In this document: positions 1 through 35,470 of the stretch, one piece after another
Layout: the number at the start of each line of letters is the position of its first letter
Position numbering within the stretch: position 1 is the first letter of the stretch
Source of the DNA: Bernardetiaceae bacterium
GTDB taxonomy: Bacteria > Bacteroidota > Bacteroidia > Cytophagales > Bernardetiaceae
DNA: 35,470 nucleotides
Assembly (NCBI GenBank): GCA_020832465.1
Contig: JAFIER010000225.1
Location: 1-35,470 of the forward strand
Direction of reading: 5' to 3'
Notes under the pieces: generated by a model
What the model was told of the DNA's origin: nothing
Databases searched by the model: none
What the model saw: only the letters and a program-made list of their open reading frames with translations
Made by a program: the position numbers and the translations under genes

Positions 1-30
1 TTTCTTTGAGAAATGTTATTATTTCTGGGG
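1..30. repeat. Partial copy of the dispersed AATAACAT palindrome element, cut by window edge
   Basis: The first bases read as the right part of the palindromic module (TTTGAGAAATGTTATT then ATTTCTGG) found in the 105-130 bp mobile elements described elsewhere in this window. The left part lies outside the window and no right terminal repeat can be seen. It lies about 35 bp downstream of the stop codon of the M16 peptidase gene, the same kind of position as several other copies. Confidence 0.5.
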
Positions 31-64
31 GGAGGATTATTTGTCAGTTAGTTCTGCATTTTAC

Positions 65-2920
65 TTAGTTAAAGGTGTATCCCTCTGGTAGTAAAATAAA
101 CTCGATATAATTTTCGCCAGTGAGGTACTTTTGAGCTACTTTGACTAAATCTTTACTTTTTAGCTTATTGATGGCTTTTTCTTTTTTGTGTACTCTATTG
201 GGGTCTTTGTCCAAAAGATAAGTAGCACGCAAATAAGAAGTCCAGTAACGATTATTTTTCAAATCTACTTCAAGCTCTCGGCGTTGTTCTTCTTTAATTT
301 TAGCCATATCTTTTTCATCGATATTGCCTTTTTTGATATTTTCAATTTCAGCTACGGCAAGCCCGATGAGTTTATTGACGTTATCGGGTGCGCAAGGGAA
401 ATTAATCGTAAAAGAGTAAGACTCATAAGGAATTTGAGACATACTTGCCGATGAGCGCACAGTATAAACTCCTCCTTCCGACTCTCTTAAGCTCTCAATA
501 AGTTTGATGTCCAAGAGCTGCGAGAGTGAGTTTAGGAGATAGTCTTCATTTGCATCGTACTTAGTTTCGCCTGTATAAGTTATATAAACAGTACTTTTAT
601 CAGCAGAACCTCTGCGTATTTCTTTACGATGCTTACCTTGCGGCGCGCGAATCCCCAAATCTTTCCAATTTTCTTTTTTGTCGGTGCTTGGCAAGCTAGC
701 GATATAAGTTTTGAGGTGTTCTTTGAGTTTATCTTCGTCGAAGTTACCTACAAAAACAAAAGTAAAATCTCCAGCATTACTAAAACGCTCTTTGAATATT
801 TTATAAGCCCTATTTAGCTCAATGCTTTCAATATCTTCAATACTTGGATAACCACTGCGGAAGTGGTCTTGTTGCATAAATCGTGAGAATTGGTCTCCAA
901 AATAAGCATCAGGACTTGATAATAAGTTTTCAATTTGTGCTTTTTGACGGCTTACAAATGAGGCGAAAGCATCTTCATCTTGCCTTGCTGCGGTAAAATA
1001 GAGGTGCAACATCTCAAACATTGTTTCCATATCTTTGGGCGAGGCAGAGGCTGAAAATCCTTCTGTTGTGCTTCCGATATAAGGGCGTACACTGGCGTTT
1101 TTGTCTGACATATAGCGGTCTAATGCAATTTGATTGACATCTTTAATACCACTTGCTGTAATAATAGCATTGGCATAATTTGCATTAAAATAGTCTTCAT
1201 CAGGGTAAAGCGAAGTACCACCTCGGCTAAATACACTTAAACGTATTTCGTCGTCTTTGAAGTCAGTTTTTTTCATTACGATGCGTGCGCCGTTGCTCAA
1301 AGTGAGTTCTTTAGTATCAATTTTTTTCAATTCTTTTTCAGCAACGATACTTCCTGGTGTAGGTTTCATTTCCATGAGCGTTTCAAGGGCATCACCGTCT
1401 TCGATATTTTCAATTTCTGCATTAGCTACTTCCTCAAATACTTTGAGCAAAGACTCTTCTGTAGGAATTTCTACGCCTTCTTTATCAGGTGCTGTTACGA
1501 TAAGCACACGATTTTCTTCTGTTATCCATTTTTTAGGGAGTATATTGACTTCCTCGAGTTTGATTTCGGGTAGGTATTTTTTGGCGAAAGCAAAATCAAA
1601 TGTAGGCCCGGTTGTGGGCGAGTTTTTGAGGTAGTGATAAGCGTATTCCATAGCTAAGCTTCCGGATTCAGTTTTTTCACGCTCATTATACTGGGCTTCG
1701 AGCTGTGCGAGGTACATTTTTTTAGCACGCTCGAGCTCGCCTTCATTAAAACCAAATCGGCTTATACGCTCATTTTCCATCAAAATTGCTCTAAGCGCAC
1801 GCTCTGCGCCTCCGTTAGGTGCGATAGCAAGCGACTGATAGCCTTCTTTACCTCTACCTAAAAGCTCGGCATAGTAAGAGTATCCCATCAAGAAAGGTGG
1901 GTCTGCTTGTTGGCGTAGCTCCTGTAATCTTAGAATAATCATTGTAGTATAAAGATTGCGTACCAACTGCTCTCGGTAGTCAGCCAAAGTATTAACTGGG
2001 ATGGCATCGTGCTTATACATCAACTGCACTTGTGTGCTTGTAGCTTCGGGGTCAGTAGCTATTTTGACTAAGGTTTCTTTGTGTCCAGGTATATCGTAGG
2101 TAATGCGTTCTTTAGCATTTTCGACCTTAGGAATAGGGGCAAAATATTTTTTGATATAAGCCTCAGCCTCTGCGGGTTCGATATCTCCTACCACAATTAC
2201 AGCAGTCAAATCAGGACGGTACCAATCATCGTAAAATCTTTTTATTTCTGCTTTGGTAAAGTTTTCAAGAATTTCAACTTTTCCAATCGGAAAACGCTTT
2301 GCATAACGCGAATCTTTTAGCATATAAGGAATTGTCTCGCGCATCATACGTGCGCTTGCGTTGTTGTCGCGCATACGCCACTCTTCGATGACTACACCGC
2401 GCTCATCGTCAATGTCTTCTTGTTCGTTGAGTATGCCGTTAGCCCAATCAGCCAATATTTGGAATCCCGTTTCTACTAATTTTTTATCATCAGTAGGCAA
2501 TGGGAGCATATAGACTGTCTCGTCGAAGCTTGTATAAGCATTCAAATCAGCACCAAACTTTACACCTGCAGATTGTAAATAACTTACAAGCTCATTTTTT
2601 TTGAAGTTTTTAGTACCATTAAAAGCCATGTGCTCGAGAAAGTGAGCCAAACCTTGCTGGTCGTCATCTTCCAAAATAGAACCAGCATTGATAACCAAGC
2701 GCAATTCAACCCGATTTTCAGGGCGATTATTAGGCTGGATATAATAAGTAACTCCATTTTCTAAAACCCCTCTTTTAACGCGGCTATCCAATGGAATTTC
2801 ACTGTCGAGAGATGGAATTTCTACAGACTCTACATCTGTACGCTGTGCTTGCAAATCAAAGCCTATAAAGTACAAAGCTATGAGTGCAAGTATCCAATAA
2901 TGTTGTTTTTTGTTAATCAT
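65..2920 (-). CDS. Secreted M16 family zinc metallopeptidase (pitrilysin-like, two M16 halves)
   Basis: 951 residues starting with a signal peptide (hydrophobic segment about residues 8-23, ending LQAQ), so the protein acts in the periplasm or outer membrane. The first M16 half carries the inverted zinc motif HFLEH (H93, E96, H97). The third ligand is probably E173, 76 residues after H97, which is the usual M16 spacing. A second, M16-like C-terminal half begins near residue 540 and lacks HxxEH, as in other clamshell M16 enzymes with one active and one inactive half. The family degrades peptides or processes secreted proteins; the substrate here is unknown. It stands alone on the minus strand, with gene-free DNA upstream of its start. 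Family assignment is firm; the physiological role is not. Confidence 0.93.
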   Translation of the reverse strand: MINKKQHYWILALIALYFIGFDLQAQRTDVESVEIPSLDSEIPLDSRVKRGVLENGVTYYIQPNNRPENRVELRLVINAGSILEDDDQQGLAHFLEHMAFNGTKNFKKNELVSYLQSAGVKFGADLNAYTSFDETVYMLPLPTDDKKLVETGFQILADWANGILNEQEDIDDERGVVIEEWRMRDNNASARMMRETIPYMLKDSRYAKRFPIGKVEILENFTKAEIKRFYDDWYRPDLTAVIVVGDIEPAEAEAYIKKYFAPIPKVENAKERITYDIPGHKETLVKIATDPEATSTQVQLMYKHDAIPVNTLADYREQLVRNLYTTMIILRLQELRQQADPPFLMGYSYYAELLGRGKEGYQSLAIAPNGGAERALRAILMENERISRFGFNEGELERAKKMYLAQLEAQYNEREKTESGSLAMEYAYHYLKNSPTTGPTFDFAFAKKYLPEIKLEEVNILPKKWITEENRVLIVTAPDKEGVEIPTEESLLKVFEEVANAEIENIEDGDALETLMEMKPTPGSIVAEKELKKIDTKELTLSNGARIVMKKTDFKDDEIRLSVFSRGGTSLYPDEDYFNANYANAIITASGIKDVNQIALDRYMSDKNASVRPYIGSTTEGFSASASPKDMETMFEMLHLYFTAARQDEDAFASFVSRQKAQIENLLSSPDAYFGDQFSRFMQQDHFRSGYPSIEDIESIELNRAYKIFKERFSNAGDFTFVFVGNFDEDKLKEHLKTYIASLPSTDKKENWKDLGIRAPQGKHRKEIRRGSADKSTVYITYTGETKYDANEDYLLNSLSQLLDIKLIESLRESEGGVYTVRSSASMSQIPYESYSFTINFPCAPDNVNKLIGLAVAEIENIKKGNIDEKDMAKIKEEQRRELEVDLKNNRYWTSYLRATYLLDKDPNRVHKKEKAINKLKSKDLVKVAQKYLTGENYIEFILLPEGYTFN

Positions 2921-3271
2921 ATTCTAATGATGTTTTGTAATGAGACAAAGGAGAAATTTCTACAAAGTAAACCTAAGCAAAATATATAGGCAAAAATGTA
3001 GCTCCTACAAGATAAAAATAAAAAGTGTAAGGCATAAGTCGCAAGAACTTGCATAATATTACAGTGCATAAAAAAGTGCGTTGAATAACTACTACTGCAT
3101 TTGATTTGCACCTTGATTTAGATAAATCTAAAAAATGAGTTTTCTCGAGGTGGTGGTATTTCTAATGCTTATTCTGTTGTTATACAATTTTTTAAGTTCG
3201 TTGTACCTATAACCAAGTTTGGTGCAAAAATAAGAAATTTAGCTTAGTATTATCCTGCTTTTATAGTAGTT

Positions 3272-3407
3272 TAACAAGCTATACATTGTTATTAGGGCTA
3301 TATAGATTAGTATGGCGTTTGCCATTCTGCCTTTATAGAAAAATGGGCTTAGGCATGACATTTCTTTGAAAAATTTTATTCATAGCTGGCGAATGTATCG
3401 CATGGCC
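3272..3407 (+). mobile_element. Degenerate copy of the non-coding inverted-repeat element (family A)
   Basis: The left end has CTATACATT and the right end GCGAATGTATCGCATGG, which resemble the terminal repeats of better copies. Between them are AAAAATGGGCTTAG and CATTTCTTTGAAAAATTTTATT, in the same order as in the intact copies at 19020 and 32203. No flanking duplication is visible, so this is probably an old copy. Confidence 0.45.
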
Positions 3408-3440
3408 AGGCATATATTGATTCTTCATGGCACACATCAC

Positions 3441-3664
3441 AATAAATTCGGGTGTACGACAACTTTGCTAAATTAGCACCGAAATAACATTTCTGTCAGC
3501 AATGTTATTTCTAAAAATTTGACATCTAATATCTTTACTGCCTGTAGTAGGAAGCTCCAGCTTCGTTATAAGCCACTTCCGAAGCTGGGCTACAGCTTTA
3601 AAAACGGTGAAGGCTGAAACTCACCTAAGTTGATTTACCAACTTGACGTACACCCATAAATTCC
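3441..3664. repeat. Large inverted-repeat element (family B) with nested palindrome
   Basis: The left arm (about 3441-3479, containing GGGTGTACGACAACTTTG) is an imperfect inverted copy of the right arm (about 3622-3664, containing CCAACTTGACGTACACCC). Between the arms lie a family-A palindrome (3481-3511) and an internal hairpin (about 3553-3598, CCAGCTTCG pairing with CGAAGCTGG). No coding potential is visible. A related right arm occurs at about 25885-25924. It could be a decayed miniature element or a repetitive extragenic palindrome. Confidence 0.5.
3481..3511. repeat. Stand-alone AATAACATT palindrome
   Basis: GAAATAACATT (3481-3491) and AATGTTATTTC (3501-3511) form a perfect 11-bp inverted repeat. 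It is the same module as the second hairpin of the family-A elements, here without their terminal repeats and lodged inside the family-B inverted repeat. Confidence 0.6.
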
Positions 3665-3957
3665 GTAATTGGGGGTGCTTAGGAAAAAATAATAGGTAAA
3701 ACTTATTTTTTGTGCAAAAAAGTAGTAAATTCAATTTTTATTAAGGTAAAATCTATCTTATTCAATGAAAATGCTTGTTTTCTGCGGTATAGTAAGCGTA
3801 GATACTATCTATAAAATATGCTCGAGTCGTATATTTTTTCAAAATAGGCATATTTGTTGTTTCCATTGATAAATAGAATAGTAGCCTATGCGCAACAGCG
3901 TATAAAAGCTGTTTGATTTTTAAAAACCAATTACAAAAATTCAATTTTTATAGCGAT

Positions 3958-5205
3958 ATGAGATTTCTGACTCTCTATGTTTTACTTTTTTTCTCTGCCT
4001 GTCTCTATCCAGATGCTATTAGTTTATTAGCACCTTTAACGCCTAAATTACAGCCTTATGCAAGCCTACAAGCACAAGTATATGCGAAGTTAGGGGGCCA
4101 GGGCTTTGATGCTGCGAATACTATTATTCAAAGCAAAGACGGAAACTTTATACTTGCAGGTCGTTCTAACTCTTACGGCACAGGTGATATGAATATGAAC
4201 GTTATTAAAGTAGATAAAACAGGCAAAACGGTATGGGACAAGAACTACGGGGGCGACGAGAGCGAAGAGGCTTATGCTGTTGCAGAAGTAGCTGATGGTG
4301 GTTATATTATCGTAGGCTATTCAGATTCCTACGGTGCTGGTCCGGATATGAAAGATATATGGGTGGTTAAAATAAGCGACAGCGGATTAAGAGAATGGGA
4401 TAAAGTACTCGGTTCGCGCGAAAGTATAGACGAAGGACAGGGCATTGTAGCCGATGACGAGGGTAATTTTCTTGTTGTAGGTACAACATTGCCTATATCT
4501 GGGGGTAATAGTGATATTTTAGCTATCAAAATTGATGGAAAGGGAAATGTACTTTGGGAAAAGAAATATGGAAGCAAGGCAAGCGAAGCCGCACACGGTG
4601 TATGCAAAACACAAAATGGGTTTGCTATCATTGGGCATAGCGAATCTGATGGAAGAGGTAAATGGGATATGTTTGTAGTGAGTATAGATAACGAAGGAAA
4701 TAAAATTTGGGAAAAAAGTTATGGAGGCGCAGACAACGAAATGGGCAATGCCATCAAAGAAGACGCAGAAGGAAATTTAATTCTTGCTGGATATACCTAT
4801 ACTTTTGCCGAAGGTAGCCACGACGCATGGGTTGTAAAAGTCAATAAAGAAGGCAAACAATTATGGACTCGCAACTACGGCGGGTTAAGCACGGACGAAG
4901 CCTTTGGTATTGCGATTGAAGACAAAGGCAACATTGTCATGGTCGGTTATAAAGATATTTACGAACCCGATGAGTATGGTAATAATGTAAGTAAGAAGAG
5001 CAACCAAGTTTTGCTTGTCAAGATAGCACCTAACGGTACGAAAATTTGGGAAAAAGATTTTGGTGGAGACCGTATGCAAGTCGGACGTGGCGTTGTAATT
5101 GGTGCAGATGGTAGCTACTATATCGGCGGATATACCGATGAGAATTTTGATAATAAAAATATGGATATGCTTTTTATGAAAGTCAGCCCTGATGGCAAAC
5201 TCTAA
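3958..5205 (+). CDS. Probable lipoprotein with seven-bladed beta-propeller-like repeats
   Basis: 415 residues from the ATG at 3958. An in-frame TTG lies at 3913, but the ATG places the hydrophobic signal (MRFLTLYVLLFFSAC) directly at the N-terminus with a plausible lipobox Cys at residue 15. The rest is seven repeats of about 50-60 residues. Each has an 'A.G(I/V/A)' strand, a 'G(Y/N)(I/F)I..G' strand, a 'D..(V/L)(V/I)K(I/V)' strand and a 'G...W.K.(Y/F)GG' turn, consistent with a seven-bladed propeller. There is no type IX secretion C-terminal domain; the protein ends just after the last blade. Probably surface or periplasmic; ligand and function are unknown. The nicotinamidase gene follows after 93 bp on the same strand. 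Confidence 0.75.
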   Translation: MRFLTLYVLLFFSACLYPDAISLLAPLTPKLQPYASLQAQVYAKLGGQGFDAANTIIQSKDGNFILAGRSNSYGTGDMNMNVIKVDKTGKTVWDKNYGGDESEEAYAVAEVADGGYIIVGYSDSYGAGPDMKDIWVVKISDSGLREWDKVLGSRESIDEGQGIVADDEGNFLVVGTTLPISGGNSDILAIKIDGKGNVLWEKKYGSKASEAAHGVCKTQNGFAIIGHSESDGRGKWDMFVVSIDNEGNKIWEKSYGGADNEMGNAIKEDAEGNLILAGYTYTFAEGSHDAWVVKVNKEGKQLWTRNYGGLSTDEAFGIAIEDKGNIVMVGYKDIYEPDEYGNNVSKKSNQVLLVKIAPNGTKIWEKDFGGDRMQVGRGVVIGADGSYYIGGYTDENFDNKNMDMLFMKVSPDGKL

Positions 5206-5298
5206 ACTTTTTATTTTGTTATTAGACTTAGAGATGCACTTAGGAGTGTGTCTCTTTTCTTTAATTACAAAACCATTACTCCTAACTACTCTTATATT

Positions 5299-6084
5299 AT
5301 GTCTTCTGCTTTATTGATTATTGATGCTCAAAATGATTTCTGCCATACTGAGGGTGCGCTTTATGTGCCAGGCTCAGCACGTGATACGAAGCGTTTGAGT
5401 GATTTTATTATGGTAAATATTTCAAAAATTTCACATATTTGTGTTACGCTTGATTGGCATAAAGTTCATGACATCTCGCACCCGAACTTTTGGAAAGACG
5501 AAAATGGTAATCCGCCCGCACCTTTTACCCCTATTAGCTTTCAAGAAGTAAAACAAGGTAAATGGATACCTCAATTCTCACCCGAAAAAGCAACCAACTA
5601 CCTACAGCAACTCGAAGCCGAAGGTGAATTTACGCATTTAATATGGCCCCCACACTGCATAGCCGGCACTAAAGGTGCAAGTTTGCAAGCTGATATTGCA
5701 GATGCTATTACCAGCTGGGCAGCCCATAACGGCAAAGATTATTCAGTAGTTACAAAAGGTAATTATCCTTTGAGCGAACATTTTGGTGTGTTTAAAGCAC
5801 AAATCAGTACGCCAGAAGTAGCAGAAACAATGCTTAATCAAAAACTTATTCAAGAACTGAATGTTTATGATAAAGTCTATGTCGGTGGACAAGCGAAATC
5901 CCATTGCGTAGCAACAAGCATTAAGCAAGCTATGGAGTTTGCACCTGATTTGGCTCAAAAAATGATTATTCTCGAAGATTGTATGTCTGACGTAACAGGA
6001 CTCGGGCACTTAGGAGAACCTATCTATGAAGCAGCCAGAAAAAAAGGTCTTGTTTCACACCGTTCAACTGTACTGCGTATATAA
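5299..6084 (+). CDS. pncA: Nicotinamidase (isochorismatase-like cysteine hydrolase)
   Basis: 261 residues from the ATG at 5299. An upstream GTG is open in frame, but the isochorismatase fold starts right after this Met. It deamidates nicotinamide to nicotinate in NAD salvage in the cytoplasm. Visible catalytic features are D9 (LIIDAQNDF), K153 (VTKGNYP) and nucleophile C203 (GGQAKSHCVATS). A metal site is suggested by D52, H54, H57 and H61 in LDWHKVHDISHP. The length exceeds the roughly 190-210 residues of many PncA proteins but fits the longer nicotinamidase group. It lies between a propeller lipoprotein and a small membrane protein on the same strand, with no evident functional link. Confidence 0.9.
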   Translation: MSSALLIIDAQNDFCHTEGALYVPGSARDTKRLSDFIMVNISKISHICVTLDWHKVHDISHPNFWKDENGNPPAPFTPISFQEVKQGKWIPQFSPEKATNYLQQLEAEGEFTHLIWPPHCIAGTKGASLQADIADAITSWAAHNGKDYSVVTKGNYPLSEHFGVFKAQISTPEVAETMLNQKLIQELNVYDKVYVGGQAKSHCVATSIKQAMEFAPDLAQKMIILEDCMSDVTGLGHLGEPIYEAARKKGLVSHRSTVLRI

Positions 6085-6123
6085 CATCAGACTTCAATTT
6101 ACTACTTAGTTTTTGCTTTTACT

Positions 6124-6675
6124 ATGAAATCAACATATTTAATCATTGTAGCCTCTATACTTCTGGTTATTTTTGCAGGCGCTTACTATCTTATGGGTGG
6201 TTTTGAAAAGCCCGAGCTAACCATAGAGGAGCACATCAGTCTGTATATGGTAGGCACTTATTATGAAGGTAAGCTCGATAATAATGCCTATAGAGAAAAA
6301 GTGGCTCAGGCACAAAAATTAGCCCAAGACGAGCGTATTACTGGCACATTCTCTCTTTATTATTACGATAATCCTGACTTTAGTACAAATCCAAAAGTAT
6401 TTGTAGGGCTTGTCGTTTCGGATACTTTACAAGCATTTCCCCAAGACTACGAAGTGAGAAAATATAATTTTGAAAAAGCTATTCAAGCCGAGATGCGTAC
6501 CCACGTCATGTTCGCACCTTCGCCCCAAGCGGTTAATGAGCAAATTAAAAACTTTGCTAAAGCACAGAACTTATTTATCAAAACCGAATACTTAGACCAA
6601 GTTTTTGATAATAGTCATATTCGTACGCTCGTGCGCATAGATGTAGAGCGCAGCCAAGAATCTGAAAAAATATAG
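6124..6675 (+). CDS. Membrane-anchored protein of unknown function, possibly GyrI-like
   Basis: 183 residues. An N-terminal transmembrane segment (about residues 5-24) is followed by a soluble, probably periplasmic domain. The pattern beginning MGGF and continuing with a short strand around LYMVGTYYEGK faintly resembles GyrI-like/SOUL small-molecule-binding domains, but no diagnostic residue proves it. It follows pncA after 39 bp, so the two may be co-transcribed. The 3' end faces lpxK on the opposite strand, 31 bp away. Confidence 0.65.
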   Translation: MKSTYLIIVASILLVIFAGAYYLMGGFEKPELTIEEHISLYMVGTYYEGKLDNNAYREKVAQAQKLAQDERITGTFSLYYYDNPDFSTNPKVFVGLVVSDTLQAFPQDYEVRKYNFEKAIQAEMRTHVMFAPSPQAVNEQIKNFAKAQNLFIKTEYLDQVFDNSHIRTLVRIDVERSQESEKI

Positions 6676-6706
6676 AAGTAGTAGTGCCTTAATTTAGCAA
6701 ACTTAC

Positions 6707-7771
6707 TCATTTCTTGTTTTTAGCAACCTGCTCGGCGAGCCACGTATCAAAATGAAGTTGGGGATGGGGCTGGACATACACCTCGATAGGCAGATAAAAT
6801 ATAGGCAGTTCGCCGAGTATTGCTTTTTGATTGCGCCATTTTACCGCATCTTTTTCAGTGATAATAATGCTTATTTTGTCAAAAGATGATTGTATGGACT
6901 GCCATTTTTTCCGTATTTTTTCATAATCAGCAAGGTTATAATCCCTATGGTCTGGAAAAGCAATAGCCTCGATAAGCTCAAACCGCTGGGCAAGTGCCCG
7001 CTCAAATACTTTGGGCTGGGCAATTCCAGATACACCTAAAACATGCCTCGTATGTGGCTGTTTTTGATTTGTATGAAAAAGCGGTATAGGTGTGGCATAT
7101 CTAATGCTACTAAAAAAAATAGGCGTTTCGGACTTTGTATATCGCTTTAAATTATTGACAATATCTTGCTTTTCGTGCTCGCTAATACCCGTGGGGGTTT
7201 TGCTTACAATAATGGCATCAGCACGCTTTGCACCTCGAGGGTGCTCTCGCAAGCGTCCAAATGGCAGAAGCGCATCTTGATAAAATGGACGATTGTAGTC
7301 GCAAAGTAAAATTTGAATATGAGGTGCTATAGCACGGTGCTGAAAGGCATCATCGAGGAGCAGTAAATTTGTCTCTGGGCGTTCCTTTTGAATCTGCTCG
7401 GCAGCTTCTACACGCTTTTCACCGACACAAACAGCAACCTGTGGTGCAAATTTTTGAAAAAATTGCATCGGCTCATCGCCTATTGATTGTGCATTATCGC
7501 TTATTTGTGCTATGCGAAACCCCTTGGTTTTGCGCCCGTATCCACGGCTTAAAGTCGCTATACTATGAGAAGCCACAAAAAGCCTAATTAAGTATTCTAT
7601 ATGAGGTGTTTTGCCCGTACCGCCTACATTGAGGTTTCCCACACTAATCGCTACGGACTTAGGACGGACTGCCTTGAAAAACTTTTTGTCATAGGCATCA
7701 TTGCGCAGCTTTATGACTATGCCAAAAAGAAGGCTTGCTATTTTTAAAAAAAATTGTAACAAGAATTGCAT
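6707..7771 (-). CDS. lpxK: Tetraacyldisaccharide 4'-kinase
   Basis: 354 residues from the ATG at 7771. The frame is open upstream to 7891, but the family starts just before the hydrophobic N-terminal helix (FLLQFFLKIASLLFGIVI) that binds the inner membrane. LpxK phosphorylates the 4' position of the lipid A disaccharide. The Walker A loop GNLNVGGTGKTP is at residues 45-56, with LLDDAFQHR at about 138-146 and LLPFGRLRE at about 169-177, all typical of LpxK. Together with lpxH at 32.3-33.1 kb it shows that the cell makes lipid A. It is a single gene, convergent with the upstream membrane protein gene and divergent from the secreted protein gene at 8105. Confidence 0.95.
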   Translation of the reverse strand: MQFLLQFFLKIASLLFGIVIKLRNDAYDKKFFKAVRPKSVAISVGNLNVGGTGKTPHIEYLIRLFVASHSIATLSRGYGRKTKGFRIAQISDNAQSIGDEPMQFFQKFAPQVAVCVGEKRVEAAEQIQKERPETNLLLLDDAFQHRAIAPHIQILLCDYNRPFYQDALLPFGRLREHPRGAKRADAIIVSKTPTGISEHEKQDIVNNLKRYTKSETPIFFSSIRYATPIPLFHTNQKQPHTRHVLGVSGIAQPKVFERALAQRFELIEAIAFPDHRDYNLADYEKIRKKWQSIQSSFDKISIIITEKDAVKWRNQKAILGELPIFYLPIEVYVQPHPQLHFDTWLAEQVAKNKK

Positions 7772-8104
7772 AATAAAATTATATATTTTCAGTTTTTTTT
7801 CGGTTTTTTGTTGTTGTGCTGTAAAGTAGTGTGCTTTTTGTGTTATTGTAATCCTAAACAAGGAAATCTTTTTTATGACTTTAAAGTGCAATATTAAAAT
7901 TTATTCCATAATATGCACAAGTTTGGTAAAGTATTTGTAAATTTAGCGTTGAGCTTGCATTTGTGCAAGCCTAATGCAGAGGCAAAACAAAACCTGAAAG
8001 TCTTATTCAGTGCAATAATTTTTTAGCATACTGTTTTTTTAAGCATTTTTTAATTTCTATCTATTGTATAAAATTTTGTGTTTCACACTCAAAAGCTAAA
8101 CGTA
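7772..8104. other. Divergent intergenic region of lpxK and the secreted protein gene
   Basis: 333 bp of AT-rich DNA that must hold two divergent promoters. A short hairpin, GCTTGCA-TTTG-TGCAAGC, is visible at 7953-7970. No perfect TAnnTTTG box was recognised. No gene or long repeat is seen. Confidence 0.6.
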
Positions 8105-8959
8105 ATGACAAGAGTATATTCAGCAATTATGGCAACTGCCATACTATTCATGGGATTGAGTGCTTCACTCGGACCCAAAAACATCAAAGGAGACGATTTG
8201 GTGAGTATGATTATTAAATCCATACCCTCTTCTATCGAAATCTCATCGCTTATCAAAGAAACCGGTGCAGGTTATAACAAAAGCGACTTGAACGACCCCG
8301 CAGCTGTAGAAAAATACGCTACAAGCTACGACCGTGCACTCAATTTAGGTGTGTATGGTACGGACTTAGGATACGCAAGTATTTACAACAAAAATCAAGA
8401 CGTGCTTGACTACCTCACTGCTGTAAAGAAAATGGCAGATGGGCTCAGCATCGGACAGTTTTTTGATGCCGCAACTTTGAAAGATTTAGCATCTAAAAGC
8501 GGGGATTTGGAAGAACTTATCAATACTTCTACCAAAAACCTCGAAGACATCAATAACCAACTTCAAACTGAAAATCGCGAACACCTAAGCGTACTTTTTG
8601 TAACGGGTGGCTGGATAGAGTCTGCTTATTTGACTTCTCAAATTTATAACAGCACCAACAACCCTAAACTCAAAGAGCGACTTGCAGAGCAAAAAGTAAT
8701 TTTAGACCAATTGCTTATTGCTTTGAATGCACATAAAATGCAACCCAAGTTTAGCGATTTGATCGCAGACCTCAAAGAACTTGAAAAAGTGTATAGAGGC
8801 GTAAAAGTATCTACGGTAGGCGGAAATGGAAAATCAGAAGTTGTAAATGGCGAACTTACAGCCTCTGGCGGTGGAACGACTACCTACGAAATGTCTGATG
8901 CTGATGCCAAAATGGCTACCGCACTTATCAAAAATATTCGTAACAAAATTGTAAAATAA
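8105..8959 (+). CDS. Secreted protein of unknown function, conserved-looking
   Basis: 284 residues from the ATG at 8105; a GTG 27 bp upstream is in frame but would precede the signal peptide by extra polar residues. A signal peptide is visible (MTRVYSAIMATAILFMGLSASLG). The mature part is mostly helical, with a tract around ALNLGVYGTDLGYASIYNKN that looks like a conserved core. The C-terminus has a Gly/Ser/Thr-rich linker (TASGGGTTTYEMSD) before a last helix. The product is probably periplasmic. I do not recognise a named domain. A strong intrinsic terminator follows at 8988-9030. Confidence 0.75.
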   Translation: MTRVYSAIMATAILFMGLSASLGPKNIKGDDLVSMIIKSIPSSIEISSLIKETGAGYNKSDLNDPAAVEKYATSYDRALNLGVYGTDLGYASIYNKNQDVLDYLTAVKKMADGLSIGQFFDAATLKDLASKSGDLEELINTSTKNLEDINNQLQTENREHLSVLFVTGGWIESAYLTSQIYNSTNNPKLKERLAEQKVILDQLLIALNAHKMQPKFSDLIADLKELEKVYRGVKVSTVGGNGKSEVVNGELTASGGGTTTYEMSDADAKMATALIKNIRNKIVK

Positions 8960-8987
8960 AGTAGCGTTCTCCCAAAGAAAACGATTC

Positions 8988-9030
8988 AAAAAGCGATGCT
9001 ATACTAAAAAATATAGCATCGCTTTTTTTT
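8988..9030 (+). terminator. Intrinsic terminator after the secreted protein gene
   Basis: AAGCGATGCTAT (8991-9002) pairs perfectly with ATAGCATCGCTT (9013-9024), with a short A-rich loop and a run of T on the 3' side (GCTTTTTTTTT). Confidence 0.85.
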
Positions 9031-9150
9031 TGAATTTATTTTGCTTATATTGCAACTGCAAATCCGTAAGTGCCCTGCATATATGCGGTTTTGCCACCTG
9101 CATTTCCTTAGTAGATGCAAAGTTTTTTTTATTCAAATCAAATATTTCGT

Positions 9151-9591
9151 ATGAATTTATTCAAATCTCTTGGGCTTATCTTATGTATAAGCGTGTTTAT
9201 GTTTGCTTGTCAGTCTGAAAATAAAGAAGGGCAGCAGAGTGAAAATGATGCAGAAGCCTTAATAGAAGATGCCGAAGCCATGCTCGAGGAAGCTACAGAG
9301 CAAGTAACAGACATGACAACGTCAGAAGCCAAAAGCGCACGGGGGCAAGTCAAAGCCATTAGCGAAGCTAATGACGAAGGTATGACAATGCTAACCGTAA
9401 GCCACGAGGCTATTCCCGATTTTATGAAAGCTATGCAAATGGATTTTAAGGCTGAAAGTCAAGATGCACAAGGCTTGAAAGAAGGAGATAAAATCTCTTT
9501 TGAAATGGTAAAAACCGAAAACGGATTTCGCATACAAAACATCGAAAAACTGCCCGCCGATACCGATCTTGAGCTTGCAGATATGATGTAA
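9151..9591 (+). CDS. CusF-like copper-binding lipoprotein
   Basis: 146 residues from the ATG at 9151; an in-frame ATG at 9115 would put polar residues ahead of the signal. The signal MNLFKSLGLILCISVFMFAC ends in a lipobox with Cys20. An acidic linker (about residues 22-60) follows. The C-terminal domain (about 65-135) reads as a CusF/copper-binding small beta-barrel: GQVKAI, then VSHEAIPDFMKAMQMDF, then LKEGDKISF. H85, M92, M95 and M97 are candidate Cu(I) ligands by analogy with the His/Met set of CusF. It probably sits in the outer or inner membrane facing the periplasm. No copper pump is adjacent, so its role as a metal chaperone is inferred from the domain alone. Confidence 0.75.
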   Translation: MNLFKSLGLILCISVFMFACQSENKEGQQSENDAEALIEDAEAMLEEATEQVTDMTTSEAKSARGQVKAISEANDEGMTMLTVSHEAIPDFMKAMQMDFKAESQDAQGLKEGDKISFEMVKTENGFRIQNIEKLPADTDLELADMM

Positions 9592-9648
9592 TACAATGCT
9601 TATATCTATTTTTAGTTTTCGTTAAACTACTATATAAGCCCACTTTAC

Positions 9649-9692
9649 AAAAACAGCCCTGCCTTTACGCTAAAGGTTTGTGCTGTTTTTTG
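9649..9692 (+). terminator. Probable terminator after the CusF-like gene
   Basis: AAAAACAGC (9649-9657) pairs with GCTGTTTTT (9682-9690), enclosing a second small hairpin (CCTTTA-CGC-TAAAGG). The T-run suggests intrinsic termination. Confidence 0.6.
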
Positions 9693-9799
9693 GCTAAAAA
9701 GCACAAAAAAAATTGCTATTTAAATATAATTATGCGTTATTGGGGTGAGTATAATGCGTCATTTTATGCTTTAGTACACATAAAAAATATCTGTAAATA

Positions 9800-11197
9800 A
9801 TGGTTAGTGATTTTAGAGGCGAACAAGAAAATCCCGATGAGGTAGTTTTACGATTTGAGGGCATGCTTAAGCGTGGTACGGTTGAGTTTTTTGATACCGA
9901 TAGTTTTGAGTTTTTGGCAGAATATTATTACGATAAAGCCGAGTACGATAAAGCACTATCTGTATGCAATTACGGGCTCGAGCAGCACCCCTACGCTCCT
10001 ATGCTTATGCTAGAAAAAGCAAGGTTGCTGACTATTCTTGAAGATTACGAAAATGCTATGGATTGCATCGACGAACTCTGTACATTTCAACCTCACGATA
10101 CAGAAATTCTATTGACAAAAGCATCTATTTTAATGGACGCTGGTGAGCTTTTAGAGGCTATTGAAGTCTATAAATCCTTGATAAACTTAGTCAATAACAA
10201 AGATGAAGTCTATTATTATATCGGTTCTGCTTATCAAGAAATGGAACAGTATGCCGCTGCTGCTGAATACTATAAAATGGCTATCGAAGCGAACATTCAA
10301 CACGAAGACGCTTTGTATGAGCTGGCTTACTGCTTAGAAAAAACGGATAGGCTCGAGCAAAGTATTGCTTTTTATGAACAATTTATAGACAAAGACCCCT
10401 ACTCTGCTGAGGCTTGGTACAACTTAGGAACAGTCTATGCCAAAATTTATGAATTTGAAAAAGCTGTTGAAGCCTACGACTATGCCGTTACGATAAACGA
10501 AGATTTTTCCGCTGCTCATTTCAGCATGGGGCACGCCTATATGAACTTAGAACGATTTGCAGAGGCTAAAAAAGCCTACGAAATGACGCTCACTACCGAA
10601 AAGCCTACGGCTACGGTCTATTGTCATTTGGCTGCAAGCCTTGAGCGTCTTGAAAGATTTCCAGAAGCGGTAAGGAATTATCACAAATCTATTGCACTCA
10701 ATCCAAACCAAGATGACGCCTGGTATGGCATTGGCTCCTGCCTCGAGACCCAAGAAAGGTGGTTCGAAGCGGTGCATTTTTATCAAAAAGCATTGCATAT
10801 CAATCCTAATAATGAAGCCTATTGGTTTGCCAAAGCAAGATGTGAGTACGAGACTGGAAATATCTTAGCAAGCAACGAAGCCTACGAGCAGGCAGTCCAT
10901 TGCAACCCCGAGATTCCTATTATTTGGGTTCGTTGGATACTTATGCAATTTCACGAGGATAATATACAAAAAGCCGCTGAAATTGCCATAGAAGCCATAG
11001 AAGATAACCCCGAAGCCGAAGATTTATATTATCTGGCTGCCGTTTTCTTGCTTATGGACGGCAAATTTAGTAGCGCAGTTGTATATCTCGAGCAAGCACT
11101 CATGCTCAACTACGAACAGCACGAAATGATATACGATTTTTTCCCGCGTTTAGAAACTCAAAAAGCTATTTATAAACTTATCGAGCAGTTTAGATAA
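9800..11197 (+). CDS. Tetratricopeptide repeat protein (about 12 TPRs)
   Basis: 465 residues with no signal peptide, so probably cytoplasmic. From about residue 40 to 450 it is built of 12 consecutive 34-residue TPR units, for example the unit starting AEAWYNLGTVYAKIYEFEKA and that starting DDAWYGIGSCLETQERWFEA. These show the usual W/L-G/A-Y-A-P spacing. It is an all-TPR scaffold without a visible enzymatic domain, so its partners cannot be named. It lies 150 bp upstream of murA on the same strand. TPR content is certain; function is unknown. Confidence 0.88.
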   Translation: MVSDFRGEQENPDEVVLRFEGMLKRGTVEFFDTDSFEFLAEYYYDKAEYDKALSVCNYGLEQHPYAPMLMLEKARLLTILEDYENAMDCIDELCTFQPHDTEILLTKASILMDAGELLEAIEVYKSLINLVNNKDEVYYYIGSAYQEMEQYAAAAEYYKMAIEANIQHEDALYELAYCLEKTDRLEQSIAFYEQFIDKDPYSAEAWYNLGTVYAKIYEFEKAVEAYDYAVTINEDFSAAHFSMGHAYMNLERFAEAKKAYEMTLTTEKPTATVYCHLAASLERLERFPEAVRNYHKSIALNPNQDDAWYGIGSCLETQERWFEAVHFYQKALHINPNNEAYWFAKARCEYETGNILASNEAYEQAVHCNPEIPIIWVRWILMQFHEDNIQKAAEIAIEAIEDNPEAEDLYYLAAVFLLMDGKFSSAVVYLEQALMLNYEQHEMIYDFFPRLETQKAIYKLIEQFR

Positions 11198-11347
11198 AAA
11201 ATAGCAACTTGGCGAGTGTGCACAAAAGCTGACAAATCTAAATAGCAAAGAGGCTTAAAAATATTATTTATAGCTCCTAAATGCGATAATCTTTTAAGCA
11301 TACACAAAGCCATTTTTTCATACACAACTCAATTTTATTCGTTAATC

Positions 11348-12676
11348 ATGTCTGTTTCTGCAAAAAAAATCACATTCGAAGTAGAGGGGGGAACACCGCT
11401 CAAAGGAACGATTCAGCCACAAGGCGCAAAAAATGAAGTGTTACAAATTCTATGTGCCGTATTGCTCACACCCGAGAAGGTAATTATACACAATATCCCT
11501 GATATTATCGATGTACGCAATTTGATTGCACTACTGGGCAGTTTGGGCGTCAAAATCAATCGGCTTTCAGAGGGTAGTTATGAGTTTGAAGCCTCGCAGG
11601 TAGATATAGCATATATGGAATCCGAAGATTTTCGCTCTCAAGGCTCGGCATTGCGTGGTTCTGTAATGATTATGGGACCGCTATTAGCCCGTTTTGGTAG
11701 GGCAAGGCTTCCGCAGCCCGGCGGTGATAAAATTGGTCGTAGAAGATTAGATACGCATTTTCGGGGTCTTGAAAAACTGGGGGCTAAGTTCAATTATTCA
11801 GCAGCGCAGCGTTTTTATGATATTGATGCTTCAGATTTACGCGGTACGTATATCCTACTCGAAGAGGCATCGGTTACAGGTACGGCAAATATTTTGATGG
11901 CTGCTGTGATGGCAAAAGGCAAAACCACAATTTATAATGCCGCTTGCGAGCCTTATATCCAGCAACTCTGCCGGTTACTCAACCGTATGGGGGCCAATAT
12001 TAGTGGTGTAGGTTCAAATCTATTACAAATAGAGGGCGTTGATTATCTCGGTGGCACGACGCATACCGTACTGCCAGATATGATAGAAATCGGTAGTTTT
12101 ATCGGGCTTGCAGCTATGACGGGGTCCGAACTTCGCATCTCGAATGCGCGCATAGATGAGCTGGGTATGATACCGCAGGTTTTTCAAAAATTAGGTATTC
12201 AGCTCGAGTTTGAAAATGATGATATTTTGATACCAGCGCAAGAGCGTTACGAAATTGATAAATTTATCGATGGTTCGGTGCTTACTATTTATGATGCACC
12301 TTGGCCCGGCTTCACGCCCGATTTGATTAGCGTTATTTTAGTAACCGCTACACAAGCCTGTGGGACGGTACTCGTACATCAAAAAATGTTCGAGAGCCGC
12401 TTATTTTTTGTAGATAAACTCATTGATATGGGAGCGCAGATTATTCTTTGCGACCCTCATCGTGCCACCGTCATTGGTTTGGATAAAAGCTATCCACTCA
12501 AAGGCATTCAAATGACCTCCCCTGATATTCGAGCGGGCGTTGCGCTTTTGATAGCCGCGCTCTCTGCACAAGGCAAAAGCACAATTCACAACGTCGAACA
12601 AATAGATAGGGGGTATCAAAATATCGATACACGTCTCAATCAAATTGGTGCAAATATCAAAAGAATTGAAGAGTAG
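11348..12676 (+). CDS. murA: UDP-N-acetylglucosamine 1-carboxyvinyltransferase, Asp-type active-site loop
   Basis: 442 residues. It transfers enolpyruvate from PEP to UDP-GlcNAc, the first committed step of peptidoglycan synthesis, in the cytoplasm. Visible are K28-N29 in QGAKNE (equivalent to K22-N23 of E. coli MurA) and the loop PGGDKIGRRRLDTH (residues 124-137). In the E. coli enzyme that loop holds Cys115; here the residue is D127. The general-base region appears as GFTPDLIS. Asp at the Cys115 position is known from other bacteria (e.g. Mycobacterium, Chlamydia) and makes the enzyme insensitive to fosfomycin. It also carries the tract HQKMFESRLFFVDKL typical of the family. Confidence 0.96.
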   Translation: MSVSAKKITFEVEGGTPLKGTIQPQGAKNEVLQILCAVLLTPEKVIIHNIPDIIDVRNLIALLGSLGVKINRLSEGSYEFEASQVDIAYMESEDFRSQGSALRGSVMIMGPLLARFGRARLPQPGGDKIGRRRLDTHFRGLEKLGAKFNYSAAQRFYDIDASDLRGTYILLEEASVTGTANILMAAVMAKGKTTIYNAACEPYIQQLCRLLNRMGANISGVGSNLLQIEGVDYLGGTTHTVLPDMIEIGSFIGLAAMTGSELRISNARIDELGMIPQVFQKLGIQLEFENDDILIPAQERYEIDKFIDGSVLTIYDAPWPGFTPDLISVILVTATQACGTVLVHQKMFESRLFFVDKLIDMGAQIILCDPHRATVIGLDKSYPLKGIQMTSPDIRAGVALLIAALSAQGKSTIHNVEQIDRGYQNIDTRLNQIGANIKRIEE

Positions 12677-12705
12677 CCAAAGGTAATAGCTATATTGTAA
12701 TTCTA

Positions 12706-12741
12706 TTTGTAAACAGTTTTGATTTCATATAGTTAGTTTTG
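12706..12741 (+). promoter_or_regulatory. Candidate Bacteroidota-type promoter for the transporter gene
   Basis: TAGTTTTG (12734-12741) is a perfect match to the -7 consensus TAnnTTTG. A TTTG lies upstream at 12706-12709, with a 24-bp gap that is longer than usual. The predicted start of transcription would be about 45-50 bp before the ATG at 12796. Confidence 0.35.
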
Positions 12742-12795
12742 CATCTTATGTACGGTTAAGTGTAAATTATTTTGATTTGACTTATTTATCATCTC

Positions 12796-13599
12796 ATGGC
12801 GCAAAAATCGCTATCTCCGAAAGAGCTATCTAAAAAAAACACTTTGTTTATTGTTTTAGGTAGCTTTTTTCTTACGAATGCTATATTGGCAGAGCTTATC
12901 GGTGTAAAAATCTTTTCATTAGAATCAGCCTTAGGGCTTGCACCGGCGCAGTTGGCATTGAGCAAAAACTTTGTTTTAGATTTTAACCTCACTGCTGGGG
13001 TTATTATTTGGCCAGTAGTTTTTATTGTATCAGATATTATCAATGAATATTTTGGTGTGCGAGGAGTGCGTAAGATTAGTTATATTACGGCGGGTCTTAT
13101 TTGTTATGTATTTTTGATTATTGTAATCAGCACGGAGCTTCCACCAGCAGATTTTTGGTTATCGCTTAATGCTACTGCACCATCAGGCGAGGCTTTTGAT
13201 ATTGATTATGCTTTTTCTTTGATATTCAGACAAGGTTTGGGTATCATTATAGGTTCTATTATTGCCTTTTTGATAGGTCAGTTGGTAGATGCTTATACAT
13301 TTGATTTTATTCGCAGGCTTACACGCAGTCGTATTATTTGGCTTCGCGCTACGGGCTCGACTTTGGTATCACAACTTATTGATAGTTTTGTTGTGCTTTT
13401 TGTTGCTTTTTATGTCTTTGGCAACTGGAGTTGGGAGCAAATCATGGCAGTTAGCACTATTAACTATATTTATAAGTTTGCTGTAGCTATTGCACTTACG
13501 CCCATTTTATATGCTTTACACCATTATATTGATAGATATTTGGGCAAAGACTTACTCAGCCAAATGGAAGCCGAGGCTGTAAGCAGTAGTAAAAAATAA
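12796..13599 (+). CDS. yhhQ: Queuosine precursor transporter (YhhQ/VUT_1 family)
   Basis: 267 residues and about six to seven hydrophobic segments; an inner-membrane protein of the YhhQ/DUF165 family. Members import queuosine precursors (preQ0, preQ1 or queuine) for tRNA wobble modification. Family-type tracts are SDIINEYFG (residues 79-87) and ATGSTLVSQLIDSFVVLFVA, both near membrane segments. No queuosine biosynthesis gene or riboswitch is visible nearby, so the substrate is inferred from the family. A mobile element has inserted 28 bp after the stop codon. Confidence 0.85.
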   Translation: MAQKSLSPKELSKKNTLFIVLGSFFLTNAILAELIGVKIFSLESALGLAPAQLALSKNFVLDFNLTAGVIIWPVVFIVSDIINEYFGVRGVRKISYITAGLICYVFLIIVISTELPPADFWLSLNATAPSGEAFDIDYAFSLIFRQGLGIIIGSIIAFLIGQLVDAYTFDFIRRLTRSRIIWLRATGSTLVSQLIDSFVVLFVAFYVFGNWSWEQIMAVSTINYIYKFAVAIALTPILYALHHYIDRYLGKDLLSQMEAEAVSSSKK

Positions 13600-13838
13600 T
13601 TTTTTTTGTTATCTTTCGTCTGTATTCATACTACTATACATTTTTCCATAGCGTCGTTATGGAAAAATAGGCTTAGAAACAACACATCTTAAAGAAATGT
13701 TATTTCTATATGGAGAAGGTATAGTAGCATGGTCTGTATTACAAACTGCCCTTGAGTTTAGGCTCAGATGGGCGTAAGTAAGCATTGCGAATTAACAAAT
13801 ATTTATTTAATGACAACAAAATAACAAACTTTTTACTC
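13600..13838. other. Intergenic stretch with mobile element and target duplication
   Basis: 239 bp. The two copies of GTCTGTATT (13618-13626 and 13732-13740) flank the element at 13627-13731. The remaining 98 bp before the phosphodiesterase ATG is AT-rich with no recognised promoter box. Confidence 0.7.
13627..13731 (+). mobile_element. Non-coding mobile element (family A), 105 bp, with 9-bp target-site duplication
   Basis: The left terminal repeat CATACTACTATACATT (13627-13642) matches the inverted right end (13716-13731) at 14 of 16 positions. Directly outside both ends is the identical 9-mer GTCTGTATT, a target-site duplication. Inside are a TTTTTCCATA/TATGGAAAAA hairpin and a partly decayed AATAACA/TGTTATT palindrome. 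No reading frame is present; it must have been mobilised in trans. Confidence 0.9.
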
Positions 13839-15116
13839 ATGCGTATCTCAATTTATTCTGTACCGTTTTTTGTATCAATTTTGTTCTTGTTTTTTGGATT
13901 AGTATCTTGTTTTCCTGATCAAAACAGAAATAGAGGTATAGACGAGGATTCTTATCTCATCTTGATTTCTATAGATGGTTATCGCTATGATTATACCGAA
14001 CTTTTTGAACCGCCCACACTTACACGCATTAAAAAAGAAGGTGCTTGGGCAGATTTAATTCCGATGTTTCCGACCAAGACTTTTCCAAATCATTATTCTA
14101 TAGTAACGGGATTACACCCTCAAAATCACGGTATAGTAAGTAATAGTTTTTATGACCCAGAGCGCAAAGAAACCTATAGCATAAGCGATCGCAAACAAGT
14201 AGAAGATGGCTCTTGGTACGGTGGCGTACCTATATGGACATGGGCGCAACGCAGAGGCATCAAAACCGCAAGCTATTTTTGGGTAGGTAGTGATGCAGCT
14301 ATTGGTGGCAACTACCCCGATTATTATTACAAATACGACGGCAGTGTACCCAATGAAGAGCGTGTAGATCAGGTTGTAGAATGGCTCAAACTCCCCAAGG
14401 AGGAGCGTCCTCGTTTAATTCTGCTTTATTTCTCTGATGTCGATAAGCAAGGACATCAATATGGACCTGAATCAGAACAAACTAAGCAGGCTGTATTAGC
14501 TATTGACAGTATGATTCATCGCTTACGTACAAAACTTGCCGAGGAGGTCGATTTGCCCATAAATACCATTATCGTCTCCGACCATGGCATGATTGCACAG
14601 CAGGCTTGCGCTAATAGAATAGACACACGTTTGTTTTATGATGCTGATGATTTTGAAGCGGTTATTCATCAAGGTACGCAGGTTCAGTTTTACCTCAAAG
14701 ATTCGGTACGCAAAGATGATGTAATGAAGAGAATGAGACGCAAAGCCAACGAATCCAAAAATGTCAATTTATATGAACGCGCACAAATTCCAGAGCATTG
14801 GCAGTATAACCATAACCCTCGCATTGGCAATATTTTGCTCAAAGCCAACTCTCCCTTCTTTTTTAGCGAAAAGCCTTGCGAAGAAGAGAAAACAATTGGC
14901 ACGCACGGATACGAAAGTAATATAAAACAAATGCACGGTATTTTTTATGCTACTGGTCCGAATATCCGCCCGCATACACGAACAAAAAATTTTAAAAATA
15001 TTGATCTTTTTCCACTGTATTGCTCTATTTTGGAAATACCACTACCCGATCGCTTAGATGGACACCGTACAAGGCTCGAGTCTATTTTTATCTCTAATAA
15101 AGCCCGTAAAAAGTAG
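13839..15116 (+). CDS. ENPP-type phosphodiesterase/nucleotide pyrophosphatase lipoprotein
   Basis: 425 residues from the ATG at 13839; an in-frame ATG at 13785 would put a polar stretch before the signal. The lipoprotein signal ends LVSC (Cys24). The alkaline-phosphatase superfamily fold is clear. D46 (SIDGYRYDY) and nucleophile T81 in FPTKTFPNHYSIVTGLHP are the zinc-site and catalytic residues of nucleotide pyrophosphatases. They are followed by D201 and H207 (FSDVDKQGHQYGP), D249-H250 (VSDHGM) and a C-terminal THGY. It is expected to hydrolyse nucleotide or phosphodiester substrates outside the cytoplasm; the exact substrate cannot be told. A hairpin follows the stop codon. Confidence 0.92.
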   Translation: MRISIYSVPFFVSILFLFFGLVSCFPDQNRNRGIDEDSYLILISIDGYRYDYTELFEPPTLTRIKKEGAWADLIPMFPTKTFPNHYSIVTGLHPQNHGIVSNSFYDPERKETYSISDRKQVEDGSWYGGVPIWTWAQRRGIKTASYFWVGSDAAIGGNYPDYYYKYDGSVPNEERVDQVVEWLKLPKEERPRLILLYFSDVDKQGHQYGPESEQTKQAVLAIDSMIHRLRTKLAEEVDLPINTIIVSDHGMIAQQACANRIDTRLFYDADDFEAVIHQGTQVQFYLKDSVRKDDVMKRMRRKANESKNVNLYERAQIPEHWQYNHNPRIGNILLKANSPFFFSEKPCEEEKTIGTHGYESNIKQMHGIFYATGPNIRPHTRTKNFKNIDLFPLYCSILEIPLPDRLDGHRTRLESIFISNKARKK

Positions 15117-15126
15117 TTACTTATAC

Positions 15127-15169
15127 GCATCAGAAGTTACATCGCCCTGAGAAAAGTAATTTCTGATGC
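15127..15169 (+). terminator. Hairpin after the phosphodiesterase gene
   Basis: GCATCAGAAGTTAC (15127-15140) pairs with GTAATTTCTGATGC (15156-15169) with one G-T position. It begins 11 bp after the stop codon. There is no T-run directly after, so termination is likely but not certain. Confidence 0.5.
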
Positions 15170-15238
15170 CCATAATTGATAACCTTTGCTTTTTAAGTTT
15201 TTTTTTAAATCTATTTGTTAATTATTTCTTGTATGTTG

Positions 15239-15268
15239 TTGTTTTTAACAAAAAAAACTTTTATTTTG
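15239..15268 (+). promoter_or_regulatory. Candidate promoter for the SpoIIAA-like gene
   Basis: TTG (15239-15241) and TATTTTG (15262-15268), 20 bp apart, resemble the Bacteroidota -33/-7 pattern, with one base missing from TAnnTTTG. The ATG lies 46 bp downstream. Confidence 0.3.
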
Positions 15269-15313
15269 CAATGAATTTGTAATACCATAATAATAATATT
15301 ACCCCAAAATTAC

Positions 15314-15739
15314 ATGGAGCGAAGTACGCTTTTGCAAGAACGGCACGCTACCGTAGAGTACGACAAGGAAAGCAAGGCGATTTGTATTACTTGGCGAGGC
15401 TTTATTATGCTCGATGATTTTAAAAATACGATGCTCACCGCCCTCGAAGCATTTCACGAGCATCGTGCCAAACATTGGATTATAGATCAAACAATGCGAC
15501 AAGCCGTGCAGCCCGCTATAAATGAGTGGGTTATAAACGAATATTATCCTATGATGATTGATGCCAAGCAAGAAGATTCTAAAATAGCAGTTATTGTTTC
15601 AAAAGATGTCTTTGCTCGATTTAGCATGCGAAATCAAGCCGATAGCCTTGTCGGCAAATATGAAGGTAGAATGCTACCTTTTGGCTATTTTGAATCCCTA
15701 ACAGATACAAAAAAATGGTTGCAAAAAAAAGAAAGCTAA
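15314..15739 (+). CDS. SpoIIAA/STAS-like protein of unknown function
   Basis: 141 residues, no signal peptide. A beta strand and turn around KAICITWRGFIMLDDFKNTM is followed by a helix with the conserved-looking HWIIDQT. The alternating strand-helix pattern, with IAVIVSKDVFARFSM later, suggests a SpoIIAA-like/STAS fold of the kind often annotated as hypothetical in Bacteroidota. It lacks an obvious phosphorylatable Ser motif. The rhodanese gene follows after 80 bp in the same direction. The gene looks real; function is unknown. Confidence 0.65.
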   Translation: MERSTLLQERHATVEYDKESKAICITWRGFIMLDDFKNTMLTALEAFHEHRAKHWIIDQTMRQAVQPAINEWVINEYYPMMIDAKQEDSKIAVIVSKDVFARFSMRNQADSLVGKYEGRMLPFGYFESLTDTKKWLQKKES

Positions 15740-15819
15740 AATCATAAAACAGGCTTACTGAGCGCGTATAGCGCATATATTATATGTATTTTATACACAC
15801 TAAATATTAAAAACAAAAT

Positions 15820-16125
15820 ATGATTGAAGACATCACGCCCGCCGAACTCAAAGAACGCTTAGATAAAGGCGAAAATTTGCATATTCTCGATGTTAGAGAG
15901 CAGGCAGAATACGATGAAGATAACCTCAACGGAAAACTTATTCCACTTGGAAACCTACAGAACAGCCTCGAGGAAATCGAAAATTGGAAAGCAGAAGAAC
16001 TTATCGTTCACTGCCGCTCAGGCGCACGTAGCGCAGCAGCTAAAAAATATTTAGAATCGCAAGGGTTTACGAAAGTAAGAAATCTTTTGCAAGGCATTCA
16101 AGGATTTAGAAGCCTTGATAGCTAA
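15820..16125 (+). CDS. Single-domain rhodanese-like sulfurtransferase
   Basis: 101 residues, one rhodanese domain and nothing else. LDVREQAEYD (residues 23-32) is the CH2A-type motif. The active-site loop HCRSGARSA holds the persulfide-forming Cys65. It is cytoplasmic and of the size of GlpE/PspE-type proteins. It transfers sulfane sulfur to acceptors such as thiols or cyanide; the physiological acceptor is unknown. It converges on the SPFH gene and shares a bidirectional terminator with it. Confidence 0.9.
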   Translation: MIEDITPAELKERLDKGENLHILDVREQAEYDEDNLNGKLIPLGNLQNSLEEIENWKAEELIVHCRSGARSAAAKKYLESQGFTKVRNLLQGIQGFRSLDS

Positions 16126-16157
16126 AATCATCAAATATAATTCCTATTTATATAAAA

Positions 16158-16203
16158 TCAAAAAACTAACAATGCTTTAAAAGCGCTGTTAGTTTTTTGA
16201 TTT
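16158..16203. terminator. Bidirectional terminator between the rhodanese and SPFH genes
   Basis: CAAAAAACTAACA pairs perfectly with TGTTAGTTTTTTG, flanked by A-rich sequence on one side and T-rich on the other. It can serve both convergent genes. Confidence 0.8.
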
Positions 16204-16229
16204 TTTTTGCTTGTTAAGCAATTAAAGTA

Positions 16230-17390
16230 TTAGCTCCCTGGTGGTGGCGGTGGTGGGGGTGGGGGCGGAGTTGCACCAAATACAGGTGTAAGCTCTGGGA
16301 CTTGCCCTGCGGCTGTCCAGCCTGCCATACCGTCTTTCCATACCAACACGTCTTTGGTAAGCTGCCCACTTTGTGCCATTTGCCTGAGTGCATTCATATC
16401 AAAAGGACCTTGTTGCTGTCCGTTGATATAAGTATGAAATTGCAACATAGGCGGCGGTGGTGGGGGTGCCGATTGTTGGTGTTGGTGCTGATGAAACTGC
16501 TGCTGCTGTTGTGGTTGCTGTTGTTGCTGTTGTGAGAATTGATTGGCCATAGCAAACCCTAATCCTGCACTCATTGCATCGCTTGCTGTACCACCACTTT
16601 CAGCGGCTTTTTCCATGGCACTTCCCATCTTAAACTTTTGATAGTTATCGAGGTTTCCTGCCATATCGCGTCCCATGATTTCCATTTCGTTGCGTTGGTC
16701 GAGGATTTTTTGTACGTTCTCGGGTACGGATACATTTTCTACGATAAAGTCCGTAATATTGACTCCGTATCTATCAAAGTCTAAAAGCAATCTTTTCTTG
16801 ACCTCTTCTGAAAGGAGTTCGTAGTTGGCAGCTAAATCCAAGAATGGAATCTGACTTGAGCCAAGCGCGGTAGTAAACTGCTTTATAACAAGCGAACGCA
16901 ATTTGCTACTAATCTCATCAGTAGTAAAATGCCCGTCTGTACCGACTACGTCCATCAAAAACTTAGCAGGCTCCGTAATTCTGAATGAATAAGAACCAAA
17001 AGCACGTATATTTACCCCCATAGAACCGAGCTCGGGGTCACGTACTCTAACGGGGTTAGGCGTTCCCCATTTGTTATCATAAAAAATGCGTGTATTGATA
17101 AAATACACTTCTGCTTTGAAGGGGCTATTAAAACCGTGTTTCCAACTCTTAATTGTAGTTAGAATTGGCATATTTTGGGTTGTAAGTTGATATCTTCCGG
17201 GGGAGAATATATCAGCGAGCTGCCCTTCATTGATAAAAACAGCGGTTTGGCTTTCACGCACTGTAAGTTGCGCACCGTATTTAATTTCATTTCCTTGGCG
17301 TTCGAAGCGATATACAATAGTATCGTTACTATCGTCTAACCATTCTATTACATCTACGAACTGCCCTTTTACTTTGTTCCAAAATGACAT
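16230..17390 (-). CDS. SPFH-domain protein with C-terminal GYF_2 domain and poly-Q/poly-P linkers
   Basis: 386 residues without a signal peptide. The first part (about 25-240) is an SPFH/Band-7 domain of the YdjI-like type, with the tract YGVNITDFIVENVSVPENVQ near its end. A Gly/Ala linker, a Gln/His run (residues 286-306) and a Pro run (309-314) lead to a GYF_2 domain (about 318-371; QQQGPFDMNALRQM, WKDGMAGW). The protein ends in ten consecutive prolines and GS. SPFH proteins form membrane-associated oligomers and GYF domains bind proline-rich peptides, so self-interaction is possible. The architecture is known in bacteria; the function is unclear. Confidence 0.88.
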   Translation of the reverse strand: MSFWNKVKGQFVDVIEWLDDSNDTIVYRFERQGNEIKYGAQLTVRESQTAVFINEGQLADIFSPGRYQLTTQNMPILTTIKSWKHGFNSPFKAEVYFINTRIFYDNKWGTPNPVRVRDPELGSMGVNIRAFGSYSFRITEPAKFLMDVVGTDGHFTTDEISSKLRSLVIKQFTTALGSSQIPFLDLAANYELLSEEVKKRLLLDFDRYGVNITDFIVENVSVPENVQKILDQRNEMEIMGRDMAGNLDNYQKFKMGSAMEKAAESGGTASDAMSAGLGFAMANQFSQQQQQQPQQQQQFHQHQHQQSAPPPPPPMLQFHTYINGQQQGPFDMNALRQMAQSGQLTKDVLVWKDGMAGWTAAGQVPELTPVFGATPPPPPPPPPPGS

Positions 17391-17719
17391 ACTTTGGGTT
17401 GTTTTGAGGGTGAAAAAAATGTGATTTTGAGTTTTAATATATTTTGCATGACGGATATATATGTGCTACTCAACCCGTTTGTAAACATTATTCGTTTGTA
17501 ATGTACGATTTTTTTTTGATAAAGTTGTATAAATGCTTATTTTTTTATGATAATTCATACGCGCCTATAGCTAAAAATTTCTAATACAAGGGCATAAATT
17601 TTAACACCTTTGAATAAGTTAAAAAAAAATGTAATTGTAAGGCAAAAACACTTTTTATTTACCATTTTTTTTAGTATCTTACGGCTTAATTTAGATTTAT
17701 CACGCTAAAATTTATAAAA
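17391..17719. other. Divergent promoter region of the SPFH and citrate synthase genes
   Basis: 329 bp, very AT-rich, with no gene. Two direct copies of CGTTTGTAA lie 17 bp apart start to start (17476-17484 and 17493-17501) and could be regulator sites or chance. TATCTTAC (17675-17682) is a weak -7-like box 38 bp before the citrate synthase ATG. Confidence 0.5.
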
Positions 17720-19009
17720 ATGTCAGATAAAGCAAAAACTGCTAAACTTATTTATGACGGTAAAGAGTATGAGCTTCCAGTAGTAGAAGGCTCTGAAAAT
17801 GAACTCGGTATCGATATCAGTAATCTACGTGCTGAGAGCGGTCTTATTACCTTAGACCCAGGATTCAAAAATACAGGTTCTACGACAAGTAGTATCACCT
17901 TTTTAGACGGTGAAGAGGGTATATTGCGGTATCGTGGCTATCCTATTGAACAATTGGCAGAGCAGGCATCTTTCTTAGAAGTTTCTTATTTGCTTATTTA
18001 TGGAGAGCTACCAGACAAAGCAACCTTAGAAAAGTTTGAAAATGATATTACAAGACACACCATGCTGCACGAGGATATGCGCAAAATTTTTGACGGATTC
18101 CCCGCTACAGCACACCCTATGGGCGTTTTAGGTTCGCTTATGGCTGCACTTAGTACATTCTACCCACGCGCTTGGGATCCAGACCGCACTGACGAAGAGG
18201 TATATCTTACCATTATACGGCTTATTGCCAAAATGCCTACTATAGCAGCTTGGTCATTTAAAAACGAACTCGGACACCCGCTCAATTACCCTGACAATAA
18301 GCTCGACTACTGTTCACGCTTCTTGAAAATGATGTTCTCCGTGCCTGCGGAAGAGTATGAAGTAGATCCCGTACTTGTAAGTGCACTAAACAAATTACTT
18401 ATTTTGCACGCTGATCACGAACAAAACTGCTCGACTTCGACAGTGCGTATCGTAGGGTCTTCACTTGCTAATATTTACTCTGCATTAGCCTCAGCTATCA
18501 ATGCTTTGGGCGGTCCTTTGCATGGTGGTGCAAATCAAGCAGTTATAGAAATGCTCGAAGAAATTCATGAAAAAGGTATTTCTATGGAAGAGTTTGTTGA
18601 ACGCGTTAAAAATAAAGAAATGCGCTTGATGGGATTCGGGCACAGAGTGTACAAAAACCACGACCCAAGAGCCACTATACTTCGCAAAAGCTGCGACGAG
18701 GTGCTTCAAAAACTCAATCGCAAAGATCCGCTCCTCGATATCGCTAAAAAGCTCGAGCAGGTGGCGCTCAGCGATGAGTATTTTATCGAGAAAAAATTAT
18801 ATCCTAACGTAGATTTCTACTCTGGCATTATCTATCGCGCATTAGAACTACCTACGGATATGTTTACCGTTATGTTTGCTATGGGACGACTCCCCGGCTG
18901 GATTGCACAATGGAAAGAAATGCTCGAAATGAAACAACCTATTGGCAGACCCCGCCAAATCTATACAGGCGAAACTGCAAGAGATTATGTACCTTTTGAT
19001 AAACGATAA
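17720..19009 (+). CDS. gltA: Citrate synthase
   Basis: 429 residues, the length of the bacterial type II enzyme. It condenses acetyl-CoA and oxaloacetate to citrate in the TCA cycle, in the cytoplasm. The catalytic triad is visible: H268 (GGPLHGGANQAV), H308 (GFGHRVYKNHDPRA) and D365 (NVDFYSGIIYRAL). The N-terminal extension (KLIYDGKEYELPVVEG) matches the E. coli-type domain. A mobile element with a 9-bp duplication sits directly after the stop codon, between it and the gene's intrinsic terminator. Confidence 0.97.
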   Translation: MSDKAKTAKLIYDGKEYELPVVEGSENELGIDISNLRAESGLITLDPGFKNTGSTTSSITFLDGEEGILRYRGYPIEQLAEQASFLEVSYLLIYGELPDKATLEKFENDITRHTMLHEDMRKIFDGFPATAHPMGVLGSLMAALSTFYPRAWDPDRTDEEVYLTIIRLIAKMPTIAAWSFKNELGHPLNYPDNKLDYCSRFLKMMFSVPAEEYEVDPVLVSALNKLLILHADHEQNCSTSTVRIVGSSLANIYSALASAINALGGPLHGGANQAVIEMLEEIHEKGISMEEFVERVKNKEMRLMGFGHRVYKNHDPRATILRKSCDEVLQKLNRKDPLLDIAKKLEQVALSDEYFIEKKLYPNVDFYSGIIYRALELPTDMFTVMFAMGRLPGWIAQWKEMLEMKQPIGRPRQIYTGETARDYVPFDKR

Positions 19010-19019
19010 TATACACCAT

Positions 19020-19149
19020 CATACCACTATACATTACATTTTTCCATAGCGTGGGGGTTGCAAACCCCACGGCCTATGGAAAAATGGAGCTTAGAAATAA
19101 CATTTCTCTGAAACAGGTTATTTCTGACCCCCGAATGTCTAATAGTATG
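19020..19149 (+). mobile_element. Non-coding mobile element (family A), 130 bp, with 9-bp target-site duplication
   Basis: The left end CATACCACTATACATT (19020-19035) and the right end AATGTCTAATAGTATG (19134-19149) are inverted repeats, 13 of 16 identical. The 9-mer ATACACCAT flanks both ends exactly (19011-19019 and 19150-19158). Inside are a long hairpin (TTTTTCCATA, GTGGGG arms with their complements) and a partial AAATAACATTTCT/AGGTTATTTCT palindrome. The left duplication begins two bases after the gltA stop codon. Confidence 0.92.
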
Positions 19150-19187
19150 ATACACCATAAACAGGTTACATGATTTAGAAATTTACC

Positions 19188-19228
19188 TAAAAAGCCTATG
19201 AATTACTTTAATCATAGGCTTTTTTATT
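19188..19228 (+). terminator. Intrinsic terminator of citrate synthase
   Basis: AAAAAGCCTATGA pairs with TCATAGGCTTTTT, followed by further T. It now lies about 180 bp after the stop codon because the mobile element inserted in front of it. Confidence 0.85.
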
Positions 19229-19294
19229 TGCAATTACTGTTTTTATATTGTATTTTGTTTAGTATGCCATTTTAATTATATCCACAAAAAATGT

Positions 19295-20740
19295 ATGAAG
19301 TCCACTAAAATATATTCTACAAAGGCAATGCCTTATCTTTATATGGCTTTTGGCATTATCACAGCATATTTCTTTTTTGTAGGCTGTACGGGCACGGAGG
19401 TCAAAGAAAGTACAGCACCAGAGGCTTTTTTACCTCAACCCGAAGTAGCCTCTTCTTATATCGCTGCGCCACTTACCTTCGATTTGAAAGAAATTGAAAA
19501 AAAACTCAATCAAGAAATTCCAAATCCTATTTATCAAGATGATAGCTTTGAAAATGATAATATCAAACTCAAAGTAGTACAAGATGGAAAAGTAAAACTG
19601 CAATGGAAAAATAACCAACTACATTATGCCGTACCTTTAAAAGTATGGTTTGAAGGAAAATTTGAAAAAAAAATTATTGGAAAAATAAAAGCCCGTAAAA
19701 AACAAAAACTTGATTTTGCACTGATACTATTTTTTCGTTCCAAAGTAGATATTGATAAAAACTGGAAACTCATTACCCAAACCGAATTTGTATCTATGGA
19801 ATGGACAGCTAAACCTACAGTATCGCTCGGTCCTATTAAAATTAGCGTTGCTTCAGTAGCTGAAAAAGTTTTAAATGATAAGCAAAGCGATTTAGAAAAT
19901 ATCATTGACAAAGTAGCCTATAATGCCCTTGATTTAGGTAAAATCGTCGGTGGAATTTGGGAAGATATGCAAAAACCTATTCTTTTGGATAAAAAACACA
20001 CAGAGCGAGTCTGGCTCAAAATCAATCCCTATGAAGTTGAAGCAAGTAAGATAAGATGCACTGACGGTCGTCATCTTGAGGTCTATGTCGGTATGCACAG
20101 CCATTTGCGCACTATTGTAGGCGAAGAACCACAAGATTCTATTATTGCACTGCCCAACCTTATACCTAAACCCAATTTAGCTAAAGATACTTTTGAGTTG
20201 CATGCCGTAGGTGAAGTATTCTATGCCACTGTCAATCAGATTTTAGACAAAAAGCTCAAAGGTAAAAAATTTGACATCCCAGAAACAAGCTACAAAATTA
20301 GAATTAAAAGATTAAAAGTAAGTGGCAGGGGTGAAAATGTAGTCATCAACCTTACCATAGGTGGCGATATCGAAGCTCATATCAAACTCTTAGGCAAACC
20401 ACAAATAGATACACTAAAAAAAGAAATCACAATAACATCTTTTGATTATGAATTAGAAACCGAAACAACACTCATATCTATGGCATCTTATGCACTGCGC
20501 ACAACGATTATAGAAGAGGTTCAAACAGCCCTACATTTTCCTTTTGAGGAACATATAGAGAAAATTCCACAGCTTATTCAAGACGGTCTCTCCAAAGGAA
20601 ACGTCGGCGAGAAGCTAAACATAAACCTTAGAGCATTCTTGCTTGAGCCACAGCAAGTCCATGTCAGTAAAGATGCACTGCGGGTCTATGCACGTGTAAG
20701 AGGTGGTGCAAGTTTTGATGTCCGTAACCTCAATAAATAA
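19295..20740 (+). CDS. DUF4403 family lipoprotein
   Basis: 481 residues with a lipoprotein signal ending FVGC (Cys31); the ATG at 19328 would also keep the signal. The mature protein matches DUF4403 in length and pattern: an N-terminal tract around SSYIAAPLTFDLKEIEKKLN, a central part with KPTVSLGPIKISV, and a C-terminal tract with KDALRVYARVRG. The two-halved beta-rich organisation suggests a lipid-binding, tubular fold, but I cannot show it from sequence. It lies just upstream of the large TamB protein on the same strand; both are cell-envelope proteins, though a shared role is only a guess. Confidence 0.8.
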   Translation: MKSTKIYSTKAMPYLYMAFGIITAYFFFVGCTGTEVKESTAPEAFLPQPEVASSYIAAPLTFDLKEIEKKLNQEIPNPIYQDDSFENDNIKLKVVQDGKVKLQWKNNQLHYAVPLKVWFEGKFEKKIIGKIKARKKQKLDFALILFFRSKVDIDKNWKLITQTEFVSMEWTAKPTVSLGPIKISVASVAEKVLNDKQSDLENIIDKVAYNALDLGKIVGGIWEDMQKPILLDKKHTERVWLKINPYEVEASKIRCTDGRHLEVYVGMHSHLRTIVGEEPQDSIIALPNLIPKPNLAKDTFELHAVGEVFYATVNQILDKKLKGKKFDIPETSYKIRIKRLKVSGRGENVVINLTIGGDIEAHIKLLGKPQIDTLKKEITITSFDYELETETTLISMASYALRTTIIEEVQTALHFPFEEHIEKIPQLIQDGLSKGNVGEKLNINLRAFLLEPQQVHVSKDALRVYARVRGGASFDVRNLNK

Positions 20741-21076
20741 GTATTGCCCACGATGAATTGAAACATTTACCATAGCACTATAAATTTTTTCATAGCGTGT
20801 GGACTGCAACCCCCACGCTATGGAAAAATGGACTTAAAAATAACATTTCTCAGAGAAGTGTTATTTCTGAGAAAAACGTATTTTCTGGCTTGTGTATCTA
20901 TAAAAATATATGTATTGCGAATCACGAATCTATTTAAATTGACTATCTGACTAAAAAAACAGCAAAATACAAGACAAATTTCAACTTTATGATGTTTAGT
21001 CTTTAGCTGTAATATCAAGGCTATTGCATTAGAAAATATTTCATCACGTAATAACTTATCACGACTCTATATATTT
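20741..21076. other. Intergenic region with a degenerate family-A element
   Basis: 336 bp. The left third is the element at 20771-20870. The rest (20871-21076) is AT-rich, with no gene, and should hold the TamB promoter. No perfect -7 box was recognised. Confidence 0.6.
20771..20870 (+). mobile_element. Family-A element lacking a clear right end
   Basis: The left end CATAGCACTATAAATT resembles the terminal repeat. The first hairpin (CATAGCGTGTGG with CCCCACGCTATG) and the AAATAACATTTCT/AGTGTTATTT palindrome are well kept. No right terminal repeat or target duplication could be found. It starts 30 bp after the DUF4403 stop codon. Confidence 0.6.
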
Positions 21077-24000
21077 TTGAAGGACGAAAACAAACATAAA
21101 GACAAAGAAAAAAAGAAAAAAAGCCCCTTATGGTTACGCTTTTTTAGGTTTAAATACCGCTTAGTACTACTGCTTATAAGTATAGTATTTTTGCTGGCTA
21201 TTGCGCTATCCACGCCCAAAATTCAAACTTACCTTTTGCAACAAACAGCCATTTGGCTCTCAGGAAAAGGAGATTTTGAGATTACAATAGGTACGGCAGA
21301 AATAGACTGGTTTGGCGAGCTTACACTAAGGCAAGTAAGTATTCGCGATAAGCGCACTGGCGATGTCATGATTTATAGCGATAAAACACAGGCTTGGTTT
21401 CGCTTCGAGGCGCTTATAGGCGAAAATATACAAATAGATAGCGTCGCACTCTCACGCACCTATTTTAATCTGATTCAAGACTCGAGTAGCTCTAATATCA
21501 TAGACTTTATTGATTGGATAGATGTACTTACTACACCCAAAAATCCTAAAATAGAAGATACTAATCGCCACCGTCCAGCTTTTATTATCCGAAGGGCACA
21601 TGTAGAAAAAAGTCTTTTTAGCTTCGACCAAGTAGATAAAGATTCCTTAGAAGCAGGGCTTTTCAATTACAATCATTTTACACTTGAATCCCTCGAGGGC
21701 GTAGTCCATGATTTTTGGCAACGCAGGGACACGATCCAACTCCATGCCGAGCAACTTTCAACTATAGACAAGGCTTCTGGATTGCATATCAAAAGATTAG
21801 ATACGGATTTTCTATACAGCTCGAATGCCATTATTTTGGATAAACTCTACGCCAAAATAAATGAAAGTCTGTTGCGTAATTCTATAGAAATGCACTATGA
21901 TAGCAAAGCAGATTTTGCTGATTTTAATCATAAAGTGCGCTTAAGTGCTCATTTAGATTCGAGCTTTATACGCATGCGCGAACTCGAAAAATTTTCCGAA
22001 GCCTTAGCGCAATACCGTAACGAACAAGGCTGGATAAGCGGACAACTGCAAGGTACTGTATCTGATTTTAAAGTCCAAAAGGCACAACTTATTTTCAGAA
22101 ATAGCAACATCAAAGGCGATTTTGCATTTAAAAACCTGCCCGATTTAGAAGCCCTTTATATGGACTTAGATGTAGCTGATGCAAAAACAAGTGCAGATGA
22201 CTTACGCGCCTTTCTACCCCCTAATATTTATCCAGAGCTTCGCAAACTCGGAAATTTAAGATTTGTAGGCAACTTCAAAGGGGGTACTTATAATTTTAAT
22301 ACCAATGGCAACTTCCGAACCGTGCTTGGTAATTTTCAAACAAATATACGTCTCAATACACGAACAGAAGACTATATTGGAAGCGTAAATTTATATGATT
22401 TCAACTTTGGTGCACTTATAGAAAGTACAAGCCTTAAACGCATCAATATGAGTGGACGCATTCAAGGAAGAGGTTTCAATACACTTTATGCAAAATTCAA
22501 TACGCAAGCTACCATAAAAAATGTAGAAATTGGTGGTTATACTTATCAAAATATTACGCTCAACGGAGACCTATCAGAACAGTCTTTTAAAGGTGAAGTG
22601 CGCATAGAAGACCCCAATTTAGAATTTGATTTAACGGGCGATATTAACCTCAAAGATAGCCTAATACAAGCTAAAGGTGGAATTTTTAAAGCCGATTTAA
22701 AAGCCTTAGGCTGGACATCTTACGAATCAGATTTCAGAACTTACATAGATTTTGATATTCAAGGATTTGATATCGATGAAATGCAGGGGCAGGCACATCT
22801 TTTTGATGGTTATTTTACATTTAAAGGAAGGGGAATAGATTTAGATTCCTTGAATATTAAGTTGGAAAAAGAGCAAGAGCATCGAGCGCTATCCTTAGCT
22901 TCGAATATCATAGATGCAAAAGTCAATGGCGACTTTATTTTTTCTAAACTCATTACAGATATACCCACTTTTATCAATGAGTATTTGCTATATTTCAATA
23001 ATGATAGCTTACAAATGAGTAAGTACTACACCAAAAAAAATCAAGACAAAACCGATACAGCTACTTATAGCCTTAGCTACTCGCTTAAGTTTCATGACAT
23101 CAATGAGTTAAGTCAGGTTTTTATACCTGATTTGTATTTAGCTACAGCACAAGAAATAGGTGGATACGACGTAAGGGGATATTTAGTGCGCACACCCGAT
23201 CAGATGAGTGTTAATTTTAGTGCTTTTATTGATACACTAAGCTACAAAAATTTTAATGCCTATAATACCGATATTTGGGCTTACACACAAAAAAGATTAG
23301 ACTCTTTGGAGGTATATGCTAATGTTGCAGTACTTTCCGAATCGCAAAAAGTGGGTGAACATATCAACACCGAAGACTTTATATTCAACCTCGATTGGGA
23401 TAAGCAAGAACTCAAATATGACTTATTTTTTAAAGACTATGACTCCCTCGTTGCGATTACCCTTCGCGGGAATATAGACATCGCCGATAGCTTAATGCAC
23501 CTTAGCGTAGAAGCCCCCAAACTATTGATTGCTGGGCAAAAGTGGAGTAGCCACGCAGATATTGATATAGATATTGAAGGTAAAAATATCTATTTTATCA
23601 ATGGTATAGATATGGCTGGCGATAAAGGAAGGGTCAAGGTCGCGGGTGAAATCTCCGACCGCAAAGGAAAATCTTTGTTTTTAGATATAGATAGTTTGGA
23701 TATTGCTTTTGAAAGTGGAACTTTTGATGTGAGTTTACAGCTCGATGCTGAAGTCGAAATGAGCGGTGTATATGATACCATGCTTATTGATGGAGATTTG
23801 GATATGATGAATATTGTAGTGAATGAAGTAAGCATTGGCGATTTTCACCTCGAATCTGGTTGGGATAACCAATCCTCAGAATTACGCATATCAGGATACC
23901 TCAACGAAATCATAAACGAAGAGGATCGTCGCCGTACCTTAGACCTTGAAGGGGCTTACCACCCCGAGCAAGAAGACTCACCCTTAGATTTAACAGCCGA

Positions 24001-25684
24001 TATCAAAGGCTTACATTTGCGCACACTTGAGCCACTGCTTTCAGCAATTACTTCCGATTTTGAAGGGCGTGCTTATGGTAAAATTCAAATCAAAGGAAAA
24101 CCAGATGCACCGCTACTGCGTGGAAGAGCTAAAGTCGAAGGCGGTAGGTTCAAAGTAGATTATCTCAATACCATTTATCACTTTGATGACCAAATTATCT
24201 TTGAAGAAAATCTTATCGGTTTGCGCAAATTCGAACTTAAAGATGATAGAGAAAATATTGCCGTGCTCAAAGGCGGGTTGTACCACGATGGTTTTAAAGA
24301 TTTTCTTATTGACATCAAAGGAGACGCAAAAAATTTTAAAGTATTAGACCTCCCTCGTGCGCCACAAGCTCTATATTACGGTACGGCAATTGCCACTGGA
24401 AACTTTTCTATATTCGGTACTTTTAGCGATATTGGCATACAAGTCAATGCAAAAAGTGAGCAAAATACACAAATTTATATCCCGCTTGATGGATATGAAG
24501 ACATCAGCGATAAGCCTTATATCTACTTCCTGACACCCGAAGATACTATGAGTAGTGAAAGCCTTAGTGCACTCGAGCGAGAGCAAGAGTTGAAAAAAGA
24601 GGAAGTAAGAGTCCGTATCAACTTAGAATTAGAAATTACACCCGATGCTTATGCCGAAATTATCTTTGACAAAACCGTAGGAGATATTATCAGAGGAAAT
24701 GGAAGGGGAAAACTAAAAATGAATATCGATACACAAGATGATTTTACCATGTTTGGAGATATCGAACTCGTAAAAGGTTCTTATAATTTTACATTTTTGA
24801 ACCTCATCAACAAGGAGTTTAGGGTCGTACCAGGCGGGCGAATACGATGGAAAGGCAATCCTTATGAAGCTGAATTAGATATGAAGGCACAGTACGAGCA
24901 AGTCGCATCGCTTGCCCCACTTGTGCAGGGCTTAGATTCCGCTACAATGCAAAGTGCTGAACTGCGCCGTCGCTATCCTGTTATGGTTATTCTCGATTTG
25001 CAAGGCAACTTAATGACACCCGATATTAGTTTTGATATTCAAATACCAGAATATCCTGCCGTTGTTGTGGCTGCAGGCAATGCTATATCCTTAGAAACAC
25101 AAGTAGAAGCCTTCAAAACCCGTATTCAAAATGATGACCAAGAACTCAATAGGCAAGTATTTAGCCTTATTGTTTTGCAACGCCTCTCTGCCGAAAATAC
25201 TTTTCAGGGCATAGAGCAGTCCGCTGGTGGAAGTGTAAGCGAACTTTTAAGCAACCAATTGAGCTATTGGGTTTCGCAAGTTGATGAAAACCTCGAGATT
25301 AACCTCGATCTCAGCGGTCTTGATGCCAACGCATTGAGCAACGTACAGCTACGCCTTTCCTATTCCTTTCTCAACGGAAGGATAAGAGTAACCCGAGAAG
25401 GTGGTTTTACAAACGTACAAAACAACGCTGATATCTCCAGCATCGCTGGCGACTGGACAGTAGAATATCTACTAAACCGAGACGGAACGCTACGCATCAA
25501 AGCCTATCACAAAAATACAATTAACGCTTTCAATACCGCACTCGAGAATAACTCCACAGCAGGCGTAGGATTACTCAAAGTTTTTAATTTTGATAATATC
25601 GGTGAGCTATTTTCATTCCTCGAGAAAAATAACAACAACAAAGAAATTATCTTAGATAATGAAATTTTGTTGGAAGGCGATTAA
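21077..25684 (+). CDS. tamB: Giant TamB-like translocation/assembly module protein, TTG start
   Basis: 1535 residues. A basic N-terminus precedes one membrane anchor (about residues 28-45, LVLLLISIVFLLAIALS). A very long beta-rich periplasmic part follows, ending in the TamB/DUF490 domain (about 1150-1500), with tracts such as IRGNGRGKLKMNI and FRVVPGGRIRWKGNPYEAELD. TamB-type proteins bridge inner and outer membranes and help lipid transport and outer-membrane assembly. The frame is open from 20993 but has no ATG until residue 97, beyond the anchor, so TTG at 21077 is the likely start. Downstream is an unrelated FAD oxidoreductase. Bacteroidota TamB proteins of about 1500 residues are usual. 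Confidence 0.9.
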   Translation: MKDENKHKDKEKKKKSPLWLRFFRFKYRLVLLLISIVFLLAIALSTPKIQTYLLQQTAIWLSGKGDFEITIGTAEIDWFGELTLRQVSIRDKRTGDVMIYSDKTQAWFRFEALIGENIQIDSVALSRTYFNLIQDSSSSNIIDFIDWIDVLTTPKNPKIEDTNRHRPAFIIRRAHVEKSLFSFDQVDKDSLEAGLFNYNHFTLESLEGVVHDFWQRRDTIQLHAEQLSTIDKASGLHIKRLDTDFLYSSNAIILDKLYAKINESLLRNSIEMHYDSKADFADFNHKVRLSAHLDSSFIRMRELEKFSEALAQYRNEQGWISGQLQGTVSDFKVQKAQLIFRNSNIKGDFAFKNLPDLEALYMDLDVADAKTSADDLRAFLPPNIYPELRKLGNLRFVGNFKGGTYNFNTNGNFRTVLGNFQTNIRLNTRTEDYIGSVNLYDFNFGALIESTSLKRINMSGRIQGRGFNTLYAKFNTQATIKNVEIGGYTYQNITLNGDLSEQSFKGEVRIEDPNLEFDLTGDINLKDSLIQAKGGIFKADLKALGWTSYESDFRTYIDFDIQGFDIDEMQGQAHLFDGYFTFKGRGIDLDSLNIKLEKEQEHRALSLASNIIDAKVNGDFIFSKLITDIPTFINEYLLYFNNDSLQMSKYYTKKNQDKTDTATYSLSYSLKFHDINELSQVFIPDLYLATAQEIGGYDVRGYLVRTPDQMSVNFSAFIDTLSYKNFNAYNTDIWAYTQKRLDSLEVYANVAVLSESQKVGEHINTEDFIFNLDWDKQELKYDLFFKDYDSLVAITLRGNIDIADSLMHLSVEAPKLLIAGQKWSSHADIDIDIEGKNIYFINGIDMAGDKGRVKVAGEISDRKGKSLFLDIDSLDIAFESGTFDVSLQLDAEVEMSGVYDTMLIDGDLDMMNIVVNEVSIGDFHLESGWDNQSSELRISGYLNEIINEEDRRRTLDLEGAYHPEQEDSPLDLTADIKGLHLRTLEPLLSAITSDFEGRAYGKIQIKGKPDAPLLRGRAKVEGGRFKVDYLNTIYHFDDQIIFEENLIGLRKFELKDDRENIAVLKGGLYHDGFKDFLIDIKGDAKNFKVLDLPRAPQALYYGTAIATGNFSIFGTFSDIGIQVNAKSEQNTQIYIPLDGYEDISDKPYIYFLTPEDTMSSESLSALEREQELKKEEVRVRINLELEITPDAYAEIIFDKTVGDIIRGNGRGKLKMNIDTQDDFTMFGDIELVKGSYNFTFLNLINKEFRVVPGGRIRWKGNPYEAELDMKAQYEQVASLAPLVQGLDSATMQSAELRRRYPVMVILDLQGNLMTPDISFDIQIPEYPAVVVAAGNAISLETQVEAFKTRIQNDDQELNRQVFSLIVLQRLSAENTFQGIEQSAGGSVSELLSNQLSYWVSQVDENLEINLDLSGLDANALSNVQLRLSYSFLNGRIRVTREGGFTNVQNNADISSIAGDWTVEYLLNRDGTLRIKAYHKNTINAFNTALENNSTAGVGLLKVFNFDNIGELFSFLEKNNNNKEIILDNEILLEGD

Positions 25685-25997
25685 AAAAAATAAATGACTC
25701 CTTTGCCTTTACACTTTTTTGGTCTAAGATTTCTCAATGAAATGCCTTATAGTCTAATAAAAATTATTATTTTGCGGTAGCATCGTTTAGCAAATACCAA
25801 TGTACTACTTATACATTTTCAATAAGGCGGAATTTGCAAGCCCCAAGCGAATAGAACGAACAGTTTTCAAAAAACTGTTCGCTCTGAAATTACCTAAGGC
25901 GATTGATCAACTTGGCGTACACACAAGTGTATAGTGGTATGAGCAGTATCAAAAAAATATAATTTAATCATAGCATCACTCAAAACAAGATAGTTTT
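25685..25997. other. Intergenic region with mosaic repeat
   Basis: 313 bp without a gene. The repeat at 25801-25940 occupies the middle. The flanking AT-rich parts show no clear terminator or promoter. Confidence 0.6.
25801..25940. repeat. Mosaic element: family-A-like ends around a family-B arm
   Basis: The ends TACTACTTATACATT and AAGTGTATAGTGGTATG resemble the inverted ends of family A. Inside is a perfect hairpin (CGAACAGTTTT/AAAACTGTTCG, about 25857-25881). The sequence from about 25885 to 25924 (GAAATTACCTAAGG, CAACTTGGCGTACAC) matches the right arm of the family-B repeat at 3622-3655. No target duplication was found. Confidence 0.5.
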
Positions 25998-27263
25998 ATG
26001 GATAAAATAGAAAAAGATGTCATCATCATTGGTGGCGGTTTGGCGGGGATTTCAGCAGCGCGTCAATTGCGTATGCGCGGTTATGATTGTGCAATTTTGG
26101 AGGCCTCCGATCGCCTTGGTGGTAGGCTCAAAACCGATGTACATGAAGAAGGGTTTCGTTTGGATAGGGGGTTTCAAATTCTTTTAGATGCCTATCCCGA
26201 GTGCCGTGCGGAGCTTGATTATGAGGCTTTAAATCTAAAAAAATTCTTACCAGGTGCACTTATCCACGATTATGATAAAGAAAAAATATATACCATAGGC
26301 GACCCCTTTCGGCAAATTAACAGCCTGATACCCACACTTACAGCACCTACGGGACGCTTTACGGATAAAATTCGTATGCTTTTAGTAAAAACAATTATTG
26401 AGGGCAAGGATATAGGTGAAATTTTTGAGCAACAGCCCGAGCTTAATACTTATCAAGCCCTGCGCAAAGATTATAAGTTTGATAAAAAAATTATCAATTT
26501 CTTTTTCAAACCCTTCTTTTCAGGAATTTTTTTAGAAAATGATTTGAGTAGCTCACGCCGTATGTTTGATTTTGTGTTTAAAATGCTCTCTAAAGGCAAT
26601 GCTACACTCCCCGCTTTAGGCATCGAAGAGATTCCAAAGCAACTCGCTGCTTTCCTGCCACCCGCTTGGATTCATACCCAAAACGCCGCTACAAGCATAA
26701 GAGGAAATACCGTATCTACCAAAAATAAACAAAAGTTTGTAGGCAAACGCATACTTATTGCTACAGAGCCTAATTCATTCTTAGAAAAATATTACCCAAA
26801 AGCCCCCCAAAAGGGTAATGGTACATTTTGTTTTTATTTTGCCACCAGGGAAGTGCCTTTTGCTACAGCAAATATTGGGCTACTCCCCAGTAGCCGTTCG
26901 CTCATTACCAATTTTACCGTCTTGAGTAATATCTCTGCTGATTATGCACCGCAAGGGCAACACCTCATTGCTGTATCTATCAATGATGATACTAAGGGAA
27001 GCAAGGATACAAAAAAAATGATTGCAGCCATCAAAACTGACTTAGGGCGTTGGTATAATACCAAAGAATGGAGATGGATCAAAACCTATCATATACCCTA
27101 TGCACTGCCTATACAAAAAACAGTTCGCAATACCTATGACCCTTTATACAAAGTTTCGGATAAAATATTTTTGGCGGGCGACTACCTGCTCCATGGCTCT
27201 ATCGAAGGGGCAATGCGCAGTGGAAGACTTGCAGCCGAAGCAATTGTACAATCGGGGTTGTAG
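25998..27263 (+). CDS. FAD-dependent amine-oxidase-like oxidoreductase
   Basis: 421 residues. The N-terminal Rossmann fold is clear: IIIGGGLAGISAARQL (GGGLAG at residues 12-17), E35 for the adenosine ribose, and the second motif DRLGGRLKT. The C-terminal FAD motif FLAGDYLLHGSIEGAMRSGR is typical of amine oxidase/protoporphyrinogen oxidase/phytoene desaturase relatives. There is no signal peptide. The substrate cannot be told from sequence, and no carotenoid or haem gene is adjacent. A hairpin separates it from the ChaN-like gene, 97 bp downstream. Confidence 0.88.
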   Translation: MDKIEKDVIIIGGGLAGISAARQLRMRGYDCAILEASDRLGGRLKTDVHEEGFRLDRGFQILLDAYPECRAELDYEALNLKKFLPGALIHDYDKEKIYTIGDPFRQINSLIPTLTAPTGRFTDKIRMLLVKTIIEGKDIGEIFEQQPELNTYQALRKDYKFDKKIINFFFKPFFSGIFLENDLSSSRRMFDFVFKMLSKGNATLPALGIEEIPKQLAAFLPPAWIHTQNAATSIRGNTVSTKNKQKFVGKRILIATEPNSFLEKYYPKAPQKGNGTFCFYFATREVPFATANIGLLPSSRSLITNFTVLSNISADYAPQGQHLIAVSINDDTKGSKDTKKMIAAIKTDLGRWYNTKEWRWIKTYHIPYALPIQKTVRNTYDPLYKVSDKIFLAGDYLLHGSIEGAMRSGRLAAEAIVQSGL

Positions 27264-27277
27264 GCTAATAAGCATCA

Positions 27278-27310
27278 AGCACTAATAGTTTTCGCAAAAC
27301 TCTTAGTGCT
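27278..27310 (+). terminator. Hairpin between the FAD oxidoreductase and ChaN-like genes
   Basis: AGCACTAATAGTTTT pairs with AAAACTCTTAGTGCT with one mismatch and a three-base loop (CGC). It begins 14 bp after the stop codon. There is no T-run, so its role as a terminator is likely but unproven. Confidence 0.5.
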
Positions 27311-27360
27311 CAAACTATTTAATGAAAGCCTTTTTTTATCTCTATATCTTAGCAAAAAAT

Positions 27361-28242
27361 ATGTATCAAACTTTTTCATACACCTTACTTTTTTTCTTTA
27401 TGGCTACAATTTTTGCCTCGGCACAAGACCGCCCTGCTTATGTGCTTTATAGCAAAGGTGGGCAGCCCGCGGAATACAAAAAACTTTTGAAAGAAGCCCA
27501 AAAAGCCGATATTATACTCTTTGGAGAGTTACACGATAATCCAATATGCCATTGGTTGCAGCTCGAGCTTACACACGATTTGCACAGTGAGAAAGCAGCA
27601 GATTTAGTACTCGCTGCCGAGATGTTTGAGCGAGACAATCAGTTGCTCATCGATGAGCTTTTAGCAGGTACAATAGAACTCCGGCATTTTGAAGCCGAAG
27701 CTAAACTTTGGAATAATTATAAAACAGATTACTACCCCCTTTTAGCTTTCGCACAAGCCAATAATTTAAAATTTATAGCTTCAAATATCCCACGCCGATA
27801 CGCCAGCCTTGTAGCAAGACAAGGCTTAGACTCACTCAATACGCTGCCTGATGAAGCCAAACAGTTTATCGCAGAGCTACCCATAGAAGTTGATTTGGAA
27901 ATGCCTGCCTACAAAAAAATGCTTAGCATGATGGGAAATGCGCATGGCACAAGCGATAAAGCAGCAAACTTTGCCAAAGCACAAGCCGTTAAAGATGCTA
28001 CTATGGCTGAATCAATAGCCAAAGCACGCGGAAGAAATCAAACTGTATTACACTTTAATGGCTCATATCACTCTGATAACCACGAAAGTATTGTCTGGTA
28101 TCTCAAAAAGTTAGACCCTAAACTCAAAATACTTACCATATCATCTGTTTTGGCTGAAGACCCCAAAAAACTTGATGATAAAGATAAAGATGTTGCGGAC
28201 TTTATTATAGCCATTCCACAACGAATGACACGTACTTATTAA
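27361..28242 (+). CDS. ChaN-like haem/iron-associated secreted protein
   Basis: 293 residues from the ATG at 27361; the ATG at 27322 would add 13 residues before the signal. The signal peptide ends ATIFASAQ. ChaN-family features are ILFGELHDNP (residues 52-61) and LAAEMFERDNQ near residues 84-94. A late LHFNGSYHSDNHESIVWYL supplies the His-rich stretch of the family. ChaN from Campylobacter binds haem and is tied to iron uptake; a similar role here is inferred. No Cys lipobox is visible, so it is probably periplasmic rather than a lipoprotein. A mobile element sits 11 bp after the stop codon. Confidence 0.85.
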   Translation: MYQTFSYTLLFFFMATIFASAQDRPAYVLYSKGGQPAEYKKLLKEAQKADIILFGELHDNPICHWLQLELTHDLHSEKAADLVLAAEMFERDNQLLIDELLAGTIELRHFEAEAKLWNNYKTDYYPLLAFAQANNLKFIASNIPRRYASLVARQGLDSLNTLPDEAKQFIAELPIEVDLEMPAYKKMLSMMGNAHGTSDKAANFAKAQAVKDATMAESIAKARGRNQTVLHFNGSYHSDNHESIVWYLKKLDPKLKILTISSVLAEDPKKLDDKDKDVADFIIAIPQRMTRTY

Positions 28243-28253
28243 ACAACCCCATT

Positions 28254-28377
28254 CACACTACTATACATTCGGCGGACAGAAATAACATGTCTCTGATACA
28301 CGGTATTTCTAAGCTCATTTTTCCATAGCCTCTGGGAGGTGCACCCCCCACGCTATGGAAAAATGTATTATGGTATG
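28254..28377 (-). mobile_element. Non-coding mobile element (family A), 124 bp, inverted, with 9-bp target-site duplication
   Basis: The ends CACACTACTATACATT (28254-28269) and AATGTATTATGGTATG (28362-28377) are inverted repeats. The 9-mer AACCCCATT is repeated exactly on both sides. Internal order is reversed compared with the other copies: the AAATAACATGTCT palindrome comes first and the TTTTTCCATAGC/GCTATGGAAAAA hairpin second. It has no reading frame. Confidence 0.92.
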
Positions 28378-28408
28378 AACCCCATTGAAAAACAAAAACA
28401 ATACGGCT

Positions 28409-28448
28409 AAAAAAACAGTACAAACGATAAATTGTACTGTTTTTTGTT
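28409..28448 (+). terminator. Intrinsic terminator of the ChaN-like gene
   Basis: AAAAAACAGTACAA pairs perfectly with TTGTACTGTTTTTT (28432-28445), with an 8-base loop and a T-rich tail. It was probably next to the stop codon before the mobile element inserted. Confidence 0.8.
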
Positions 28449-28578
28449 TTTTGTTTTTGGCAATGATTTTGTTTTAGTCTATAGGTGTGGATATTATATC
28501 TTGTACTACAAAATACAATTTTATATCCCACTTTCTGTTATCTGTTTATATCCTACACTAACAAAATCTCAAATTCAA

Positions 28579-29190
28579 ATGAAAAAAATAAATAAATTGC
28601 TATCCTTATCGCTTGTTATATTTTTGATGTTTGCTTTTACGCAAACGACACCACTCAAAACATTTAGAGTAGCTGAGGGCGTGAAAATCTCATTACCCAA
28701 AGATTTTCAACCCATGAAAGATGCGGATATTGCTAAAAAATATTTTACAGACCGCAAGCCTATTGCTATGTACACCGATCCCGAAGGCAAAGCGGATTTT
28801 GGTTTTAACCTTACCGAAACAGAATGGACTAAAGACGACTTAGCCGTATTACAACGCTTTTATGAAGCTACAATTAGGCGTACATTCGACGAAGTACAAT
28901 TCATGCAAAAAGAAAAAAAGCATATCAATGGAAGAGAGTATATACTCTTTGAGTTTATCGGATTCATAAACTCGGACCCCAATGCCATTATTCAAAGAGG
29001 TAAAAAAGCCCGATACAACTACATGATATATACCGTTTGGCAAAAACGTGTAGCACTTTTTCAGTTTAATTGCCCTGGTGGACTTTACAGAAAGTGGCAA
29101 CCCATAGCCCACGAAATTATGAACACACCAGAACTACGAGAAACAAAAGAAGAAAAAGAAGCCAAAGAAGCACAAGCTGAAAATAAATAA
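28579..29190 (+). CDS. Secreted protein of unknown function, possibly PsbP/DcrB-like
   Basis: 203 residues from the ATG at 28579; longer readings begin in AT-rich intergenic sequence. The signal peptide is MKKINKLLSLSLVIFLMFAF. The mature part has a strand pattern (KISLPKDFQPM, ADFGFNLTE, then YILFEFIGFINS) that loosely recalls the PsbP/DcrB fold, and it ends in a charged Glu/Lys tail. No catalytic motif is visible. It is probably a monocistronic periplasmic protein, with a palindromic repeat 25 bp after its stop codon. Confidence 0.65.
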   Translation: MKKINKLLSLSLVIFLMFAFTQTTPLKTFRVAEGVKISLPKDFQPMKDADIAKKYFTDRKPIAMYTDPEGKADFGFNLTETEWTKDDLAVLQRFYEATIRRTFDEVQFMQKEKKHINGREYILFEFIGFINSDPNAIIQRGKKARYNYMIYTVWQKRVALFQFNCPGGLYRKWQPIAHEIMNTPELRETKEEKEAKEAQAENK

Positions 29191-29215
29191 GTGCTTCTAA
29201 AACATTAGAAATTAA

Positions 29216-29256
29216 TTTTAGAAATAACATTTCTGGCAGAAATGTTATTTCTAAAA
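29216..29256. repeat. Perfect 19-bp inverted repeat, AATAACAT module
   Basis: The arms at 29216-29234 and 29238-29256 are perfect reverse complements with a 3-base centre (GGC). It is the second hairpin of the family-A elements occurring alone. It lies 25 bp after a stop codon and could work as a terminator because its ends are A/T-rich. Confidence 0.8.
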
Positions 29257-29565
29257 TTCGGTAATTTCTATCTTCGCAGTGTGGTAGTAGTACGGCGCAG
29301 GATTGCAATGCGAAATGCTAAATATGAGTGCTAAATCATAGCATTCAAACTTCTTAGGATTAAAAATGCAAGCAATAGCATACATTTTTTTCTATGCTTT
29401 TTTCATACATTTACAGAATATTATCGCAATTTTAATAAAAAAACAAAATCAAATATTTGTTTTTGTTCTAATTTGTTATTCTTAAAGGTCTGTTTTTCAG
29501 TGTATTGTCTAAAAAAAAATCTGTTTTTTGCTTGTAAAGAAAAGAGTTTTTTGCATATTGCGTGT

Positions 29566-29598
29566 GTATTACAACACACTGTGTACGTAGTGCAATAC
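29566..29598. promoter_or_regulatory. Operator-like inverted repeat before leucine dehydrogenase
   Basis: GTATTACAACAC (29566-29577) and GTAGTGCAATAC (29587-29598) are imperfect inverted repeats (9 of 12), 49 bp before the ATG. Their centre contains a second small palindrome. This is consistent with a dimeric regulator site but not proven. Confidence 0.3.
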
Positions 29599-29647
29599 CA
29601 TAACCCAAACAACACATATTTTTCTTACCTGATTTTTTTATAAGCAC

Positions 29648-30751
29648 ATGACTGATACAATCGCAAAAACAAGGACGCAAACAACTTTTTCAATTTTTGA
29701 TAAAATTGAACAAATGGGGCACGAGCAGATTACCTTCTGCCACGATGCTAAAACAGGCTTAAAAGCCATTGTAGGCGTACATAATACCGTACTCGGACCA
29801 GCCTTAGGCGGTACACGTATGTGGACTTACGCCTCCGATGAGGAAGCTTTGCAAGATGCATTACGCCTCTCAAGAGGGATGACATTTAAAAATGCCGTAG
29901 CTGGGCTCAATCTCGGCGGTGGAAAAGCCGTTATTATAGGTGACGCCCGTACACAAAAAAATGAACCCCTTTTGCGCCGATACGGTAAGTTTATAGAAAG
30001 CCTTAACGGCAAATACATAACCGCAGAAGATGTCGGTATGAGCGAAGCTGATATGGAATATATCGCTATGGAAACAAAACACGTTACAGGACTAAACGAA
30101 AAAATGGGAGGCGCAGGCGACCCCTCTCCTTACACCGCACTCGGTACATACATGGGAATCAAAGCCGCTGCACAGCAAGTTTTTGGTAATGATAGCTTGG
30201 CAGGCAAAAGAGTCCTTGTGCAAGGTACTGGAAATGTAGCCTCTCACATGATAGATATGCTTGCTAAAGAAAATGCAGAAATTATTATTTGTGATATTTT
30301 TGAAGACCGTCTAAAAGCCATTACAGACCGCCATAAGGTGCAAGTAGTAGGCACAGACGAAATTTATGACATTGAAGCTGATGTTTATGCACCCTGTGCA
30401 CTCGGGGCTACTGTAAACGACGAAACATTAGCGCGACTGCGCACCCCTATTATCGCTGGTTGTGCTAATAACCAACTCAAAGACGAAAAAATACATGGAG
30501 ATGCCTGCCTACAAAGAGGAATCGTATATGTACCTGATTTCCTTATCAATGCTGGTGGCGTAATCAATGTATATTCTGAATATGCAAAAATGCCAAAAGA
30601 ATGGGTCGTACGCAAAACCGAAGCCCTTTACGATACTTGCTTAGAAGTCATTCAACGCTCTGCTAATGAGCAACGAAATGCACAAGAAGTAGCCATAGAA
30701 ATTGCACTCGAGCGCATCGATGCCATTGCCCATATCAAAACCGTAAGGTAA
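29648..30751 (+). CDS. Leucine dehydrogenase (Glu/Leu/Phe/Val dehydrogenase family)
   Basis: 367 residues, the size of leucine dehydrogenase. It reversibly deaminates branched-chain amino acids with NAD in the cytoplasm, feeding branched-chain acid metabolism. The substrate and catalytic region shows K81 (RGMTFKNAVAG), K93 (LNLGGGKAVI) and D128 (TAEDVGMSE). The NAD fold starts at VLVQGTGNVASH (residues about 191-202). Leucine rather than glutamate specificity is suggested by length and by the GLNLGGGKAVIIGD tract, but valine or phenylalanine use cannot be excluded. It converges on the Ldh-family gene. Confidence 0.93.
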   Translation: MTDTIAKTRTQTTFSIFDKIEQMGHEQITFCHDAKTGLKAIVGVHNTVLGPALGGTRMWTYASDEEALQDALRLSRGMTFKNAVAGLNLGGGKAVIIGDARTQKNEPLLRRYGKFIESLNGKYITAEDVGMSEADMEYIAMETKHVTGLNEKMGGAGDPSPYTALGTYMGIKAAAQQVFGNDSLAGKRVLVQGTGNVASHMIDMLAKENAEIIICDIFEDRLKAITDRHKVQVVGTDEIYDIEADVYAPCALGATVNDETLARLRTPIIAGCANNQLKDEKIHGDACLQRGIVYVPDFLINAGGVINVYSEYAKMPKEWVVRKTEALYDTCLEVIQRSANEQRNAQEVAIEIALERIDAIAHIKTVR

Positions 30752-30778
30752 TTAAAGACTATTATCTTTGCTACAATC

Positions 30779-30813
30779 TAACTCTGGCAAAGTCCAAAAC
30801 TTTGTCAGAGTTA
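30779..30813. terminator. Terminator hairpin between convergent dehydrogenase genes
   Basis: TAACTCTGGCAAAG (30779-30792) pairs with CTTTGTCAGAGTTA (30800-30813), with one G-T position. It lies between the leucine dehydrogenase stop and the end of the minus-strand Ldh-family gene. Confidence 0.65.
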
Positions 30814-30866
30814 AATTTTGATTTTGGAAATAGATTTCCCCGCCCCGCGCTTAAATCCTTAGTTTT

Positions 30867-31946
30867 TTATTCAAATGGATTTTCAATATTGAGTTTTTGG
30901 GCTACCTCTTGTAAATCTTTAACTACGGGCTCGAGCAGTGGTATTCCTTCTTTTTCGCGCAAAGCCTCTTGCGCTCGTTCTGGATCGCCAGGAATAAGTA
31001 CGGCCTCTTGCCCTTCAATAGTCTCCGCACTTCTAAATCTGCGAATCCAAGTATCCATGTGATTTTTAAAATCCTGCGCAGGCTGAAAACCATCAACACG
31101 CATAGCACCCAAAAAGTGTCCTAAACCCTGACCAGGTGGATTTTCGGGTAGTGGTAGAAAATTTACAAAAGGCGGTGCCCAAGGTCCGTAGCCCGCAGCA
31201 GGTAGCACAGCAGAAAAAATATCTACCCACGCACCTAAACAATAACCTTTATAACTACTTCGTTGAAAATCAGAACCTAAGGGAAGCAATGCACCACCAC
31301 TTTTAAGCGCAGAGGGGTCGGTGCTAATATTACCTTTCATATCTTGAACCCAACCTTCGGGTGCATCTTGTTGTTTGCGTTGCAAAATCTCGAGCTTACC
31401 ATTAGCTACGGTTGTAGTTGCAAAATCGGCTACAAAAGGTGGTTCATGATGAGCTGGAATGGCTACTGCAATAGGATTAGTGCCGAGAAGTCGTTCTTTT
31501 GAAAAGGTCGGCGCTACAAGCGGACTTGCATTAGTCATAGCCATACCTATCATATCCTTGGGCAAAGCAAGCATAGCATGATAACCCGCAATACCAAAAT
31601 GATTAGAATTGCGCACAGCTACCCAGCCCGTGCCGACCGACTCTGCTTTTTGCATGGCTATTTCCATGGCTTTTACAGCTACAATAAGTCCAAGCCCCGC
31701 ATCAGCATCAAGCGTAGCCGTACTAGGAGTCTCATGTACAATGCGTATATCAGGCGTAGGATTGATACGACCAGCCTCCCAGAGCCGTACATAGCCAATA
31801 AGGCGTGCAACACCATGCGAATCAATACCCCGCAAATCAGCAGAAAGCAATACATCGGCAGCTTGCTTTGCATCGTTTGCTGAAAATTTCATACGTAAAA
31901 AAACCTCTTCTGTAAAAGTGCGTAATGCGTGAGATGTTATAATCAT
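30867..31946 (-). CDS. Ldh-family (malate/L-lactate/ureidoglycolate-type) NAD(P)-dependent dehydrogenase
   Basis: 359 residues from the ATG at 31946; the ATG 30 bp upstream adds only a polar tail. It belongs to the LDH2/MDHG2 fold, unrelated to classical lactate dehydrogenase. Family tracts are ADLRGIDSHGVARL near residues 36-49, RNSNHFGIAGYH near 112-123, LGTNPIAVAIP, and KGYCLGAWVDIFSAVL. Substrate in this family ranges over malate, sulfolactate, ureidoglycolate and others, and no neighbour settles it. It is convergent with leucine dehydrogenase. Confidence 0.9.
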   Translation of the reverse strand: MIITSHALRTFTEEVFLRMKFSANDAKQAADVLLSADLRGIDSHGVARLIGYVRLWEAGRINPTPDIRIVHETPSTATLDADAGLGLIVAVKAMEIAMQKAESVGTGWVAVRNSNHFGIAGYHAMLALPKDMIGMAMTNASPLVAPTFSKERLLGTNPIAVAIPAHHEPPFVADFATTTVANGKLEILQRKQQDAPEGWVQDMKGNISTDPSALKSGGALLPLGSDFQRSSYKGYCLGAWVDIFSAVLPAAGYGPWAPPFVNFLPLPENPPGQGLGHFLGAMRVDGFQPAQDFKNHMDTWIRRFRSAETIEGQEAVLIPGDPERAQEALREKEGIPLLEPVVKDLQEVAQKLNIENPFE

Positions 31947-32338
31947 TGATTTAAAGTTTCTGTTATTAAAGTACAAATAGGGTAAAAGCCCCCCAATTTA
32001 CAAAAATTATAGTACGAAAATAAAAAAATCTAAGCCAAATTGGCAAACCAAATTAGGTAGTTTCAGCAATAACAGTTTGGCTAGTGCTAATACTTGACAA
32101 TTTAATATTTCCGCGCCTGTAATAACAAGACTACAGCTTATTAAAAGCCTGCTGACTGCACTGCGAAAACTATTAGCACTTGATACTTATTTTAGTAATG
32201 GCTATACTACTATACATTTTTGCATACGTGGGGTTTGCCAACCCCGCGCTATGCAAAAATGGGCTTAGCAATAACGGGTCTCAAAGAAATGTTATCTCTG
32301 GCTAGCGAATGTATAGTAGTATGAGCAGCAATATGTAA
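31947..32338. other. Intergenic region with mobile element and dispersed repeat
   Basis: 392 bp. The left half holds the upstream region of the Ldh-family gene. TGCTGACTGCACTGC at 32150-32164 recurs inverted at 33957-33971. The family-A element fills 32203-32323. No gene is seen. Confidence 0.6.
32203..32323 (+). mobile_element. Non-coding mobile element (family A), 121 bp
   Basis: The inner 15 bases of the ends are perfect inverted repeats (ATACTACTATACATT at 32204-32218 and its complement at 32308-32322). The hairpin is TTTTTGCATA with TATGCAAAAA, a C-to-G change matched on both arms compared with other copies. A decayed palindrome follows. No clear target duplication was found. It ends 15 bp from the lpxH stop codon. 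Confidence 0.8.
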
Positions 32339-33127
32339 TTAGACTCTAATTATCGGTGTTTGTGCTTCAAAGCACTCAAGAGTTATATGCTGTCCGTCAA
32401 AGGTAGCATAACAGCATTGACTCATCCATTCACCCAAATTGATATAACGACCGCCACTACTGACAGGCAAATTTAAAGGCAGATGTCTATGCCCAAAAAT
32501 ATAGTAATCATGTGGCTGACTTTGCGCTATGCTTTCGCAATATGCCCAAATCCATTCCTGTGTTTTGTCCTTAAAACTCGGCGCAGGGCTTTTTTTCTTA
32601 CGGCGTGCAGACCACGTATGCGCAAACCATAAGCCCCAATCAGGGTGCAACTGGCGAAAGCAAAACTGTAGAAAACGATTATCAAATATCAGTTTTTTCA
32701 TAAGTTTATATGCCTTATCGCCCGGTCCGAGTCCGTCGCCATGACCGATAAGCAGTTTAGTTTGATTCCACAATACGGATTGGGGCTCGTGATAAATCAT
32801 TACACCCAGTTCTTCGATAAAATAATCCCGCATCCATAGGTCGTGATTTCCTGTAAAAAAACTTATAGGCAGCCCACCATCAGTGAGCTCGGCTATTTTA
32901 CCTTGAAAGCGCACAAAACCCTTCGGTATTACACGAGAAAACTCATACCAAAAATCAAAAATATCGCCCACAAGTACAATATGTGCTGCATCGTCTTGTA
33001 CCTGCTCGAGCCAACGCAAAATTTTATATTCACGCTCACGGCTCGCACGTCCTGCGGGCGCACCCAAATGAAAATCAGAGGCTAAATAAATTTTTTTACC
33101 GCGCTCTATTTTAATATTTTGTATCAA
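32339..33127 (-). CDS. lpxH: UDP-2,3-diacylglucosamine diphosphatase
   Basis: 262 residues. A calcineurin-like phosphoesterase that releases UMP from UDP-diacylglucosamine in lipid A synthesis, at the inner membrane surface. The metal-site motifs are all present: D18-H20 (ASDFHLGAP), D55 (LVGDIFDFW), N94-H95 (FTGNHDLW), H129 (IGHGDGLG), and H213/H215 (FGHRHLPL). It is the first committed-step partner of the pathway in which LpxK (at 6.7 kb) acts later. The fRMsr gene lies upstream in the same direction with only 17 bp between, so they are probably co-transcribed. Confidence 0.92.
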   Translation of the reverse strand: MIQNIKIERGKKIYLASDFHLGAPAGRASREREYKILRWLEQVQDDAAHIVLVGDIFDFWYEFSRVIPKGFVRFQGKIAELTDGGLPISFFTGNHDLWMRDYFIEELGVMIYHEPQSVLWNQTKLLIGHGDGLGPGDKAYKLMKKLIFDNRFLQFCFRQLHPDWGLWFAHTWSARRKKKSPAPSFKDKTQEWIWAYCESIAQSQPHDYYIFGHRHLPLNLPVSSGGRYINLGEWMSQCCYATFDGQHITLECFEAQTPIIRV

Positions 33128-33144
33128 ACCTTACTTATTTCGTT

Positions 33145-33630
33145 TTATAGTACTTTGTCTTCTATCAATCGCATCAAACGGCTTAAATGTTCGACATCTA
33201 CCTCGTCAAAATCATTGAGTTTATCGCTATCTATATCCAAAACTAAAGCCACTTCACCTTCTTTCAAAGCTGGAAGCACGATTTCTGATAGCGAAGCCGC
33301 ACTGCAAGCAATATGACCTTCAAAGGCATTTACATCAGGCACTAAAACAGGAACTTTATCCCGATACGCTTTGCCACATACACCTTTGTTAAAAGCAATA
33401 CGAGTACAGGCAATATCCCCTTGAAAAGGTCCTAAAACCAACTCACTGCCATTATTGATATAAAATCCTACCCAAAAAAAACCAAAGGACTGGCGCAAGG
33501 CCGCACAAATATTGGCTAAGTTTGCAATCATATCAGACTCCTGCGATACAAGTGATTTGATTTGAGGAAGTAGAATTTCATACCGCTCACGGCGACTCAA
33601 ATCTTTGTTTATTTCTAAAGTTTCTGCCAT
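33145..33630 (-). CDS. msrC: Free methionine-(R)-sulfoxide reductase (GAF domain)
   Basis: 161 residues, one GAF domain. It reduces free methionine-R-sulfoxide in the cytoplasm, an oxidative-stress repair step. Family motifs are WVGFYI, LVLGPFQGDIAC (C75), GVCGKAY (C85) and GHIACSAASLSEIVLP (C109), matching the three Cys of fRMsr. DIDSDK near residue 143 closes the domain. It is upstream of lpxH with a 17-bp gap. A perfect TATTTTTG box lies on the minus strand at 33639-33646, only 8 bp before the ATG, which would give a very short leader. Confidence 0.9.
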   Translation of the reverse strand: MAETLEINKDLSRRERYEILLPQIKSLVSQESDMIANLANICAALRQSFGFFWVGFYINNGSELVLGPFQGDIACTRIAFNKGVCGKAYRDKVPVLVPDVNAFEGHIACSAASLSEIVLPALKEGEVALVLDIDSDKLNDFDEVDVEHLSRLMRLIEDKVL

Positions 33631-33720
33631 TTTATTCCCAAAAATATGATTTATAATTAAATTTTGTAACTACTCAGGTACTCAATAGTGTGTATCATAG
33701 GTATTTAAAAGCTATTTAAT

Positions 33721-33780
33721 TTTAGAAATAACATTTCTGGCAGAAATGTTATTTCTGGATAGATAATGTCTCGTAGTATT
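33721..33780 (+). mobile_element. Degenerate family-A element that interrupts the adenine methylase fragment
   Basis: The perfect palindrome AGAAATAACATTTCT/AGAAATGTTATTTCT (33724-33738 and 33742-33756) is followed by AATGTCTCGTAGTATT (33765-33780), which matches the right terminal repeat at 13 of 16 positions. The left end is not recognisable. ATCGTAGGT just right of the end (33781-33789) has an 8-of-9 match, ATCATAGGT, at 33694-33702, a possible decayed target duplication. Confidence 0.5.
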
Positions 33781-33939
33781 ATCGTAGGTAATAAGCCAGC
33801 GATGCAAACATTTTTTCATCACTGCGGCAAATCTTTTATGGTCAAAACCTGTATGCAATTTACCATTTTTTCCGTAAAGTGCAGGTTTTATAGCCAAATA
33901 ATAGGGTGGGTCTAAGAATAAAAATACATCTACGCACAA
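33775..33939 (-). pseudogene. Fragment of a D12-class (Dam-like) DNA adenine methyltransferase
   Basis: About 55 codons remain. FLFLDPPYY is the DPPY catalytic motif. It is followed by YGKNGKLHTGFDHKRFAAVM and RWLITYDN, the order seen in D12-class N6-adenine methylases (DPPY, YGxxGxLHxxFDH, W-SYDN). The N-terminal AdoMet-binding part is absent: a stop codon and dispersed-repeat sequence precede it. At the C-terminal side the frame runs straight into the mobile element. The protein cannot be functional. It is a relic of a restriction-modification or solitary methylase gene. Confidence 0.65.
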
Positions 33940-33956
33940 TAGTTAGTTGCTTGTGG

Positions 33957-33971
33957 GCAGTGCAGTCAGCA
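33957..33971 (-). repeat. 15-bp dispersed repeat, inverted copy of 32150-32164
   Basis: TGCTGACTGCACTGC is identical at 32150-32164 (plus) and here on the minus strand, with looser similarity extending on both sides. It borders the truncated N-terminal side of the methylase fragment. The family is non-coding as far as can be seen. Confidence 0.5.
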
Positions 33972-34164
33972 GAAGTTTAATAACTCAAGCGTAAATTTTT
34001 AGAAATAATATTTCTGGCGGGAAAAAGCCAATGGCACAAAAGAAGACCTCCCTGACAAAATAGCAAGGGGTAGCAAATCAGACGGCACAGCAATTATTTA
34101 CGGTTAGGATGCCTCTACGCCGTTGTCGGTGTCCACACAGCCAATCGAGAGATATGATGCCTCC

Positions 34165-34415
34165 CTCTTTGTCAGAATCAAGATTCACAGGATTGCTTTA
34201 ATCCTGAAAATCCTTGAATCCTGCGAATCCTGATTCAGATAATAAGAAATTGTTTACAACGCTTGCAAGCGATTTTCAAGCCATTGTTTTTTTGAAATTT
34301 ATACGCCGTTAGGCGTTATATATCCGTAAAAAGCCTAACGCACATTTTGTATAGGGGTATATGTAGGATATTCCATTTAGCTATCAATATATAGTGCCTA
34401 AAGGCAAAAAGCACG
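34165..34415 (+). repeat. Tandem repeat unit 1 (about 250 bp)
   Basis: The unit begins CTCTTTGTCAGAATCAAGATT, runs through short degenerate AATCCTG-like repeats, then the sequence ATACGCCGTTAGGCGTT and an 8-bp hairpin (CGTTAGGC/GCCTAACG, 34307-34314 and 34333-34340). It ends in a conserved tract including TAGTGCCTAAAGGCA. Confidence 0.8.
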
Positions 34416-34729
34416 CTCTTTGTCAGAATCAAGATTTTCAAGATTTTGGGATTTACTTGATTGCTTTAATCCTGCAAATCCTTTAATCCTGCGAATCCTG
34501 ATTCAGACAATAAGAAATTATTTACAACGCTTGCAAGAGATTTTCAAGCCATTGTTTTTTGAAATTTATACGCCGTTAGGCGTTGTATATGGGTAGCAAC
34601 GAAGGGGAAAACCACATAAAATACGCCGTTAGGCGTTATATATTCGTAAAAAGCCTAACGAACATTTTGTATAAGGTAGGATATTCCATTTAGCTATCAA
34701 TATATAGTGCCTAAAGGCACAAAAGCACG
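34416..34729 (+). repeat. Tandem repeat unit 2 (314 bp)
   Basis: Near-identical to unit 1 but with an extra tract AAGATTTTGGGATTTACTTG near its start, and with an internal duplication of TACGCCGTTAGGCGTT (34569-34584 and 34622-34637). Confidence 0.8.
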
Positions 34730-34918
34730 CTCTTTGTCAGAATCAAGATTTTCAAGATTTTGGGATTTACTTGATTGCTTTAATCCTGCAAATCTTTGAA
34801 TCCCAAAAAAAGCGTCCCACTCCCCCCCACCTCTTTGACAGTCGCAGACCTCAAAGACGGCTGAAGAGAATCCTGCAAATCTTTGAATCCTCAAAAATTC
34901 TAATTCAGACAAAAAAGA
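34730..34918 (+). repeat. Tandem repeat unit 3, truncated and interrupted
   Basis: It starts like unit 2, but the sequence AATCCTGCAAATCTTTGAATCC occurs twice (34782-34803 and 34869-34890), bracketing an unrelated 65-bp insert rich in C (34804-34868) with CTTTGACAGTCG and ACCTCAAAGACGG. The unit then ends at ATTCAGAC, without the CGCCGTTAGGCG part. Confidence 0.7.
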
Positions 34919-35018
34919 TTTGTGTATTTAGCCCGTGAGGTTGCTTGTGAGATACAAGTAGCGGCGCAGAATCATTGCAGTTCTTTTTTTACACCTAAAC
35001 TTATCCCCTAAAAATAGC

Positions 35019-35286
35019 ATGAATAATCAACCCCATAAAATTCCTCGTTTCAAAGTACTCGATACTTTTGCAGGTGCTGGGGTTGTCCTACACTCTGGGA
35101 CGCTATTTCTGACATGCCTGATATAGAAGCCAGAGAAGGCGCAGAAGAAATGGCAATGGGGAAATATTCAAAAAGGTATATGACCAAAATAATCGTAGAA
35201 TGCACCCTGATAGACCCTGCCATACAATAGCAACATCTTTTTATGTAAACTTCGTACACCCCTTTAAAAATAGAAATTTTACTGCT
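35019..35286 (+). pseudogene. Cytosine-C5 DNA methyltransferase (Dcm-like) pseudogene in three frames
   Basis: An ATG at 35019 opens a 35-codon frame with motif I, FKVLDTFAGAG. It then stops at 35124. A second frame (from about 35093) reads LWDAISDMPDIEAREGAEEM. A third (from about 35179) reads RMHPDRPCHTIATSFYVN and FVHPFKNRNFTA, the C-terminal motif region of this family. The middle of the gene, including the catalytic Pro-Cys motif, is missing. About 85 codons remain of the roughly 350 expected. It is a decayed restriction-modification gene. Confidence 0.75.
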
Positions 35287-35317
35287 TTTAATTTTTTCAA
35301 AATAATGCTAATTCTGA

Positions 35318-35347
35318 TTTTAGACAAAGAAAAAATGCTTATCTTTG
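35318..35347 (+). promoter_or_regulatory. Bacteroidota-type promoter before the edge gene
   Basis: TATCTTTG (35340-35347) is a perfect TAnnTTTG -7 box, 25 bp before the ATG at 35373. The -33 region (around 35318) is T-rich but lacks a clear TTG. Confidence 0.45.
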
Positions 35348-35372
35348 TTTTACACAAAAAACAGGAAAAACT

Positions 35373-35470
35373 ATGCGTCGCTATTTCAATACATCAGGTC
35401 CGAATATTCCAGAAGAACACTACACCATCAGTAGAAAAAAACTCATCGAGCAGGGTTTAGACCTTGTACG
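35373..35470 (+). CDS. AAA-ATPase-like protein, N-terminus only (cut by window edge)
   Basis: Only 32 full codons lie in the window. The start MRRYFNTSGPNIPEEHYTI is the characteristic opening of AAA-like ATP-binding proteins that precedes the Walker A loop (often annotated AAA-like domain/DUF1703-associated ATPase). A good -7 box precedes it. Unlike the methylase remnants just upstream it is open to the edge, so it may be intact. No more can be said of its function. Confidence 0.65.
   Translation, partial: MRRYFNTSGPNIPEEHYTISRKKLIEQGLDLV

Follow-up and report, generated by a model that had tools for sequence, protein, structure and literature searches.

Copies in the window and across the host genome

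The window, a stretch of 35,470 nucleotides that forms bases 1-35470 of contig C206 of the host genome (G000), contains short repeats whose two ends are inverted copies of one 16-bp sequence, and the question raised by this locus is whether these repeats are transposons and, if so, which enzyme moves them. Three of them had been described in the initial annotation as copies of a non-coding miniature inverted-repeat transposable element (MITE), each flanked by a different, exact 9-bp direct repeat; the coordinates and sequences of all three were reproduced (Table 1), and no meaningful reading frame is present in any copy. A fourth end-paired copy (32203-32323) and the decayed copies near 20771, 25941 and 33780 were absent from that description, as were the two conserved internal stem-loops, the insertion sequence (IS) partner and the palindrome common to other repeats that are described below. 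Copy 2 begins 10 bp downstream of a gene with its stop codon at 19009, and copy 3 is oriented in reverse to the consensus. With up to three mismatches, the 16-bp end has 11 matches in the window versus 0.36 expected, a number reached by none of the shuffles.

Table 1. Coordinates of MITE copies, hairpins and related repeats (window positions, except for the last row, which lies in other sequences)
Feature	Position	Strand	Description
MITE copy 1	13627-13731 (105 bp); with target duplications 13618..13740	+	9-bp GTCTGTATT at 13618-13626 and 13732-13740
MITE copy 2	19020-19149 (130 bp); with duplications 19011..19158	+	ATACACCAT at 19011-19019 and 19150-19158
Hairpin A of copy 2	19037..19086	+	CATTTTTCCATAGCG..TATGGAAAAATG
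Hairpin B (33-bp core palindrome) of copy 2	19093..19125	+	equivalents at 13675-13707 and 28278-28310
MITE copy 3	28254-28377 (124 bp); with duplications 28245..28386	-	AACCCCATT at 28245-28253 and 28378-28386
MITE copy 4	32203..32323 (121 bp)	+	both ends present, with 1 and 0 mismatches; duplication not recognisable
Decayed MITE	20771..20870	+	lacks the right end; retains the left end (with 3 mismatches) and the two hairpins
Decayed MITE with altered interior, right end	25926..25941	-	
MITE remnant	33724..33780	+	core palindrome 33724-33756, right end 33765-33780; left end lost
33-bp palindrome of hairpin B outside any MITE	29220..29252	.	symmetric arms AATTTT/AAAATT
MITE family M3 copy	3450-3655 (206 bp); with duplications 3442..3663	+	GGGTGTACGACAA..TTGACGTACACCC; 8-bp ATAAATTC; hairpin B palindrome at 3480-3512
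Third MITE family copies	L035 19232-19322; L031 and others		L031 copy on minus strand

A search of the 4.60-Mb host genome with the 16-bp ends, as the initial annotation had proposed, was run at up to two mismatches and gave 495 matches (252 + 243) versus 9 (4 + 5) for the reversed control. Pairs of ends were surveyed in a 0.99-Mb sample of the host genome (the window and sequences L031-L090) that is biased to hit-rich contigs; it contains 85 end pairs of 69-178 bp, which corresponds to approximately 214 paired copies genome-wide when scaled from the share of ends sampled. Flanking 9-mers with zero to two mismatches border 60 of the 85 pairs and are exact in 30 of these 60. Of 67 tight pairs, 25 are flanked by exact repeats of 9 bp and one by exact repeats of 8 bp, and none by exact repeats of any other length from 5 to 13 bp. 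Widespread copies lacking 9-bp duplications would have spoken against transposition according to the initial annotation, and such duplications proved to be common across the genome.

None of the 60 duplication-bearing pairs is located inside an open reading frame of at least 100 amino acids, and such reading frames constitute 78% of the sequence. The target is two-fold symmetric, roughly T6-RT(N5)AY-A6: six T-rich bases, R T...A Y within the nine that are duplicated, and then A-rich bases. The score of the target arms is 6.96 versus 3.90 for intergenic DNA, a difference of about ten standard errors (sd of the mean 0.29). Positions within 50 bp of stop codons are occupied by 41% of elements versus 21%, an enrichment of only about two-fold, and an insertion bias by gene orientation was ruled out, with 20 of 36 being random.

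The initial annotation had also named, as an observation that would count against mobility, orthologous sites that are always occupied in related strains. One insertion, a 93-bp copy (GTGGGAGCT/GTGGGAGGT) at L054 14885-14977, sits within a dispersed repeat of which six other copies (L058, L047, L039, L082, L040, L073) are uninterrupted and have a single target, and are thus empty paralogous sites. This dispersed repeat (L054 14840-15025), which was used as the empty-site control, has an internal CCCACGATTTTAATCGTGGGAGC palindrome of its own. The median nearest-neighbour identity among MITE copies is 85%, which indicates that most copies are old, and a few pairs are 99% identical, which indicates that some moves were recent. 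Exact matches to the 16-mer occur in viral contigs, never more than one per contig, and no plasmid match was found. The repeats are short and non-coding, with terminal inverted repeats, a constant 9-bp duplication, empty sites and a candidate autonomous partner with like ends, and the interpretation of the family as a MITE is borne out by the end pairs, the duplications, the symmetric target preference, the empty sites and the approximately 200 dispersed copies.

Anatomy and folding of the MITE

The MITE is approximately 85-135 bp long with 16-bp inverted ends CATACTACTATACATT, and inside each full copy are two stem-loops, called hairpin A (TTTTTGCATAGCGTGGGGTTTGCAAACCCCACGCTATGCAAAAAT) and hairpin B (AGAAATAACATTTCT-nnn-AGAAATGTTATTTCT). 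In the 122-bp form, the order is end, hairpin A, GGGCTTAG, hairpin B, GGCTAGCG, end, and the single-strand fold of this form has three stems at -67.5 kcal/mol (z -13.5). Across 36 copies, the stem pair cells are standard in 90% of cases versus 35-48% if the partner is slid. Changes on both sides of a stem affect 14 pairs (7.6 in shuffles) and 31 cells (12.5 in shuffles), the clearest being a change from C-G to G-C in stem A (16 versus 10 sequences); relatedness or palindrome repair by template switching also raises such counts, so that they indicate stems that are maintained without thereby giving the cause. A search of Rfam with the MITE returned zero matches. A role as a terminator was ruled out: hairpin A has T5 before it and A5 after it, the reverse of an intrinsic terminator.

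The candidate transposase and its relationship to the MITE

Host transposase genes were sought in the families PF01609 and PF01797. Three PF01609 genes were found, of which one, on contig C277, is within a 1,224-bp element that has the 17-bp sequence CATACTACTAGACAAAA at both ends and is the single intact IS of its type in the host. The element begins one base past the stop codon of a 409-aa gene (presumably patatin-like, judged by eye) and stops exactly at the end of the contig, and for this reason its own duplication is unreadable; the right flank is expected to be ATAGCTAAT. The encoded protein of 384 aa matches Pfam DDE_Tnp_1 (E 5.5e-22) and NCBIfam transpos_IS4_2 (E 1.1e-43, with a score of 149.7 versus a cut-off of 152). 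The IS4 family is defined by D(60-110)D(100-150)E and Y(2)R(3)E(6)K motifs and by a duplication of about one helix turn (PMC2266710), and the C277 protein has D-63-D-108-E and a full Y2R3E6K signature (Y271, R274, E278, K285). A sequence search of the PDB gave no match, and a scan of genome contigs with this transposase gave one distant match. The first 10 bases of the MITE and IS ends are identical, as are 13 of 16 bases overall, and the interiors have nothing clear in common. For the unseen transposase acting in trans that the initial annotation had postulated, the host genome thus offers a candidate with matching ends.

Homologues of the C277 IS elsewhere in the order have exact 9-bp duplications. 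The sibling genus has a decayed homologue with the ends CATACTGCTAGACA/TGTCTAGTAGTATG, and a 44%-identical homologue in genome G086 has the end CATACTACTGGACATTC at 88 bp from the transposase match. L095 was rejected as an intact autonomous element; the transposase found there is that of a different IS (ends TGTACTGTACCCTAC), which lies inserted next to a remnant end. The homologue at L183 1377-2580 has an 18-bp perfect inverted repeat GACTACTCTACCGGAAGA that is overlapped by a palindromic 9-bp duplication GTCGTAGAC, which suggests site-specific insertion.

The MITE and the IS are joined in a hybrid on contig C194, which consists of GGTTTGGAT, a complete MITE, the last 31 bp of the C277 IS and GGTTTGGAT again, the 9-bp flanks being exact. 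This is the product expected from one move that used the left end of the MITE and the right end of the IS. Alternatively, the MITE could have inserted into the IS, after which the stretch between the two near-identical direct CATACTACTA left ends was deleted; as the product would be identical, the hybrid is strong but not conclusive evidence. A second pairing of an IS with a MITE is found in the sibling genus, where a 1,208-bp IS with ends TACAGTACTGGACATG (L176/L177) and a MITE with ends TAGAGTACTGGACATG (L108, L111; G007) both have exact 9-bp duplications.

The repeats are real non-coding transposons and are very probably moved by an IS4-type transposase of the host genome. The mobility signature, the target preference, the empty sites, the matching IS ends and one MITE/IS hybrid are directly seen. 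The DDE transposase of an IS4-family element would bind the end sequence that is common to IS and MITE, insert the MITE by cut-and-paste at AT-rich intergenic sites, and cut the target strands 9 bp apart, so that repair would produce the 9-bp duplication. The likeliest candidate for this role is the 384-aa protein encoded by the one intact C277 IS, or a recent relative of that protein, and the probability of this reading is estimated from the sequences at roughly four in five. It is predicted that the C277 transposase acts on the ends of the MITE, and presumably it is still active. One genome would thereby supply the MITE, its probable transposase, the target preference and natural empty sites, which makes mobilization in trans directly testable.

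The host search covered PF01609 and PF01797, so another transposase with MITE-like ends is possible. An improbable alternative is that another IS4-lineage transposase, now lost or diverged, amplified the MITE and that the C277 IS merely shares the ancestral ends. This would account for the three differences in 16 end positions, for the age of most MITE copies, for the survival of a single intact IS copy and for the sibling genomes that have the MITE shell, often without a close transposase; however, the C277 IS is intact with matching 17-bp ends, it is the C277 IS itself that is joined to the MITE in the hybrid, and the few nearly identical MITE pairs point to some recent moves. It is very improbable that recombination rather than transposition spread the repeats as a dispersed structured RNA or regulatory element. 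That reading would explain the strong folding, the excess of paired stem changes, the intergenic location and the modest enrichment near stop codons, but the duplications and empty sites largely refute it; the symmetric target and the IS-matched ends are likewise hallmarks of transposition, and the random orientation to genes, the lack of an Rfam match and the reversed terminator-like flanks of hairpin A also speak against it.

Comparison with known systems

The IS231-derived MIC elements of Bacillus cereus, like the MITE described here, are non-autonomous and have IS4-family ends; they are larger cassettes that may carry genes, and belong to the IS231 subgroup. The family in the window appears from its ends and its candidate partner to be a new IS4-family MITE that is closest to the subgroup IS4Sa, of which the members are 1150-1750 bp long, have ends of the form CA------T and duplicate 8-10 bp (PMC2266710). 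The C277 IS would fit IS4Sa by its size (1,224 bp), end signature (CATACTACT), full YREK, DDE spacing and duplication length, the last being 9 bp as borrowed from the hybrid, the MITEs and the homologues. The IS10 subgroup, of which the ends begin with CT (PMC2266710), does not fit, those of the C277 IS beginning with CA. Other prokaryotic MITEs (Correia/NEMIS, RUP, ERIC, QMITE2) are likewise short, non-coding, AT-rich and intergenic, with inverted ends, direct repeats, stem-loop interiors and related IS that move them in trans (PMC10969869, PMC2229807). The present family differs from them in having IS4-type ends with 9-bp duplications, in belonging to a Bacteroidota lineage, and in the wholesale replacement of interior stem-loops between lineages while the ends are unchanged; in the review text on MITEs that was searched, neither IS4 nor "Bacteroid-" is named (PMC10969869, PMC2229807).

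Possible exchange of hairpins between MITE shells

The end-shell of the MITE with its 9-bp duplications is also present in the sibling genus and in other families of the order, namely in G054 (L202), G141 (L207, L208, L210, L211) and G154 (L215), and the interiors of these shells are unrelated between genera. Once the ends are trimmed off, 13 of 15 interiors (including one from a second family, TAGAGTACTGG) fold with z of -3 or lower, versus none of five ordinary stretches. In two more lineages, the evidence that the shell had captured dispersed host palindromes was mixed: partly positive in G006 and negative in G054. A tentative account, for which the odds are somewhat under even, is an order-wide shell in which IS4-type ends are kept and the interiors are repeatedly swapped for unrelated, lineage-specific stem-loops, which would be either modules required for transposition or protection, or hitchhiking palindromes that spread between MITE families. 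This modularity of the hairpins is the part that would surprise a specialist.

Hairpin B has 626 copies (up to three mismatches) in the host genome and none in the sibling genus. It is a double hairpin, AGAAAT-AAC-ATTTCT nnn AGAAAT-GTT-ATTTCT, of which the two small loops are complementary. In the sample it occurs inside this MITE, inside two other MITE families with 8-bp duplications, and bare. One of these families, M3, is mostly 102-208 bp long; its copy in the window contains an additional inserted palindrome, GAAGCTCCAGCTTCG. The other (GGTAGTGTATAAC..TTTAAGACTACC) is 91 bp long and highly uniform; 22 of its 37 pairs have exact 8-bp duplications, and it contains a AGAACTAACAGTTCT variant of the palindrome. 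The recurrence of the same ends with unrelated hairpins, together with one palindrome in three MITE families, raises the testable question of whether the hairpins are cargo or belong to the machinery of transposition.

Bare copies of hairpin B may have originated as an independent small palindrome, as MITE debris or by convergent selection. They often tip locus-specific arms (AGCAGCCCTC, AAACGCTTC, AAGATATA; for example at L073 10602, L072 676 and L038 8334), and 31% of them are extended by at least six perfectly paired bases, versus 2.4% with shuffled flanks. These figures, the high copy number confined to the host in the comparison with the sibling genus, and the sharing of the palindrome by three families that differ in their ends and duplication lengths would suit a small palindrome, mobile in its own right or hitchhiking, that inserts into hairpin loops, the MITEs being merely carriers. 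This is doubtful, however: a search for empty sites of bare palindromes yielded none that was convincing; some of the arms (AATTTT) are recurrent, as in a subfamily rather than at independent sites; symmetric arms can also be obtained without mobility, by template-switch correction of imperfect palindromes; and hairpin B could be a fragment of a MITE, an origin that has been reported for REP-like QMITE2 fragments (PMC10969869).

As high-copy intergenic palindromes, bare copies of hairpin B resemble those of REP/RAYT systems, from which they differ in that hairpin B also occurs inside MITEs that generate target duplications. Three Y1_Tnp genes of the Y1 type (IS200/REP-associated) are present in the host on contigs C51, C208 and C105 (L199-L201), and their products are possible candidates for moving bare palindromes. 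Palindromes (ATACGCCGTTAGGCGT) are found at 34156-34926 of the window, along with direct repeats of AATCCTGAAAATCCTTGAATCCTG-type units spaced approximately 250-320 bp apart.
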